Shown: positions 1 to 52,915 of the stretch, one piece after another
Layout: each line of letters begins with the position of its first letter
How positions within the stretch are numbered: the first letter of the stretch is position 1
Origin: Candidatus Naiadarchaeum limnaeum
Lineage (GTDB): Archaea; Undinarchaeota; Undinarchaeia; Undinarchaeales; Naiadarchaeaceae
Reading direction: 5' to 3'
Assembly: GCA_014189685.1 (NCBI GenBank)
Contig: DVAB01000033.1
Coordinates: forward strand, 1-52,915
Length of the DNA stretch: 52,915 bases
Position numbers and translations under genes: made by a program
Notes under the pieces: generated by a model
Told to the model about the DNA's origin: nothing
Seen by the model: only the letters and a program-made list of their open reading frames with translations
The model's database searches: none

Positions 1-1712
1 CTGCCCCCGAATACTCATATTATAAAAAATCAGAAAGCAATCCCGACCCGCAAACTGAAAATATTGAATTTCAATCAACAGAAAATCCAACAGAAGAATT
101 TTCATTTAGCAATTTTATTTTTAACAAAAAATCATCCACAAAAAACAACTTTCAGGATAAATTAATTCTCAACGGCAGCGCGGAAAATTTAATTCTAATT
201 GTAATTGATGGAGCTGGCTCTTCTTATTTCTCAGAAGAAACAACTCCAAACATTTTAGCACTTTCAAAATATGGATTTTTCACAAAAAATTTTCAAACAA
301 AAGTACCAAGTACAACTGAAAGCCACTCAATAATTTTCTCAGGGATATATAATTCGAGCTACGATTGGACTTCATATTTAAACATGGTTGCACAAAATGT
401 AACTATATTTGACTCTGCGAAGTCTTCCAATTACACTCTGCTCGCAATTATGGGAAAAGGAGATTCCCCTGAAATAATCCGCAAGATGGACGCGGCGCTT
501 TTTGATGCAGACAATAATTTTTTCTATTTAAATTCAAATTTAAATCTGACTCACACACTTTCATATCCTCTCACAGAAACCTTCACTCTTGCAAATAATC
601 TCTCTGCCTATGAAAATCGTTCAAATGTATACGAGGCTTACACTGATTGGGTAAAAGATTCTGTAAAATCTGTAATAAAAGCGCTCTCAGATTCGGATGA
701 AAAATTTATCTTAGTTGTAAATTTTCCAGCACTAGATGAGGCTGGGCACGAAAATTTTGATGCTTATTATTTACAAACTCTAAAAGAAACCGATTCAGAC
801 ATAAAAGAAATTTTTGATGCGCTACTCGAGACATCCCTCTTAAACAAAACCGCTTTTGTACTAACAGCAGACCATGGGATGCAAAAAACAAAATATGGCA
901 GAGGTGCACATGCAGATATTTACAATGATTTAACTTTAAAAGTTCCTTTTCTTTTAATCGCCCCTCAGATAGACTCGCGCACTTCGGGAAGCCTTTATTT
1001 TAACGATGATATTACCCCAACTTTGCTAAAACTTTTGAATCTCCCTCAAAATTGGAGCACAACTGGCTTTGTTATAGATGAAATCTTTTCAAAAGGCAAT
1101 TTTTTGGATATTGGACTAACAAATCTAACTTACAATTCAACCGCGCTTTCCATAGCTTTAAAAAATTTTGCAAACCTAACGCTTGAAGATGAGCTTTGCT
1201 TAAACGTAACTTCAATTAACGAATATGCAATTTCCTGCGCAAATCTAACTTTAAATCCTTCTGAGGAAAAATTAATTCTTTTCAAACAACCCTTTTCCCA
1301 GAGAGGAATCTATAAAGCAAAGGCATTTCTGGCGCGCGCAGATTCAAATTTTAGAAACGATCTCATCGAAACAAAAATGAAAATCTCCCCTATACACGAT
1401 TTAGGAATTGAAGAACTTTACATTGAAAAGGACGATTCAAATCCTTACAAAATTAAGGTAAAAGTTCGCATTCTCAATTCCGGAGATTTCCCAGCGGACA
1501 AATTAGCCCTCTCAATTAAAATTAATTCTGAAACTAGAAATTATGGCCCATATAATGACGAGATAAAAATCTCAAAAACTGTTTCCAGTACATGGACTTT
1601 AAATCAAACAGGCCTAATTCAGATCGAAGCAAAAATAACAGGCTATGAAAATTTTGCTACGGATGCAGAGCAAGAGAATAATATAAAAACCACTTATGTA
1701 CACATAGCCTAG
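1..1712 (+). CDS. Secreted alkaline-phosphatase-superfamily phosphodiesterase, 5' partial
   Basis: The reading frame is open from base 3 to the stop at 1710-1712, so the gene enters the window from the left; the ATG at 384 is internal. The visible part carries the metal-hydrolase signature of the type I phosphodiesterase/nucleotide pyrophosphatase family: VIDGAGSS near base 201 (first metal Asp), a PSTTESHS segment near 306 with the expected Thr nucleophile, a D-E-A-G-H motif near 735, ADHGM near 870 and GRGAH near 900. After about residue 450 comes a CARDB-like beta-sandwich, often used for surface adhesion. Many N-x-S/T sequons suggest an exported glycoprotein. Likely role: hydrolysis of a phosphodiester, phosphonate or sulfate ester outside the cell; the substrate cannot be told. 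No signal peptide is visible because the N-terminus is missing. Confidence 0.8.
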   Translation, partial: APEYSYYKKSESNPDPQTENIEFQSTENPTEEFSFSNFIFNKKSSTKNNFQDKLILNGSAENLILIVIDGAGSSYFSEETTPNILALSKYGFFTKNFQTKVPSTTESHSIIFSGIYNSSYDWTSYLNMVAQNVTIFDSAKSSNYTLLAIMGKGDSPEIIRKMDAALFDADNNFFYLNSNLNLTHTLSYPLTETFTLANNLSAYENRSNVYEAYTDWVKDSVKSVIKALSDSDEKFILVVNFPALDEAGHENFDAYYLQTLKETDSDIKEIFDALLETSLLNKTAFVLTADHGMQKTKYGRGAHADIYNDLTLKVPFLLIAPQIDSRTSGSLYFNDDITPTLLKLLNLPQNWSTTGFVIDEIFSKGNFLDIGLTNLTYNSTALSIALKNFANLTLEDELCLNVTSINEYAISCANLTLNPSEEKLILFKQPFSQRGIYKAKAFLARADSNFRNDLIETKMKISPIHDLGIEELYIEKDDSNPYKIKVKVRILNSGDFPADKLALSIKINSETRNYGPYNDEIKISKTVSSTWTLNQTGLIQIEAKITGYENFATDAEQENNIKTTYVHIA

Positions 1713-1714
1713 CC

Positions 1715-2158
1715 ATGAAACTTACTGACAAGCAATTGGAGAAAATCCGCGTAGGAAACTGGGTTCATACCTCCTTCCTAATAGAAGTTCAGGGCAACGA
1801 TAAGGAGCATATAAAAAAGGCCCTAGCGGATATGATAGTCCGCCTTAAACAGGAGAATGGAACTGAGGTTTATGAGGAAAAATACTCTGAACTGGCCGAA
1901 TTAAAGGAAAAAATATACTCCTATAATGTAGATGTCAAATTCCTTGCCAAGGATTTCAATGTTCTAACACATTTAGCCTTGCTATACTCCCCCACCTCTG
2001 TGGAAATATATGAGCCTAAAAAAATAACCATCAATGTAGGAGACGCCCAAAACATACTGGTGGATATTGCAGGCGTTGTAACCTCCCTTGCGCATGCCCT
2101 TTTTATACAGAGTGGCAAGCTAAGGAAATATGAGCAAAAAGAGGGGCAAAAACAGTAA
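1715..2158 (+). CDS. Conserved hypothetical protein, 147 aa
   Basis: I do not recognise a named family. The protein is soluble, mixed alpha/beta, with a charged N-terminal half (residues 1-70, helix-rich) and a C-terminal half holding NVDVKFLAKDFNVL and LLYSPTSVEIYEPKKI, followed by a hydrophobic helix-like segment (about 112-133) and a basic, Gln-rich tail. It begins two bases after the stop of the phosphatase-like gene, so the two are probably cotranscribed. It ends just before the S-layer promoter. Codon use is ordinary for the window. I am confident it is a real gene from length, spacing and composition; the function is unknown. Confidence 0.75.
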   Translation: MKLTDKQLEKIRVGNWVHTSFLIEVQGNDKEHIKKALADMIVRLKQENGTEVYEEKYSELAELKEKIYSYNVDVKFLAKDFNVLTHLALLYSPTSVEIYEPKKITINVGDAQNILVDIAGVVTSLAHALFIQSGKLRKYEQKEGQKQ

Positions 2159-2171
2159 AAAGAGCACGATA

Positions 2172-2336
2172 GAAAGGCATATATACTCTTTTTTGAGGAA
2201 GTTGTTGTGCCGTTATTGGCTAACTAATTTTAAGCTAAAAACGGCTCGCGAGTCGGAAAAAGTGTACCTCTAGCAAAAGCTGGTAATACACTTTATCCAA
2301 AATTAAATTTAAAAAACCTAAATGGAGGGAAAAAAT
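2172..2336 (+). promoter_or_regulatory. S-layer gene promoter and leader with strong ribosome binding site
   Basis: A TATA-like stretch ATATATAC lies at 2179-2186, which would start transcription near 2205-2212 and leave a leader of about 125 nt, long for an archaeon. The leader holds the palindrome CTCGCGAG near 2246. GGAGGGA at 2324-2330, six bases before the ATG at 2337, is a near-perfect Shine-Dalgarno match and decides the start. The ATG at 2322 overlaps that site and is rejected as the start. A long leader plus a strong ribosome site fits a very highly expressed gene. Confidence 0.6.
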
Positions 2337-4631
2337 ATGCAAGGAATATGGAGAAAAGTTGGTGCAGCAATTGGAAGCGCTGTTATACTTGGCGCAACCT
2401 TTGGTGCAGCAGCTTTCGCACAAACAGCCATGGACTTGGGCGACTACAAAAGTTTAGTCGTTTCAAGTGATGGTACAGTGAGCGGATTGTTTGTCGTTGG
2501 AGCTGACGCAGCGACTGCTGATGTCGTATCTGCAATAGATGCGGCTGGCTGGGTTACAAACCAGCAAGTAGCAGGCGAGGGCGCAGCTGGAGGACAAGTC
2601 GTTTTAACTCCAATTGAAACAACAGTAACCGGAGTTAAGAGACACATCCAGATCGACGACAACGCAAGCAACGCATATGAGCTTGGAACAGCACACACAG
2701 CTGGCGGAGTTCAGGACAAGATCGGACCAGCAGGCTATGCCTCTGGAGATGGTGTCGTTGATTTCCTGTACAGCTACAAGAACAAGGGTCCACTCTACTA
2801 CAGTGGAGCTGACTATCAGTGGCACGAAGAGTTGAACGTAACACTTGGAAACCTAAACGCAAGCAGAGACGACTTGGAAAGCCAAGCACAGGATCTGTAT
2901 GACGAGGTTGTAATGAAGATATCTGCAAACTCCTTGAAGTACAACCTGAAATTTGACAAGGCCTTTGCAAACGCAAACCTAAACACAATATTAAGAGGAC
3001 AAAAAATCTGGTTTATGGGCAAGGAGTACACAGTAATAAGCGCAGAAACAACAAAGATAAAGCTTGGCGCAACTGATGCCGAAGTGTTGCTGACAACAAG
3101 CAACCCGAAAACAACAGTTGGCGGTGTTGATGTAACTCTTGGAGGTATCTTTGCTGTTGGAACTTCTGGAACCTACAAGGCAAAGATAACTGTTACCTCT
3201 GGAGGAACAACCGAGACAAAGTTCGTTACAAGTGGAGACACAGACACTGTTGCAGGAATCGAAATCTATGTGAAGAATGCAGTTGTCACAACCAGTGGAA
3301 CAAATGAAGGAGAAGCACAGCTGGTTGTTGGAGCAGGCATTATAAAACTCACAGATGGAGATTACCTGAAGAGAGGAGATGGAACTGAGACAACTTGGCT
3401 CACAACCATAACCAATGGATCAGTTGGCGAGACAAGTTTGACAATAACAGCATCTGAGAGCCAGGCATACACGGCACTTGGCGGAACATACAATGCACTT
3501 CGCCCAGGTGGCGTAATAAAGGCTCCAAACGACCTGTTCACTGTGACATACAACGGGTTGACCAATGACAAGGGCACTGCACTTAAGACAAGAACAATAA
3601 ACGTAAACCCAGAGCTCAGAATTGTCAAAGGAGTAACCACTGCAGACACAGTCCGCATAAAGTCAGTTGACGGAGATTTCCTCTACTACAACGGAAGCTA
3701 TGTAACAAGCGACATGTGGGTAAACACCTCAACAGCAACTTTCTTTGTGAGGGACACAACAACAGAGCCAGTATCCTGGAAAGAGTCAAACACCACACCA
3801 ACCATAAAAGTGGCCACAGGAAAGGACTACACACTGAACTGGACACGCACGGCTGTTGACAGCGCAAATGGATACCTAAGTATAGGCGGACCAGCATTGT
3901 CACAAACAGGAGCTGGTGCACCTGACAGCTTTGTCATAGTGTACAACGCAGCCACAGACAAGTTCGACACAGCCAATGCAAGCAGTTACTATGCCTACAA
4001 TCAGCAATTCTTTACAGGGGATGCAACTGCAAGAGCTGATGCATGGTTCGGAAGAACATCCAACTTGACACCAGCAACAAGAGACTATTATACAGTATAT
4101 GGAGCATATGTCTCAAGCGTAAGCCCACAATTGATAACAATTAAATTCCCAGAGGGGCAGGCATACGCTGAGTTGGTAGTTGGATCTCAGGCAACTGGAA
4201 AAGGAAAGGCAATAACAGTAACTCCAGGCCAGACTGCAACAATCGGCGGAACAGTTGTAAATGTAACAGGAGCAGTCAGTGGCGGAAAGGGAGTTAGTTT
4301 GCCAGCAGCCCTTGCAAAGCTAGACACTGAGGTAACATCTGGAGACAAATCTGGTTATACCTTAGTCCTAGTTGGAGGGCCAAAGGTTAACCGCTTGGTG
4401 AACGAGCTTCAGACCACAAACAAGCTTACAAAGACAATTGGTCCTGGCGCAGCAGTATCTGCAAAAGGAGCAGGAGTCATTGAGCTTGTTTCAGACGCGT
4501 GGGGAACAGGCAAGTATGCAGTTGTTGTCGCAGGAGCAGACAGAGTTGGAACAGCAAAGGCCTCAAAGGTCTTAGCCAGCTTTGATGCCAACAAGGCATT
4601 GCTCGACGGCAAGACAGTGTACGAAGTCTAA
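2337..4631 (+). CDS. S-layer protein (methanococcal type)
   Basis: Main surface-layer protein, 764 aa from the ATG at 2337. Residues 1-28 form a signal peptide (basic start, Ala/Gly-rich core, A-F-A before Gln29). The mature N-terminus (MDLGDYKSLVV, then FVVGADAATADVVSAIDAA) and the C-terminus (LVLVGGPKVNRLVNEL, then YAVVVAGADRVGTAKAS) match the S_layer_N and S_layer_C halves of Methanococcus-type S-layer proteins; the middle is Thr/Gly/Val-rich beta structure. Several N-x-S/T sequons (for example NVT, NAS, NGS, NTS, NWT) are candidate AglB targets. Codon choice is strongly biased (AAC, GAC, ACA, AAG, GGA), unlike its neighbours, which marks high expression. It has its own promoter and terminator. 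Confidence 0.93.
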   Translation: MQGIWRKVGAAIGSAVILGATFGAAAFAQTAMDLGDYKSLVVSSDGTVSGLFVVGADAATADVVSAIDAAGWVTNQQVAGEGAAGGQVVLTPIETTVTGVKRHIQIDDNASNAYELGTAHTAGGVQDKIGPAGYASGDGVVDFLYSYKNKGPLYYSGADYQWHEELNVTLGNLNASRDDLESQAQDLYDEVVMKISANSLKYNLKFDKAFANANLNTILRGQKIWFMGKEYTVISAETTKIKLGATDAEVLLTTSNPKTTVGGVDVTLGGIFAVGTSGTYKAKITVTSGGTTETKFVTSGDTDTVAGIEIYVKNAVVTTSGTNEGEAQLVVGAGIIKLTDGDYLKRGDGTETTWLTTITNGSVGETSLTITASESQAYTALGGTYNALRPGGVIKAPNDLFTVTYNGLTNDKGTALKTRTINVNPELRIVKGVTTADTVRIKSVDGDFLYYNGSYVTSDMWVNTSTATFFVRDTTTEPVSWKESNTTPTIKVATGKDYTLNWTRTAVDSANGYLSIGGPALSQTGAGAPDSFVIVYNAATDKFDTANASSYYAYNQQFFTGDATARADAWFGRTSNLTPATRDYYTVYGAYVSSVSPQLITIKFPEGQAYAELVVGSQATGKGKAITVTPGQTATIGGTVVNVTGAVSGGKGVSLPAALAKLDTEVTSGDKSGYTLVLVGGPKVNRLVNELQTTNKLTKTIGPGAAVSAKGAGVIELVSDAWGTGKYAVVVAGADRVGTAKASKVLASFDANKALLDGKTVYEV

Positions 4632-4660
4632 AACTCCAAAAAAAACAATTAACGATAAAA

Positions 4661-4698
4661 GAGGGGTCCAACGCAGGACCCTTCTTACTATTTTTTAA
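4661..4698 (+). terminator. Terminator of the S-layer gene
   Basis: GGGTCC at 4664-4669 pairs with GGACCC at 4676-4681 around a six-base loop; G4663:T4682 and A4662:T4683 can extend it. A T-rich run follows (4682-4696). It lies about 30 bases after the S-layer stop codon. Hairpin plus T-run is directly visible; use as a transcription end is inferred. Confidence 0.65.
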
Positions 4699-4710
4699 AA
4701 TTTATAAACA

Positions 4711-4834
4711 ACAGCTTCTGTCGCTAAATTGCTGTATGATAAGCTGGCACTCATAAGGGGGCATTCTCGCAAAGCTGGAAAACCCCGAGCTCGAAGCCCC
4801 CTACGTTTCTACTTTTATTTTTCCCTGAGGTGCC
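4711..4834 (+). repeat. Structured intergenic repeat, copy A
   Basis: One of five related elements in the window (A here, B 6294-6446, C 15461-15570, D 51643-51668, E 52098-52265). Nested pairings are visible: ACAGC (4711-4715) with GCTGT (4731-4735); GGCAC (4746-4750) with GTGCC (4830-4834); GGGGGC (4757-4762) with GCCCCC (4796-4801). The tail TTTCTACTTTTATTTTT (4806-4822) is shared with copies B and E. Left arm and outer stem align base for base with copy E, but the 4757/4796 stem differs in sequence while still pairing. Imperfect AT-rich direct repeats flank it (4696-4710 and 4841-4856). Confidence 0.75.
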
Positions 4835-4883
4835 TTTTTCTAAAATTATTTAAACACGAGCCCAAAACAATAAAAGGTTAGAA

Positions 4884-5456
4884 ATGGAATACAACAAAAC
4901 AAATCTAATAATTATTATTGTGTTAATCGCATTTTTAGTAGTTGGGAGCTATTTTGTCATTAAAATTAGACGTGAGCAAAACCAGGACTTGTATAGCAAT
5001 ATATTTTCTTGCCACGAACAGAGGGTCCCTTTTAGAGTTAACATTTCTGCGTGCAACGGCATTCCAGTATCTCCTGATGAGGGAACTCTCACTAACACCC
5101 TCACAAGCCCATTTGTAAACGGAGTTGTCATCTTGGTAGATCCTGGTGAAACCGGCGGAACAGGAGTTTCTGCGTTTGAGATTTACAAGATTTATAATTC
5201 GCTGCAAAACTACACTGGAAAAAGAGTCGGCATAGCATACACAAAACCCTGGCCAAACCAGACAAACATTCCGGTCATGAGCATTGATAACGCCACTTTT
5301 CAAAATCCAATAATTTTGCTCAGGCGCAATCAATCAATAACTCAGATAAGAGTTGACGGCCCAGCGATATATGTCGATGCAATTTCACAACAGGATTTAG
5401 ATTCAGCATCTTGCAAAATCTCCATACTCACCATTAAAAAAGTTCTTAACTGCTGA
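4884..5456 (+). CDS. Single-pass membrane protein of unknown function
   Basis: 190 aa with one N-terminal transmembrane helix (about residues 8-27, Ile/Val-rich) followed by a basic stop-transfer (KIRREQ) and an extracytoplasmic domain of about 160 residues. The exported part contains a Gly-rich GETGGTG loop near residue 92, several Asn sequons and three to four Cys residues (FSCHEQ, SACNG, SASCK, LNC) that could form disulfides. No family recognised. A TATA-like TTATTTAAAC lies at 4847-4856. The stop overlaps the next ATG by one base (TGATG at 5454-5458), so translation is probably coupled with the tRNA methyltransferase, though a shared job is not evident. Confidence 0.7.
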   Translation: MEYNKTNLIIIIVLIAFLVVGSYFVIKIRREQNQDLYSNIFSCHEQRVPFRVNISACNGIPVSPDEGTLTNTLTSPFVNGVVILVDPGETGGTGVSAFEIYKIYNSLQNYTGKRVGIAYTKPWPNQTNIPVMSIDNATFQNPIILLRRNQSITQIRVDGPAIYVDAISQQDLDSASCKISILTIKKVLNC

Positions 5457-6334
5457 TGACCCGCTTTGATATTCTCCTAAAAGGAAAGTTAACTCCAACA
5501 GAGCGAAAAAAATTGCGCACTTCTTTAGACATTCTTGGCGAAATTGCAATAGTTGAAATTCCTCGCGAACTCTCAAAAAGATCTAGTGTAATTGGAACAG
5601 CAATTCTAAAAGCAAACCCACAATTAAGAGCTGTTTTCAAAAAGGCCACTCCTGTGCGCGGAGAATTTAGAATTCGCGGTCTAAAGAGGATTGCAGGAAA
5701 AGGCGGGACTCTAATAACTTACAGGGAAAATACTTGCGCATTTAAGTTTGATATAGCAAAAGTTTTCTTTACCCCAAGAATGAGCTCTGAGCGTCTCAGG
5801 GTTGCAAGACAAATTAAAAATGGAGAAATTGTTGTTGATATGTTTGCAGGAGTCGGCCCGTTTGCAATCTTAATTGCAAAAACTCAGCCCCATGTTGGAA
5901 TGATTCATGTTATTGACTCAAACCCAGAGGCAATAAAATACTTGCTTGAAAGCGCCTCAATGAATAAAATTTCCCATAAAATAAGCGCCTATATCGGAGA
6001 TTCTCGTGCTGTAATTGAAGCTTACTTGATTGGCATCGCTGATCGAATTATAATGAATCTTCCTCTTACAGAGGAGCAGTTTTTTCCAAGCGCATTAAAA
6101 ACTATCAAGAAAAGCGGCATTTTACATTTTTACACATTTGCAAAAACAGAAAAAGAAGTTCAGTCCAAAATAAGAAGATCTTTGCAAAAGCGAGCCATAT
6201 TTAAAATTCTAAAAATCAGAAAAGTTCGCCAATACGCTCCGCGAATCTGGAATTTTGTTGCAGATATAAGAATAGAGAGAAAACTTAATAAATCTCGCCA
6301 GGCCGCGAGTAGGCCAGGCCACATTCGCTCGTGA
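5456..6334 (+). CDS. trm5: tRNA (guanine-37-N1)-methyltransferase, Trm5 family
   Basis: Methylates G37 next to the anticodon using S-adenosylmethionine. Residues 1-60 form the small N-terminal domain; around 93-110 is the family segment with FKFD and FTPRM; the SAM site is DMFAGVGPF (about 128-136), with acidic VIDSNP near 152-157 and GDSR near 181; the catalytic NLP motif is at 201-203. The last 13 residues (280-292) are encoded by repeat copy B. If that element and one flanking repeat are removed, the frame reads arg-lys-leu-asn-lys-stop, so the original protein ended at about residue 280. The extra basic tail is therefore probably an insertion scar. The family call is firm; whether it also makes the wyosine precursor is open. 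Confidence 0.88.
6279..6293 (+). repeat. Left 15-bp direct repeat flanking repeat copy B
   Basis: GAAAACTTAATAAAT at 6279-6293 is identical to 6447-6461. It lies inside the 3' end of trm5. A perfect 15-base direct repeat exactly bracketing a repetitive element is the expected trace of a target-site duplication. Confidence 0.8.
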
Positions 6335-6446
6335 AATAAGTGTAGCGACAATGCGAAACCTCCGGTTTCGCATGCATTCAGGAACTTCGTTCCTGAATGA
6401 GTGGCCTAAATTTCCGCTTTTATTTTTGCCAGCCTTGTAATGCGGG
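6294..6446 (+). mobile_element. Structured repeat copy B, apparent mobile insertion
   Basis: The 153-base element lies between perfect 15-bp direct repeats. Pairings: CTCGC with GCGAG near its left end; AGGCCAC (6316-6322) with GTGGCCT (6401-6407); a short CGCT/AGCG arm; ATGCGAAACC (6351-6360) with GGTTTCGCAT (6364-6373) around a three-base loop; CATTCAGGAAC (6375-6385) with GTTCCTGAATG (6389-6399) around TTC. The shared tail begins at 6409. Its core from the AGGCCAC stem to the tail is nearly identical to copy E, while its first 22 bases are shared with copy C. It encodes no protein, so any mobility needs enzymes from elsewhere. It replaced the original stop codon of trm5. Confidence 0.75.
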
Positions 6447-6461
6447 GAAAACTTAATAAAT
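6447..6461 (+). repeat. Right 15-bp direct repeat flanking copy B, overlapping a TATA box
   Basis: This second copy of GAAAACTTAATAAAT contains TTAATAAAT, the best TATA candidate for the gene starting at 6500. The TAG that would have ended trm5 before the insertion is at 6461-6463. Confidence 0.8.
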
Positions 6462-6499
6462 AGTGCATTTTTAGTTGTCTTATCTCTGAAGTGGGGAGT

Positions 6500-7816
6500 A
6501 TGAAAAAATCTTTACTGTTATCACTTTTAATCGCAAGTTTGCTCATAGCTAACGCCGCCTCTGCAGGAACAGTTGTAACGATAACAAAGCTTGTAAATAC
6601 GGAAGGAAATATAGGCCTTTATATAAGGAACGAATTTTACCCAAAAATGTTTACTGACTCGGCCTTAAGAAATGCTAGCACGCTAACTTTTCATCTCGAT
6701 GGGGTGAGAGCACCTGTTGATGGGAGTAAAAGTGCTGAGTCAATTAGCCCAGGAGATGAGCGATTGGTTGTTCTTAGGAGCCCATGGCCAACATCAACAT
6801 TCCAAAATTTAAGCATTGTTTACACAGATGGCTCCGGGACTTCCAATTATCCTGTAGAATCAATACTTGTTTTTGCAAAGCCAGCTCTTACGGTAAAGGA
6901 AGTGATCACCGAGCCACCCCACATATTTACTAATGCCTCTGTAACAATTAGGCTTAAGATGCTTGCTGCCGGTGATAAGGACGTTTCAAGTATAAATGTT
7001 AACGTCCTCAACCAACCAAAATATTTCCAGATAACGGATATGAGCAATCCTGCATTTCTGAAAGTTGGAGAAGAAAAGGAGTTTATCTTTAAATTTAAGC
7101 AATCAGGAGAGAAAATGCCAGAAACTATAATTTATTCAACCTCTTATTTTCCAGTTGAGCTCTCTTATAGCTATTATGGATATCCTGTAAAAACTGTCAT
7201 AAATCAGACCTTTGTAGTTCTTAACAGGCTTACAACACAAGGACTTATTCCAAAGCTTGATTTTAAGCTTGATGTACCACCTGAGATTGAACGGGGAAAC
7301 AGCACAAATCTAATGGTATATGCTTGGAACTCCATTTCTGGCTCAAACAAAATATGCGATGTGAATCTAACTCTAACCGCAGATGACGCAAGCATAGAAA
7401 TTTCAGAAGGCACAACATTTCTTCCAGGGCCATATGAAGGTCGGGCTGACATTCCTGAGGATCCGGTCACAACTTTTTTAATAAAAACAAGCCCTTCAAC
7501 CACCTCAAAACAGCACACACTCACAGCTGGCGCTTCTTACATAGATTGTGATTGGAAAATTCCAGATAAAAAAAGCAAATCAATTAATTTTGAAGTAAAA
7601 TCATCTGATCAACAAGTAACTGGAACACCAGCTCCAAAAGTTGAGCCAGAAAAGCAGGTTGTAACAAAGGCTGTAACCCCTCCAAAGAAAATTGGAAGTC
7701 CTAAAACAGAAGAAAATTTCACTCTTGTTTTAATATTAGTTCTTGCAACAGTCGGGGTTATAGTTCTTTTTGGGGCAGTTTATTTCTTTGAATTAAGAAG
7801 TCGTTCTGTGTTCTAG
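6500..7816 (+). CDS. Secreted, C-terminally anchored protein of unknown function
   Basis: 438 aa from the ATG at 6500. A classic signal peptide (MKKS, Leu/Ala-rich core, A-S-A before Gly) covers residues 1-22. The body is Thr/Ser/Val-rich beta structure with features of repeated immunoglobulin-like or COG1361-like domains (FIFKFKQSGEKM, TNLMVYAWNS). A Pro/Lys-rich linker (about 370-400) leads to one transmembrane helix near the C-terminus and a short basic end, so the protein should sit on the outer face of the membrane. GGGGAG ends one base before the ATG; the in-frame GTG at 6491 is an alternative, possibly leaderless start. Its stop overlaps that of carS on the other strand. No function can be named. 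Confidence 0.75.
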   Translation: MKKSLLLSLLIASLLIANAASAGTVVTITKLVNTEGNIGLYIRNEFYPKMFTDSALRNASTLTFHLDGVRAPVDGSKSAESISPGDERLVVLRSPWPTSTFQNLSIVYTDGSGTSNYPVESILVFAKPALTVKEVITEPPHIFTNASVTIRLKMLAAGDKDVSSINVNVLNQPKYFQITDMSNPAFLKVGEEKEFIFKFKQSGEKMPETIIYSTSYFPVELSYSYYGYPVKTVINQTFVVLNRLTTQGLIPKLDFKLDVPPEIERGNSTNLMVYAWNSISGSNKICDVNLTLTADDASIEISEGTTFLPGPYEGRADIPEDPVTTFLIKTSPSTTSKQHTLTAGASYIDCDWKIPDKKSKSINFEVKSSDQQVTGTPAPKVEPEKQVVTKAVTPPKKIGSPKTEENFTLVLILVLATVGVIVLFGAVYFFELRSRSVF

Positions 7817-8301
7817 TGCGGCACTTTTTTCAATCCCAATAAATAAGCGCCATAATTTGTTGCCAAATGTATTAGCGGAGTTATAACAAGAATTGTAATC
7901 ACAAAATCGATACGCTGCGCCTCAATTATAGAAGCTAAAATTATCGCGCCGATTAAAAAATCTATCTGGTCCCATGGAAAAAATTTCTCACCAGCGTTAT
8001 ATCTCAATCTTCTTTTTACAAAACTTTTTATTAAATCCCCAAAAATCGCCCCAACTGATATGAAAAAAGCCAATTCCAATTTCCCCTGAATAGTTCCAAT
8101 CGCTAATGTTCCAACTCCAATCCCAAAAATTAAACCGCTGAAAGTTTTCCCATCCCCAAAAATTCTTTTTCCATCTTTCCAGTTTTTTCCAAAGTCCAAA
8201 GGAAATCCGCCGCCGAAAGCAATTGGCATTCCGTTTGCGAAATAGGCCGGGAGATAGTAATAAATTGCATTTAAAATTAAAAATACAATCTCAGTTGCCA
8301 T
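7813..8301 (-). CDS. carS: CDP-archaeol synthase
   Basis: Transfers CMP from CTP to 2,3-di-O-geranylgeranylglycerol phosphate, giving CDP-archaeol, the branch point of archaeal polar lipid synthesis. At 162 aa it has the usual short length and four to five membrane helices. Family signatures are PAYFANGMP (about 18-26), DFGKNWKDGKRIFGDGKT (about 36-53), GDLIKSFVKR (about 87-96) and PWDQID (about 108-113), where Asp and Lys residues bind the nucleotide and metal. It starts one base into the stop of the GbsR-like gene (TAATG), so both are in one operon transcribed away from tes, another lipid gene. Firm call. Confidence 0.93.
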   Translation of the reverse strand: MATEIVFLILNAIYYYLPAYFANGMPIAFGGGFPLDFGKNWKDGKRIFGDGKTFSGLIFGIGVGTLAIGTIQGKLELAFFISVGAIFGDLIKSFVKRRLRYNAGEKFFPWDQIDFLIGAIILASIIEAQRIDFVITILVITPLIHLATNYGAYLLGLKKVPH

Positions 8302-8789
8302 TATCTTGGAATCTCTATTTTGCTCAGTTCAGCGACATATTTTTCTATTCTCTTTGTTTCTTTTTCCAGCCTTTCCAAACTTTTTAGTAAATATTCCTTC
8401 TCTTTACCACCTTTTGTTTTCATTATTTCATCTTTATAACGCGAAAAATTTGCCTGTACATCTGCAAATCCTTTAGAAAGCTTAAGCATTATAGCAGTTT
8501 TCAATGCTTCCACCAAATCCCCAGAAAGCTCAAGATAAAGCCTTCTATCATTTGGTTTCTTTGATTTTTTAATCAATCCGATAACCTCCAATAAATCAGT
8601 ACTCAGGGAAATCATGCTTATCGAATATCGCGTTTTTTTGGCTAAAACCTCCAAACAAAGTGGTTTTCCACTCAATAAAAGCGCTGCCAGAATTTTTCCA
8701 TGCACTTCTGAATACCCAAGGCTCTGCGAAATGCTTGCAAAAGTGTCTATAATCTCTGATTCAATCTCGTGAATCGATTTTTCTGCCAT
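8301..8789 (-). CDS. GbsR/MarR-like winged-helix transcriptional regulator
   Basis: 162 aa. Residues about 20-85 form a winged helix-turn-helix of the GbsR branch of the MarR fold: GYSEVHGKILAALLLSGKPL, then a recognition-helix region (RYSISMISLSTDLLEVIGLI) and a wing with KKPNDRRLYLE. Residues about 90-160 are a long amphipathic, coiled-coil-like dimerisation region rich in Lys and Glu. GGGAG lies four bases before the ATG. Cotranscribed with carS and divergent from tes, with a perfect inverted repeat in the shared upstream region, so it probably controls lipid genes. GbsR proteins elsewhere sense small osmolytes; the ligand here is unknown. Confidence 0.8.
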   Translation of the reverse strand: MAEKSIHEIESEIIDTFASISQSLGYSEVHGKILAALLLSGKPLCLEVLAKKTRYSISMISLSTDLLEVIGLIKKSKKPNDRRLYLELSGDLVEALKTAIMLKLSKGFADVQANFSRYKDEIMKTKGGKEKEYLLKSLERLEKETKRIEKYVAELSKIEIPR

Positions 8790-8818
8790 TAAACTCCCTA
8801 CCCTCTAAAGGAGCGCAA

Positions 8819-8866
8819 AGTATTTATATATCAAGGTTTTAGAACTTTTAAAAAGAATTAAAAGTT
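8819..8866. promoter_or_regulatory. Divergent regulator/tes promoter with inverted-repeat operator
   Basis: TATTTATATA at 8821-8830 can serve as TATA box for tes and, read on the other strand, for the regulator. AACTTTTAA (8843-8851) and TTAAAAGTT (8858-8866) form a perfect 9-6-9 inverted repeat just downstream of it, over the expected tes transcription start. The same arms with the same spacing occur at 27456-27479. Pattern seen directly; binding by the adjacent GbsR-like protein is inferred. Confidence 0.6.
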
Positions 8867-8872
8867 GTTGGT

Positions 8873-10600
8873 ATGACTCCAGAATTACTGCTCGAGCAAA
8901 AGATAAAGGAAGTAAATGAAGTTCTTACTTACGAAAAGCTGAGTGAAATTGTCGGGCAAAAACTTTCTACTACTTATACTGCAGATCTACCTCACAAAAC
9001 TCAGTCTCTCTGCCCAGAGTGCACTCGAATTTTAGATTCAATTGTTTATGCTGAAAACAACCGCGTTTACATTCTACGGAAATGCCCAGAGCATGGCGAA
9101 ATTAAAGAGGTTTACTGGGAAGACCTGGAGATGTACAATAAAGCAAAGGGCTTTGGAACTAAACCAAAACAATTAGAGAATCCAAACATGCGTTTACTTC
9201 CGAATTTAGGAGCGAACTGCCCAACCGATTGTGGACTTTGCCGCCGCCATAAGTCCCATACTGCCCTAGGAAATATTGTTGTCACAAACCGCTGCGATTT
9301 AAGCTGCTGGTATTGCTTCTTCTATGCAAAAGAGGGCGAGCCAATCTACGAGCCCTCAATCCAGCTTTTGAAAAACATGCTTCTTGACTATAGAAACGAG
9401 CGCCCTGTTCCGACAAATGCAATTCAAATCACCGGAGGCGAACCTTCTATAAGAGATGACATAGTTGATATCGTACGCATGACAAAATCAATTGGATTTG
9501 ACCATATTCAATTCAATACAAATGGAATAACAGTTGCTCACAAAGGCCCTGAATTTGCAAAAGCTCTCCGCGAGGCTGGAGCAAATGTTATTTACATGAG
9601 TTTTGATGGCGTTTCCCCGCGCACAAATCCAAAGAACCACTGGGAAGTTCCATATGCTCTTGATGCTTACCGCGCTGCAAAGCAGCATGTTGTTCTTGTC
9701 CCGACTGTAATTAGAAGTGTTAACGACCACGAAGTTGGGCAGATGATTAATTTTGGGCTAAATAATTTAGACGCTGTAAAAGCAGTTAACTTCCAGCCTG
9801 TTTCTCTTGTTGGAAGAATGCCGGCTAGAGTTCGCGAAAGACAGAGAATAACAATCCCTGGAACAATCCGTGCAATTGAAGAGCAAACGAACGGAGCAAT
9901 CGCAAGAGAAGACTGGTTTACAGTTCCGTGTGTTTCTAGAATTACACACTTTATCGAGGCAATAACAAAGAAAGCCCAGTACGATTTGACAATTCATTTT
10001 GCCTGCGGAATGGGTTCATATGTTTATCTCGATAGAGAAAAAGAAAAGGTAATTCCAATTACACGATTTATAGATGTTGAAAGTTTGACTGAGTATTTGG
10101 ACACATTAGCTGAGGAAATCCAAGCAGGAAAAATGACAAAGGCAGGCGCAGGCGCAAGATTACTTTTGAAACTTAAATCATTTACTGACAGCAAAAACAC
10201 TCCAAAGGACTTCAAGTTTTCAAGATTACTCTGGAATATGCTCATAAAGCACGATTACTCTGCTGTCGGCGAATTGCAGACAAAAATGATGTTCATTGGA
10301 ATGATGCACTTTATGGACAAGTACAACTATGATATTGAGCGCGTAGAAAGATGTGACATTCACTATGTAATGCCAGATGGCAGAATTTTGCCTTTCTGCA
10401 CATTCAATGTTATTCCAGAAATGTATCGCGATAAGGTGCAATCTCAATACTCAATGAGTGTGAAGGAATGGGGCTCAAGACAAAACAAGGCTGATTTCAA
10501 GTACGAGGACGATAAGTATCACAGAGATATTAAAAAATTAACAGAGGGCGCGCCGTATCAGAAAGCTTACAAACAGCAAACGAATTATTTCCAGGCTTAA
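8873..10600 (+). CDS. tes: Radical SAM tetraether lipid synthase-like protein
   Basis: 575 aa, resembling the MJ0619/MA_1486 family that joins two archaeol chains carbon-to-carbon to make tetraether (GDGT-type) lipids. The radical SAM cluster motif is C141-x3-C145-x2-C148 (NRCDLSCWYCFF), with GGE at 188-190 for SAM binding. Further Cys sets fit the extra metal sites of this family: CPEC at 47-50 with C71-PEHG, C116-x3-C120-x2-C123, and later Cys in TVPCVS, FACGMG, ERCDIH and PFCTF. Standing divergent from carS and a regulator supports a lipid role. It probably forms an operon with the gene at 10611. Family assignment is strong; the exact product is inferred. Confidence 0.83.
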   Translation: MTPELLLEQKIKEVNEVLTYEKLSEIVGQKLSTTYTADLPHKTQSLCPECTRILDSIVYAENNRVYILRKCPEHGEIKEVYWEDLEMYNKAKGFGTKPKQLENPNMRLLPNLGANCPTDCGLCRRHKSHTALGNIVVTNRCDLSCWYCFFYAKEGEPIYEPSIQLLKNMLLDYRNERPVPTNAIQITGGEPSIRDDIVDIVRMTKSIGFDHIQFNTNGITVAHKGPEFAKALREAGANVIYMSFDGVSPRTNPKNHWEVPYALDAYRAAKQHVVLVPTVIRSVNDHEVGQMINFGLNNLDAVKAVNFQPVSLVGRMPARVRERQRITIPGTIRAIEEQTNGAIAREDWFTVPCVSRITHFIEAITKKAQYDLTIHFACGMGSYVYLDREKEKVIPITRFIDVESLTEYLDTLAEEIQAGKMTKAGAGARLLLKLKSFTDSKNTPKDFKFSRLLWNMLIKHDYSAVGELQTKMMFIGMMHFMDKYNYDIERVERCDIHYVMPDGRILPFCTFNVIPEMYRDKVQSQYSMSVKEWGSRQNKADFKYEDDKYHRDIKKLTEGAPYQKAYKQQTNYFQA

Positions 10601-10610
10601 TTTTACTAAG

Positions 10611-11075
10611 ATGTCAGGCGAACTCACAAAAAGCACTGTAAACCCAACTCCAAAACTAAAGAAGGAGAAATGGGTTGATCCAGTTTATGCAGAGCTTCCT
10701 CTAAAAAAAGTGCGCAAACTAACTGCTAAAGTTACAAATCTAAAATCACCTCCATACGCAGCTCATGTTCAATACAATCTCTCAATTCAGGATCCGATTT
10801 TGCGCGTTCTTGTGGATTTTCGAGGACTTTTGGAAGTTATTTATGAGCCGCACTCAATAACAAAAGAGGAGATTAAGGATTTTATCGAGAATAAAATGAA
10901 GACTTATGATCTGCAAACAAAACACACAGTCAAAATAGAGAAGGACGAGGAAATGGATTATATAGAGATTCCAAAGAGCTCCTTTAATTTAACAGCGCGC
11001 GAGCTCTCAGATAAGGAAAAGGTTGGCGGAAGTTTTAACCATATGAGCACTGGGATGAAGGAGAGCTTGACTTAA
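10611..11075 (+). CDS. Conserved hypothetical protein downstream of tes
   Basis: 154 aa, soluble, Lys/Glu-rich, no Cys and no membrane segment. Residues 35-105 look like a small alpha/beta domain (VRKLTAKVTNLKSPPYAAHVQYNL, then ILRVLVDFRGLLEVIYEP and EEIKDFIENKM), somewhat like a ferredoxin-fold or ACT-like unit; residues about 106-154 look less ordered. The start is 10 bases after the tes stop, so it is very likely cotranscribed and may assist the enzyme, for example as a docking or carrier protein. No family recognised. Confidence 0.7.
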   Translation: MSGELTKSTVNPTPKLKKEKWVDPVYAELPLKKVRKLTAKVTNLKSPPYAAHVQYNLSIQDPILRVLVDFRGLLEVIYEPHSITKEEIKDFIENKMKTYDLQTKHTVKIEKDEEMDYIEIPKSSFNLTARELSDKEKVGGSFNHMSTGMKESLT

Positions 11076-11108
11076 AACATAAATATTTGTATATCCATAG
11101 CTTCTTTT

Positions 11109-11360
11109 GTGGTTACTTTCGAGATAATTTTTGATGATGAATCTGAAGGGAGGAGATATATAAAGGAAGTTCTTGAGGCCCTAAAAACAAGATTTTTAAA
11201 AGATATTGGTAAAACGCTTACTTATTTTACAGAAGAGGAGCGCGGTCGGTTTGTTATTTTTGTTAGTGCCCCAGATTTACCAATGATAGGTATAGCCATA
11301 AGCGCTCTGAAAGAAGAAGGTTATAAATATCGTGGATTTGCGCGCGTAAAAGAAACATAA
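11109..11360 (+). CDS. Small conserved protein, 83 aa
   Basis: Starts with GTG at 11109; a TATA-like CATAAATATTTG at 11079-11090 puts transcription start almost on the GTG, so the message is probably leaderless. Pattern: strand VTFEIIFDD, a long helix (SEGRRYIKEVLEALKTRF), strands TYFTEEERGRFVIFVSA, helix MIGIAISALKEEGY and strand RGFARV, a beta-alpha-beta-beta-alpha-beta ferredoxin-like fold. This resembles the small Pcc1/KEOPS-type or ACT-like fold, but I see no diagnostic motif and do not assign it. Confidence 0.6.
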   Translation: MVTFEIIFDDESEGRRYIKEVLEALKTRFLKDIGKTLTYFTEEERGRFVIFVSAPDLPMIGIAISALKEEGYKYRGFARVKET

Positions 11361-11367
11361 TTATAAT

Positions 11368-11676
11368 TTATTTCAGAATTCTCGGCATAACAAATATCCA
11401 AAAATAAAGATAGGCATACCCCATTCCAACCCCAAAAATAAAAGCATGCCACAGGCCGAAATTTAGCATAACATATCCCAAAATTACCCCAATACTTGCG
11501 ATAATCCCTGTTTCTGAAAAAGCCTTTTTGCTCGCAAATGGCAAAAGAAACTTAATTGGAACAAAAAGCAAAATTGCCCCAAGTACAAATGCGAATTTGG
11601 GCTCAATTCCAAGCTTTAGTGTTAATGCTGTCAATCCGCCGCTCAATATTGCCGCGGTGTTAAAGATTATACCCAT
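11368..11676 (-). CDS. Small multi-pass membrane protein, unknown
   Basis: 102 aa with three to four hydrophobic helices (about residues 4-22, 27-48, 55-75 and 78-97) and short polar links; basic residues (KK near 49) suggest inside loops. No recognised family. It converges with the small gene at 11109-11360 and is divergent from fen. The ATG at 11674-11676 is the first in frame after an upstream stop region. Reality is supported by the even hydrophobic pattern rather than by homology. Confidence 0.55.
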   Translation of the reverse strand: MGIIFNTAAILSGGLTALTLKLGIEPKFAFVLGAILLFVPIKFLLPFASKKAFSETGIIASIGVILGYVMLNFGLWHAFIFGVGMGYAYLYFWIFVMPRILK

Positions 11677-11742
11677 TGTTTGCCATTCTAACGGCGCTGA
11701 TGCTAAATAAAGTTTATCTATATAGTCTCAATATAGCAAATT

Positions 11743-12765
11743 ATGGGCGTAGATTTGGGAGATTTAATCGAAAAACAAGAAATTGAGCTAGAGGACTTGC
11801 GCGGCAAAAAAATTGCAATCGATGCCCTGAACGCGATTTACCAGTTTCTTTCAATAATTAGGCAGCCAGATGGCACTCCTTTAATAGATTCCAACAAAAA
11901 CATAACCTCGCATCTATCTGGCCTTTTTTATAGAACAACCCGTTTAATGGAAATCGGAATTATTCCTTGCTATGTTTTTGATGGTGAGCCGCCAAAATTA
12001 AAATCAGCTACTGTTGAGGAACGAAAAGAAATCCGCCGCGAAGCTGAAAAGAAATGGAAAGCAGCTCTAGAAGCTGGCGAGCTCGCAGAAGCAAGAAAAT
12101 ATGCGCAAGCCGCAAGCAGAGTAACAGAGTCAATGCTTGAGGAGAGTAAAAAACTCTTAAACGCTCTTGGGATTCCTGTTGTGCAAGCCCCTTCTGAAGG
12201 AGAAGCTCAGGCTGCATACATTTGTCAGCAAGGAGATGTTTATTCGGTAGGAAGCCAAGATTACGATGCGCTTTTATTCGGTGCGCCGCGATTGTTGAGA
12301 AACATAACTATTACGGGAAAAAGAAAAGTTCCGCGCAAAAATATCTATGTTGAGGTAAAGCCAGAGATGATCGAACTAGATTCAGCTATCAAGGAAATTG
12401 AGGTAACTCGAGAGCAACTGATTGAAATGGGAATTTTAATTGGAACAGATTTTAATGAAGGTGTAAAAGGAATCGGGCCGAAAAAAAGTCTTGCTCACAT
12501 AAAGGAAAAATCCTTGAAAGAATGGATTAAAGAAGGAAAATTTGAATTTGAAGTGGATGTTGAAGTCTTAAAGAAAATTTTTCTTAAACCTGAAATAACT
12601 AAAAACTATTCTCTTAACTGGCAGCCCTATGATCAAGAAAAATTAATTGAAATTTTACACGAAAAGCATGACTTCTCGAAGGAAAGAATAGAAAACGCTC
12701 TTGAGAAATTAGAAAAATCGCGCGGTGCAAAAGACCAAAAAAGTTTGCAGGAATGGTTTAGATAA
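11743..12765 (+). CDS. fen: Flap endonuclease 1
   Basis: Structure-specific 5' nuclease that removes flaps during Okazaki fragment maturation and base-excision repair. 340 aa, normal length. N-domain: MGVDLGDLI and AIDALNAIYQFL with metal Asp; FDGEPP near 80; I-domain: PSEGEAQAA near 149-157, SQDYDALLFG near 171-180, GTDFNEGVKGIGPKKSL near 233-249 (helix-hairpin-helix). The C-terminus ends QKSLQEWF, a canonical PIP box for the PCNA clamp. The N-terminus starts MGVDLGDL, as usual in the family. Stands alone, divergent from a membrane protein and convergent with a phosphoribosyltransferase gene. Confidence 0.96.
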   Translation: MGVDLGDLIEKQEIELEDLRGKKIAIDALNAIYQFLSIIRQPDGTPLIDSNKNITSHLSGLFYRTTRLMEIGIIPCYVFDGEPPKLKSATVEERKEIRREAEKKWKAALEAGELAEARKYAQAASRVTESMLEESKKLLNALGIPVVQAPSEGEAQAAYICQQGDVYSVGSQDYDALLFGAPRLLRNITITGKRKVPRKNIYVEVKPEMIELDSAIKEIEVTREQLIEMGILIGTDFNEGVKGIGPKKSLAHIKEKSLKEWIKEGKFEFEVDVEVLKKIFLKPEITKNYSLNWQPYDQEKLIEILHEKHDFSKERIENALEKLEKSRGAKDQKSLQEWFR

Positions 12766-13419
12766 TTATCTTTTCTTTTTCATTAAGTTCTCAATTTCTT
12801 TCAAATAATTTTTTGCTTCCTCATCGCTCACCTGCTGAAAATTTTCATAAAACTCGCCCACAGCTCCAAAAAATATTGGAGTTTTCAAACAAATAACCTC
12901 ATCCGCCTCATCCTTTAACTTTTCAACTCCTTCAATCGGGCCGACAGGAATTGCAATTATTAATTTTTTTGGTTTTGTTTTTTTAACAATGCGCGCACAG
13001 AGAATCATTGTAGCTCCAGTAGCGATTCCATCATCCACAATAATCACAATTTTATTTTTCAAGTTCGGCGGCTTTATTTTTCCTCTAAATAATTCATATC
13101 GTTTTTCTACTTCTTCTGCAAGTTCCTCCCTTTTCTCCTCAATATAATCTTTCGGAACATCATGTGCAACATCTTGATTCAAAACTAATTCTCCTTCCAA
13201 TCCAACTGCGCCCACAGCAAGCTCCTCATTATACGGATGCCCAAGTTTCTTCACAATTATAACATCCAGCGGCAATCTCAATTCTTTTGCAAGAGCATTT
13301 CCAATTTCCAATCCGCCGCGGGGAATTGCTAAAATTATCGCATCTTTTTTCCCTTTGTATTGCTGCAGCTCGCGCGCTAAAAAAACTCCTGCTTCTTTTC
13401 GATCTTTAAAAGTAACCAT
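12766..13419 (-). CDS. Phosphoribosyltransferase-domain protein
   Basis: 217 aa type I phosphoribosyltransferase fold. The PRPP-binding loop is VIIVDDGIATGATM (about 125-138); IPRGGLEIG near 33-41 is the pyrophosphate-loop region, followed by KKLGHPYNEELAVGAV. The long helical insert with KREELAEEVEKRYELFRG (about 94-111) is typical of the predicted phosphoribosyltransferase family COG1926. The reaction is unknown for that family; a nucleobase salvage or nucleotide-sugar role is possible. It directly abuts the fen stop codon (adjacent bases 12765/12766) on the other strand. Confidence 0.8.
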   Translation of the reverse strand: MVTFKDRKEAGVFLARELQQYKGKKDAIILAIPRGGLEIGNALAKELRLPLDVIIVKKLGHPYNEELAVGAVGLEGELVLNQDVAHDVPKDYIEEKREELAEEVEKRYELFRGKIKPPNLKNKIVIIVDDGIATGATMILCARIVKKTKPKKLIIAIPVGPIEGVEKLKDEADEVICLKTPIFFGAVGEFYENFQQVSDEEAKNYLKEIENLMKKKR

Positions 13420-13453
13420 AATAATTTAATCAAGTTCTTTTATTATTAACTCT

Positions 13454-13867
13454 ATGGTTAAGGAAACAATAATTGCACGTGGCCACCCAAATGTTCTCGG
13501 AATTCATAGAACAACTATTGAAATTACTAAAGAGTCTCATTTAACGCACAAAGGAGATTGCATAATTGGAGTAAATGCAGACAAAGCTTGTTCTGACCTC
13601 TCAGATGATTTGAAAAAAGAATTGAAGAAAGAAAAAAAGTTTGAAATAATTCTGCGCGCTGGCGATTCTGAAGAGAGAATTACAGGTTTTGGTTCTCCAA
13701 ATTTGCTTTTATCACATAGAGACGACATAATTTTGCGAAAATCTTCTTACATTGATGCGCGCACTTTACTAATAAAATGTGATAAAGCATGTTCTGATTT
13801 AAATAGAGGATTTGTAAATAAACTAAAAGATCCGAACACAAAAATTGAAATGATTATTTCTTGCTAA
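13454..13867 (+). CDS. DUF371 family protein
   Basis: 137 aa, matching the archaeal DUF371 family: ARGHPNVLGIHRTTIEITKE at the start, then GDCIIGVNADKACSDL, and a second half repeating the DKACSDL motif (residues about 44-50 and 115-121), which suggests an internal duplication. His and Cys residues (H11, H18-like, C36, C47) are conserved in this family and may bind metal or nucleic acid. Function unknown. The 3' end overlaps the end of the convergent DNA glycosylase gene by 14 bases. Confidence 0.8.
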   Translation: MVKETIIARGHPNVLGIHRTTIEITKESHLTHKGDCIIGVNADKACSDLSDDLKKELKKEKKFEIILRAGDSEERITGFGSPNLLLSHRDDIILRKSSYIDARTLLIKCDKACSDLNRGFVNKLKDPNTKIEMIISC

Positions 13868-14423
13868 CAAATTCGGAATCGACATAAAATCTCCATAATT
13901 TATCTGTGGCTACTCTAATTCCAATTCGCGGAGCGCGATAGATTTTCCTAATTTCTTCCTCGCTATCCAATATGACAAAAGTTCCCTGCGTTAAATCTGT
14001 TCCATTTAATTTTTTATCAATCCCAAAAGCCTGAGTTAACTTTCCCGGTCCGCTTGTTAAATTTTTTAACTCCTCTGTTTTGCGGTTTCTTTGCATAATT
14101 TCAATTCCTTCTAAAGGCTCAACCGCGCGGATCAAAACAGCCTCTGCAATTCCCTCTGGCTGAGTAACTGCATTTAAGCAATGGTACATTCCATAAGTAA
14201 AATAAACATAAGCATGCCCTGCAGGCCCAAACATAACTTTGTTTCTTTCTGTCATACCTCGGGAAGCATGGCACGCTGGATCATTCCTCAAATATCCTTC
14301 TGTTTCAACAATTTTTCCGCTCAAAACTTTTCCATTCCTTTTATACCACAAAATTTTTCCTAAAAGCTCACGCGCAACTTTTAAAGTTGGCTGCAAATAA
14401 AAATTTCTTTTCAGAATTTTCAT
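13854..14423 (-). CDS. DNA-3-methyladenine glycosylase (AAG/MPG family)
   Basis: Removes alkylated and deaminated purines to start base-excision repair. 189 aa, typical length. Visible family motifs: VARELLGKILW (about 17-27), KIVETEGYLRNDPACHAS with the catalytic Glu (about 37-54), TERNKVMFGPAGHAYVYFTYGMYHCLN (about 58-84) with intercalating Tyr, AVLIRAVEP (about 95-103), and TSGPGKLTQAFGID (about 122-135). Its ATG overlaps the prolidase stop by four bases, so the two are in one operon transcribed leftwards. Confidence 0.92.
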   Translation of the reverse strand: MKILKRNFYLQPTLKVARELLGKILWYKRNGKVLSGKIVETEGYLRNDPACHASRGMTERNKVMFGPAGHAYVYFTYGMYHCLNAVTQPEGIAEAVLIRAVEPLEGIEIMQRNRKTEELKNLTSGPGKLTQAFGIDKKLNGTDLTQGTFVILDSEEEIRKIYRAPRIGIRVATDKLWRFYVDSEFVSKK

Positions 14424-15460
14424 TTCTTAATCCCTTTCGTTAGCACTTCACACCCATCTTTTGTAACTAAAATATCATCCTCAATTCTAACCCCAAATTT
14501 TCCGCTCAAATAAATTCCGGGCTCAATGGTACAGATCATATTTTCTTTTAAAATCTCTTTGCTTTTTTCAGCAATTGCAGGCGCCTCATGAATTTCCAAT
14601 CCAATCCCATGGCCCGTTGAATGAATAAATTTGTAACCTTTTTTCTTCAATTCGCCGCGCACAAAGTTATCAATCGCGTTTGCCTTAACTCCTGGTTTGA
14701 CTTTTTCAATTGCTTTTTCCTGGACATTTAAAACTAAATCATAAATTTTTTCAAATTCAGTATCATTTTCTTTTAAAGAAAAAGTTCTTGTCACATCTGC
14801 ATGATATCCTTTGTAAGCAGCCCCAGAATCGATAAGCAATGCCCCATTTCCATTGTTCAAAGTTGTTTTTGCATGCGGCAAAGCAGAATTGGAATCATAA
14901 GCAACAATAGGATCAAAAGCTAATTTCGCGTTGTTTTGCGCACAAATAAATCCAATATCTGCAGAAATTTGCGTTTCATTTTTTGAAAAATCCAAATTTT
15001 GATAAAATTTTGCAGTTATATTCGCAGCTTTTTTAATTAAAGCAATTTCTCCCTGAGTTTTTATTATTCTTAAATTTTTTATAGCGCTGCTAAAATCAGT
15101 CAACTTTAATTTAGCCTTTAATTTTTCAAAAGTATTTGCTGGCAAAAATTCCCCATTAATTCCAACTTTTTTCCCTCTTAAACTTTTTGTTATATTTTCA
15201 AGAGTCTTTTGTTTTGGCAATTCTTCTATTTGTTTTATCCAAGTTTCTTTTTCACAGCGCTCAATTTCAAATTGCGGCAAATATAATTTTTCGAAATCCT
15301 TCCCTATTATTGCATAGGAATGCTCAACCCATTCAATTCCTGTAAAATAGTAAAGTGTGTTATCAATATGCTCAGAGCTAAAATTAATCAAAAGTAAAGC
15401 ATCCAGCTTTTTCTTTTCCAATTCTTTTCTCAGATTTTCAGTTTGTTCTTTTCCAATCAT
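14420..15460 (-). CDS. Xaa-Pro aminopeptidase/prolidase, M24 family
   Basis: 346 aa metallopeptidase cleaving X-Pro bonds. N-terminal creatinase-like domain about 1-125, then the pita-bread M24 domain with the five metal ligands in order: D (LLIDSGAAYKGYHADVTRTF supplies two Asp near 206-217), H (HSTGHGIGLEIHE near 280-292), E (CTIEPGIYL near 310-318) and E (GVRIEDDILV near 322-331). Upstream of its ATG, starting immediately at 15461, sits repeat copy C, so its original promoter may have been displaced or replaced. Operon partner: DNA glycosylase. Confidence 0.9.
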   Translation of the reverse strand: MIGKEQTENLRKELEKKKLDALLLINFSSEHIDNTLYYFTGIEWVEHSYAIIGKDFEKLYLPQFEIERCEKETWIKQIEELPKQKTLENITKSLRGKKVGINGEFLPANTFEKLKAKLKLTDFSSAIKNLRIIKTQGEIALIKKAANITAKFYQNLDFSKNETQISADIGFICAQNNAKLAFDPIVAYDSNSALPHAKTTLNNGNGALLIDSGAAYKGYHADVTRTFSLKENDTEFEKIYDLVLNVQEKAIEKVKPGVKANAIDNFVRGELKKKGYKFIHSTGHGIGLEIHEAPAIAEKSKEILKENMICTIEPGIYLSGKFGVRIEDDILVTKDGCEVLTKGIKK

Positions 15461-15570
15461 TCTCGCCAGGCCGCGAGTAGGCCGGACTACATTAGGGGCA
15501 TGCTCGCTTCTTTAAAGTTTATGAGCTCGCAGCCCCTAAATAGGCCTCTCGTCTCCTTCTATTTTTAATA
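15461..15570 (+). repeat. Structured intergenic repeat, copy C
   Basis: Begins TCTCGCCAGGCCGCGAG, the same left end as copy B, including the CTCGC/GCGAG hairpin. TTAGGGGC (15492-15499) pairs with GCCCCTAA (15532-15539), eight perfect pairs in the place where copy A has GGGGGC/GCCCCC and copies B/E have GGCCAC/GTGGCC. An inner CTCG...GAGCTCG arm is shared with copy A. The right side has a degenerate pyrimidine tail (CTTCTATTTTTAA near 15557-15569). No flanking direct repeat is visible. It separates tRNA-Leu from the prolidase gene. Confidence 0.7.
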
Positions 15571-15596
15571 GCATTGAATTTTGATTTTTATATAAG

Positions 15597-15682
15597 TGCG
15601 GGGGACAGGATTTGAACCTGCGTACTCGCTAGGAGACAAGACCCTGAATCTTGCGCCTTTGACCAGACTCGGCCACCCCCGC
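15597..15682 (-). tRNA. tRNA-Leu (anticodon CAG)
   Basis: 86 nt class II tRNA on the minus strand. The acceptor stem GCGGGGG pairs with CCCCCGC, the discriminator is A, and the T-arm holds GGTTCAAATCC. The anticodon stem CAAGA/TCTTG encloses TTCAGGG, giving CAG (template bases 15644-15646). A long variable arm follows. No intron; the terminal CCA is not encoded. Repeat copy C follows its 3' end. Confidence 0.95.
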
Positions 15683-15719
15683 GTAAGTATTATAAAAATT
15701 AACTAGGTATAATTATCTT

Positions 15720-15863
15720 ATGGCCACAGACGTACTTGGAATTTGTTGCTCATGCTCAAATCCAGCAAAGCATACATGCAGTACTTGTGCTAAAATTTTT
15801 TGCGATGCTCACTTTAATAAAACAAAATTTCAGTGTGTTGAATGCGTACAAAAGCATTCCTAA
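15720..15863 (+). CDS. Very small zinc-finger protein, 47 aa
   Basis: An ATG at 15720 with a TATA-like TATTATAAAAATT about 25-30 bases upstream suggests a leaderless message. The 47 residues hold nine Cys and three His: C9-C10-x-C12, C20-x2-C23, C28-x2-H31 and C39-x2-C42 with H46. This spacing fits a cross-brace, B-box/HIT-like finger binding two zinc ions (CSTCAKIFCDAHF). It ends two bases before the stop of the convergent aEF-1beta gene. The dense, ordered Cys/His pattern makes a chance frame unlikely. Function unknown; protein or RNA binding is likely. Confidence 0.7.
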   Translation: MATDVLGICCSCSNPAKHTCSTCAKIFCDAHFNKTKFQCVECVQKHS

Positions 15864-15865
15864 CT

Positions 15866-16126
15866 TTAAATCAGAGTCATCGCCTCTTGATTTACACTGC
15901 TAATCCCTTTCAGCGAATTTAATTTTTTTTCAATCTCTTCCAATCCAGTTGTTTGAACCCTATCATCCATAACAAAAGTCGCAAAAATCTGGTTCATCCC
16001 AAACATAAATGGCTTAATCTCAAAATTGTCAAAATGCGGAATTTTTTTTATTTGCTCTGCTATTGCATTTAAATTTGTTTTAGGACTTTCTGGCTTTAAG
16101 CTATAAATAAGAACTACTTTTCCCAT
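15866..16126 (-). CDS. aef1b: Elongation factor 1-beta (archaeal)
   Basis: 86 aa, the guanine nucleotide exchange factor that recharges aEF-1alpha with GTP. The archaeal protein is a lone EF1B domain with a ferredoxin fold, as here: KVVLIYSLKPES, then NFEIKPFMFGMNQIFATFVMDD (about 34-55) and LEEIEKKLNSLKGISSVNQEAM at the end. The start overlaps nothing; the upstream zinc-ribbon gene ends at 16127, directly adjacent, which is a common archaeal neighbourhood and implies one transcript. Confidence 0.9.
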   Translation of the reverse strand: MGKVVLIYSLKPESPKTNLNAIAEQIKKIPHFDNFEIKPFMFGMNQIFATFVMDDRVQTTGLEEIEKKLNSLKGISSVNQEAMTLI

Positions 16127-16291
16127 CTAAGGTCCAACAAACCCGCATTCACAGGTATATTCCCTTGATAATTTTTTACATCTCCCGCAGCGGCCGATTT
16201 TATTTTTGCCGCAAGAAGGACAAATAAGCTCAACACTAGAGGTATCTGCCCTCAATTCTGTTCCGCAGGATGTACAATGCACTGTTTTCAT
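16127..16291 (-). CDS. Zinc-ribbon protein of the HVO_2753 type, 54 aa
   Basis: Four Cys pairs bind two zinc ions: C6-x2-C9, C24-x2-C27, C35-x2-C38 and C47-x-C49; the end CECGFVGP is the family hallmark. Such proteins sit immediately before aEF-1beta in many archaea, as here (adjacent stop and start codons), which suggests a link to translation, though the molecular role is unknown. The ATG is at 16289-16291. Confidence 0.85.
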   Translation of the reverse strand: MKTVHCTSCGTELRADTSSVELICPSCGKNKIGRCGRCKKLSREYTCECGFVGP

Positions 16292-16343
16292 AAAATTTTT
16301 AACAAACCACTTAAACTGACATGCTTATAAAACTTGTCTTTAA

Positions 16344-16369
16344 GTAAGCTTTTTAAATAACTTGCTTAC
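16344..16369. promoter_or_regulatory. Glycolytic operon promoter with palindrome around the TATA box
   Basis: GTAAGC (16344-16349) and GCTTAC (16364-16369) form a perfect inverted repeat with a 14-base spacer that contains the TATA box (TTTTTAAATA). Transcription should start near 16380; GGGGAG at 16384-16389 is the ribosome site for the ATG at 16394. Arms flanking TATA are well placed for regulator binding. Regulator unknown. Confidence 0.5.
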
Positions 16370-16393
16370 AATATACCACTCCCGGGGAGTACA

Positions 16394-17053
16394 ATGGCAA
16401 TTGTAATATTGAATTTCAAAGCATACAAACAAGCAATTGGAGATGGAGCTCTAAAACTTGCGCAAATTGCAAAAGAAGTCTCACAGCAAACAGGAGTTCG
16501 AATTATAGTTGCCCCTCAACATACTGAAATCTCTAAAACATCTCTTATAATTGAAACAATAGCTCAAAACATAGATCCTATTGATCCGGGCAGAGGAACA
16601 GGCTATCTTTTAGCAGATTCGGTTCTTCAAAACGGCGGAATAGGATCGATATTGAATCATTCTGAGCACAAAATGGACTTCCGTGAGCTGGGAGTTGCAG
16701 TTACAAAAATGCGCGAGATTGGATTAAAAAGTTTTGTTTGTGCAAAGGATACTGAGGAAGCGCGACAAATCGCATTTCTAAATCCTGACTTTATTGCAGT
16801 TGAGCCTCCTGAATTAATTGGAACTGGAAAATCAGTCTCAACAACTCAGCCAGAGGTTGTAAAAAATTCTGTTAATGCAATTCAGCAAGTAAATAAAAAG
16901 GTTAAAATCCTTTGCGGCGCAGGAATTTCAAATGGACTCGATGCAAAAAAAGCAAAAGAACTTGGAACAGAAGGAGTTTTGCTGGCAAGTGCCTTTGTTC
17001 TTGCAAAAGATCCAAAAGCAGTTCTTTTGGAAATTGCAAATGGATTAAAATGA
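16394..17053 (+). CDS. tpiA: Triosephosphate isomerase (archaeal type)
   Basis: Interconverts dihydroxyacetone phosphate and glyceraldehyde 3-phosphate. 219 aa, the shortened archaeal form. Catalytic residues: N7 and K9 in NFKAYK, H89 in NHSEHK, and E137 in VEPPELIGTG; the phosphate-binding end is CGAGISNG (about 175-182) and GVLLASAFV. First gene of a three-gene glycolytic operon: its stop TGA overlaps the pgk ATG (ATGA at 17050-17053). Confidence 0.96.
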   Translation: MAIVILNFKAYKQAIGDGALKLAQIAKEVSQQTGVRIIVAPQHTEISKTSLIIETIAQNIDPIDPGRGTGYLLADSVLQNGGIGSILNHSEHKMDFRELGVAVTKMREIGLKSFVCAKDTEEARQIAFLNPDFIAVEPPELIGTGKSVSTTQPEVVKNSVNAIQQVNKKVKILCGAGISNGLDAKKAKELGTEGVLLASAFVLAKDPKAVLLEIANGLK

Positions 17054-18279
17054 CAACTAAGGAAATTTTAACAATAGATGATTTTAATTTAAAAAACAAA
17101 ACAGTTCTTGTTCGAGTTGATTTAAACTGTCCAATTGAGCCCCAAACAGGGGAATTTCTTGATGACAGGCGCATAATTCAGCATGCAAAGACCGTAAAAG
17201 AGCTTTCAGATAAAGGCGCAAAAGTTGTTGTTCTTGCCCATCAAGGCCGCGCAGGAGAAGAATACGATTTCACAACTTTAGAAAAGCATGCTAAGAGGCT
17301 TGCAAAACACACTGGGAATGGAGTTGAATATATTCCAGATATTATTGGTCCCTCCGCAAAACAAAAAATAAAATCACTTAAGTCAGGAGATATCTTACTT
17401 TTGGAAAATGTTCGCTTTCTTGCAGAAGAAAATTTAAATCGCCCAGCAGATGCTCAGGCAACTACGCATTTTGTTAAAAATCTTGCTCCATTAGCAGATT
17501 ATTTTGTTATGGACGCATTTGCTGCCGCACATAGGTCACAGCCTTCACTTGTTGGATTTACAGAAGTTTTGCCCTCATTGGCTGGCCGTATTTTGGAGCA
17601 GGAAATCGTAATGCTAAATAAAGCAATCCAATCGAAAAAGCGCCCTTCTGTTTTTATCTCAGGCGGAGCAAAGGTAAAAGATTCCCTAAAAGTTGTAGAG
17701 CAGTTCTTAAATAGGGGAGTTGTTGATGAGGTCTTGACATGTGGCTTAGTAGGAAATATTTTTCTTGTTGCAAAAGGGTATGAAGTACGAGGTTCAGAGT
17801 ATATTGAAGAATATGATAAACTTGTGGAAAAAGCAGGAAAACTGCTAAAAAATTTTTCTGATAAAATTTTTCTCCCAGACGATGTTGCAATGGATAAGTA
17901 CGGGCAGAGAATGGAAGTTTCTGTTGCTGAACTTCCTCAGCCATACAGGCTCGCGGATATTGGAACAAAAACAATTGAAAAATATAAATCCAATATTGAA
18001 AAAGCCCAAACGATTATTGCAAATGGTCCTGCAGGAATCTTTGAGGCAAAGGAATTTGAAAAAGGAACAAATGAATTAGTGCGCGCTATTTCAAATTCAA
18101 AAGCCTACTCTGTTGTTGGGGGAGGCCATATTGCAACTGCAGTAATTAATTTAAACCTTGATTCTAAAATATCACACGTGAGCACAGGGGGTGGAGCGTG
18201 CATTCTCTATCTCGCAGGCGAACCACTTCCAGCTATTGAGGCTTTAAAAAAAGCTGCGCAAAAATTTGGGAAAAAATGA
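17050..18279 (+). CDS. pgk: Phosphoglycerate kinase
   Basis: Transfers phosphate between 1,3-bisphosphoglycerate and ADP. 409 aa from the ATG at 17050, which overlaps the tpiA stop; a longer open frame upstream runs inside tpiA and is not coding. Motifs: RVDLNCPI with the substrate Arg/Asp (about 24-31), DDRRI near 41-45, LAHQGR (about 62-67), LLENVRF (about 118-124), FISGGAKVKDS (about 202-212), NGPAGIFE (about 328-335), and the Gly-rich VVGGGHIATA (about 356-365) and STGGGACILYL near the end. Overlaps gap by four bases. Confidence 0.96.
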   Translation: MTTKEILTIDDFNLKNKTVLVRVDLNCPIEPQTGEFLDDRRIIQHAKTVKELSDKGAKVVVLAHQGRAGEEYDFTTLEKHAKRLAKHTGNGVEYIPDIIGPSAKQKIKSLKSGDILLLENVRFLAEENLNRPADAQATTHFVKNLAPLADYFVMDAFAAAHRSQPSLVGFTEVLPSLAGRILEQEIVMLNKAIQSKKRPSVFISGGAKVKDSLKVVEQFLNRGVVDEVLTCGLVGNIFLVAKGYEVRGSEYIEEYDKLVEKAGKLLKNFSDKIFLPDDVAMDKYGQRMEVSVAELPQPYRLADIGTKTIEKYKSNIEKAQTIIANGPAGIFEAKEFEKGTNELVRAISNSKAYSVVGGGHIATAVINLNLDSKISHVSTGGGACILYLAGEPLPAIEALKKAAQKFGKK

Positions 18280-19304
18280 GCATTCGGGTTGGGGTTAACG
18301 GATATGGGACAATAGGGAAACGCGTAGCTTATGCAATATCAAAACAGGATGATATGAAAGTTAGCGGAGTGATTAAACACACCCCTGATTTTGAAGCCAG
18401 ATTTGCAGCTGAGAGGGGATTTGATGTTTATGTTACTGGGGAAGATCGCTTGAGTAAATTTGAAAAAGCAGGAATTAAAGTAAAAGGAACTAAAGAGGAT
18501 CTTTTTGGAAAGGTTGATGTTGTTGTTGATGCAACCCCCGAGGGAATTGGAGAGGAGAATAAAAAGAACATTTACGAACCTCGTAAACTTTCAGCAATTT
18601 TTGAAGGCGGGGAAGAGCCTTATGTTGCAGATACAAGTTTTGTTGCTCAGGTAAATTATGTAGAGGCCCTAGGAAAAAAGTATGTTAGATGTGTTTCCTG
18701 CAACACAACAGGAATTGTTAGAATTTTAAATGCTCTTGATAACGGCTTTAAAGTAAAAAAAGCTCGAGTTTTTCTTGCAAGACGCGCGACAGATCCACAC
18801 GAAATTAAAAAGGGCCCAATAAATGCAATTGTCCCTGATCCTGTTAGTATTCCAAGTCATCATGGGCCAGATGCTCAGACTGTTTTAAAAAATATGGACA
18901 TAACAACGCTTGCAATAAAAGTTCCTACCACAATTATGCATTTACATGCAATTAATGTTGAAGTTGCAAAAAGCGCAACAGCAAAAGATGTTATTGATAT
19001 ATTAAATCAAACTCCTCGTATGATGCTTTTGCATTCCGGGGAAGGTATTCACTCAACTGCTGGAATAATTGAATACGCACGTGAATTAGGCAGATACCGA
19101 TACGATTTATATGAGAATATAATTTGGGAAGATTCTATTTCTGCTAATAAAAATGAGATCTACCTATATCAGGCAATCCATCAAGAAGCAGATGTTGTTC
19201 CAGAAAATGTCGATGCAATAAGGGCAATGTTTCAATTAGAAAAAGATCCAATTAAGTCTATTAGAAAAACAGATAAAAGTTTAGGAATTAAAACCCCATC
19301 TTAG
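18276..19304 (+). CDS. gap: Type II glyceraldehyde-3-phosphate dehydrogenase
   Basis: 342 aa archaeal NAD(P)-dependent enzyme oxidising glyceraldehyde 3-phosphate to 1,3-bisphosphoglycerate. Rossmann motif VGVNGYGTIGKRVA (about 5-18); catalytic Cys142 in VSCNTTGIVRI; ARRATDPHEIKKGPINAIVPDP (about 168-189) and the conserved HHGPDAQTV (about 194-202) are family hallmarks. Third gene of the tpiA-pgk-gap operon, which lets the three-carbon part of glycolysis/gluconeogenesis be controlled as a unit. Its stop region overlaps the end of the convergent lipoprotein gene. Confidence 0.96.
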   Translation: MSIRVGVNGYGTIGKRVAYAISKQDDMKVSGVIKHTPDFEARFAAERGFDVYVTGEDRLSKFEKAGIKVKGTKEDLFGKVDVVVDATPEGIGEENKKNIYEPRKLSAIFEGGEEPYVADTSFVAQVNYVEALGKKYVRCVSCNTTGIVRILNALDNGFKVKKARVFLARRATDPHEIKKGPINAIVPDPVSIPSHHGPDAQTVLKNMDITTLAIKVPTTIMHLHAINVEVAKSATAKDVIDILNQTPRMMLLHSGEGIHSTAGIIEYARELGRYRYDLYENIIWEDSISANKNEIYLYQAIHQEADVVPENVDAIRAMFQLEKDPIKSIRKTDKSLGIKTPS

Positions 19305-20371
19305 CCATCTAATTTTGCCAAATAAACAAAAGGCGCACCTTCTTTATATTTTGTAAAGGCTATGTAAAGATTCCCATTGTATTCCATAAGTGAAGGCTCA
19401 TCCTCAGCATCATCGCTTTCTGTAAGCCTTCTTATCTTACCCCAAACCAAACCATCTGAAGATGTTCGCATATATAAATCGTCCTGCTCAATCCAAATTG
19501 CATAAACTTTTCCATTAAAAGAATATAAACTTCCTGAGCTCTTGAATTTATTCTCGCTTTCCCCTGTCAACTTTACTGCGGTGCTCCAAAATCCACCTGC
19601 GTATTTTTTAACATAGACATCATTTAGCTCACCATTTGGAATATAATTTTCATAAAGGACGAGAATATCCTTCCCATGCAAGGTCGCTTGTGGATTCTTA
19701 TCGTCTGTTGTTGCGGCAATTCCTGTTAAAGTTATTCCATCAAACCAGAAATCCCCTCTCAACAATCTCGAGGAAGTAAACCCATAATCAGTTGGCTTTC
19801 CCTTTGTCCAAAAAAGGTATAAATCATTTTTATAGATTACAGCGCTGCTATTATAGTAGTAAAATAGCGACTCAAGTGCACCAACTTCTTTTTTCCCGCT
19901 CCAATCTTTTCCATTAAATATTTTGTAGTAAATAGTTGCTGCTTGACTTCTTGGAACTGTTTGTGTGTAGAAAATGTAGAGATTTCCTGAATAAGATATT
20001 GAGGCTGGCTGTATGTCATCTATATCGCTGTTTTCAATTAAAACATCACTCCCAAAACTTTTTCCATCAAAGCTCTTTACATAGATGTCCTCAGAGCTTC
20101 CTGTGAAACGTTCATAAGCTATCCAAAGTTTTCCATTATAAATCGCAATAGCTGGATTTTTTCCAGGAGTTGCCAGCTTTTCATCAATTATTGAATAAGT
20201 TTTTTCAGTTGAAGTAGGGGGAACGCTTATATTTACTGGCTCAGGCGGTAGCGTAGTAACATTCCCACCAATTGGGGTTTCTGTTTTGTTCTCTAACGGT
20301 CCCTGGGCTGAGATGCATCCACTGATTATAAGAACTGCCGCCAGCAAAACAATAATATAACTATTTTTCAT
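19301..20371 (-). CDS. Lipoprotein with beta-propeller (sialidase-like) repeats
   Basis: 356 aa from the ATG at 20371; a TTG 15 bases upstream is less likely. The N-terminal hydrophobic segment ends in the lipobox-like LIISGC with Cys19 as probable lipid anchor, followed by a Thr/Pro linker to about residue 55. The rest is made of repeated blades of the kind Y-N-G-K-L-W-I-A-Y and Y-S-G-N-L-Y-I-F-Y, at least six, with Asp/Ser loops, as in sialidase/BNR-like six-bladed propellers. I see no clear catalytic Arg triad, so a binding role is as likely as an enzymatic one. Confidence 0.8.
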   Translation of the reverse strand: MKNSYIIVLLAAVLIISGCISAQGPLENKTETPIGGNVTTLPPEPVNISVPPTSTEKTYSIIDEKLATPGKNPAIAIYNGKLWIAYERFTGSSEDIYVKSFDGKSFGSDVLIENSDIDDIQPASISYSGNLYIFYTQTVPRSQAATIYYKIFNGKDWSGKKEVGALESLFYYYNSSAVIYKNDLYLFWTKGKPTDYGFTSSRLLRGDFWFDGITLTGIAATTDDKNPQATLHGKDILVLYENYIPNGELNDVYVKKYAGGFWSTAVKLTGESENKFKSSGSLYSFNGKVYAIWIEQDDLYMRTSSDGLVWGKIRRLTESDDAEDEPSLMEYNGNLYIAFTKYKEGAPFVYLAKLDG

Positions 20372-20407
20372 GCTCTCAAATATCAAATGACCTAAATATA
20401 AACCTTC

Positions 20408-21118
20408 TTATAAGTACGAGTATCGTCCTGTTCGACGCTTATAGTGCATAATTTTTTTGTCTAGTTTTTCTTTATCCTCCTCCAGTTCTTTCAAAGCTTT
20501 TAAAATTCCTTTTCTATGTCCAACTCCAACCACTGCTACTATTTTATTATATTTCTGGCTTAGGTTGAAAAGATGATTCGCCATATAGGTATCACGCTCC
20601 TCAACTAGGACTTTGTACAAATTAGGAGAAATTTTCTTTAATTCATCTAAAACTTTTTCAACTACTCGTTCAAGTGGAACTTTTCTTAAATCAATTTTTT
20701 CATCTACATTGCTTTTTTTAAAAAGGCTAAAGAAAAGTTTCAGCTTTTCTATAAATGGAATGCTCCTCATCCTCTCGAGAGTAACAAGTATGTTTTGATC
20801 TATCAGCGCCAAATCTGCTCTTATTTCCCTTGCAATATTTACTGCGGTTAACATTTCCTCGCCTGGCATAACTCCTGTTTTTCTTCCAAGATATCTTTGA
20901 ATAGACGAAAATATTTTTGCTACAAAAAAATTTCTAACTCCTATTTGAGAAATTGATCGAAAACCTATAGTCTGTTTTCTCAGCAAACCCTCCAATCTTC
21001 CTGGGTCTAGCTCAACTGCCACGCAATCAGGCTTTTCTTTTTTTATTGTACTCTCTATCTGCCTGATGCTCTCTGGGGAGATGTGCGAAGTCCCAATAAT
21101 CTTTAGTTTTGCTTTCAT
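20408..21118 (-). CDS. TraB/PrgY domain protein, short form
   Basis: 236 aa. TraB-family motifs: IIGTSHISPES at the start, PDCVAVELDPGRLEGLL (about 30-46), PGEEMLTAV near 84, ALIDQNILVTLERM (about 100-113) and VVGVGHRKGILKAL (about 194-207). The His and Glu residues are thought to form a metal-dependent peptidase-like site (distant relation to EreA/ChaN). Longer archaeal members carry C-terminal membrane helices; this one stops after the catalytic domain in a basic tail, so it should be soluble. Function in archaea unknown. Confidence 0.82.
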   Translation of the reverse strand: MKAKLKIIGTSHISPESIRQIESTIKKEKPDCVAVELDPGRLEGLLRKQTIGFRSISQIGVRNFFVAKIFSSIQRYLGRKTGVMPGEEMLTAVNIAREIRADLALIDQNILVTLERMRSIPFIEKLKLFFSLFKKSNVDEKIDLRKVPLERVVEKVLDELKKISPNLYKVLVEERDTYMANHLFNLSQKYNKIVAVVGVGHRKGILKALKELEEDKEKLDKKIMHYKRRTGRYSYL

Positions 21119-21161
21119 CTAGTAAAGTTATTTAATAAGCTCTATAGATAAAAGAGTTGCC

Positions 21162-21509
21162 ATGGAATACAAACAGGTTGTTGTTATTAGAAAAGATTTA
21201 AACTTGAGTATCGGGAAAATCGCAGATCAGGTAGCGCATGCTTCTTTAACCGCATATTCTAAAACAGGAAAAATAATAAAGGATAACTGGGAGCGCGAGG
21301 GGGCAAAAAAAGTTGTACTTGGTGTTAATTCTGAAACTGAATTAAAAAATTTGTATGAAAAGGCAAAGCGCCGCGGAATTACAGCTGTTCTGATAAAAGA
21401 TGCCGGGCTGACTGAAATTCCTGCCGGTACAATAACTGCGCTTGCAATCGGGCCTGAAAAATCTGAACTTGTTGATAAGATAACTGGAAACCTGCCTTTG
21501 CTTTCTTAA
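21162..21509 (+). CDS. pth2: Peptidyl-tRNA hydrolase, Pth2 type
   Basis: Releases tRNA from stalled peptidyl-tRNA. 115 aa, the usual archaeal length. Motifs: QVVVIRKDLNLSIGKIADQVAHAS (about 5-28), where Lys, Asp and His of the active site lie, and AVLIKDAGLTEIPAGTITALAIGP (about 75-98). Two bases separate its stop from the truD ATG, so both tRNA-related genes are cotranscribed. Confidence 0.95.
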   Translation: MEYKQVVVIRKDLNLSIGKIADQVAHASLTAYSKTGKIIKDNWEREGAKKVVLGVNSETELKNLYEKAKRRGITAVLIKDAGLTEIPAGTITALAIGPEKSELVDKITGNLPLLS

Positions 21510-21511
21510 TC

Positions 21512-22669
21512 ATGGATTTATCCAAAATAGGAATTACAGAATTTGCAACAAAAACTTCTGGAATAGGTGGCATTATAAAGAAAAATCCAGGGGATTTTAT
21601 TGTTCAGGAAATTTCTTTGAACGGAGAAATTGCAGCTCTTGAGCCAAATCCAGAACCAATAGAAAACAATTCTGAGTACACAGAATTTACTTTAGTAAAA
21701 AATAATTGGAACCAAGCAATTCTGCTTAAAAAAATTTCAGATAGGTTAGGATTTTCAAAAAAGCGCCTCCATTTTGCAGGCACAAAGGATAAGTACGCAA
21801 TAACAGCACAGAGAATTTCTGCTTGGAAAATTTCTCCGGAGCAGCTTTCAAAGGTTTCAATAAAGGATTGCAAATTGGGGGAGTTTGAAGGAAAAGACAG
21901 TCGCCTAGAACTAGGGGATTTGTGGGGAAACAGGTTTACAATTTTAATTAGGGAAATAACTGCTCCTAAACATAAACTTATTTCTAAGATTGAGGATTTT
22001 CTTAAAGAATTAAAAAAACTTGGCGGCCTTCCAAATTTCTTTGGAGAGCAAAGATTCGGAATTCGATTAAATAATCATATTATTGGGAAGAAATTAATTC
22101 AAAATGATATTGAAGGCGCGATAAAATCGTTTTTGGCTGGTACAATTGAAAATGAATTAGCAGAAGGAAAAGAAGCAAGAATCTTTTTATCGGAAAATTG
22201 GGGAAAATTTAAAGATGCGTTAAAAAAATATCCGGTTTACATGAGATTTGAGCGCGCACTTTTAAATCATTTAGTTCAATTCCCAAATGATTATGTTGGG
22301 GCATTTAAAAAACTGCACAAGAACACTTACAAACTTTTCACGCATGCCTTTCAGGCCGATGCTTTTAATCAAGAGCTTTCATCTAAAATAAAAAATGACG
22401 GGTCTCTTTCCGAAGGAGGAACTCTTGTCGGCTATAATACAGAACTGAATGATTTTCAGGAGGAATTTTTAAAAAAAGAGGGATTATCAAAGGAGCGGCT
22501 CAAGATCAATTCCTTTCCAGAAGCCTCAATAAGCGGCGGTCCGCGAAAATTTTTGGCAGAAATAAAAAACATCTCATATTCGCTTGAAAATAATAACTTA
22601 AAAATTTCTTTTGATTTAGAAAAAGGAGCCTATGCAACTGTTTTTTTGCACGAGCTTATGAAAGTATAA
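21512..22669 (+). CDS. truD: tRNA pseudouridine-13 synthase TruD
   Basis: 385 aa. Catalytic Asp93 in HFAGTKDKYAITAQ; the N-terminal segment GGIIKKNPGDFIVQEI and KKRLHFAG are typical; the TRUD insertion domain covers about 155-300, with NFFGEQRFG near 175-183. The enzyme isomerises U13 in tRNA (U35 in some archaeal tRNA-Tyr). Operon partner pth2. Full length, no anomalies. Confidence 0.94.
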   Translation: MDLSKIGITEFATKTSGIGGIIKKNPGDFIVQEISLNGEIAALEPNPEPIENNSEYTEFTLVKNNWNQAILLKKISDRLGFSKKRLHFAGTKDKYAITAQRISAWKISPEQLSKVSIKDCKLGEFEGKDSRLELGDLWGNRFTILIREITAPKHKLISKIEDFLKELKKLGGLPNFFGEQRFGIRLNNHIIGKKLIQNDIEGAIKSFLAGTIENELAEGKEARIFLSENWGKFKDALKKYPVYMRFERALLNHLVQFPNDYVGAFKKLHKNTYKLFTHAFQADAFNQELSSKIKNDGSLSEGGTLVGYNTELNDFQEEFLKKEGLSKERLKINSFPEASISGGPRKFLAEIKNISYSLENNNLKISFDLEKGAYATVFLHELMKV

Positions 22670-22686
22670 AGCTATATTAATAAGGC

Positions 22687-22704
22687 AGTCTTTATTATAA
22701 GACT
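22687..22704 (+). promoter_or_regulatory. aglB promoter: TATA element inside a small inverted repeat
   Basis: AGTCTT (22687-22692) and AAGACT (22699-22704) flank TATTAT, which with the neighbouring T forms the best TATA box, 25-30 bases before the ATG at 22721; the message may be leaderless. Short arms in AT-rich DNA, so regulation is only a possibility. Confidence 0.4.
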
Positions 22705-22720
22705 TAACTTTTTAGCTAAC

Positions 22721-25195
22721 ATGAGTGAACATGAGGGAGAATCAAAAAGGGAGAAGGATGAGCCTTTTATAATCCTTGGCGGCTCAGCGAAAGAGGGGAA
22801 AGAAGAGAAAAAAGAGTCTCATAAAAAATCAGATAGCGAGGAATATGTAATAGACCTTTCCCTAACAAAAAAACTTTTTGAGGGAAAGCACAAAAAACTT
22901 TTCTGGAAAGTAGCAGTATATGTCCTTTTACTCATAATCCTTCTATTAGCAGCCCAATTGCGCCTTATCCCAATTGATACCTATCCAGAAGGGGCTCCAC
23001 TCGCCTCAGCGGACCCATGGTGGCAGTACAGGCATGCTCGCGAGATTTACGAGCAGGGCTACCCTGGAACAGATATAAAAATTGTTGATGGGAAGCCTCT
23101 TTACTGGGATTACTTGCATGATGCCCCTACTGGGGGCCCTGCCCCAAAAGAATTTTACATTTATTTTGTTGGGTATTCCTATCGCTATATTGGGCAATAT
23201 TTTTTCCCAACTTTACTTGAATATATAAAATTTACACCAATTCTTTTTGCAGTTCTTGCAACCCTATCGATGTTCTTGCTTGTACGGGAGTTGTTCGGAG
23301 CGAAGTCAGCACTTATGGCAGCATTCCTCTTTGGGATATCTGCTCCCTTTCTTCAGAGGACTGTTGTTGGCCATGCAGATACGGATGCAATAATAGGATT
23401 TTTCACTCTGTTTACACTTTTTCTTTTTTTCAGAGCATGGAAAAAGAAATCTTTTTTGTGGGCAGGAGCTGCCGGAATCTCTCTGGGTTTATTCGGATTC
23501 ACATGGCCAGGCGGATACACAGCAACTGCGATAATATTGGTTTTAGGGGCTTTCATCTATTATGCACTAAGACTTTTGGAGACAACACTTTTCAGCGAAG
23601 GGCCGCTTTCTGAAATAAAATGGTATTATTTAACACTTATTTTTGTGACAGTTTTTGCAGAATTGATTTTATTTATGAAAGTAGGATTAACAAGAGTTCT
23701 TTTATATGGAGGCGCATTTCTGTTTATAATCTCTGCAATAATCCCATTAGTTATATTGCTAGTAAAAGGAAGAAGTAAATTTAGAGAGCTTTTAATAGAG
23801 GAGTGGCGAGGGTTTGCAGTGCTTGCAATATTTTTAGGAATTGGTCTGGTAATGGTGGCAATAATAATCAGTCCTCTTCATGCAAACCTTTTGCGCTCAT
23901 TTGAAGGATTCTTGCAATTAAGATCAATTCAACGTGCTGCACTAGTTCCAGGAGGAGATGTAATTCGAAACGTGCTATTAACAGTTGCAGAATTTAATCC
24001 AACAGACCCAAGAATAATAACTTTCTCAACCCATATTGCAGTTTATATTCTTGCCGCGTTTTCTTTATTTGCTCTGCCAATCTGGCTTTACAAAAATATC
24101 AAAGGGGAAAAATCACACTTCGCAATGTACGTAGTTCCATTCATTTTATTGTGGGTGGGCTCAACATACTTTGCATCATTAAATGCAGTGCGCTTTATTG
24201 AAAACTTTTCAATGCCAATGGTTATACTTGCTTCTGTTCTCATTGGGACAGGAGATTATTTAAGCGTCTTTAATTTGAAGAAAAGCTGGCATACAATTTC
24301 TACAGTAGTTTTAGCAATTTTAGTTATTTTTGTGCTGGTTGGAGTTCCAAACATATCTCCTGTTAAAGGAGCAAACCAAATTGGTGCTCCCTATGTGCAA
24401 GGTGCAATTGGACTTGCTGAGCGCGCAGGAGGAGGAGAGGCACCAAACTGGCTTGACTTCTTTAAATGGGCGCGCGAAAACACGCCCAAAGGAACAATCT
24501 TTGCATCTTGGTGGGACCCGGGGCACGCATTTACAGCTTTAGCAGAAAGGCCAACAGTTGCAGATGGTTCGCAAAATCATAACCATGTCCATGATTTAGC
24601 ATTGATGTTTACTCTGAACAATAGTGGCGATGTCGATCTCGCTTTAAAGTTGATGGAAAAGTATAACATATCTTACTTTTACACAAGTTCGGACTTGATT
24701 GGAAAATATGGTGCAATAAGTTTTCTTGGAACCGGGAAGGCGGAAAACTACGAGATGCTCGCTGTTGATAAAACCCAAGTAGCGCAATCAGGAGGCGGCG
24801 ATTTATTAATTCCATATCCATTTGATATACAAACTGAAAGCGGAAAAGTGCCAACAGTCATCATACTTAATTTAAAGAATAATGGGACAGATGCAGATGT
24901 TGTGTGGAGAATTGCAGATTCTCCTGCAAGAAAAATTGCCCGCTTTTACTTCAACACCCCAGATGGAAAACTGCAATACAGGGAAAGCAATCTTACTAAT
25001 GAGACAATAGACATGATGTTCTATGTTCTTCCTGGATATGGAAATGCGTATTTCTTGCAAAAACATATTGAAACAAATCTTCTCACAAGGCTACATATTT
25101 TTGAGGGGCGTGGATTGGAGGACTATTTTGAAAAAGTAAAGGACTTTGGAGGAGAAATAAAAGTTTTCAAAGTAAAATACGATAAGCTAAAATAA
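22721..25195 (+). CDS. aglB: Oligosaccharyltransferase AglB (STT3 family)
   Basis: Transfers a lipid-linked glycan to Asn in N-x-S/T sequons outside the membrane. 824 aa: a charged cytoplasmic tail (1-60), about 13 membrane helices (62-560), then an extracytoplasmic C-terminal domain. Key sites: first metal-binding Asp98 in SADPWW, GHADTDAI near 214-221 (second acidic motif), and WWDPG at 597-601, the sequon-binding hallmark, followed by DGSQNHNHVHD. The long acidic/basic N-terminal tail is unusual. It heads a plus-strand glycan gene run (to about 31.7 kb) and lies near the S-layer gene that would be its main substrate. Confidence 0.95.
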   Translation: MSEHEGESKREKDEPFIILGGSAKEGKEEKKESHKKSDSEEYVIDLSLTKKLFEGKHKKLFWKVAVYVLLLIILLLAAQLRLIPIDTYPEGAPLASADPWWQYRHAREIYEQGYPGTDIKIVDGKPLYWDYLHDAPTGGPAPKEFYIYFVGYSYRYIGQYFFPTLLEYIKFTPILFAVLATLSMFLLVRELFGAKSALMAAFLFGISAPFLQRTVVGHADTDAIIGFFTLFTLFLFFRAWKKKSFLWAGAAGISLGLFGFTWPGGYTATAIILVLGAFIYYALRLLETTLFSEGPLSEIKWYYLTLIFVTVFAELILFMKVGLTRVLLYGGAFLFIISAIIPLVILLVKGRSKFRELLIEEWRGFAVLAIFLGIGLVMVAIIISPLHANLLRSFEGFLQLRSIQRAALVPGGDVIRNVLLTVAEFNPTDPRIITFSTHIAVYILAAFSLFALPIWLYKNIKGEKSHFAMYVVPFILLWVGSTYFASLNAVRFIENFSMPMVILASVLIGTGDYLSVFNLKKSWHTISTVVLAILVIFVLVGVPNISPVKGANQIGAPYVQGAIGLAERAGGGEAPNWLDFFKWARENTPKGTIFASWWDPGHAFTALAERPTVADGSQNHNHVHDLALMFTLNNSGDVDLALKLMEKYNISYFYTSSDLIGKYGAISFLGTGKAENYEMLAVDKTQVAQSGGGDLLIPYPFDIQTESGKVPTVIILNLKNNGTDADVVWRIADSPARKIARFYFNTPDGKLQYRESNLTNETIDMMFYVLPGYGNAYFLQKHIETNLLTRLHIFEGRGLEDYFEKVKDFGGEIKVFKVKYDKLK

Positions 25196-25203
25196 TTACA
25201 AAA

Positions 25204-26148
25204 ATGCGCGTAGCCGTTATAGGTCTCGGGAGTATGGGAGTGAATCATGCAAGAGTTTATTCTACTTTAAAAGCTGTTGAGCTTGTTGCTTGCTCCGATA
25301 TTTCAAAATCTTCTGAGGAAAAGGCAAGGACTTTTGGTGCTAATTTCTATACTGATTACAAAAAAATGCTTTCAAAGGAAAAGCCGGAAATTGTAAGCAT
25401 TTGTGTTCCAACAACACTACACAAAAAAGTTGCTGTTGATTGCCTTAGGCGTGGAATCAATACTTTAGTTGAAAAACCAATTGCCGATTCTGAAAAAAAC
25501 GCAAGCTCAATAATTAACGTTGCTAAAAAAACAGGAGCAAAACTTATGGTCGGGCATCTAGAGCGCTTTAACCCTGTTATAACTGCGATTAAAAATTATA
25601 TTTCTTCAAATGGGGGCAAAATTTTTTCAATAAATATCGAGCGGGTTGGCCCGATTCCCCCTAGAATAAAAGATGTCGGGGTTGTTCTTGATTTAGGAAC
25701 GCATGATATTGATATATCAACTTTTTTAACGAAACAAAAAGTCAAACAAGTTTACTGTACAACAAATTCCTATACCAATCCTTCAAAACACGAGGATTCC
25801 GCTCACATAACGCTAGAGCTTTCAAATGGAATTTCTGTATCGATAACAACAAATTGGCTAACTCCATATAAGCAAAGAACAATACAAGTAATAACAGATA
25901 AAAGTGTTATACATGGAAATCTGCAAACTCAGGAACTTGTTGAATTCACAAAAAATGGAAATTCTTATACAAACAATAATCTACCTGTTGAAAAAACCGA
26001 ACCACTTTCTCTTGAGATAAAAGAATTTGTAAATTCAATTAAGAAGAATAGTGTTCCTCCTATAACAGGAGAAGATGGTTCGTATGCCTTAAAAATCGCG
26101 CAGCTTTGCTTGAAAAGTGCAAAAGAAAAACGTGCGATTAAAGTATAG
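25204..26148 (+). CDS. Gfo/Idh/MocA oxidoreductase (nucleotide-sugar dehydrogenase, WbpB/WlbA-like)
   Basis: 314 aa. Rossmann motif VIGLGSMGVNHARVY (about 5-19), VPTTLHKKVAVD near 75, the Glu-Lys-Pro signature in LVEKPIAD (about 95-102), and DLGTHDIDI (about 161-169) with the usual catalytic His/Asp. Followed closely by a hexapeptide acetyltransferase, the same pair as in pathways to UDP-2,3-diacetamido-2,3-dideoxy uronic acid (WbpB/WbpD in Pseudomonas, MMP0350/0351 in Methanococcus). Proposed reaction: oxidation of UDP-GlcNAcA at C3. Family sure, substrate inferred. Confidence 0.85.
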   Translation: MRVAVIGLGSMGVNHARVYSTLKAVELVACSDISKSSEEKARTFGANFYTDYKKMLSKEKPEIVSICVPTTLHKKVAVDCLRRGINTLVEKPIADSEKNASSIINVAKKTGAKLMVGHLERFNPVITAIKNYISSNGGKIFSINIERVGPIPPRIKDVGVVLDLGTHDIDISTFLTKQKVKQVYCTTNSYTNPSKHEDSAHITLELSNGISVSITTNWLTPYKQRTIQVITDKSVIHGNLQTQELVEFTKNGNSYTNNNLPVEKTEPLSLEIKEFVNSIKKNSVPPITGEDGSYALKIAQLCLKSAKEKRAIKV

Positions 26149-26195
26149 GTTGCCTCAATTTGCCGCAGGCAGATTGCGAATTTCACAAACTTTCA

Positions 26196-26732
26196 ATGGA
26201 ATCAGAAATACATCCAACTGCAAAAATCGGGAAAAATTGTGCAATAAGGAGCGGCGCAATTATATATCACAATGTTGTTCTGGGGGATAATGTTCGCACA
26301 GGCCATAGAGTTCTAATTCGAGAGAATACTAAAGTTGGAAATAATACATTGATCGGAACAAATGTTGTAATTGAGGGTGATTGTGTAATTGGAAATAATG
26401 TTAGCTTACAGTCAAATGTCTATATTCCCAAAAACTGTTTAATTGAGGATTTTGCTTTTCTTGGGCCAAATGTTGTTATTACGAATGATAAATATCCAAT
26501 TAGAGAAAAGCTTTCTCACTCTCAATTAAAGGGCGCAATAATTAGAAAAGGCGCATCCATCGGAGCTAATTCCACAATTCTTCCTGGAGTTGAGATTGGT
26601 CAGGGCGCAATGATAGGCGCTGGCTCAGTAGTAACTAGAGACGTTTCTCCGTGGATAATTGTTGCAGGAAATCCTGCTAAAAAAATAAAAAAAGTTCCAA
26701 AAAAACTTCGAGTTTTAAACAAAATTTTATGA
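26196..26732 (+). CDS. Hexapeptide-repeat acetyltransferase (WbpD-like)
   Basis: 178 aa from the ATG at 26196; an in-frame TTG at 26160 adds 12 residues unlike the family. Repeated hexapeptides (IGKNCAIRSG, VGNNTLIGTN, IGNNVSLQSN, IGANSTILPG, IGQGAMIGAG) build a left-handed beta helix. The loop FLGPNVVITNDKYPI holds the Asn/Asp residues used in WbpD/WlbB to bind the amino sugar. Likely acetylates UDP-GlcNAc3NA to the diacetamido uronic acid, using the product of the preceding dehydrogenase and an aminotransferase such as that at 37670. Overlaps the next start by four bases. Confidence 0.85.
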   Translation: MESEIHPTAKIGKNCAIRSGAIIYHNVVLGDNVRTGHRVLIRENTKVGNNTLIGTNVVIEGDCVIGNNVSLQSNVYIPKNCLIEDFAFLGPNVVITNDKYPIREKLSHSQLKGAIIRKGASIGANSTILPGVEIGQGAMIGAGSVVTRDVSPWIIVAGNPAKKIKKVPKKLRVLNKIL

Positions 26733-27436
26733 AAAAACCAAAACACTTTTCAATAATAATTCCTGCGCATAACGAAGAGCGTCGCATAAAGCGAACTTTG
26801 GAACGTTTTTACAAGTTTTTTTCTAAAAAATATAAGATAGAAATTATTGTCGTTTGTGATGGCAATAGTGATAAAACAGAGTCGATTGTTCAAGAGTTTG
26901 CGGCGAAAAGAAAAAATATAAAACTTTTAACTTTCCCGACTCGTCTAGGAAAGGGCGGCGGAATCTTAAAAGGAATAAAAGCTGCGCGTGGTGATATAAT
27001 TGGATACGTTGATGCTGACTCTGCTACACGCCCCCAAGATTATAATAAAATTTTTCAAACGCTTATTACTAAAAATCTAGATGGGGCTGTTGCATCCCGC
27101 TATTTGAAGGAGTCAAAAATATTGATTGAGCAACCTCTTTATAGAATATTTCTCAGCCGCGGCTGGAATTTAATTGTCCACACCTTATTTCAAATCCCTT
27201 TTACAGACACTCAATGCGGAGCAAAAATTTTTACTGCTAAGGCGCTTGAATTTGTAGTTCCAAAAATGGAAACCTATGGCTTTGAATTTGATGTTGAACT
27301 TTTGTGGAGGATGCAGAGATCTGGATTCAGAATAAATGAGGTCCCTATAACATGGGAGCACAAAGAACAATCAAAATTTGTAGTTTCAGATATAATTGGG
27401 ATGCTAATAAGGCTTATAAGAGTTAGGCTCTCCTAA
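26729..27436 (+). CDS. Family 2 glycosyltransferase (dolichyl-phosphate glucosyltransferase-like)
   Basis: 235 aa, GT-A fold without membrane helices. SIIIPAHNEERRI at the start, GNSDKT (about 46-51), LGKGGGILKGIKAARGDIIGYVDADSA (about 72-98) with the metal-binding D-A-D, and FTDTQCGAKIF (about 151-161), the hallmark of Dpm1/Alg5-like enzymes that move a sugar from a nucleotide to dolichyl phosphate. C-terminal MQRSGFRINEVPITWEH also fits. It would supply or start a lipid-linked sugar for AglB. Confidence 0.88.
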   Translation: MKKPKHFSIIIPAHNEERRIKRTLERFYKFFSKKYKIEIIVVCDGNSDKTESIVQEFAAKRKNIKLLTFPTRLGKGGGILKGIKAARGDIIGYVDADSATRPQDYNKIFQTLITKNLDGAVASRYLKESKILIEQPLYRIFLSRGWNLIVHTLFQIPFTDTQCGAKIFTAKALEFVVPKMETYGFEFDVELLWRMQRSGFRINEVPITWEHKEQSKFVVSDIIGMLIRLIRVRLS

Positions 27437-27444
27437 CCATAGGA

Positions 27445-27479
27445 AAACATATATAAACTTTTAATACACATTAAAAGTT
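27445..27479 (+). promoter_or_regulatory. Promoter with inverted repeat identical to that of tes
   Basis: TATA-like CATATATAAAC at 27448-27458 is followed by AACTTTTAA (27456-27464) and TTAAAAGTT (27471-27479), a perfect 9-6-9 inverted repeat ending two bases before the ATG at 27482. Arms and spacing equal those upstream of tes (8843-8866). Position over the expected start of a leaderless transcript suggests repression. Confidence 0.6.
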
Positions 27480-27481
27480 CT

Positions 27482-28942
27482 ATGAGCTCAGATATTGTTT
27501 TAGTCTACCCACGAACCGGATTTGATATAAAAACAGTCTCTTTAGAACTCCCGCTAGCTGTTTTGGCAGCTGCTACTTTTGTTGATAGAGATGGATACAA
27601 AGTAAAAATAATTGATCAAAGAATGGACCCTGATTGGGAAAAAACTCTGCGCTCAGAGCTTAAAAACGGAACTTTATTTGTAGGGCTATCTTCAATTACA
27701 GGAGATCAGATTCACTATTGCCTCGATGCAGCGAAAATAATTCGCGAAGTAAATCCTGATTTGCCAATTGTTTGGGGTGGAATACATCCAACGCTACTCC
27801 CAATTCAAACAGTAGAGAGCGAATATGTTGATCTTGTTGTAAAAGGTGAAGGAGAGCAGCCGCTTTTGGATATTGCAAATATCTTGAATAAAGGAGAAAA
27901 CGGACAGAAATTAAAGGATATTCGCGGAGTAACAGCGAAAGTTGATGGAAAAATTTACAATAATCCTGAGGCCCCGAACTTAAATGTTGAAGAGCTTCCA
28001 TTCCTACCTTACCATTTGCTTGATATGAAAGAATATATCAAAGCATTCGGCGGAGCGGTTTCATTCCTTGCAAGCAGGGGCTGCCCGTTCCAATGCACTT
28101 ACTGCTGCAATCCATTTCTCTCCCAGAGGAGATGGAGAATGATGTCTCCAAAAAAGACATTGGAGGAACTTGAATTCATTCGCTCAAAGTGGCACTTTGA
28201 CAAAGTTAAGTTTAATGACGAACACTTTTTTGTTGACAAGAACAGAGTTTACGGAATTGCCGAGGGAATAAACGATCAGTATAGCTGGGAAGCGCAAACA
28301 CGATTGGACACAGTTGCGTACATTGATTATGAAAAACTGAGCAAAACCGGCCTGTATCAAATTCAACCAGGCCTTGAATCAGGAAACCCAAGAATTCTAA
28401 AACTGATTAAAAAAGAAGTGACACTTGAAAATATAATTCGTTATAATAAGATGCTCGCACACACAGGAATTGTTTGCACCTACAACTTTATGACCGGATT
28501 TCCAACAGAAACTATTGGCGAGATTAAAGAAACAATCCGCATGTCCTTAAAACTTTTGGATGATAATCCAAACTCTGAAATAGCTGCTTTCTATATTTTT
28601 ACTCCATATCCAGGAACAGAGGCTTATGATTTGGCATTAGAAAATGGGTTTAGACCTCCAACAACTCTTGAAGGGTGGAGCAAATTCTCAAGGCAGCAGT
28701 TATTAACTCCGTGGATTCAGGATAAGAGAGAATTAATGGAAAATTTAGCAATAACTTCTAAATTTGTTGACCAGAGAAGAATCGCGCGTTTGTTTGCAAA
28801 AACCTGGATTCCAAAATTTGTTCCAAAGTTGCTTGGAAAATTATACAGGCATCGCTGGGATCGCGAGAACTTTAAAATGACTTGGGATATAAAGTTACTA
28901 GAGTGGGTGATTGAGAAGAGAGTAAATATATTCACAAATTGA
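27482..28942 (+). CDS. B12-binding-domain radical SAM protein
   Basis: 486 aa. Residues 1-150 are a cobalamin-binding-like domain (PRTGFD, LAAATFVDRDGYKVKIIDQ, VGLSSITGDQ, VWGGIHPTLLP, VVKGEGEQPLLD). The radical SAM motif is C-x3-C-x2-C in RGCPFQCTYCCNPF (about 197-210). The domain resembles the BchE/lipid- or glycan-modifying class that methylates or rearranges unreactive carbons. C-terminal 400-486 is basic and helical, probably membrane- or substrate-binding. In a glycan gene run and with a tes-like operator, its substrate may be an isoprenoid lipid or a lipid-linked sugar; this is inference. Confidence 0.85.
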   Translation: MSSDIVLVYPRTGFDIKTVSLELPLAVLAAATFVDRDGYKVKIIDQRMDPDWEKTLRSELKNGTLFVGLSSITGDQIHYCLDAAKIIREVNPDLPIVWGGIHPTLLPIQTVESEYVDLVVKGEGEQPLLDIANILNKGENGQKLKDIRGVTAKVDGKIYNNPEAPNLNVEELPFLPYHLLDMKEYIKAFGGAVSFLASRGCPFQCTYCCNPFLSQRRWRMMSPKKTLEELEFIRSKWHFDKVKFNDEHFFVDKNRVYGIAEGINDQYSWEAQTRLDTVAYIDYEKLSKTGLYQIQPGLESGNPRILKLIKKEVTLENIIRYNKMLAHTGIVCTYNFMTGFPTETIGEIKETIRMSLKLLDDNPNSEIAAFYIFTPYPGTEAYDLALENGFRPPTTLEGWSKFSRQQLLTPWIQDKRELMENLAITSKFVDQRRIARLFAKTWIPKFVPKLLGKLYRHRWDRENFKMTWDIKLLEWVIEKRVNIFTN

Positions 28943-29057
28943 TTTCTGCATATCTTGCATTCTGAGCTTTCTATCGATAAAACCTGTCTTGATAAACCTT
29001 AAATATGCTCCCTCACATTTATGTTTTTCTCAATAAGAGCATGGGGACTGCATTAAA

Positions 29058-30083
29058 ATGGCAGAAGCAATTATTACAAAAAAATGTATAGTTACCGGGG
29101 GGGCAGGTTTTATAGGATCTCATATAGTTGACCGTTTATTAAAAGATGGGCATACTGTTACAGTTCTTGATAACTTTTCCTCAGGTCGCAAAGAGAACTT
29201 AGCACATCACAAAGGAAACAAGAGATTAAAAGTTGTTAATGTTGATATTGCTGACTTTAATAAAATTAAAAAATACTTTAAAGGAATTGACTGGGTTTTT
29301 CATTTGGCTGCACTTGCAGATATCGTTCCCTCAATAAAAGAGCCATTAAAATATCACCACTCAAATGTTGCTGGGACTGTTTCTGTTCTTGAGGCCTCTC
29401 GTCTAAACAATATAAAACGATTTCTCTACGCAGGCTCGGCCTCCTACTATGGAATTCCAGACAATTACCCTACGCCTGAAACAGCTGAAATAAGAATAGA
29501 GTACCCCTATGCTCTTACAAAATATCTAGGGGAATTAGCTGTATTACACTGGGGCAAGGTTTATGGTCTGCCTGTTGTCTCGCTCAGAATGTTTAATGTC
29601 TATGGTCCAAGATCAAGAACAAGCGGAGCTTATGGGGCTGTTTTTGGTGTATTCTTAGCGCAAAAACTTGCAGAAAAGCCTTTTACTGTTATTGGAAATG
29701 GGGCGCAAACAAGAGATTTTACTTTTGTAACTGATTGTGTTGAGGCATTTATTTTAGCAGCAAAGTCTAATATTCAAAATGAGGTGTTCAATGTCAGCGT
29801 AGGAGAGGGCCACAGTGTTAATGAAATAATTGAGTTGCTTGGGGGTGGAGAGGTTGTTCACCTTCCAAAAAGGCCAGGGGAGCCAGACAAAACATTGTCT
29901 GATAGTTCTAAAATAAAGAGAATGCTTGGGTGGGCCCCTAAAGTTAAATTTGAGGACGGAGTTAAGATAATGTTGGCTAATATAAATTACTGGAAAAACG
30001 CCCCTGTTTGGGATGAAAACTCAATTTCAAAGGCAACAGCAGAGTGGTTCCAGTACTTAGGCAAGAAAAAATTATCCCAATAA
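29058..30083 (+). CDS. NAD-dependent nucleotide-sugar epimerase (extended SDR)
   Basis: 341 aa. NAD site TGGAGFIGSH (about 13-22), DNFSSG (about 37-42), FHLAALADIVPS, catalytic Ser and Y-x3-K in YPYALTKYLGE (about 151-161), NVYGPR and the C-terminal GWAPK. Resembles UDP-glucose/UDP-GlcNAc 4-epimerase or UDP-glucuronate 4-epimerase. A TATA-like AACCTTAAATATG lies at 28996-29008. Followed after 12 bases by a GT39-type membrane glycosyltransferase, so both probably serve the surface glycan. Confidence 0.88.
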   Translation: MAEAIITKKCIVTGGAGFIGSHIVDRLLKDGHTVTVLDNFSSGRKENLAHHKGNKRLKVVNVDIADFNKIKKYFKGIDWVFHLAALADIVPSIKEPLKYHHSNVAGTVSVLEASRLNNIKRFLYAGSASYYGIPDNYPTPETAEIRIEYPYALTKYLGELAVLHWGKVYGLPVVSLRMFNVYGPRSRTSGAYGAVFGVFLAQKLAEKPFTVIGNGAQTRDFTFVTDCVEAFILAAKSNIQNEVFNVSVGEGHSVNEIIELLGGGEVVHLPKRPGEPDKTLSDSSKIKRMLGWAPKVKFEDGVKIMLANINYWKNAPVWDENSISKATAEWFQYLGKKKLSQ

Positions 30084-30095
30084 CAATGATGTGCG

Positions 30096-31700
30096 ATGGA
30101 CCTGAAAAGCAGAAATTTCCAAATATTGTTGCTGATTATAATCTTAGGCATATCCCTGCGGCTTTATGGCCTTGGCACCGCAAGCATAAAAGCTGATGAA
30201 GGAGGAACAATTTTCCTCTCAGAGCGGTCGATATATCAAATAATTACCTCTGCAGAAGATGTACAGCCCCCCTTTTTCTATGCCGTATTACATTTTTGGA
30301 TAGCATTAGTTGGAAAAAGCGAATTTATGCTGCGGCTGCTCCCTGCAATTTTTTCCATTTTAACAATTCCCCTTGCCTATAAGCTCGGAAAAATTTTGTT
30401 TAATGAGGATGTTGGATTATTTTCTGCGTTTGTCTTTTCAGTTTCACAAGCAAATATAAGATTTGCTCAAAATTTGCGCAATTATTCTTTGGTAACCTTT
30501 TTTGTGCTGCTCTCAATTTACTTTTTCTATCAGTATTTAAGCAATCCGAACAAAAAATATCTTATTTTATTTGTAGTGAGCTCAGTGATTTCTGTTTATT
30601 CCCATTATTTTGCAGGTTTTGTTTTAGTCGCCCAAGTCTTATATCTGTTAATTTATTACAAAAAATATCGGGAATCTTTTGTTAAACTTTCTATTGCATT
30701 TATTGCTATTTTTGTCCTTCTATCCCCCTTAGCTACAATGTTTTTTTGGCAGGCATCAATAGAAACAAATCTTGAAAAGGCTATGTTTGAAAAAGATTCA
30801 CTTACCGATATTTCTTTAACTGCTCTAAATCAAAATAATATATTCGTTCGCATTTCTTTATTTTTTTATCACTTCAGTGTTGGGTTCCTGGAATTCAATT
30901 TGCAAAGCCCGTTTTTTGTTGCAATACTTTTTTTGGCCATAATTGTCTATGCAACTTTCTTTTTCACTGCACTTAGGTCTCTTCTACAACAAAGCAAGGA
31001 AAAACTAATGCTTCTTTTACTAATCCTAATTGTCCCAACTGCCCTCCTCTCTGTTCTCTGGCTCTCAAAAATTATAGTTCCATTAGCATATACAAGATAT
31101 CTTCTCTATATTTCTCCAATCTATTACACCATAATTGGAGTGGGTCTTTTCACTGGAATTAGTCAGCTCGAATCCTTAAAATCTAACTTATTAAAAAAAT
31201 CTGTTTTAGTTATCTTTATAGTTCTTATTTTATCTTTTAATTCAGTCTCGCTTTTGGTTTATTATGATTCTGATCCTAAAAAAGAGGACTGGCGCTCTGC
31301 AGTTTCTCTAATTAATAGCAAATCAAATGGCAATGAGGTTATTGGTATTTACTCCGGAGCCTATACTTTTAATTTGAAAAGTTATTTGCTTAAAGATCTT
31401 GAAATTTATACTCTGCCTGAAAACTTTAATATTCGCGGTGCCACTTTATCAAAAATTCTTTATAGTTCCTTTAACCCAATTAACGAGTCTAACAGTTGCA
31501 ATATTCTAAATCTTTTAGACGAGAGTAAAACTGGAATATGGTATGTGCACGCTGCTCCAACATCTCCTTCTGATAAAGATTTGATTAAAAAATGCCTAGA
31601 TTCAAATTTAAAACTCGCCGATTCTTTTGAAAATTCATATACAAATTCACGTGGCACAGTAATTAAGGATCTTTTAGTTTATCACTATGTTGTTAAATAA
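30096..31700 (+). CDS. GT39/ArnT-like membrane glycosyltransferase
   Basis: 534 aa with a dozen hydrophobic helices (about 8-370) and a C-terminal extracytoplasmic domain. The first loop has ADEGG near residue 34, giving the Asp-Glu pair typical of PMT/ArnT GT-C enzymes, followed by QPPFFYAVLHFWI. YSHYFAG near 169 and RFAQNLRNYS near 127 also match. These enzymes use polyprenyl-phosphate sugars outside the membrane and modify proteins, glycans or lipids. Lys/Asn-rich, low-complexity AT codon use is typical of the window. The exact acceptor is unknown. Confidence 0.85.
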   Translation: MDLKSRNFQILLLIIILGISLRLYGLGTASIKADEGGTIFLSERSIYQIITSAEDVQPPFFYAVLHFWIALVGKSEFMLRLLPAIFSILTIPLAYKLGKILFNEDVGLFSAFVFSVSQANIRFAQNLRNYSLVTFFVLLSIYFFYQYLSNPNKKYLILFVVSSVISVYSHYFAGFVLVAQVLYLLIYYKKYRESFVKLSIAFIAIFVLLSPLATMFFWQASIETNLEKAMFEKDSLTDISLTALNQNNIFVRISLFFYHFSVGFLEFNLQSPFFVAILFLAIIVYATFFFTALRSLLQQSKEKLMLLLLILIVPTALLSVLWLSKIIVPLAYTRYLLYISPIYYTIIGVGLFTGISQLESLKSNLLKKSVLVIFIVLILSFNSVSLLVYYDSDPKKEDWRSAVSLINSKSNGNEVIGIYSGAYTFNLKSYLLKDLEIYTLPENFNIRGATLSKILYSSFNPINESNSCNILNLLDESKTGIWYVHAAPTSPSDKDLIKKCLDSNLKLADSFENSYTNSRGTVIKDLLVYHYVVK

Positions 31701-31720
31701 ATGTAAGTTTTTAATGGCAG

Positions 31721-31764
31721 TATATGATAGTATTTAAATACTTTATCATACTTAGTATGATAAT
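31721..31764 (+). promoter_or_regulatory. Palindromic operator/promoter of the RHH-nucleotidyltransferase gene
   Basis: Three heptamer half-sites: TATGATA (31723-31729), TATCATA (31744-31750, opposite direction) and TATGATA (31756-31762). The last two form the 19-base palindrome TATCATAC-TTA-GTATGATA ending two bases before the ATG. Between the first two lies AGTATTTAAATACT (31729-31742), a perfect 14-base palindrome holding the TATA box 25-30 bases before the ATG. So binding sites flank TATA and cover the start. RHH proteins bind such repeats; autoregulation is inferred. Confidence 0.65.
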
Positions 31765-32598
31765 ATGCCCAAGGATAGAATTACCATTACTCTTGAGAAA
31801 GAGCTATTAAAAAAGCTTGATACTCTCGTTGATGGCCGGGATATTAGAAGCAGATCGCATGCAATAGAGCGAGCGCTTTTTAGCCATTTAGAAGAGGGTA
31901 AAGTAAAACAAGCTTTGATTTTAGCCGGAGGAGAAGGCACTCGATTGCGGCCATTTACTTATGAGATTCCCAAACCCCTTATTCCAATAAAAGGAAAACC
32001 AATGCTTGAGCATATTATAAACCACCTTTTAGCCTATGGGGTAAAGAATTTTATACTGTCTGTCGGTTATATGTCTGAAAAAATAATTTCGCACTTTGGC
32101 GATGGAAAAAAACTTGGGGTCCATATAGATTATGTAATTGAAAAAGAAAGGCTAGGAACAGCAGGCCCGCTAAGACTTGCAAAAGATCTTTTGGAAGAAG
32201 ATTTTCTAATGTTAAACGGTGATATTCTTTCAAGGGTAAATATCACAGAATTTTTCGCGCATCATCAAAAAATGAATGGTCTCGGAACTATTGTTTTAGT
32301 TGCCGTTAATGATCCCTCAAAATATGGGACAGTCGATCTGTATGGAAACAAAATAATGAAATTTGTTGAAAAGCCAAAAAAAAGCAAAGTGGTTTCAAAC
32401 CTAGTGAATGGTGGAATTTACCTTCTTAAATCCGATATAATTGACTATGTTCCAAAAAAAGGATTTTCAATGATTGAAAAGGATGTTTTTCCCAAATTAG
32501 CGCAAGAAGAGAAGCTCTATGGCTATATCTACACAGGGCCGTGGTATGATTTAGGCACTATAGAAAGTTATGGGCAGGCAATTAAAAATTGGAGCTGA
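31765..32598 (+). CDS. RHH DNA-binding domain fused to sugar-1-phosphate nucleotidyltransferase
   Basis: 277 aa. Residues 1-46 are a ribbon-helix-helix domain: beta strand RITITLEKEL, helix LLKKLDTLVDG, then RSRSHAIERALFSHLEE. Residues 48-277 are a complete nucleotidyltransferase: ALILAGGEGTRLRPFT (50-65), IPKPLIPIKGKPM with Lys70, LNGDIL near 151-156 with metal-binding Asp, VEKPKKS near 197, and GPWYDLGT near the end. It should make an NDP-sugar from sugar 1-phosphate. The fusion is not a frame accident: the link is in frame and both parts are intact. It may be an enzyme that senses substrate and controls its own gene, or the RHH may only give dimers. Confidence 0.88.
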   Translation: MPKDRITITLEKELLKKLDTLVDGRDIRSRSHAIERALFSHLEEGKVKQALILAGGEGTRLRPFTYEIPKPLIPIKGKPMLEHIINHLLAYGVKNFILSVGYMSEKIISHFGDGKKLGVHIDYVIEKERLGTAGPLRLAKDLLEEDFLMLNGDILSRVNITEFFAHHQKMNGLGTIVLVAVNDPSKYGTVDLYGNKIMKFVEKPKKSKVVSNLVNGGIYLLKSDIIDYVPKKGFSMIEKDVFPKLAQEEKLYGYIYTGPWYDLGTIESYGQAIKNWS

Positions 32599-32610
32599 AA
32601 CGCTAAATGT

Positions 32611-33477
32611 TTATTTTAAGTAACTCTCAAGGATTTTTTTAGATTCAAGAATTTCCTTTATGCTCAAATTTCCACTTTCAAGGGTCATCGGAACTTTTCC
32701 AGCTTTCTTGCGCACAATTTTTTCTAAAAACCAGCTATCCTTTCTTATATTCTGATGCGTATCCGCATTTCCATCGTTCTCATGCAAATGTAAGCCAAGT
32801 ATGTGGTCGTATAGTGTATTAATAAAAATCTCTTTATTAAACTTATACCACTTTGATGCAACGTTCAAATGCCCCACATCCAGGAGCACTCCAAATTCAT
32901 TGAATTCATTCAGTTCACGAAACATTGTCTCAAATTCATCCGGTTTTTGCATTAACAAATAATCTCCAACAAACCCTGCTTGTGTTGAGCTTGAAGTGTT
33001 ATTTTCAACAGCAAAATTTACTCCTTTTTCCTCAGCGTACGGAATTATTTCTCTTAAAGAGCTGATAAAAATTTCATAAGACCTCTCATATGGCAATGGA
33101 GTTCCGCTGAACTTAAACCCTTTATCAGGATCAAGTATAAACCCTGCGTGAATTGCATAAAATCTTGATCCAAGTGTTTCACAAAGGTCAAGCGCAGTTT
33201 TTGCATGATCAATGCTCTTCTCCCTTATATTTTCATTTGGCGAAGCCAAGTTTAAAATTAAGTTATCCTCTCTCGGCGGGAAATAATTGTGCACAACAAA
33301 TTTAACTTTATTAGAATTCTGAAATTCACTTACTTTTTTCTCAATATTTGGAGTATATAGATGCGAAGATCCAAGCTCAATATTTTTTATTCCTGATTCC
33401 ACATATTTCTCTAGCGTTTTAAACAAATCCCTGCCGCCTCTTAAACAAGAAGTCGAAATATAAACAAGTTCTTTCAT
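32611..33477 (-). CDS. TIM-barrel sugar isomerase/epimerase (AP endonuclease 2 family)
   Basis: 288 aa xylose-isomerase-like barrel. IELGSSHLY near 34, KFVVHNYFPP (about 59-68), FYAIHAGFI (about 106-114), FAVENNT (about 150-156), LLDVGHLNVA (about 195-204), LGLHLHEN (about 224-231) and MTLES near 266 supply the expected His, Glu and Asp metal ligands around the barrel. Last gene of the 17-gene minus-strand operon, overlapping the NeuD-like gene by four bases. Such genes travel with nonulosonic acid sets; the substrate is not known. See the finding about the missing 2-epimerase. Confidence 0.82.
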   Translation of the reverse strand: MKELVYISTSCLRGGRDLFKTLEKYVESGIKNIELGSSHLYTPNIEKKVSEFQNSNKVKFVVHNYFPPREDNLILNLASPNENIREKSIDHAKTALDLCETLGSRFYAIHAGFILDPDKGFKFSGTPLPYERSYEIFISSLREIIPYAEEKGVNFAVENNTSSSTQAGFVGDYLLMQKPDEFETMFRELNEFNEFGVLLDVGHLNVASKWYKFNKEIFINTLYDHILGLHLHENDGNADTHQNIRKDSWFLEKIVRKKAGKVPMTLESGNLSIKEILESKKILESYLK

Positions 33478-34166
33478 TTTTCGTTTAGCTCAATGGCTTG
33501 CAATGCACTTACTTCCTTGCCCTTCTCAACTTTCTTTATTATTTTTGCAGGAACCCCAACAGCAACTACATTATCTGGAATGTCTTTTATAACAACACTT
33601 CCCGCTCCGATAATTGAGCCACCCCCAATTTTTACATTTTGGATTATCGTACTTCCAATTCCAATAAATGCTCCATTTCCTATCTTTACCTTGCCTGCAA
33701 TATTCACTCCTGGCGCAATATGTACATGATTCCCTATCATGTCTTGATGTTCAAGAATTGAACCTGAGTTTATTATAGTATCATCTCCAACCTTTGCTTC
33801 AACAGAAATTATAGCCTCCCTGCAAATTACAACCCCCTCTCCAATTTCAGCGCTATCAGCAATGCTAGCAGTCGGATGGATTGCGTTAATAAGAGTAAAG
33901 CCATCCTTTTTTAATGTCTTAAAATATTTTTCACGGATAACATTATCCCCCACAGCAACAATCGCCCCATCAATTTTCATCTTCTTTGCCAATTCAGGAA
34001 GTTTATCTAGCGGGCCGATTATAGGAACTCCATCAATATTTTCTCCTCGATGCTTAATATTGTCCACGATTCCAACCACTCCAATATTTCTATCGTGTTT
34101 TAGTATATCGAGTACAACTCTTGCTTGTCCACCGGCCCCAACAATAATTGCTTTTATTTTTTTCAT
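33474..34166 (-). CDS. NeuD/PglD-type acetyltransferase (LegH candidate)
   Basis: 230 aa. N-terminal Rossmann-like domain (AIIVGAGGQARVVLDIL, about 6-22; GIVDN; IVAVGDN near 71) binds the amino sugar nucleotide; the left-handed beta helix follows (IGEGVVICREAIIS, VGDDTIINSGSILEHQDMIGNHVHIAPGVNIAGKVKIGNGAFIGIGSTI with catalytic His near 137 and 146). The family includes sialic acid O-acetyltransferases and the N-acetyltransferases PglD and LegH that act on UDP-4-amino-4,6-dideoxy sugars. Next to NeuB, LegB- and LegC-like genes, N-acetylation is the better guess. Confidence 0.85.
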   Translation of the reverse strand: MKKIKAIIVGAGGQARVVLDILKHDRNIGVVGIVDNIKHRGENIDGVPIIGPLDKLPELAKKMKIDGAIVAVGDNVIREKYFKTLKKDGFTLINAIHPTASIADSAEIGEGVVICREAIISVEAKVGDDTIINSGSILEHQDMIGNHVHIAPGVNIAGKVKIGNGAFIGIGSTIIQNVKIGGGSIIGAGSVVIKDIPDNVVAVGVPAKIIKKVEKGKEVSALQAIELNEK

Positions 34167-35212
34167 GCTTTGAAGTAGCTTAACTTAAGCTCCTGTCCGG
34201 TTTTTATATCTTTTGTTACTTTTTTTCCAACAACTTTTTTGTAATCAGATGACTTTAAACTGCTCTCGGGTCTCATAAAAGCTAACATCCCAATTTTTAC
34301 TCTTGTGCCTTTTTTTATTTTTACTGCAGCATAAATCCCTCGGCGCATAACTCTTTTATTCCGTTTTTCAGCTTTTGTAAGAATCTTTTTTTCAGTTCCA
34401 AGGGCGCTTTCAACTGTTCTAATTTCCTCAACCATTTGTTTAAATTCATCTGGCTCGAGAGAAGCAAAATGGTCTGGCCCTTTCATTCTTCTGCTTAATG
34501 TAAAATGTTTTTCAATTACTTTCGCACCGAGCGCAACAGCTGCAAGCGGAGTTATTAACCCGGCTGAATTATCCGAATATCCAACAACGGTTCCGAAATT
34601 TCTCTTTAATGTTTGCATAACTCTTAGATTAGAATCTTTTATTTCAGGAGGATACTCAGAAATGCAGTGCATTAAAATAATTTTATTATTTCCGGCAGAT
34701 CTTACGGTTCCAATTGCGTGTTTCACTTCCCCTAGAGTTGCCATTCCAGTGCTCATAATAACCGGCTTCTTTGTTTTTGTAATCCTTTCGATTAATGGAA
34801 TGTTCACAATATCAGCTGATGCAACTTTGTAGGCAGGAACTCTTAGAGACTTGAGGAGTTCAACGCTTTCCAAATCATATGGAGTTGAAAAGAAAATTAT
34901 TTTCTTTATCTTTGCATACTTTGCAAGCGCTCTCTGTTCCTTCTCGCTCAGTTCCAATCTCTTTAGCATCTGATATTGTGTCCCCTTTTTTCCAGTTGTC
35001 CTTTTTTGATAGCCAGCCTTTGGAGTTTTTTTGAGAACTAATTTATCTGCACGAAAACTCTGAAACTTAACGGCATCCGCGCCTGCTTTAGCAGCAGCAT
35101 CTATTAACTTTTTTGCAAGCTTTAAGCTCCCATTGTGATTCACGCCTGCTTCAGCAACAATAAAGCAGGGCTCTCCATCTCCCACAAATCTTTTCCCGAT
35201 TTTCAATTTCAT
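34163..35212 (-). CDS. neuB: Nonulosonic acid synthase (NeuB/LegI family)
   Basis: 349 aa. Condenses phosphoenolpyruvate with a 6-carbon mannosamine-like sugar to give a nine-carbon nonulosonic acid. TIM-barrel residues: FIVAEAGVNHNGSLKLAKKLIDAA (about 18-41), ADAVKFQSFRADKL (about 44-57), FFSTPYDLESV, YKVASADIVNIPLI, MSTGMATLGE, LMHCISEYP and EKHFTLSRRMKGPDH (about 235-249). The C-terminal 65 residues form the SAF antifreeze-like domain (RRGIYAAVKIKKGTRV). Between NeuD-like and SDR genes; clear family call, sialic versus legionaminic or pseudaminic product unresolved. Confidence 0.93.
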   Translation of the reverse strand: MKLKIGKRFVGDGEPCFIVAEAGVNHNGSLKLAKKLIDAAAKAGADAVKFQSFRADKLVLKKTPKAGYQKRTTGKKGTQYQMLKRLELSEKEQRALAKYAKIKKIIFFSTPYDLESVELLKSLRVPAYKVASADIVNIPLIERITKTKKPVIMSTGMATLGEVKHAIGTVRSAGNNKIILMHCISEYPPEIKDSNLRVMQTLKRNFGTVVGYSDNSAGLITPLAAVALGAKVIEKHFTLSRRMKGPDHFASLEPDEFKQMVEEIRTVESALGTEKKILTKAEKRNKRVMRRGIYAAVKIKKGTRVKIGMLAFMRPESSLKSSDYKKVVGKKVTKDIKTGQELKLSYFKA

Positions 35213-35215
35213 CTC

Positions 35216-36004
35216 CTACCAAATAGTAAGTCCACCATCCACAACTAAATTGTGCCCTGTAACATAAGAAGATGCATCTGATGCCAAAAATAAAACCGCG
35301 CCACTTAATTCATTCTTGTTTGCCATTCTTCCAAGCGGAGTTTTTTCTGAATATTTCTTTACAAACTCATTTTCTTGATTATTAAATACACCTCCCGGAG
35401 AAATGCAATTCACACGAATATTTTTATCTGCCCAATAAGTAGCAAGATAAGTTGTTAATCCTATTAACCCTGCCTTGCTTGCCGAGTAAACAGCAGGGGT
35501 GTTTATTTTGGTTCCTTTGTAAATTCGTTGATCAGGAGCTTTTATTCCATAAACAGATGAAATATTAATTATTGAGCCAGAATTTTGTTTTGCCATTTGC
35601 TTTCCAACAGCCTGCGCGCACAGAAAAGCTCCTGTTAAATTAACACTCATCACTTTTTCCCAGTCCTCAAGTGGATAATCCTCAAACTTTGCATAGAAAT
35701 TTTTTGATTTTCCTGCGGCATTATTTACAAGCACATCAACCTTTCCAAGCTTTTTCACAACCTCTGAAACCATTTTCGCAACTTCATTCCTGTTTGTTAT
35801 ATCTGCCTTAACTCCGATTGCCTTTGTTCCATACTTTTTTGCCAAGCTTTCAGCCTGCTTTTTACAATCGCTCTCATTCAGGTCAACAACTATAACATTC
35901 GCCCCATAATCAGAAAGCGTTTCGCAGAATTCTTTTCCAAGCAATCCAGTCCCACCTGTTACAAGCACAACTTTCTCTGCCAAATCAAACATTTTATCTT
36001 TCAT
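35216..36004 (-). CDS. Short-chain dehydrogenase of the PtmA type
   Basis: 262 aa. NAD(P) motif VTGGTGLLGKEF (about 15-26), NNAAG (about 92-96), catalytic Ser in NISSVYG, and Y-x3-K in AVYSASKAGL (about 170-179), with SPGGV. Closest by eye to the SDR proteins (PtmA) in legionaminic-acid flagellin modification loci, which share the VYGIKAPDQRIYKG segment. Its place between NeuA- and NeuB-like genes supports that; the chemical step is not established. The start may be the Met at residue 5. Confidence 0.83.
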   Translation of the reverse strand: MKDKMFDLAEKVVLVTGGTGLLGKEFCETLSDYGANVIVVDLNESDCKKQAESLAKKYGTKAIGVKADITNRNEVAKMVSEVVKKLGKVDVLVNNAAGKSKNFYAKFEDYPLEDWEKVMSVNLTGAFLCAQAVGKQMAKQNSGSIINISSVYGIKAPDQRIYKGTKINTPAVYSASKAGLIGLTTYLATYWADKNIRVNCISPGGVFNNQENEFVKKYSEKTPLGRMANKNELSGAVLFLASDASSYVTGHNLVVDGGLTIW

Positions 36005-36702
36005 TTTCTTCCCAATTTTTTCCTCATGAGGAAATCTGCTATTTTAAACTCATATTCGGTATCAATCATTAAAGACCTTTCTATTGGCATCAAAACCCCG
36101 CGCATTTTGTTTGTGAAATAAGTGCCCCTTTTCATTAATATATCTCTCCATGAAACAAAAACGCACGCATTCATCTGGTAAACCTTTGGTGCATCCTGCC
36201 TTCTCTTTACAACTTTTTTTGATTTCTTAGCTAAAGCTAAATATCCAGCTTTTGGCTCAAGCATATTGAAATAAGGATTGTGGTGCGATTCATAAACAGT
36301 AACAACAGAGTCTGTGTTTTTCTTCTTTAATGTACTTATACACTTTTCAATATCACTTACTTCCCTAAAGGGTGACGTAGGATCCATGTCAACAATTATG
36401 TCAAACTTTCTCCCCTCCCCATCCTCGATGAAATTTATTGCATGCTGAAGAGCAGGAATTTTTGATATATTGTCTGTTGCAAGTTCTTTTGGCCGCATAA
36501 ACGGAACTTCTGCTCCATAATCATTTGCAACTTTTGCAATCTCAACATTATCAGTTGAAACTATAGTTCGATATACTTTTTTGCAAGCAAGCGATTGTTC
36601 AATAGTATATGCGATTAAAGGTTTTCCAGCGAGCAACTTAATATTTTTCTTTGGAACTCCTTTCGAGCCCCCTCGCGCGCAGATTATTGAAACTATTTTC
36701 AT
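36001..36702 (-). CDS. neuA: Acylneuraminate cytidylyltransferase (NeuA/LegF family)
   Basis: 233 aa. Activates a nonulosonic acid with CTP to its CMP form. ICARGGSKGVPKKNIKLLAGKPLIAYTI (about 7-34, shown here in parts: ARGGSKG and KNIK bind CTP), STDNVEIA (about 49-56), DMDPTSPFR (about 105-113) and the metal-binding Asp in IDTEYEFKIAD near the end. Overlaps the start of the SDR gene by four bases. With NeuB it is the firmest evidence that the cell makes a CMP-nonulosonate. Confidence 0.93.
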   Translation of the reverse strand: MKIVSIICARGGSKGVPKKNIKLLAGKPLIAYTIEQSLACKKVYRTIVSTDNVEIAKVANDYGAEVPFMRPKELATDNISKIPALQHAINFIEDGEGRKFDIIVDMDPTSPFREVSDIEKCISTLKKKNTDSVVTVYESHHNPYFNMLEPKAGYLALAKKSKKVVKRRQDAPKVYQMNACVFVSWRDILMKRGTYFTNKMRGVLMPIERSLMIDTEYEFKIADFLMRKKLGRK

Positions 36703-37673
36703 TTTAACTTTACAATCCTCCCTTTTTTTGCAGCAAGCACAATTTCTAAAACCTTTTTCCCATCCTCCAAAGTTATTGATGATTTCTCTTTTCCTCTTAA
36801 CACATTTAAAAAGTGTTTCATTTCCTCTTCGTACGTTTTTTCCATATCGTTTTGAGGTGCTGTATAGCTATACCATCTATTTCTTGCTGAATCAAAGAAA
36901 CAAACACATCTGTAATATAAATCCCAGAAGGCACTTCCTTTTGTTCCAAATATTTCGCAGTATCTCTGGGGAGTTCTCTGCAGGTAATCCAAGTGAATAT
37001 TCCCAATTGTGCCATTTTTAAATTTTAAACTTATGTCTGCAACATCCTCTGTGTCAATCTGCAAGTTGCTAATTTTATCTGTGCGCGCAAAAACTTCTTT
37101 TGCTTCGCCCACAAGCCATCTAACATAATCAATCTCATGACTTAAATCCAAAATTACTCCGCCGCCCATTTTTTTCTTTGCACTATAACTTTTTCTATAA
37201 TCCTGATTTGGCCTCCAGTCAGGCAAATATTGCCCGGCAACTGCATTTATGTATAAAACTTTCCCAATTTTTCCGCTTTTTATTATCTCTCTCAATTTCC
37301 TAAGCCCCCAGAGAAATCGCATATTGTATCCAACAAAAACCTTCAATCTTTTTTTCTTTACAATATTCTCCAGATTTTTAATTCCGCTCAGTTTGTGAGA
37401 TATTGGTTTCTCAATAAACAAATGCGCGCCTGCCTTTGCAGCTTTTAGCGCTATCTGAACATGCATGCTTGTTGGATTTGTAACAAAAACAGCATTTGGC
37501 TTCTCCCTTAAAGCTGCTTTTAAATTTTTGTAAACTTTTACTTGATATTTTTTTTCAAACTTCCTATCTTTTCCTCTCACTCTGCAGGCTAAAATCTTTA
37601 TTCCCTTAAATTTGCTCAAATTTCTAATATGCTTTTTTCCAATTGAGCCACAGCCCACAAACAAAATTTTCAT
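36699..37673 (-). CDS. Gfo/Idh/MocA family oxidoreductase
   Basis: 324 aa. FVGCGSIGKKHIRNL (about 4-18), VTNPTSMH near 69, the Glu-Lys-Pro of LFIEKPISH (about 89-97), and DLSHEIDYVRW (about 174-184) with catalytic His/Asp. Located between the aminotransferase and NeuA genes with four-base overlaps on both sides. Similar oxidoreductases occur in legionaminic loci. It is a paralogue of the gene at 25204 but diverged, so the two act on different sugars. Confidence 0.83.
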   Translation of the reverse strand: MKILFVGCGSIGKKHIRNLSKFKGIKILACRVRGKDRKFEKKYQVKVYKNLKAALREKPNAVFVTNPTSMHVQIALKAAKAGAHLFIEKPISHKLSGIKNLENIVKKKRLKVFVGYNMRFLWGLRKLREIIKSGKIGKVLYINAVAGQYLPDWRPNQDYRKSYSAKKKMGGGVILDLSHEIDYVRWLVGEAKEVFARTDKISNLQIDTEDVADISLKFKNGTIGNIHLDYLQRTPQRYCEIFGTKGSAFWDLYYRCVCFFDSARNRWYSYTAPQNDMEKTYEEEMKHFLNVLRGKEKSSITLEDGKKVLEIVLAAKKGRIVKLK

Positions 37674-38782
37674 TTTTTCCTTTTTATCTTTTCAAGTGTT
37701 TCCACAACTCTCTGAATGTCAGCTTTGCCCATGCTCAATGCTGATGGCAAAACAATACCTTTTCGTGCAACTTCCTCTGCTACTTTTAATTGTATTCTTT
37801 CTCTTGAATATTCAGGCTGAGTGTGAACCGGATAGAAAAACGGCCTTGTTTCCATATTCTCTTTTTTTAATTTTTGAATTAAGTCATCTCTATCTAATCC
37901 AAATTCGTCCTCAATTAAAACCCCAAACATCCAGTAAACACTTTTTGCCCAGCTTTTTTCAACTTGCAATGTAATTCCATCTACTTCAGAGAGCAATTTT
38001 TTGTAGAGCTCTGCATTTTTCCTTTTCATACCAATAAATTTCTTTATTTTTTTCATCTGCGCCAGCCCAAGCGCTGCTTGAAGATTAGTCATTCTGTAAT
38101 TATACCCTAAATAGGGATGCCAGTACCATTTTTCAGCTGACATCCCGTGGCTTCGCAAAGTTTTTGCCTTCTCAACAAATTCATCATCATTTGTAGTTAC
38201 CATTCCGCCCTCACCAGTTGTAATTATTTTATTTCCATAAAAGCTAAAACAATTATAATCCCCGATTCCACCAACTTTTTTCCCTTTGTACTCTGCCCCG
38301 TGCGCCTCTGCAGCATCCTCTATGACAATCAAATTTTTTCTTTTGGCAATTTCTAAAATCGGATCCATATCAGCCGGATGCCCATACAGATGGACAGGAA
38401 TAATTGCTTTTGTTTTTTCTGTAATTGCAGATTCAATTTTTTCAGTATCAATATTCCACGTTTCACTTTCCGAATCAACAAAAACAGCTTTCGCACCGCA
38501 GTACTTTACAACATTCGCAGTTGCAATAAAAGTTAAACTCGGAACTATAACTTCATCTCCGGGTTTTATTCCAAGCGTAGCAAGAACTAGGTGCAATGCA
38601 GTTGTTCCATTTGATGTTGCAACCCCATATTTAGTATCTACAAATCTTGAAAAACTTTTTTCAAATTCAGTAATGTATTTCCCTTTTGATGAAACCCAGC
38701 CGCTTTTTACACAATCGCTAACGTAAGATAATTCTTCCTTCCCAAAAATTGGCTCAGCAATAGGTAAAAATTTTTTGGCCAT
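37670..38782 (-). CDS. PLP-dependent nucleotide-sugar aminotransferase (DegT/DnrJ; LegC- or perosamine synthase-like)
   Basis: 370 aa. The PLP Lys is K185 in FSFYGNKIITTGEGGM; EDAAEAHGAEYKGKKVG (about 155-171) contacts the cofactor; TSNGTTALHL (about 56-65) binds phosphate. The segment SLTFIATANVVKYCGAK is characteristic of C4-aminating enzymes of 4-keto-6-deoxy sugars. Directly follows the LegB-like dehydratase gene, so it should aminate that product at C4. A C3-aminating WbpE-like role is an alternative. Overlaps the MocA gene by four bases. Confidence 0.9.
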   Translation of the reverse strand: MAKKFLPIAEPIFGKEELSYVSDCVKSGWVSSKGKYITEFEKSFSRFVDTKYGVATSNGTTALHLVLATLGIKPGDEVIVPSLTFIATANVVKYCGAKAVFVDSESETWNIDTEKIESAITEKTKAIIPVHLYGHPADMDPILEIAKRKNLIVIEDAAEAHGAEYKGKKVGGIGDYNCFSFYGNKIITTGEGGMVTTNDDEFVEKAKTLRSHGMSAEKWYWHPYLGYNYRMTNLQAALGLAQMKKIKKFIGMKRKNAELYKKLLSEVDGITLQVEKSWAKSVYWMFGVLIEDEFGLDRDDLIQKLKKENMETRPFFYPVHTQPEYSRERIQLKVAEEVARKGIVLPSALSMGKADIQRVVETLEKIKRKK

Positions 38783-38783
38783 T

Positions 38784-39785
38784 TTATTTTGGCTTCCAGA
38801 GCTTTTCCTCTGGTCCTATTTTTCTTTCCCAGATCCATTTCTTACCATTCTCGCTATACCATTGTATTGTTTTCTCAAGTCCTTTCATAAAATCAGTTTT
38901 TGGAGACCAGCCAGTTAGTTTTTTCATTTTTGAGTAATTGCACTGCAATCTCTGTACATCCAATGGCCTGAATCGTGTTTTCTCAGTTTCAATTTGAAGA
39001 TTTTTCCTTCCCAATAATTCTCCAATTATTTCTGCAAGCTGTTGCACTGTATAATCTTTCCCGCTTCCCATGTTCACAACTTCTCCAATTGTATCCTTAG
39101 ATTTCATAATTTCAATTGCGCCGCGCGCAGCATCATCAACATAGGTAAAATCTCTGCTTGCTTTTACATTTCCAAGTTTTAGCTTGTTTGAATTTGAAAG
39201 CTGTGTAATCAATTCAGGAATTATGTAGGGATGAGTTTCTCGCGGCCCATAAACATTAAACTGTCTTAAAATCGCAACAGGCACATTTTGTTCATGAAAC
39301 ATTGTAAAGGCAAGCCTGTCAGCTGCTAATTTGCTAACTGCATAAGTTGATGCTGGTAGAGTTGGATGCTTCTCATCCATTGGAACATATTGCGCAGTTC
39401 CATAGACCTCAGAAGAAGAGTAATGAACAACTTTTTTTATTCCACCTTCTTTGCATGCGAGCAAAACATCCAAAGTTCCTGTTGCGTTTACTTCAAAAAA
39501 CATTTTTGGCCTGTCATAGCAATAGGGGATGTAAGGCTCGGCAGCCAAGTGAAAAACATATTCAATTACATTTGCTTGCAAAACATTTTTTAGTTCAGGG
39601 TCAAGTATATTCCCGCTAACAATTTTAATTTCATCTTTAATTTCCTCAAGATTTTCCATATCCCCGCTAAAAAAATTATCATAAACAGTCACATTTGCCT
39701 TTTCCCTTAATAATTCGCGGACTAAAGTTGACCCTATAAATCCTGCTCCGCCAGTTACAAGAACGTTTTTCCCCTGTAAATTCAT
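38784..39785 (-). CDS. LegB-like NDP-GlcNAc 4,6-dehydratase (extended SDR)
   Basis: 333 aa from the ATG at 39785 (MNLQGKNVLV); the longer frame overlaps the upstream gene by 77 bases with sequence unlike the family. NAD motif TGGAGFIGST (11-20); SSSEVYGTAQYVP (123-135) has the Ser-Glu typical of dehydratases of the LegB group, then Y148-x3-K152; RQFNVYGPRE and DFTYVDDAARG. It should convert an NDP-N-acetylglucosamine to the 4-keto-6-deoxy sugar, first step of legionaminic-type synthesis. A simple epimerase remains possible. Own promoter probable at 39831-39838. Confidence 0.85.
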   Translation of the reverse strand: MNLQGKNVLVTGGAGFIGSTLVRELLREKANVTVYDNFFSGDMENLEEIKDEIKIVSGNILDPELKNVLQANVIEYVFHLAAEPYIPYCYDRPKMFFEVNATGTLDVLLACKEGGIKKVVHYSSSEVYGTAQYVPMDEKHPTLPASTYAVSKLAADRLAFTMFHEQNVPVAILRQFNVYGPRETHPYIIPELITQLSNSNKLKLGNVKASRDFTYVDDAARGAIEIMKSKDTIGEVVNMGSGKDYTVQQLAEIIGELLGRKNLQIETEKTRFRPLDVQRLQCNYSKMKKLTGWSPKTDFMKGLEKTIQWYSENGKKWIWERKIGPEEKLWKPK

Positions 39786-39840
39786 GATAATCCCATCTGC
39801 CCTTAGAGTACTAATAATGAGAACAAGCCCTTTAAATAGC
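39786..39840 (-). promoter_or_regulatory. Probable internal promoter for the nonulosonic acid genes
   Basis: On the minus strand TATTTAAA (39838 down to 39831) is a good TATA box; it would start transcription near 39808, about 22 bases before the ATG at 39785. This is the longest gap (46 bases) in the otherwise overlapping 17-gene operon, so the eight genes from LegB-like to the TIM-barrel enzyme may be separately controlled. Confidence 0.5.
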
Positions 39841-41253
39841 TTTTTTAATAGCAAAACCAAGTAGCTTGAAAAATCTTTTTGGCCCCAAAGTTCTGTATCT
39901 TTCTGCAATAAGTGAGGGCATTTGTTTCCACTGGCTCAATAGCCAATGCCTATGTATGCCCTTTTCAGCCTTGTTCCTATACTTAATTAAATCCTCATCA
40001 CTTAATTCGCTCATATTAACCATTATATTTGCCCAAAAGTCTCCCATTGTTGACATTTTCTCAACATATGCTTCCTCATCTTTAATCCTGCCCTGCTGCA
40101 TTAACATTGTATAAAGTCCAGTTCTCGGAGTTGGGGTTGTTAAGAAGAGATGATCGACTCTTAATTTATTTCGCTTGCAGAACTCAACCTGCTCTCTAAT
40201 TGTTTCCTTATTCTCTCCCGGAGCCCCGACCATTAGAGAAACTATCGGAGTAATTCCTATTTTTCTTGTAAGTGCAAGAGATTTTTCAGCCTGCTCAATA
40301 GTTGCATCCTTTTGCATTGAATTTAACATTTTTTGGCTTCCAGATTCAATTCCATAATTTACATCAAGGCATCCTGCATCTTTCATTAACTGCATAAGCT
40401 CCTCGTTCATCACATTTACTCTTCCAGTGCAGCCCCATTTGATTTCAAGTTTTTCATCAAGAAGTCTTTGGCAAAACTCAATTGTTCTCTTTCTGTTTCC
40501 AACGAAAGTCTCATCATCAAATCTTATGTACTCAACTTTGTATTTGTCCATGAGATATTTTATGTGGTCAATCATATAGTCAGAGCTGAACCATCTTGTT
40601 CTTTCTCCAAATCCATCATGGCAGAAATTGCATCTAAAAGGGCAGCCTCTTGAAGCAAGCAAATTTGTGCTTCTTGAAAAATTATATCTTTTCAGTATAT
40701 TATTTCTCAGATAAATTTCTTCCATTGGGAAAAGTTCCCACGCAGGCAGTGGAAGCTCATCCAGATTTTGAATCGGCTCTCGAGGTGCATTTGTAATTAT
40801 TGCATCATCCTGTTTCCAAACAATTCCCTCAACATTTCCAAAATCTCCATTGTTCTGGACTGTTTCAACTAAATCAAGCATTGTCAATTCTCCCTCCCCA
40901 ACTGCAACAATATCTGCGCCGTTTTTCAAATAAACAAGGGGGAGTGAAGTTGGTCCAGCGCCTCCATCTATGACAAGCTTATCAGGATACATCTGTTTCA
41001 ATGTGTTTTGCAGCCACTTCATATAATTATAAGTTGTAATCATCCCAGAAATTCCAAACATATCAAAATCCTTTCCTTTATTGCGAAGAATAGCAACAAC
41101 TTGCTCTTTTGTATATCTCCACGCATTAATATCTAGAATCTCAACCTCATGCCCCTCATTGTGCATTACAGCGGCTATCCATCCCAGTCCTATGGGGACA
41201 TTATTTGGGGTATCATCCTCTCGCACTGGCGGATGAATAAACAAAACTTTCAT
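39832..41253 (-). CDS. B12-binding-domain radical SAM protein
   Basis: 473 aa. Cobalamin-like domain about 1-150 (FIHPPVREDDTPNNVPIGLGWIAA starts it; later GGAGPTSLP, VAVGEGELTM). Radical SAM motif SRGCPFRCNFCHDGFGER with C-x3-C-x2-C (about 202-209). GIESGSQKML (about 294-303) and MVGAPGE are standard SAM-barrel motifs. It stands in the middle of the glycan operon, two bases after the GT-B gene, so a sugar or lipid carrier is the likely substrate. Reaction unknown; methylation, C-C bond formation or epimerisation are all possible. Confidence 0.85.
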   Translation of the reverse strand: MKVLFIHPPVREDDTPNNVPIGLGWIAAVMHNEGHEVEILDINAWRYTKEQVVAILRNKGKDFDMFGISGMITTYNYMKWLQNTLKQMYPDKLVIDGGAGPTSLPLVYLKNGADIVAVGEGELTMLDLVETVQNNGDFGNVEGIVWKQDDAIITNAPREPIQNLDELPLPAWELFPMEEIYLRNNILKRYNFSRSTNLLASRGCPFRCNFCHDGFGERTRWFSSDYMIDHIKYLMDKYKVEYIRFDDETFVGNRKRTIEFCQRLLDEKLEIKWGCTGRVNVMNEELMQLMKDAGCLDVNYGIESGSQKMLNSMQKDATIEQAEKSLALTRKIGITPIVSLMVGAPGENKETIREQVEFCKRNKLRVDHLFLTTPTPRTGLYTMLMQQGRIKDEEAYVEKMSTMGDFWANIMVNMSELSDEDLIKYRNKAEKGIHRHWLLSQWKQMPSLIAERYRTLGPKRFFKLLGFAIKKAI

Positions 41254-41255
41254 TT

Positions 41256-43121
41256 TTATTCTACCATCTTATCTATTAATTTTGCAACATTTTTACAGGC
41301 TTTTTCTCCAACTTCCTTTATGTAATATTTATTGCCTCGTTTAATCCTTTCTGGTGAAGGATATCTCCTATCAATTACAATAGTATTTATTGCCTCTTTT
41401 AAATGTTTGGTATGCCTAACTATATAAGCCCCTGTTCCATTTGGGAAGTAAGAGTCTGGAAAATTTGCATTAATAGAAACGACTGGTTTTCCAAGGCTTA
41501 GCGCTTCTATCCCAGCGGTCGAATATACATTTATAATTAAATCAGAGGCAATTATCAGCTCCTGTATGTTTATGTCTTTTACAATTGTTATGTTTTCAAG
41601 TCCGAGTTTTCTTATAAATTCTCTGTGAAATCTATCTAATTCATCTGGGTGAAGCTTTATCACAAACTGCATCCTTGGAAATTCTTTTATTGTTTCATAT
41701 AAAATTTCAAAGCTTTTGTAGTTTACGCTCTCAGTAAGTGCCTGGCTTGTAAATGTAATTACTGGTTTTTTGTTTGAAATATTCAATTTTGTGCAAATTC
41801 TTCTCCGGATTTTCTCAGCGCTTTCTGTTGGGATATCTTCTGCCTGCCCGGCAATTACTATTTGGTCATTTCTCACTTTTCTTTTTAATAGATTCTTTTT
41901 AGTCTGTGCGCCATACGCAGCAAACTTTGTGCATTTGCTTCCATCAAACAGGGCGTGGTCCCATATTGCCCCATGTTGTACGATTAATGTTTTTACACCT
42001 TTTTTGTTTCCAGCTGCAATTAGAATTCTCCCAAATCTTGATAGCTCATCTACAGTTACAACTAAATCTGGAAGCTCAGTTGCTATCATTTGGTTAAATA
42101 ATTCAATATAGGTTACAAGAGTTGGATACCCTATGTAATGCATATACAAAAGCATCTCATCCAGCACTTTGCTAATGTCAATATTTTTGTAATAAAGTGC
42201 TTCTCTCAATTTTGGATTTCCAAAGACCTTTTCAAAATCCTTTCTAAAAATTGCTTTCTGGGCATATATACTTGCGAGTGCGCCTTCAGTTGCATAGTCC
42301 TGCAATCTTTTATACTTAATTCCCGCTCGCTCAAAGATTTCCCCACTTTCGTGAACTCCAACATAAACAACCTCGTATTTTTTCACTAATTTTTTTGCCC
42401 AAGGAATAACTTTTGTAGGGCTTATTAGGTCATGCGCAATTAAAATTTTCTTCTTTGTTTTTGTTGGAGCAGAAATATGCCTTGCTTTTAACTTTCTAAA
42501 GTATGGTGGAAAATTTAGAAACCCCAAATTCTCTATTGCAAATCTCTTTATTTTCCATGGAATATGAGAGAATTTCCCACTTCGGTCCTCTATTACAACT
42601 CCGTTGCTTTCTGCAGCAAGCATGAAGAGCTTTTGAGAAAAGTGCGCACTGTTTAAGATAATTGCTTGGTTGGGTCTGTATTTTTTGATTAATTCAATAA
42701 AAGCATCTAATGATCTAATCGCAGGAAGAACAAATGCCCTCCACAGATTTTTTTCATCCAAATAAGGAAGCAGGATTCCTCTGTACGTGCTCTGCGGATC
42801 AACTTGTTTCAGTACTTTTATCAAATTTCGCAAAAAATTGAACGTAATTTCTCCATATTTTATATTATACACGTCAGCAGTCACATCCCTTCTCGATATA
42901 TGGGGGATTTTGTTTTGGTTGAAAAAAGTCTCGGTTCTCCTATCCAGCGCAACCGCATTTACATCAATTCCTTTTTTCTGTTTCTCAAGAATGAGATTTT
43001 TTACAGCCTGAAAGCGAAATTTCTTTAAAGTTAGCGATGCGAAATCATAAACCTTTTTAAACGGAATACTAAATTCCAATTTTTGCGAATCCAAAACTAG
43101 CATTGCACTTCTTTTTTTCAT
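41256..43121 (-). CDS. GT-B glycosyltransferase-like protein (capsule/polysialyltransferase-like)
   Basis: 621 aa, no membrane helices. Two Rossmann-like halves are seen: residues about 1-240 with an unusual basic N-domain, and about 225-610. The C-terminal half has KLHPDEL (His491-Pro492) and NVYSTAGIEAL (Ser534, Thr535, Glu538), the His-Pro plus Ser/Thr pattern of enzymes using CMP- or CDP-linked donors (polysialyltransferases, KpsS-like and TagF-like). Because the same operon makes a CMP-nonulosonate, this is my best candidate for its transferase. An NDP-sugar 2-epimerase, which shares the fold, is less likely: its motifs are absent. Confidence 0.7.
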   Translation of the reverse strand: MKKRSAMLVLDSQKLEFSIPFKKVYDFASLTLKKFRFQAVKNLILEKQKKGIDVNAVALDRRTETFFNQNKIPHISRRDVTADVYNIKYGEITFNFLRNLIKVLKQVDPQSTYRGILLPYLDEKNLWRAFVLPAIRSLDAFIELIKKYRPNQAIILNSAHFSQKLFMLAAESNGVVIEDRSGKFSHIPWKIKRFAIENLGFLNFPPYFRKLKARHISAPTKTKKKILIAHDLISPTKVIPWAKKLVKKYEVVYVGVHESGEIFERAGIKYKRLQDYATEGALASIYAQKAIFRKDFEKVFGNPKLREALYYKNIDISKVLDEMLLYMHYIGYPTLVTYIELFNQMIATELPDLVVTVDELSRFGRILIAAGNKKGVKTLIVQHGAIWDHALFDGSKCTKFAAYGAQTKKNLLKRKVRNDQIVIAGQAEDIPTESAEKIRRRICTKLNISNKKPVITFTSQALTESVNYKSFEILYETIKEFPRMQFVIKLHPDELDRFHREFIRKLGLENITIVKDINIQELIIASDLIINVYSTAGIEALSLGKPVVSINANFPDSYFPNGTGAYIVRHTKHLKEAINTIVIDRRYPSPERIKRGNKYYIKEVGEKACKNVAKLIDKMVE

Positions 43122-43714
43122 TGTTTGACTGCCAAAACTTTAAAACCATGAGTAAGCCATCTGAAAATTGGAATTTCAAGGAAATAATGAACGTATGGGC
43201 TCAATCCTAAATATCCAAATCCAGGAATTCCTCGAGTTCTACATGTGTATTCAATCTCAAATCCATTATCTAGAAATAATTCTTGAATTGCTCTTTTTGT
43301 GAATGGGCGCACATGCGTGTAATCATCCCAAGCTTTTGCACTCGGACTTGGAACCACTGCTAAAATCACTCCGCCTTTTTTCAAAACTCTATTGCATTCA
43401 GAAGCAAGTTTCCATGGCTCTACTAAATGCTCAAAAACATCCTTTGCAAAAATTGCATCAAAAAATCCACTCTTGAATGGAAGCCTTTTATTCAAATCTG
43501 CTTTTCTTGCCTTCTCATATTTTTTTGCATCTCGTATTGCTCCGCTATCAACATCCAATCCATAAACCCCAACTCCAGAAGGTTTGTATTTTCCAAACAA
43601 TCCTTTTCCGCAGCCTAAATCAAGAACTCTTTCCACTCTGCCCAATTCCCCCCAGTAATTTCGAGCTTCTGTCTCACTCATAACTCTTTTCCAATAATAG
43701 CGTTTCTTTTCCAT
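43118..43714 (-). CDS. SAM-dependent methyltransferase (class I)
   Basis: 198 aa. SAM motif VLDLGCGKGLFG (about 30-41), GLDVDSGAI (about 53-61), motif DAIFAKDVFEHL (about 88-99) and LKKGGVILAVVPSP (about 114-127), the Methyltransf_11 pattern. Overlaps both neighbours (four bases with the GT-B gene, one base with the epimerase gene). In this setting it most likely methylates a sugar hydroxyl or a lipid-linked glycan. Confidence 0.85.
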   Translation of the reverse strand: MEKKRYYWKRVMSETEARNYWGELGRVERVLDLGCGKGLFGKYKPSGVGVYGLDVDSGAIRDAKKYEKARKADLNKRLPFKSGFFDAIFAKDVFEHLVEPWKLASECNRVLKKGGVILAVVPSPSAKAWDDYTHVRPFTKRAIQELFLDNGFEIEYTCRTRGIPGFGYLGLSPYVHYFLEIPIFRWLTHGFKVLAVKQ

Positions 43715-44670
43715 TATTCTGCCTTAAACCACTCAATAGTTTTCTTTAATCCCTCATCCAAATTTGTTTTTGCGCCCCAGCCCAGAATTTTTTTTGCTTT
43801 TTTTGTGTCAGGGCACCTTCTCTTGGCATCCCCAACTAAAGCAGGCTTATGAACAATTTTCGAATTTGACTTTGTAATTTTTAAAACTCTGTTTGCAAGC
43901 TCTTTTATTGTTGTCTCTTTCTGAATTCCAACATTTAGTGCTTGTCCAATTGCTTTTTCCTTTTCCTGCGCACGGATAGTTGCATCAACCGCATCTGAAA
44001 CATAAGTGAATGAGCGGGTTTGCTTTCCATCCCCAAAAATTTCAATTGGTTTTCCTTCCAACGCTTTTTTTATAAAAATTGAAACTACTTGCCCATATTC
44101 TGTCCCTATCAATTTCGGTCCATAGATGTTAAAATATCTCAGAACAGTTACAGGTAGTCCATATTTTTCATGAAAAGCTAAGCATAAAACATCTCCTAGA
44201 TATTTGCTTGTTGAATATGAGTGTCTGAGTGTTTTTGTTGGATTGTCAAAAATAGAAAAAGCATCCTCTGGAGTTGGAATTTTTTCCGGAAGGCCATAAA
44301 CCTCTGGAGAGCTTGCAAAAGTAATTCTTCTAACATCTGTATCTGCGCAGGCTTTTAAAACATTTAAAGTTCCAGCCACATTTACATCTGTTATCAAAAT
44401 TGGCTCTTCGTAGAAGTATTTTGTTCCATTAATAGCCGCTAAATGATGAACAATATCACAATCTTGTACTACTTTTTCAACTTCTGCCCCATTTCTGATA
44501 TCCCCTTTAATTAGTGTAAAATCCTTTCTGCCTATTAAATGCTCAACATTCTCTTGCTTTCCTCTGAAAAAATTATCAAAGCAGACAACTTCATGTCCTT
44601 TCTTAAGCAAAGCCTCGCATAAATGACTACCTATAAATCCTGCACCTCCTGTTACTAATACGCGTTTCAT
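43714..44670 (-). CDS. NAD-dependent nucleotide-sugar epimerase/dehydratase (extended SDR)
   Basis: 318 aa. TGGAGFIGSHLCEAL (about 7-21), DNFFRGK, VHHLAAINGTKYFYE, FASSPEVYGLPEK (Ser-Pro-Glu rather than Ser-Ser/Thr), Y-x3-K in HSYSTSKYLGD (about 149-159), RYFNIYGPK and TRSFTYVSD, KKILGW. Resembles UDP-glucose 4-epimerase or UDP-xylose synthase. Lies directly after a UDP-sugar 6-dehydrogenase gene, so its substrate may be a UDP-uronic acid (4-epimerase or decarboxylase). Confidence 0.87.
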   Translation of the reverse strand: MKRVLVTGGAGFIGSHLCEALLKKGHEVVCFDNFFRGKQENVEHLIGRKDFTLIKGDIRNGAEVEKVVQDCDIVHHLAAINGTKYFYEEPILITDVNVAGTLNVLKACADTDVRRITFASSPEVYGLPEKIPTPEDAFSIFDNPTKTLRHSYSTSKYLGDVLCLAFHEKYGLPVTVLRYFNIYGPKLIGTEYGQVVSIFIKKALEGKPIEIFGDGKQTRSFTYVSDAVDATIRAQEKEKAIGQALNVGIQKETTIKELANRVLKITKSNSKIVHKPALVGDAKRRCPDTKKAKKILGWGAKTNLDEGLKKTIEWFKAE

Positions 44671-46028
44671 TTTCTTTCAAAATACTCCTTTGGTCTCCCT
44701 ATCCCTTCAAAATCAAATCCCAAATCCAAGGCAAAATTTGGATTTATCATATGCCTTCCATCAATTATGCAAGGAGTGCGCATTAATTCTTTTATTCTCT
44801 TTAATTTTAGTTCCCTAAACTCTGAGTGGTCAGTAGCAATTACCAAGCAATCCGCATTTTTGCAAGCCTCTTCTAAATTTTCAACCTTCTTTGTTTTAAA
44901 AAGTTTCTCAACATCCTCCGGAAATGCAAATCTATCATACAAAACTATTTGCGCGCCTTCTCTATTCAACAAATCGTAAATTACTTTTGCAGGGGTTTCG
45001 CGCAAATCATTTGTGTCGCGCTTGAATGTCAATCCAAGTATTGCAATTTTTGAATTTCTTATTTCTCTCTTATTTCTTTTCAAAACGCTTCTCACAAGAT
45101 TGAAAATTTTCTCAGGCATTTCATTATTAACTTTTCGTGCAACTCTAATCAATGGCAAACTTTCTCCTGCTTTTTCAGAAACATGGGCTAAAATTAAAGG
45201 ATCTTTTGTCAAACAGCTTCCCCCAACTCCAGCCCCTGGAATTAAAATCTTGTTTCTTTCATAATCTTTGTTTGCAGCTTGAATTGCTTCGATAACATCC
45301 AACCCCAGGACATTTGCAGCCTTCGCGAATTCATTTGCTAAAGCAATATTTGTATCCCGGTATGTGTTGTCCATTAGCTTAATAAGTTCTGCAATTCTTG
45401 GGCTCGAGACTTTTACAATTGTTCCGCCCAAAGATTTAAACAATTTTTCAACTTCCTTTGCAGTTTTTTGATCAGAAGCTCCTATTACTTTTGTCAAAGT
45501 TTTTAATTCTCTCATTGCCTGCCCTTCAATTGTCCTTTCAGGAACAAAAGCAATTCCAAAATCAGCTCCTAATTTAAGCCCAGATGCTTTTTCCAAAAGC
45601 GGCGCAACAAATTCCTCTGTTGTCAAAGGCGGAACAGTGCTTTTCAAAATTACTACTTGCCCTTTTCGCAAATTTTCTCCAATTGTTTTTGCAGCTGATT
45701 CAACCTGATCCAAAATCGGATATCCATTTGAATCTGTCGGAGTTCCAACTGTTATAATTACAAATTTGTATTTTTGCATTTCAGAAGCCAATTGTGTTGC
45801 TCTGAAATTCCCGTTTTTCAAAACTTTTCTTAGCGTTTCTTCCAATCCAGGCTCAAAAACATGCGATTGTCCCTTATTTACTCTATCAACAATTTCTCTT
45901 CTCAAATCATATCCAACAACTTCTGCCCCAGAATTAGCTAGGCTCACAGCTAATGGCAATCCTATGAATCCCAATCCAACTACACAAACTTTTTCCTTAC
46001 TTTTTGCCTTTTTTGCCACTTTCCTCAC
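44667..46028 (-). CDS. UDP-N-acetyl-hexosamine 6-dehydrogenase (WecC/WbpA-like)
   Basis: 453 aa. Four-electron oxidation of a UDP-HexNAc to its uronic acid. VVGLGFIGLPLAVSLANSG (about 16-34), ITVGTPTDSNGYP (about 92-104), KSTVPPLTTEE, FVPERTIEGQAMREL (characteristic of the UDP-ManNAcA/GlcNAcA branch rather than UDP-Glc), catalytic Cys in GAGVGGSCLTKDP (about 254-266) and LGLTFKRDTNDLRETPA. A basic 13-residue N-terminal tail overlaps the 3' end of the nucleotidyltransferase gene by 32 bases. Could feed the 2,3-diacetamido uronic acid route with the genes at 25204 and 26196. Confidence 0.92.
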   Translation of the reverse strand: MRKVAKKAKSKEKVCVVGLGFIGLPLAVSLANSGAEVVGYDLRREIVDRVNKGQSHVFEPGLEETLRKVLKNGNFRATQLASEMQKYKFVIITVGTPTDSNGYPILDQVESAAKTIGENLRKGQVVILKSTVPPLTTEEFVAPLLEKASGLKLGADFGIAFVPERTIEGQAMRELKTLTKVIGASDQKTAKEVEKLFKSLGGTIVKVSSPRIAELIKLMDNTYRDTNIALANEFAKAANVLGLDVIEAIQAANKDYERNKILIPGAGVGGSCLTKDPLILAHVSEKAGESLPLIRVARKVNNEMPEKIFNLVRSVLKRNKREIRNSKIAILGLTFKRDTNDLRETPAKVIYDLLNREGAQIVLYDRFAFPEDVEKLFKTKKVENLEEACKNADCLVIATDHSEFRELKLKRIKELMRTPCIIDGRHMINPNFALDLGFDFEGIGRPKEYFERK

Positions 46029-46761
46029 TCCCTGGTGGGGGTATTATTCCCTTCCTCTGCAATATAATCTTATTGGCTTCCAAATAGCTCTCCAGAGTTC
46101 CAATATCAATCCAGTGCGGCGGATTTGCAACATAGCCATATAATTTTCCTTTTTCGGCAAGTTTTGAGAAAACCGCTTGCTCAACTCTAACTTTCCCATC
46201 CGGAATCATATCTATTACTTCTGGCTCCAAAATATAGTAGCCAGCGTTCGCATAATTTGATGGCGCGCTTTCAATGCTCGGCTTCTCAACGAACTTTGAG
46301 ATTAATCCATTCTTATCGATTTTTGCAATTCCAAACCTGCTTGTTTCCTTTTTTTTAACTTTAAATAAAACAATTGTTCCAAGGCCGCCCTTTTTTCTAT
46401 GGAATTCAAGAGCTTTTTGCAAATTTATTTCTGTAATATTATCTCCATTGCACCCAATAAAAGTTTCATTGATATTAGCTGCTGCTGCAAGAGCTTTTAA
46501 ATCTCCTCCTGTTTCCAAACATTCTGTGTGAACAGTTTTAATAAGAAACTTGTAATGATTGTGCTCAAAATAATTCTTTATATTGTCCTCCAAATGGCTC
46601 ACTCCAACATAAACCTCCTCAAGTTCTTGGACTTTTTCCAGGTTTTTTATAACATAATCTATAGTCGGAACACCTCCAACTGGCAAAAGTGATTTTGGTA
46701 TCGCGTATGTGAGCGGCCTTAAACGAGTTCCCTCCCCGGCTGCAAGTATTAGTGCTCTCAT
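45997..46761 (-). CDS. Sugar-1-phosphate nucleotidyltransferase
   Basis: 254 aa. ALILAAGEGTRLRPLT (3-18), IPKSLLPVGGVPTIDY (about 21-36), GCNGDNITE (about 103-111) with metal-binding Asp, VEKPSIESAP (about 152-161) and PPHWIDIGTLESY (about 216-228). Makes an NDP-sugar (UDP- or dTDP-type cannot be told). Unlike the protein at 31765 it has no DNA-binding extension. Its C-terminal Gly/Ser/Lys tail (about 240-254) overlaps the next gene. Confidence 0.88.
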   Translation of the reverse strand: MRALILAAGEGTRLRPLTYAIPKSLLPVGGVPTIDYVIKNLEKVQELEEVYVGVSHLEDNIKNYFEHNHYKFLIKTVHTECLETGGDLKALAAAANINETFIGCNGDNITEINLQKALEFHRKKGGLGTIVLFKVKKKETSRFGIAKIDKNGLISKFVEKPSIESAPSNYANAGYYILEPEVIDMIPDGKVRVEQAVFSKLAEKGKLYGYVANPPHWIDIGTLESYLEANKIILQRKGIIPPPGSEESGKKGKK

Positions 46762-47774
46762 TTTTTCCCCTCATATTTTGTTAACAAATTGTTAACAACC
46801 TCAATAAGCGCTTTTTCCCTTTTCTCCAATGTAAACTGCATTGCCTGCTTTCTTGCTTTTTTTCCAAGTTTAGATTTAATTGCCATTCTTATTTTTTCAG
46901 CAACTTCCTGTGGGTTTCCAAGTTTATGGACATAAAAGCCTGTGTTTAAAACAACTTCTGGAATTGCTCCGCGCGCAGAAACAACAGGAACGCATTCCTG
47001 GCACATAGCCTCTGCCATTGCTCTACCAAACCCCTCATGATAAGAAACTTGCACATACACTTTTGCCTTTGAAAGCTCCTGAACTATTTTTTCTGTGTTA
47101 TAGCCTAAATTTTTGAGATGAACATTCGGAGTCGCAATATTTTTCAAATACTCTGATGTAGCTTTATCCGGAGCATCCCCAATTAGAACAAACTTTACAT
47201 CTGGCAGATATTTCGCAGCCCGAACAAAAACTTCAAGGCCCTTTCTTGTTAAATTGCTTTTTGTCATAACTCCGACTGTAACTGCTGTGTTCCCCTTTTT
47301 TTTCTTATACTTTTTCAGCGCAACTGGATTTACTCCAAGATGGATTGTCCTAACTTTATCGCTATCCAGATCAAAATTCTTTAACATCTGCGCTTCAGAA
47401 TCCTCTGAAAATGGCAAAACAGCATCTGCCCACTGCAATGCGAATATTGGAAAAATTCTTTTTATTGGATGCGCTGCCAATCCGTATCCAATTTCTGGAA
47501 CTTTTACAACATCATAACCTCCAACAACCAAAACAGTTGGCTTTCCAAAAAGTTTTGCGAACATTGTTGTAAAAAACGCATAAGAAGTTGCAAACCAAAC
47601 AAGGCATAAATCAGCTTTCCTAATTTTTTCAATCAACTTCCCAAGCTTTGCAACCATTTGCGCGCCGCTTTTTATAATTAAAATATCAACATCAAAATAT
47701 TTTTTCAAAATTTTGGAATCATCTAATATCATATCGTCCAAATTTTGTGCTACTAATAAAATTTTCTTTTTCAT
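46758..47774 (-). CDS. Family 4 glycosyltransferase (GT-B)
   Basis: 338 aa. C-terminal half carries the GT4 signature: VGVMTKSNLTRKGLEVFVRAAKYLPD (about 167-192), FVLIGDAPDK, VHLKNLGYN, and VSYHEGFGRAMAEAMCQECVPVVSARGAIPEV (about 247-279) with the E-x7-E pattern. N-terminal half has VLVVGGYDVVKVPEIG. A retaining enzyme that adds a sugar from an NDP donor on the cytoplasmic face. Part of the deacetylase/FemAB/GT4 trio at the head of the operon. Confidence 0.9.
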   Translation of the reverse strand: MKKKILLVAQNLDDMILDDSKILKKYFDVDILIIKSGAQMVAKLGKLIEKIRKADLCLVWFATSYAFFTTMFAKLFGKPTVLVVGGYDVVKVPEIGYGLAAHPIKRIFPIFALQWADAVLPFSEDSEAQMLKNFDLDSDKVRTIHLGVNPVALKKYKKKKGNTAVTVGVMTKSNLTRKGLEVFVRAAKYLPDVKFVLIGDAPDKATSEYLKNIATPNVHLKNLGYNTEKIVQELSKAKVYVQVSYHEGFGRAMAEAMCQECVPVVSARGAIPEVVLNTGFYVHKLGNPQEVAEKIRMAIKSKLGKKARKQAMQFTLEKREKALIEVVNNLLTKYEGKK

Positions 47775-48754
47775 TTTCTTACACTCTTTCTAATTTTTTC
47801 CTTAACTCCTGCACCGAGTTTTGAATAGAGAGACGCCATTAGCCTTAATCTCTTGCTTGAGTAAATTCTCTGATAGCCTTGCAACTGCCCTCCCCACCCC
47901 AATTTGAATTGTTTTATTCCCTCAATTGAGGCTCCTAACATATCATATTTTCCAATTCCTTTTTCGTAGCCCCATTTAATTATTTCCCACTGAATTAGAT
48001 TATTTGGATATAGGCTTGCAAATTCTTTCTCTTTTCTTGAGCCGCCTGTCCAATAATAAAGAACTCCGTTCGAATAAGGAAAAGCTGCCCCTCCTATGAC
48101 CTCCCCTCTATAAGAAGCTAAAAGTAATTTTAACTTTCCACTTTCTCTCAAATTTCTTATTGCATCCAAATAAAATTTCTCAGGCAGCGGAGCATAGTGT
48201 GATTTTTCGTAGGTTTGTTTTAGCAAGCTGTAATATTGCTTAATTGCTTTTTCAGAGTAATCCTCTTTAATACTAACTCCTTCTTTCTCAGCCTTTCTTG
48301 TATCATATCGGTGTCCCTTTCTAACTCTTTTCAAATGCTCCTCAGAATTTTTCGCGTCCAAATTTGCTATTATTGTATCCTTATTTTCAATTTCAAAATC
48401 TTTGCCAGCGATTTTTAGTGCCGGAGGCTGTATGACAAAGAAATTTTTCATATTTTTTTTCAATTCTTTTAGCATCCCGCTTAAATTGCTTCCCAAAACT
48501 CCGAGATAAGCAGTCTCTGTTCCAAAAATTGGGGAAAAATAAATTTTCATTAGCGAAACTTTTTTTACAAAAAGCGGGCAAACCCCAACTAAATCTGAGT
48601 TTTCATAAAACATTGCAACTTCACATTTATTTCCAAGATTTTCAAGCGCAGAGAGCCACTCATAAGTGTGGAATGGAGTTGCAGAGCTAAAGTTATCTAC
48701 AAAACTTGTATATTCGTTTTTTACTTCTCCCAAATTTCGAACTTCAACTCTCAC
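47771..48754 (-). CDS. FemAB-like / GNAT-fold acyltransferase
   Basis: 327 aa with two GNAT-like domains. ATPFHTYEWLSALE (about 25-38) is the N-terminal hallmark of FemAB-related acetyltransferases; KGHRYDTRKAEKEGVSI (about 146-162), YEKSHYAPLPEKFY (about 182-195), GEVIGGAAFPYSNGVLYYWTGGSR (about 217-240) and FKLGWGG (about 292-298) follow. Members move an amino-acyl or acyl group, often onto polysaccharide amino sugars or peptide bridges. In archaea the substrate is unknown. Overlaps both neighbours by four bases. Confidence 0.85.
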   Translation of the reverse strand: MRVEVRNLGEVKNEYTSFVDNFSSATPFHTYEWLSALENLGNKCEVAMFYENSDLVGVCPLFVKKVSLMKIYFSPIFGTETAYLGVLGSNLSGMLKELKKNMKNFFVIQPPALKIAGKDFEIENKDTIIANLDAKNSEEHLKRVRKGHRYDTRKAEKEGVSIKEDYSEKAIKQYYSLLKQTYEKSHYAPLPEKFYLDAIRNLRESGKLKLLLASYRGEVIGGAAFPYSNGVLYYWTGGSRKEKEFASLYPNNLIQWEIIKWGYEKGIGKYDMLGASIEGIKQFKLGWGGQLQGYQRIYSSKRLRLMASLYSKLGAGVKEKIRKSVRK

Positions 48755-49581
48755 GATAGCCTCTTAGCAATTTGCCCGCAGGAAATTTTCTCACATTTTT
48801 TATCACTTTTGGCAAGTTCAAGCAACCATAAATAAAATTCCCTCTGCCTTTGAAATTCAGGGGCAAGATGTCTTAAATGGAAAAGCACATGCAAAATTTT
48901 TCCATCCCTTTTTGCTTTTGCAATTAAATTTGTTGTATGTTTTTTTGCTTGTTCGAGTGTAAAGTTTTTGTAAAAAGGACTAAACAAATATGTGTCCATT
49001 ATGTGTATTGGGATCTCAATTAAACCATTATCCATGAAATAGGGTTGTTTTAATTCTTCGCTGTATTCTGTTGAATCATAAAAATATCCTGCTCTTTCAA
49101 TTAAATCTACAGTTTGCGGTGCCCATTTCAAGTAGTGTATTCTGATCCCTTCTGGTTTTTTTTCTAAAATTTCGCTCATTAAGTCACGTTCCTCTTCTAT
49201 CCCAACAATATTTTGATACTCTTGTCCATGTATCCCAATTTCAAAATCCTTTAATTTGCTAATTGCGTTTTTTACCTCTTTTAAATTATAGTCAACTCCT
49301 CTGCCTTTTTTTACGCAGAAGAAAAAAGTTGCAGGAATTTTGTATTTTCTATTTATGCTTGCCAACAGCTCTGTCTGATTCCAACTATCATTTTTTTCAT
49401 TGAATGAATTCCCAATTATATCGAAGAAACTGTTCAAGCCTCTCTGCCTATATAAAAGTTCAGCAAAAGAAACTCCCCAAAACTTAACCAAATTGAAGTT
49501 AAAATAGTGTTTTAAATGGTCAACATCGTGACTAATACATAGTCTCCACTTTCCGCGAGGTAATATTCTTTTAGCTGCCAT
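48751..49581 (-). CDS. Polysaccharide deacetylase-like protein (CE4/NodB fold)
   Basis: 276 aa, first gene of the 17-gene operon. CISHDVDHLKHYF (about 14-26) supplies the catalytic Asp pair and a His; PATFFFCVKK (about 82-91), GIHGQEYQN (about 115-123) gives the H-x-H-like motif in altered form, and HVLFHLRHLAPE (about 229-240) the late His. The H-x3-H metal motif is not textbook, so activity is likely but not sure. Probably removes acetyl groups from glycan amino sugars. GGGAG is one base before the ATG, the same tight spacing as at 6500. Confidence 0.78.
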   Translation of the reverse strand: MAAKRILPRGKWRLCISHDVDHLKHYFNFNLVKFWGVSFAELLYRQRGLNSFFDIIGNSFNEKNDSWNQTELLASINRKYKIPATFFFCVKKGRGVDYNLKEVKNAISKLKDFEIGIHGQEYQNIVGIEEERDLMSEILEKKPEGIRIHYLKWAPQTVDLIERAGYFYDSTEYSEELKQPYFMDNGLIEIPIHIMDTYLFSPFYKNFTLEQAKKHTTNLIAKAKRDGKILHVLFHLRHLAPEFQRQREFYLWLLELAKSDKKCEKISCGQIAKRLS

Positions 49582-49658
49582 ACTCCCTTTTGCAGAGCAT
49601 ATACTTACTCTAAAACCTTATATATGCTTTTTAATATTATAACAAACTCTCTCAATCA
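49582..49658. promoter_or_regulatory. Divergent promoter of ugd and the 17-gene glycan operon
   Basis: TTATATATGC (49618-49627) can act as TATA for ugd (ATG 49659) and, on the other strand, GCATATATAAGG (about 49627 down to 49616) for the operon (ATG 49581). One AT-rich core thus appears to drive UDP-glucuronate supply and the glycan operon in opposite directions. Confidence 0.5.
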
Positions 49659-50942
49659 ATGAAAATTAGCATAATCGGAACTGGGTATGTTGGCCTAGTA
49701 ACTGGAGTTGTTCTAGCTGGAAAAGGGCATGAGGTTATCTGCGTTGATGTTGATAAAGAAAAAATTGACAGGATAAATCAAGCAGTTCCCCCAATTCACG
49801 AGGATGGACTGCCAGAAATGCTGAAAGCAGTTGTAAATAACAAAAAACTGCGCGCAACAACTGATCTAAAAGAAGCGATTCAAAATTCTGAGATCTGCTT
49901 TATCTGTGTTGGAACCCCTTCCAAGCCTGATGGCTCTATAGATCTTACACAGTTGGAAAATGCAGTTAAACAAGTTGGTACTGCCCTTAAAGAAAAGAAA
50001 GGATTTTTGTCTATTGTTGTTAAGAGCACAGTTGTTCCTGGAACAACTGAAAATGTTGTTCTGCCCGCAATTATTCACGCCTCTGGGAAAAAAGCTCCGG
50101 AGCATTTTAGCCTTTGTTATAATCCCGAGTTCTTAAGAGAGGGAAAAGCAATGCAGGATACGCTCAAACCTGACAAACTTGTGATAGGTCACACGGATAC
50201 AATTTGTTCGAATAATTTAAAGCAGGTAGTAACTCCTATTTGTCCTGTAATTGAGACTAATTATAAGACTGCAGAACTCATTAAGTACGCTAATAATGCT
50301 TTTCTTGCAACAAAAATTTCTTTTGCAAATGAAATCGGGAATTTGTGCAAACAGCTTGGGATCGATGCTTACACAGTTTCAAGAGCAATTGGTTTTGATC
50401 CAAGAATAGGAAATCAGTTTTTAGGCGCAGGTTTAGGATTTGGCGGAAGCTGTTTGCCAAAAGATACTGCTGCTTTAACCTCAGCTTATAAAAAACATGG
50501 ACTTGAACCAAAATTGTTGAAAGCTGTTACAGAAATTAACGACAATCAAACAGAGCGTTTTGTTCATCTAGCTGAAAAGAAAGTTGGGCATTTAAGCGGA
50601 AAGCAAATAGCAGTTTTAGGAACAGCGTTTAAGGCAGGAACTGATGACACTCGAGAAAGTCCTTCAATAAAAGTTATTGGACTTTTATTAACAAAGGGTG
50701 CAAAAGTTCGAGTTTTTGACCCAAAAGCTCTTGAGAATACAAAAAGAGAGCTTGGAAATAAAGTTGAGTATGTAAATTCGATTGCGGATTGCTTAAAAGA
50801 TGCTGATCTTTGTTTAATCTGCACAGACTGGCCTGAATTTAAATTTATAGATTTTGCAGGAATGAAAAATAAAGTTGTTATAGATGGAAGGCATATAGTT
50901 GAAAAGAAAGATGGCATAACTTATGAAGGGTTATCCTGGTAA
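49659..50942 (+). CDS. ugd: UDP-glucose 6-dehydrogenase (Ugd)
   Basis: 427 aa. Oxidises UDP-glucose to UDP-glucuronate with NAD. IIGTGYVGLVTGVVLAGKGHEVICVDVD (about 4-31, in family order), FICVGTPSKPDGSIDL, CYNPEFLREGKAMQD (about 154-168), the catalytic Cys in GLGFGGSCLPKDT (about 255-267) and LGTAFKAGTDDTRESPS (about 329-345). The G-F-L-REG form marks the UDP-Glc branch, unlike the HexNAc enzyme at 44667. Divergent from the glycan operon, to which it probably supplies UDP-glucuronate. Confidence 0.93.
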   Translation: MKISIIGTGYVGLVTGVVLAGKGHEVICVDVDKEKIDRINQAVPPIHEDGLPEMLKAVVNNKKLRATTDLKEAIQNSEICFICVGTPSKPDGSIDLTQLENAVKQVGTALKEKKGFLSIVVKSTVVPGTTENVVLPAIIHASGKKAPEHFSLCYNPEFLREGKAMQDTLKPDKLVIGHTDTICSNNLKQVVTPICPVIETNYKTAELIKYANNAFLATKISFANEIGNLCKQLGIDAYTVSRAIGFDPRIGNQFLGAGLGFGGSCLPKDTAALTSAYKKHGLEPKLLKAVTEINDNQTERFVHLAEKKVGHLSGKQIAVLGTAFKAGTDDTRESPSIKVIGLLLTKGAKVRVFDPKALENTKRELGNKVEYVNSIADCLKDADLCLICTDWPEFKFIDFAGMKNKVVIDGRHIVEKKDGITYEGLSW

Positions 50943-50946
50943 AGCG

Positions 50947-51627
50947 ATGATAGACTTTAACAAAATGTTAGAGGCTCACATAGCGCGTGAGCACAAGCCA
51001 AAAGGAATTGGAAAGTATTATCCTTCTGAAATAGGCAATTGCTTGCGAAAAGTTTGGTATTCTTACAAATTCCCGCAGGAGGTTTCCCCAGAGCTTTTAA
51101 AAATTTTTGAGGCCGGGAACATAATGCACGGGTTTGTTGTGGAAGTTCTGAAATCTGAGAAAAATAAAGAAGTGAAACTCCTGAAAACCGAGTTTCCTTT
51201 CAAGCACAAAATGGAAGACTTCGAAATTTCAGGCAGAATAGACAACCTCGTCCTTGTCAATGCCTCAGGAAAAGAAGTTCTAGTTGAGGTAAAGAGCACA
51301 GGTGATTTAGGCTTTGTTATGAATGACCCAAAGCCTGAAAATGTTATGCAACTCCAATTGTACATGCACCTTCTTAGCATTCACGATGGAGTGCTTTTGT
51401 ATGTTGACAAGCGCAATTTGCAGTCGCAGGTTTTTACAGTTCCATACGATAAAAAATTCTCAGAAGAAATTCTCGAGCGCTTTAAAAAATTGCACGAGCA
51501 TTTGAAGAAAGAAAAACTTCCCGATCCTGAAGCCAGAATTATGCGCGAAGACATGGGCTGGATGTGCAAGCGCTGTGAGTATAGAGAGCGATGCTACCAG
51601 GCAACTCCGGCTAACATACTTCCATAA
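50947..51627 (+). CDS. Cas4-like PD-(D/E)XK nuclease
   Basis: 226 aa from the ATG at 50947 (an ATG at 50923 inside ugd is possible). Motifs of the Cas4/DUF83 branch: Cys32 in IGNCLRKVWY, FEAGNIMHGFVVEVL (about 57-71), SGRIDNLV with metal-binding Asp (about 98-105), LVEVKST with the catalytic Glu-x-Lys (about 115-121), QLQLYMHLL and the Cys triplet MCKRCEYRERC near 206-216, giving four Cys for an iron-sulfur cluster. No CRISPR array or cas1/cas2 is in the window, so it is a solo Cas4-type exonuclease, probably for DNA repair. Confidence 0.88.
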   Translation: MIDFNKMLEAHIAREHKPKGIGKYYPSEIGNCLRKVWYSYKFPQEVSPELLKIFEAGNIMHGFVVEVLKSEKNKEVKLLKTEFPFKHKMEDFEISGRIDNLVLVNASGKEVLVEVKSTGDLGFVMNDPKPENVMQLQLYMHLLSIHDGVLLYVDKRNLQSQVFTVPYDKKFSEEILERFKKLHEHLKKEKLPDPEARIMREDMGWMCKRCEYRERCYQATPANILP

Positions 51628-51642
51628 TTCTTAAAATTTGTT

Positions 51643-51668
51643 GGCTCGCAAGCCCCTAAATAGGCCTA
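51643..51668 (+). repeat. Structured repeat remnant, copy D
   Basis: GCTCGCAAGCCCCTAAATAG and the following GCC-T match the right half of copy C (15526-15547) with one inserted base. The left half with the pairing TTAGGGGC is missing, so it is a truncated copy. It lies just after the Cas4-like gene. Confidence 0.6.
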
Positions 51669-51692
51669 CATTATAATAAAAAAAATAAAAGG

Positions 51693-51728
51693 CTGCTCCA
51701 AGTTCCTTTCTCAGAGCAGTTGTTTAAA
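51693..51728. terminator. Possible bidirectional terminator
   Basis: CTGCTC (51693-51698) pairs with GAGCAG (51714-51719), followed by TTGTTTAAAT; the opposite side has an A-rich run that reads as U on the minus strand. It lies between convergent genes (Cas4-like and the small zinc protein). The 15-base loop makes it a moderate hairpin. Confidence 0.4.
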
Positions 51729-51793
51729 TCCACAGCTAAAGCTATAGCAAATAAGAATAGAATAACTAAATAAAAATTTAGCTAACTACTAAC

Positions 51794-51976
51794 TTATGCT
51801 CCGCCGAATTGTGGTTTCTTTGCTGAATAGCAGTCCCTGCAATATACAGGGCGACCTTCAGTTGGTTTAAATGGGACCTGGCTTGGCTTTCCGCACTCTG
51901 AACAAGTTACGTCAAACATTTGTCGTGGTCCGCGGAATCCGCCACCACCGCCAAATCCTCTTCCACCGTATGCCAT
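51794..51976 (-). CDS. Small Gly-rich CxxC-x17-CxxC zinc protein
   Basis: 60 aa. N-terminal 18 residues are Gly/Arg/Phe-rich (RGG-like, typical of RNA binding), then C25-x2-C28 and C46-x2-C49 with exactly 17 residues between, including VPFKPTEGRPVYCRDC. This is the CxxC/x17/CxxC zinc domain common in small-genome archaea and CPR bacteria. GGAG sits about 11 bases before the ATG. High Gly content and start context suggest good expression. Likely RNA- or ribosome-associated; not proven. Confidence 0.82.
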   Translation of the reverse strand: MAYGGRGFGGGGGFRGPRQMFDVTCSECGKPSQVPFKPTEGRPVYCRDCYSAKKPQFGGA

Positions 51977-52002
51977 ATTTTTCTATACTCCTATCTTAGT
52001 CT

Positions 52003-52033
52003 AGTATAATATCCTAAAACTCGCATCCTAAAA
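52003..52033 (-). promoter_or_regulatory. Promoter of the zinc protein with tandem 9-bp repeats
   Basis: Read on the minus strand, GTATAATA-region (52003-52010) is the TATA candidate. Just upstream of it ATCCTAAAA occurs twice (52011-52019 and 52025-52033), 14 bases apart. Tandem sites directly upstream of TATA suit an activator or extended BRE. Confidence 0.4.
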
Positions 52034-52097
52034 GGAGAACGAACTTATGATATTATCTGACTATTTTAGTGTACAATTTAGTATTTAAATCTATCTT

Positions 52098-52265
52098 ACA
52101 GCCGCCGCCGTTTACTAGCTGTATAATCAGCTGGCGCTTATGAGGCCACATTCGTTGTATTGTAATTGAAGCGACAATGCGAAACCAAAGGTTTCGCATG
52201 CATTCAGGAACTTCGTTCCTGAATGAGTGGCCTAAATTTCTACTTTTATTTTTGCCTGAGGTGCC
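52098..52265 (+). repeat. Structured intergenic repeat, copy E (fullest)
   Basis: All arms are present: ACAGC (52098-52102) with GCTGT (52118-52122); GGCGC (52133-52137) with GTGCC (52261-52265), one G-T pair where copy A has A-T; AGGCCAC (52143-52149) with GTGGCCT (52227-52233); CGTT/AGCG; ATGCGAAACC (52177-52186) with GGTTTCGCAT (52190-52199), loop AAA versus TCC in copy B; CATTCAGGAAC (52201-52211) with GTTCCTGAATG (52215-52225). Tail TTTCTACTTTTATTTTT from 52237. It combines the outer arms of copy A with the core of copy B. Confidence 0.8.
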
Positions 52266-52266
52266 A

Positions 52267-52860
52267 TTAATTAATCGCCCCATATAGAAATCCAATTCCA
52301 TATGCCAAATGCTCAATCCAATAAGCAAAAAACGCTGCTAAAACAAATCTAACAGAATTTGCCCTTCTTATTGAGCTGCTCAAAACCATGCCTCCATAGA
52401 TAATTAAAAATAGGGCGAGCAAAAACTGTGCAAGATTACTTTTCAATGCTGCCAAAATCAAAGCAATTAAAACTGTTGTAAAAATTGTCGGCCCGAAATA
52501 AAAAATTCTTGATGTATCTGGGTGTTTTCTAATCATTTTCGCGCGCGCCCAGCCATATCTAAACATCTGCGCAAAAAATCCCGAAAAGGTTGAACGTTTG
52601 TAATACCAAACAAAAGTTTTTGGAGTGTAGAGAAATTTGTAGCCGGCTTTTCTAATGCGTATATTTAATTCAGCGTCCTGCCCAACTTTAAATTTTGGGT
52701 CATTCAAGCCAACTTCGCGCAAAACTTTTTTTCTGAATGCGCAAAAACTGAGCGAATCAACAAACATTTCTTTTGTGGGCTGTATTTGTGAAGTTCCAAA
52801 GCCGCCTAAGTAAGAGCTCATAACAGTTCCAAAAACTTTTGACAAAAAAGTAGTAATCAT
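52267..52860 (-). CDS. Family 2 glycosyltransferase lacking its N-terminal catalytic half
   Basis: 197 aa matching only the C-terminal part of ExoA-like GT2 enzymes: FVDSLSFCAFRKKVLREVGLND (about 33-54), the acceptor-side KVGQDAELNIRIRKAGYKF (about 58-76; Q-D-A-E in place of the usual Q-D-x-E), PKTFVWYYKRST, MFRYGWARAKM, then three membrane helices (about 118-190). The nucleotide-binding half with its D-x-D is absent: in frame, a TAG stands 18 bases upstream of the ATG, and a TATA-like AAATATAAACATAT lies just before. So it is either a truncated or split gene, or a start-proximal frameshift beyond the window edge. Confidence 0.65.
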   Translation of the reverse strand: MITTFLSKVFGTVMSSYLGGFGTSQIQPTKEMFVDSLSFCAFRKKVLREVGLNDPKFKVGQDAELNIRIRKAGYKFLYTPKTFVWYYKRSTFSGFFAQMFRYGWARAKMIRKHPDTSRIFYFGPTIFTTVLIALILAALKSNLAQFLLALFLIIYGGMVLSSSIRRANSVRFVLAAFFAYWIEHLAYGIGFLYGAIN

Positions 52861-52915
52861 TAATTTCCTTAAATTCTATATGTTTATATTTTATTTCTAA
52901 CATGAAATTTGTAAA

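What the first reader, a model, noticed from the sequence alone, without database searches (positions are those of the whole stretch)
6279..6461. Repeat element bracketed by a perfect 15-bp duplication that displaced the trm5 stop codon
GAAAACTTAATAAAT occurs at 6279-6293 and again at 6447-6461, exactly around repeat copy B. Removing the element and one repeat restores a trm5 end (arg-lys-leu-asn-lys-TAG). The element now adds about 13 basic residues to the enzyme and its right repeat supplies the TATA box of the next gene. This is strong sequence evidence for a recent insertion of a non-coding, structured element of about 153 bp. A 15-base duplication is long for common transposases and is in the range reported for casposase/Cas1-type or recombinase insertion; that link is only inference.
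Basis: partly seen in the sequence, partly recalled or inferred. Interest (0 to 1): 0.85.

Follow-up and report, generated by a model that had tools for sequence, protein, structure and literature searches.

The report
Hairpin element duplicates its target site
A 153-base non-coding hairpin sequence has inserted itself at the end of an archaeal tRNA-methylation gene, copying 15 bases of its target as it did so; it belongs to a roughly 20-copy family that also sits beside, in duplicated parts of and even inside the introns of tRNA genes, which bears on the unsolved question of how archaeal tRNA introns arise.

Summary
The 15-bp repeat is real, is the only exact 15-mer repeated within 300 bp in the window, and is a target-site duplication. 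A genome of another family in the same order has the same gene order with an empty site: one copy of the 15-mer (14/15 identical) followed directly by the TAG stop. The inserted 153 bp belongs to a family of about 20 structured, protein-less copies in this genome (two more in that relative). Helix P2 is nearly perfect Watson-Crick although its sequence differs from copy to copy. Six of 19 copies tested carry duplications abutting both ends, of 15, 17, ~20, 30, 36 and ~40 bp: variable, not a fixed 15. Two further empty sites were found, one inside the tRNA-Trp intron. Half the copies lie in or within 30 nt of tRNA genes; two lie in tRNA introns. There are no terminal inverted repeats. Cas1, reverse transcriptase and tyrosine recombinase were not found in the genome (98% complete), so the casposase suggestion has no support. 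Best reading: a new, TIR-less, non-autonomous hairpin element moved by an unidentified enzyme. Survivors are those whose duplication spares the target's function. How it copies itself, as DNA or RNA, is unresolved.

The parts
6279..6293 (+). left copy of the 15-bp target-site duplication; codes for the last RKLNK residues of the original enzyme and holds a TATA-like sequence
   Evidence: exact repeat; single copy GAAAAGTTAATAAAT in relative G001
6294..6446 (+). the inserted element (copy B), 153 bp, no gene of its own, no terminal inverted repeats
   Evidence: homology to other copies ends at or beside these bounds; RNA fold z-score -4.4
6294..6315 (+). left terminal module CTCGCCAGGCCGCGAGTAGGCC (5-bp hairpin CTCGC/GCGAG), identical at C17:15462 and C8:4070
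6316..6407 (+). core helix P2 (AGGCCAC 6316-6322 with GTGGCCT 6401-6407) enclosing an inner hairpin (6325-6348)
   Evidence: compensatory changes between copies; coordinates
6349..6400 (+). twin-hairpin module (ATGCGAAACC/GGTTTCGCAT and CATTCAGGAAC/GTTCCTGAATG), absent from most copies and found elsewhere on its own
6408..6446 (+). conserved pyrimidine-rich tract AAATTTCCGCTTTTATTTTTGCC and right end AGCCTTGTAATGCGGG
   Evidence: shared with C2 and G001_C19
6447..6461 (+). right copy of the 15-bp duplication; TATA-like sequence upstream of the next gene, followed by the original TAG stop (6462-6463 complete it)
5456..6334 (+). TRM5/TYW2-family methyltransferase, now 292 aa, ending inside the element (13 extra residues)
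6491..7816 (+). next gene (unknown family), syntenic in four relatives
4711..4834 (+). second family copy, flanked by an older ~20-bp duplication at 4691-4710 and 4836-4856
15462..15572 (+). family copy between a Peptidase_M24 gene and a tRNA-Leu gene (both on the minus strand)
52098..52265 (+). family copy with twin-hairpin module, abutting the stop codon of a glycosyltransferase gene

Best explanation
6294-6446 is a recently inserted copy of a non-autonomous mobile element family of this archaeon. The elements are 95-190 bp, hold no gene, have no terminal inverted repeats and fold into nested hairpins. Insertion goes through a staggered cut of the target with fill-in, so each event duplicates a stretch of target of variable length (15 to about 40 bp). 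Target sites are mostly tRNA genes, their introns and immediate flanks, promoters and gene ends. In each of the six clear cases the duplication leaves one intact version of the target (stop codon, TATA box, tRNA end), so long duplications are probably over-represented among survivors in a compact genome. In the trm5 case the left 15-mer keeps the enzyme readable and the right 15-mer keeps the promoter of the next gene. Shown: family, structure with compensatory changes, duplications, three empty sites, tRNA association. Inferred: staggered cut, survivor selection, and an enzyme acting in trans. Near-absence of G-T/G-U pairs in P2 leans towards selection or correction of the hairpin at the DNA level.
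For: Empty site for this copy in G001...AGAAAAGTTAATAAATAGCAAGC..., one 15-mer, same neighbours both sides. Empty site for copy 4711: S-layer gene, terminator, one promoter, next gene, no element. Empty site for the tRNA-Trp intron copy: G004 has a 59-nt intron starting GGCTCCAGACATTTTGGAGCGC, while G000 has GGCTCCAGA-element-GTCATAAGTTTGGAGCGC; G003 and G005 have no intron there. Flanking duplications anchored to ends defined by structure or homology in 6 of 19 copies, against a null of 342 mismatched flank pairs. Family of about 20 found with two covariance models. Compensatory changes: 6 of 23 and 7 of 14 pairs changed on both sides; slid controls collapse. P2: 171 of 172 positions Watson-Crick over 22 copies with 18 different arm sequences. 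tRNA genes in or beside 10 of 20 copies. No element in 19 other archaeal genomes at a convincing score except G001.
Against: 13 of 19 copies have no recognisable duplication; they may be old or may have arisen otherwise. The duplications in the four older copies are 75-86% identical by eye, so their lengths are estimates. No mobilising enzyme was found; only three enzyme families were searched. The stem arms counted were chosen by eye, which favours intact pairs. Copies could have been kept for a function rather than moved selfishly.
Confidence: 0.85

Rival explanations
1. SINE-like spread through RNA: the element is transcribed (the left duplicate of a target promoter could serve as its own promoter), reverse transcribed and inserted by target-primed synthesis, which gives variable-length duplications and no inverted repeats.
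For: Variable duplications 15-40 bp abutting both ends and no inverted repeats; conserved structure; tRNA association; some G-U pairs in helix P1 (11 G-U against 6 A-C over the helices of A2).
Against: No reverse transcriptase (PF00078) in this 98%-complete genome or its five held relatives of the order. No consistent A-rich tail. Strict Watson-Crick pairing in P2 with no G-U at all. Left ends are of a few fixed kinds, not random truncations.
Confidence: 0.2
2. Casposase/Cas1-type DNA insertion; casposon duplications range from 1 to 27 bp with median 15 (PMC4046053), and tRNA genes are among the reported targets.
For: The 15-bp duplication of copy B and insertion at tRNA genes fit.
Against: No Cas1 in the genome or its held relatives of the order, while 9 of 14 control genomes ring. 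No terminal inverted repeats. Duplications of about 30, 36 and 40 bp lie outside the reported range.
Confidence: 0.05
3. Not mobile now: a family of host regulatory or processing RNAs (for example at tRNA loci) that were copied by ordinary duplication and recombination, the direct repeats being leftovers of each event.
For: Compensatory changes show that structure is kept, also in copies with decayed duplications; copies at tRNA 5' ends (C46, C7, G001_C19) and in tRNA introns could take part in processing.
Against: Targets share no sequence, the element boundaries are exact, orientation relative to genes is not consistent, and three empty sites show insertion of the element alone.
Confidence: 0.1
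4. Chance repeat or assembly artefact at this locus.
For: None beyond the genome being a draft of 52 contigs.
Against: Only 15-mer repeat of its kind in the window; exact coincidence with element ends; empty site in a relative; the same pattern at other loci.
Confidence: 0.01

Closest known systems
Bacterial and archaeal MITEs and small palindromic elements (Correia, ERIC, RUP; review PMC2229807)
   Same: Under 200 bp, no gene, hairpin-forming, dispersed, some with target duplications, sometimes fused to genes.
   Different: Most of those have terminal inverted repeats tied to a DDE transposase and a TA end motif with short fixed duplications; here there are no inverted repeats and duplications are long and variable.
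Rickettsia palindromic elements (RPE; PMC2229807)
   Same: 105-146 bp palindromic elements inserted in protein genes and in RNA genes (tmRNA, RNase P RNA), tolerated by the gene product; here the enzyme gained 13 residues.
   Different: RPEs have 12-bp inverted repeats and no established target duplication; unrelated organism; no tRNA-intron copies reported in the review read.
tRNA-intron transposition in Thermoproteales (Fujishima et al. 2010, described in PMC4090602)
   Same: Related sequences occur at different places in different tRNA genes of one archaeal genome; mechanism unknown according to the review.
   Different: Here the same family also lies outside tRNA genes with target duplications, and in tRNA-Trp it enlarged a pre-existing intron rather than being the whole intron. 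The primary paper was not held and not read.
tRNA-gene disruption in Caldiarchaeum (PMC3293823)
   Same: A direct repeat of the 5' part of tRNA-Thr(GGU) flanks an insertion, as at copy C44 here, also tRNA-Thr(GGT).
   Different: There a 1.9-kb insertion with a putative recombinase and proposed att-site recombination; here about 110 bp, no gene, and unrelated targets at other loci.
Mobile GC clusters and double-hairpin elements of fungal mitochondria (PMC4478555 and the Paquin et al. 2000 reference in it)
   Same: Small hairpin elements of modular make-up, mergers of units, putative target duplication, unknown enzyme, DNA or RNA route both proposed.
   Different: Organellar; short duplication (AG) rather than 15-40 bp.
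Casposons (PMC4046053)
   Same: Archaeal, duplications with median 15 bp, tRNA genes among targets.
   Different: Casposons carry cas1 and polB and 25-602-bp inverted repeats; none of this here.

Membership tests
Casposon or casposon-derived MITE | Cas1 casposase in the genome | tested here: not met
   PF01867: no match in G000 or five relatives of the order; positive in 9 of 14 controls
Casposon or casposon-derived MITE | terminal inverted repeats of 25 bp or more | tested here: not met
   element ends of copy B and other copies show no inverted repeats
Casposon or casposon-derived MITE | target duplication of 1-27 bp, median 15 (PMC4046053) | tested here: inconclusive
   15, 17 and ~20 fit; 30, 36 and ~40 do not
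DDE-transposase MITE | terminal inverted repeats | tested here: not met
DDE-transposase MITE | target duplication of fixed length | tested here: not met
   15 to ~40 bp
DDE-transposase MITE | matching transposase in the genome | not tested
SINE-like retroposon | variable-length target duplications | tested here: met
SINE-like retroposon | reverse transcriptase available | tested here: not met
   PF00078 absent from G000 and five relatives; a source outside the genome is not excluded
SINE-like retroposon | A-rich or repeated 3' tail | tested here: not met
   only C44 has an A-rich stretch before its duplication
SINE-like retroposon | transcription of the element | not testable with these tools
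   no RNA data
Integrase/att-site element | tyrosine recombinase and shared att core between sites | tested here: not met
   PF00589 absent from G000 and five relatives; the six duplicated targets share no core
REP/BIME mobilised by a Y1 (RAYT) transposase | Y1 HUH transposase | not tested
   PF01797 not searched
REP/BIME mobilised by a Y1 (RAYT) transposase | insertion without target duplication | tested here: not met
   six copies with duplications
Archaeal tRNA intron (BHB-spliced) | location in the anticodon loop of a tRNA gene | tested here: inconclusive
   met by C41 (tRNA-Trp, 215-nt intron) and C21b; not by the other copies
Archaeal tRNA intron (BHB-spliced) | bulge-helix-bulge motif at the exon-intron junctions | not tested
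   only looked at by eye; no firm result
Any Rfam family | covariance-model match | tested here: not met
   no match beyond tRNAs

The most novel reading that the evidence does not exclude
A previously undescribed class of archaeal mobile element: gene-less, inverted-repeat-less hairpin units that insert with long, variable target duplications into tRNA genes, tRNA introns, promoters and gene ends, and thereby enlarge or create tRNA introns and tRNA fragments; possibly the first SINE-like system in a prokaryote.
Probability: 0.35. Interest if true: 0.85.

Novelty: new variant of a known kind. Interest (0 to 1): 0.68.

Why it matters
How archaeal tRNA introns are gained is described as unknown in the review read here (PMC4090602). 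This family puts one and the same element inside two tRNA introns, at tRNA 5' and 3' ends and at ordinary loci with clear target duplications, with an empty-site comparison for one intron. That makes an insertion route for intron growth directly testable. The long variable duplications without inverted repeats and without Cas1, reverse transcriptase or tyrosine recombinase in the genome point to a mobilising enzyme not yet known for such elements. The trm5 case also shows how a compact genome survives insertion into overlapping coding and promoter sequence: the duplication supplies both.

Tried and rejected
Rfam scan: only tRNAs; weak hits dismissed. Plain DNA search of 40 other archaeal genomes: nothing; the two G001 copies came only from the covariance model. 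Genome-contig scan with the trm5 protein: only distant archaea, useless for an empty site. Viral contigs: one pattern without match, another with three near-identical chance matches that look coding and lack the core helix. Strand preference: all copies on C17 and C8 point one way, but others do not and contig orientation is arbitrary; left open. Idea that the left end CTCGC...GCGAG is a tRNA fragment: dropped when the C8_2355 duplication ended exactly where that module begins. Idea that C21a has a duplication: dropped because the matching stretch is shared with copy C24 and is therefore element. Terminator function: dropped because orientation to genes varies.

Full report
Observation. The 15-mer GAAAACTTAATAAAT occurs at 6279-6293 and 6447-6461 without a mismatch. 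No other exact 15-mer in the window is repeated within 300 bp. Against random positions in the window the flank match has p = 0.0007, before counting that both copies abut the ends of a repeated element.

The element. The 153 bp in between match other places of the same genome. The genome is a 984-kb archaeal draft of 52 contigs, 98% complete, and is alone in its family among the genomes held. Two covariance models were built, one from nine copies (with the twin-hairpin insert trimmed out of three) and one from seven. They find about 20 copies here: C17:4711, 6294, 15462, 52098; C1; C2; C7; C8:2355, 4070, 7892; C21 (two); C22; C24; C25; C37; C41; C44; C46; C50. Two more lie in G001, a genome of another family in the same order (C19 at E = 1e-7, C104 at 0.002). 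Other genomes gave only scores near chance.

Structure. Copies share a core helix P2 with an inner hairpin, a pyrimidine-rich tract near the right end, and one of a few left ends: a hairpin CAGCYG...CRGCTG, or CTCGC...GCGAG. The helices carry compensatory changes: 6 of 23 and 7 of 14 pairs changed on both sides, no shuffle of 500 reaching the covariation score, and slid controls losing it. The changes count copies in one genome, not independent species. In P2, 171 of 172 positions over 22 copies are Watson-Crick and none is G-T, with 18 different arm sequences (arms picked by eye). An RNA under selection would be expected to tolerate some G-U pairs, so this leans to selection or template-switch correction on DNA hairpins (inference). 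Helix P1 does have G-U pairs, so the point is not settled.

Insertion. In G001 the orthologous gene ends ...GTTGCAGACATTCTTGTTAGAAAAGTTAATAAATAGCAAGC... with one 15-mer (14/15) and TAG right after; joining the two flanks here gives ...GTTGCAGATATAAGAATAGAGAGAAAACTTAATAAATAGTGC.... Genes on both sides are orthologous in G001, G003 and G004. So the insertion and its 15-bp duplication are shown, not inferred. The gene is a TRM5/TYW2-family methyltransferase; it gained 13 residues, [13 protein letters not shown].

Other copies. I defined the ends of 19 copies by structure or by homology between copies and asked whether the outer flanks repeat. Six do, starting and ending at or within 2 bp of the element ends (in C44 about 14 nt of A-rich filler precedes the right repeat): 6294 (15/15); C44 (17/17, ATGCCTCCGTAGCTCAG, 5' part of tRNA-Thr with the intact gene on the right); 4711 (about 20 bp, promoter of the next gene); C37 (30 bp, around the stop codon of a DNA polymerase B gene); C8_2355 (36 bp, 3' end of tRNA-Cys); C8_7892 (about 40 bp, 3' end of an intron-bearing tRNA). 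The null of 342 mismatched left/right pairs has a few high scores, some of which may come from tRNA sequences in both flanks; scores and p are listed. The four older ones have decayed. In every case one version of the target remains intact, as survivor selection would predict (inference).

Further empty sites. Copy 4711: in G001 the S-layer gene is followed by a terminator, one promoter and the orthologue of the next gene. Copy C41: the element lies in a 215-nt intron of tRNA-Trp(CCA), while G004 has a 59-nt intron whose start continues straight into the sequence that lies to the right of the element here, and G003 and G005 have none. That insertion shows at most a few duplicated bases.

tRNA association. 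Ten of 20 copies lie in, in a duplicated part of, or within 30 nt of a tRNA gene: 15462, C46, C7, C8_2355, C8_7892, C44, C21a, C21b, C25, C41. With about 45 tRNA genes in a genome of this size (assumed), such places make up a few per cent of the non-coding DNA, so this is far above chance (rough estimate).

Mechanism. No Cas1, reverse transcriptase or tyrosine recombinase was found, though controls ring. DDE, Y1 and TnpB families were not searched. Long variable duplications, no inverted repeats and unrelated targets exclude att-site recombination and do not fit a standard DDE MITE. I therefore commit to insertion of a hairpin element at staggered breaks by an enzyme not identified (DNA route preferred, RNA route possible).

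Comparison. See the membership table. It works like other small palindromic non-autonomous elements (PMC2229807) and the hairpin elements of fungal mitochondria (PMC4478555), but passes the definition of none that was tested. Its closest biological parallel is archaeal tRNA-intron transposition, whose mechanism is called unknown in PMC4090602.

Noticed in passing
window 6349-6400, 52175-52226; L008 and L012 about 1500-1550; L004 about 1501-1560; L101 about 297-423: The twin-hairpin module (GCGAAACC/GGTTTCGC plus GGAAC/GTTCC) also occurs outside the family, twice inside a different element with inverted ends CATTTAATATCGGCTT / AAACCGACATTAAATG next to tRNA-Ala and tRNA-Glu, and in reversed orientation in the tRNA-Trp copy; it may move on its own.
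   Followed up: partly
L101 (C41) 211-501: tRNA-Trp gene with a 215-nt intron that contains a whole family copy and, inside that, the twin-hairpin module.
   Followed up: yes
L099 (C21) 1436-1676: tRNA gene (by eye Met, anticodon CAT; ARAGORN calls Ser) with a long intron holding a family core; another copy lies just upstream on the other strand.
   Followed up: partly
L061 (G001:C19) about 400-561: Family copy abutting the 5' end of a tRNA-Glu-like sequence that appears truncated at its 3' end.
   Followed up: no
L066 (C22) about 960-985: The element abuts the likely GTG start of a minus-strand gene and appears to supply a GGAGGT ribosome-binding sequence; at window 15461 another copy abuts the ATG of a Peptidase_M24 gene.
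   Followed up: no
whole genome G000: No tyrosine recombinase of PF00589 found at all, including XerA-like, in this genome or five relatives of the order.
   Followed up: no

Follow-up and report, generated by a model that had tools for sequence, protein, structure and literature searches.

Can an enzyme that activates sugars also be the repressor of its own gene? The question is raised by an open reading frame of Candidatus Naiadarchaeum limnaeum that joins an N-terminal ribbon-helix-helix (RHH) domain to a sugar nucleotidyltransferase, and which we analysed within contig DVAB01000033.1 (the window, 52,915 nucleotides in its whole length). Judging from the sequence comparisons below, we consider it quite probable that the fusion is a trigger enzyme, one that would combine NDP-sugar synthesis with ligand-modulated autorepression via TCATAC/GTATGA boxes.

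Two complete domains in one reading frame

31765-32598, + strand: RHH-nucleotidyltransferase fusion gene (open reading frame list, Pfam, full-length homologues in at least 100 genomes)
31765-31902, + strand: RHH domain of NikR/CopG type, residues 1-46 (Pfam RHH_1; profile against the PDB)
31777-31794, + strand: DNA-reading strand R5-I-T7-I-T9-L10 (alignment)
31912-32586, + strand: NTP_transferase (NDP-sugar pyrophosphorylase) domain (Pfam, AF2, Foldseek; intact by motif)
31921-31953, + strand: NTP-binding loop LAGGEGTRLRP, residues 53-63 (alignment)
32221-32223, + strand: D153 of NGD (conserved in all catalytically intact members)
32548-32550, + strand: D262 of WYDLGT (alignment)

The fusion product is 277 aa long, begins with ATG and has no internal stops. 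The original prediction of a complete RHH domain and a complete nucleotidyltransferase in one continuous frame is borne out: Pfam places RHH_1 at residues 5-43 (E 4e-7, 30.2 bits versus a cut-off of 20.5) and NTP_transferase at residues 50-274 (E 6e-50, 170.5 bits versus a cut-off of 21.2), and the motifs are intact. On comparative grounds the fusion is neither an assembly nor a start-codon artefact, because the same pairing of RHH_1 and NTP_transferase in one open reading frame recurs, with near-equal linker length, in six archaeal phyla; in the alignment, the spacing from RHH to enzyme is almost constant across relatives, whose genomes are MAG-based. The window genome (984 kb, 98% complete) holds three further NTP_transferase genes, whose alignment to the fusion protein begins only at residue 44-47, so that these three proteins are without the RHH domain.

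By alignment, the R-x-T-x-T pattern of the RHH strand is present in the window protein (R5, T7, T9); NikR reads GTATGA/TCATAC with a strand of this pattern, as seen in its co-crystal structure. Against the PDB, the RHH profile matches E. coli NikR (E 6e-9), Pyrococcus NikR (5e-7) and CopG (0.01), with one antitoxin ranked before CopG. AF2 was run with enzyme-only relatives as the alignment and, separately, on the 60-residue N-terminus; for the N-terminal part, given input without RHH alignment rows, it returned a helical model at pLDDT of about 48-60 and did not build the RHH fold. An RHH-only scan of viral contigs found no relative, and a search of plasmid proteins found no fusion, the matches listed starting at residue 26 at least and having less than 60% identity.

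The catalytic signature of the enzyme half is full in the alignment, LAGGEGTRLRPFT..PKPL, NGD (D153), VEKP and WYDLGT (D262), with the GGxGTRLxPxT...PKP loop, the NGD and WxDxGT aspartates and EKP all in place; from knowledge of the family, we take D153 to be a metal ligand and D262 to be the second. AF2 models the enzyme domain mostly at pLDDT above 90, its best Foldseek matches are GDP-mannose pyrophosphorylases, and the nearest solved structures are mannose-1-phosphate guanylyltransferases (including GMPPB/VTC1). GMPPs have a C-terminal beta-helix domain, which the fusion lacks. No NCBIfam equivalog cut-off was reached that would name the enzyme, for instance as mannose-1-phosphate guanylyltransferase; the best model scores 187 bits versus a cut-off of 440. 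The domain is predicted to be an NDP-sugar maker, most like the GDP-mannose/UDP-glucose pyrophosphorylases.

A candidate operator upstream of the fusion gene

31743-31763, no strand assigned: operator candidate, perfect 21-bp palindrome TTATCATACTTAGTATGATAA with boxes TCATAC (31746-31751) and GTATGA (31755-31760) (shuffles, uniqueness, relatives)
31722-31727, + strand: possible third box ATATGA, one mismatch (box search)
31733-31740, + strand: TATA-box-like TTTAAATA, 25-32 bp before the ATG (8/8 consensus match; putative promoter element)

Upstream palindromes had been named together with the fusion, and one is indeed present: TTATCATACTTAGTATGATAA spans -22 to -2, between the TATA-like box and the start codon, and holds TCATAC-N3-GTATGA. 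It was reached in 0 of 200 dinucleotide shuffles. In the whole 984-kb genome it is unique, the next best sites having 2-3 mismatches and being no commoner than a control pattern, and the near matches that we inspected (L092-L095) fall within open reading frames; no further paired boxes were found within the window. Because the palindrome is unique there, autoregulation is the function that is supported by these comparisons in the window genome. The original prediction had the enzyme both repressing itself and controlling surface-glycan genes. The self-repressor design is favoured by the strand R5-T7-T9, by the overlap of the palindrome with the putative promoter and by conservation of the box upstream of relatives in other phyla, whereas control of other surface-glycan genes found no support in this genome, where the palindrome is unique and the window has no other paired boxes.

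Spread of the fusion and decay of its catalytic half

Full-length matches in several archaeal families already came from a first search, of 40 relatives; with whole-phylum searches, which used an alignment of eight fusions (A1), the count of genomes with a full-length relative rises to at least 100, spread over six archaeal phyla and almost all 0.5-2.5 Mb in size. The fusion is present in 22 of 29 genomes of P16, 6 of 19 of P13, 20 of 28 of P22, at least 43 of 295 of P11 and 8 of 10 of P23 (the phyla of genomes G016, G013, G022, G011 and G023, respectively), and in the phylum of G000 it occurs in G000 only, one genome of six. A quick tree needs 6 changes between fusion and non-fusion (shuffles, 35) and is compatible with a single or a repeated origin of the fusion. 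L083 (G064), a nucleotidyltransferase that adjoins the P16 fusions in this tree, is without the RHH domain, likely through secondary loss.

Catalytic motifs are intact in 26 of 86 aligned fusions, the window protein included, and are not intact in the other 60; this degeneracy of most relatives is a feature that the original prediction had not included. Most of these 60 have lost the GxGTR...P loop, the holder of the NTP phosphates, and a metal-ligand aspartate is often gone (D153 is replaced by H in 12 of 20 P22 members, and most P11 members have another residue in place of D262). The same degenerate fusions keep the GTAG glycine without exception (60/60) and EKP in most cases, and the strand pattern R/K-[TSA]-[TS] is kept in 57 of them versus 12 of the 26 intact fusions (Fisher p 9e-7, kinship ignored), suggesting that these 57 are probably pseudo-enzyme regulators. 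The intact fusions without a canonical strand are almost all from P16, which holds the members closest to the window protein (G016, 52-53% identical) and in which all 22 fusions are catalytically intact and 13 of the 22 have an altered strand. The window protein has kept both its catalytic motifs and its DNA-reading strand. Three P16 members (L075, L078, L079) have an acidic strand (KEE, RED) instead of R-T-T together with an intact enzyme; their RHH domain perhaps serves as a dimeriser only.

This decay bears on the possibility that the operator is bound in plain concentration-dependent autorepression, with no metabolite sensing by the enzyme domain. RHH repressors like CopG need no small ligand, and the fusion sequence carries no sign of allostery. 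However, 60 relatives retain degenerate enzyme domains with sugar-side motifs (the GTAG glycine and, mostly, EKP), a retention that would be hard to explain if they bound no ligand. We rate unaided autorepression as unlikely and prefer a trigger enzyme with a ligand-binding catalytic or formerly catalytic half.

Shared boxes upstream of relatives

The half-site ATCATAC of the window palindrome was tested on the upstream regions of fusions in other phyla. In counts taken, like those of the strands, across related sequence groups with kinship ignored, it occurs 49 times versus 15.6 expected in P11 (0/300 shuffles) and 8 times versus 2.4 in P13 (0/300). P16 gave 7 matches versus 3.7 (p 0.09) for canonical-strand members and 7 versus 5.4 for altered-strand members, under a strand-based grouping that was set once some of the upstream regions had already been viewed (those in the P11 test being mostly new), and the box was not enriched upstream of the P22 and P23 fusions. 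De novo, the top 6-mer in P11 is GTATGA, found in 18 of 29 upstream regions versus 1.9 expected. Same-strand boxes in P11 are spaced by precisely 10 bp (18 pairs, against a shuffle mean of 0.07 and maximum of 1), 20 bp (11) or 30 bp (7) and hardly ever by other distances; for inverted pairs the usual distances are 11 bp (or 21 bp) and 9 bp (or 19 bp), the window pair being of the 9-bp kind. Such helical phasing is the pattern that stacked RHH dimers would give. Most relatives showed no significant palindrome in a simple-palindrome test of single upstream regions because their boxes are tandem.

The hexamer of the window and P11 boxes, found without the use of NikR, is the half-site of E. coli NikR, the operator of which is GTATGA-N16-TCATAC (PMC7055735; PMC4486848). 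The same box could also be read by a different RHH protein encoded in the genome. A broader doubt is whether the RHH is a mere dimerisation handle or relic on an ordinary pyrophosphorylase, with the palindrome read by another regulator or due to chance. P16 would fit such a relic, with 22 of 22 enzymes intact, 13 non-canonical strands of which some are acidic (KEE, RED, ETD) and no box enrichment, as would the unfused sister enzyme L083 and the missing RHH fold in the AF2 model, made without RHH rows. By contrast, the window protein keeps R-T-T and a perfect palindrome, in three phyla the boxes accompany a canonical strand, and the RHH is kept where degenerate relatives lose catalysis. We give the relic little credence, and continue to favour the trigger enzyme.

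Two further heptamers came to light upstream of fusions. One, ATCCTGC/CCTGCTCC, is enriched in P22 and was not counted as an operator; by eye, it is probably the start of a divergent epimerase gene. The other, GTAATAC, lies no more than about 30 bp from the start in 4 of 8 P23 upstream regions (L152, L157, L158, L159; expected about 0) and is possibly a variant operator of that branch.

Proposed mechanism

From what was computed (the fusion, the intact catalytic motifs, the conserved operator, the degenerate relatives and the family-wide retention), we infer DNA binding, catalysis, and repression rather than activation. The C-terminal domain would make the NDP-sugar, while the N-terminal NikR-type RHH, as a dimer, would bind the TCATAC/GTATGA boxes between the TATA box and the start codon of its own gene, where the bound dimer would block RNA polymerase and so repress the gene. 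Binding of substrate or product in the enzyme domain would alter the protein's affinity for DNA, such that the gene would be on when sugar-1-phosphate needs activation and off once the NDP-sugar pool has filled. Most relatives would have kept the DNA-reading half while their catalytic half decayed to a sensor, and many members of one phylum would have taken the reverse course. Least certain in this scheme are the identity of the ligand and its direction of action: by analogy with PutA (PMC5293562) and NrtR (PMC6800001), we tentatively suggest, at somewhat less than an even chance, that substrate-engaged enzyme leaves the DNA and that product-rich or idle enzyme represses.

Sites elsewhere in the genomes

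A scan for exact TCATAC-N4-TCATAC across about 59 Mb from 60 genomes, in 56 of which the fusion is confirmed, found 43 sites, of which 22 lie within about 170 bp upstream of a fusion. Six of the 21 non-self sites are within open reading frames and 15 are intergenic, and 8 of the 15 (the first six lines below) precede sugar-metabolism or glycosyltransferase genes, the identities of which were read from the proteins by eye.

L164: site before FBP aldolase/phosphatase with GAPDH
L167, L205: site before GAPDH
L197: site before GlpX-type FBPase
L192, L193 (same genus): site before PGI/PMI
L199: site before a divergent nucleotidyltransferase/PGM pair
L204: site before glycosyltransferases
L186, L200: site before S-layer-like proteins (at L200 a short, spurious-looking open reading frame overlaps the site)

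The 44 control genomes, in which no fusion was detected, make up about 39 Mb and yielded 10 sites, none of them found before gluconeogenic genes. A wider regulon in some relatives (GAPDH, FBPase, PGI/PMI, PGM/nucleotidyltransferase and S-layer genes) is possible, but only as a lead that turns on which genes follow the sites, because the density of non-self sites, about 0.35 per Mb, is hardly raised over the 0.26 of fusion-free genomes. More broadly, there may be just short of an even chance that RHH-(pseudo)nucleotidyltransferases are widespread metabolite-sensing transcription factors through which small-genome archaea would adjust gluconeogenesis, the supply of hexose phosphates (GAPDH, FBPase, PGI/PMI, PGM) and their surface-layer genes to the NDP-sugar pool, with the window member as a still-catalytic enzyme and repressor.

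These sites also raise the alternative that the boxes belong to a separate TrmB-type sugar regulator or a true NikR, the fusion gene being merely one target. TrmB/TrmBL1 are archaeal sugar-responsive gluconeogenesis regulators with the motif TATCAC-N5-GTGATA; the palindrome looks similar, resembling TATCA...TGATA, and some of the extra sites precede gluconeogenic genes, as for TrmB regulators (PMC4706686). However, the spacing here is TATCA-N9-TGATA versus N7 in the Thermococcales glycolytic motif, which same-strand tandem boxes at 10-bp steps misfit, and the fusion's own promoter holds half of the exact tandem sites, whereas the fusion-free genomes have just their 10. TrmB/TrmBL1 differ, too, in being a winged-helix family with no enzyme domain, and the window palindrome does not have the form of their operator. 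We regard a separate regulator as very improbable and prefer the trigger enzyme as the reader of the boxes.

Tandem TCATAC boxes also occur in two genomes in which no fusion was detected: in G041 (L206) they precede a HAD-phosphatase-like gene, and in G003 (L213) they lie between a DUF354-like gene and another.

Relation to known systems

By analogy, the fusion appears to work like PutA or NrtR, yet is a member of neither. PutA (trifunctional proline utilization A) carries an N-terminal RHH on a metabolic enzyme and is an autogenous repressor (PMC5293562); the window fusion shares the N-terminal RHH on an enzyme and the candidate operator in its own promoter, but PutA is bacterial and catabolic, its PRODH/P5CDH enzyme is absent from the fusion (Pfam), and its membrane switching has no counterpart there. 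NrtR (Nudix-related) likewise joins an enzyme-derived sensor to a DNA-binding domain and is an autorepressor with some catalytically dead members (PMC6800001), but its DNA-binding and enzyme folds are others, it is bacterial and belongs to NAD metabolism, and Pfam finds no Nudix match in the fusion. NikR has the closest RHH in the PDB and the same half-site (PMC7055735), but a C-terminal nickel-binding regulatory domain where the fusion has NTP_transferase, and half-sites spaced by 16 bp as against 3 bp in the window and 4 bp in tandem. GMPPA, a non-catalytic GDP-mannose-binding paralogue of GMPPB (PMC11228364), is a dead paralogue that parallels the degenerate members, and GMPPB/VTC1 are structurally closest to the fusion's enzyme domain; unlike the fusion, GMPPs are without a DNA-binding domain.

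In the open-access literature that we searched, we found no account of a transcription factor whose sensor is a sugar-nucleotide pyrophosphorylase domain. In small-genome archaea with few regulators, little is known of how sugar activation and surface-glycan supply are controlled, and here a biosynthetic enzyme is apparently its own repressor. The family forms a natural gradation, from enzyme plus regulator, through regulators whose enzyme is dead, to enzymes whose regulator is altered, and its operator code is precise; ligand and mechanism are therefore directly testable.

Gene neighbourhoods

29058-30083, + strand: NDP-sugar epimerase/dehydratase, upstream neighbour (Pfam)
30096-31700, + strand: PMT_2-type membrane glycosyltransferase, ending 64 bp before the fusion (Pfam)

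A PGM/PMM gene follows the fusion in 13 of 22 P16 members (Pfam for one of them), and relatives in other phyla lie beside a free-standing nucleotidyltransferase or an NDP-sugar epimerase (12 of 20 in P22). In 10 of the 22 P16 genomes (L061-L079) an RtcA-like RNA 3'-phosphate cyclase gene stands divergent to the fusion. At four P11 loci (L128, L136, L142, L147) the fusion is divergent from a gene of about 300 aa, followed by a 2'-5' RNA ligase-like gene (by eye), and the tandem boxes lie nearer the divergent gene.

Within the window, the minus strand at 34163-38782 encodes a NeuB-like synthase, a NeuA-like CMP-transferase and an aminotransferase, which by eye suggest a sialic/legionaminic-acid-like pathway in an archaeon; a PglD-like acetyltransferase (33474-34166; PglD_N, Pfam) adjoins this cluster. 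The window also holds, by eye, AglB-like, FEN-1-like and archaeal TruD-like genes.
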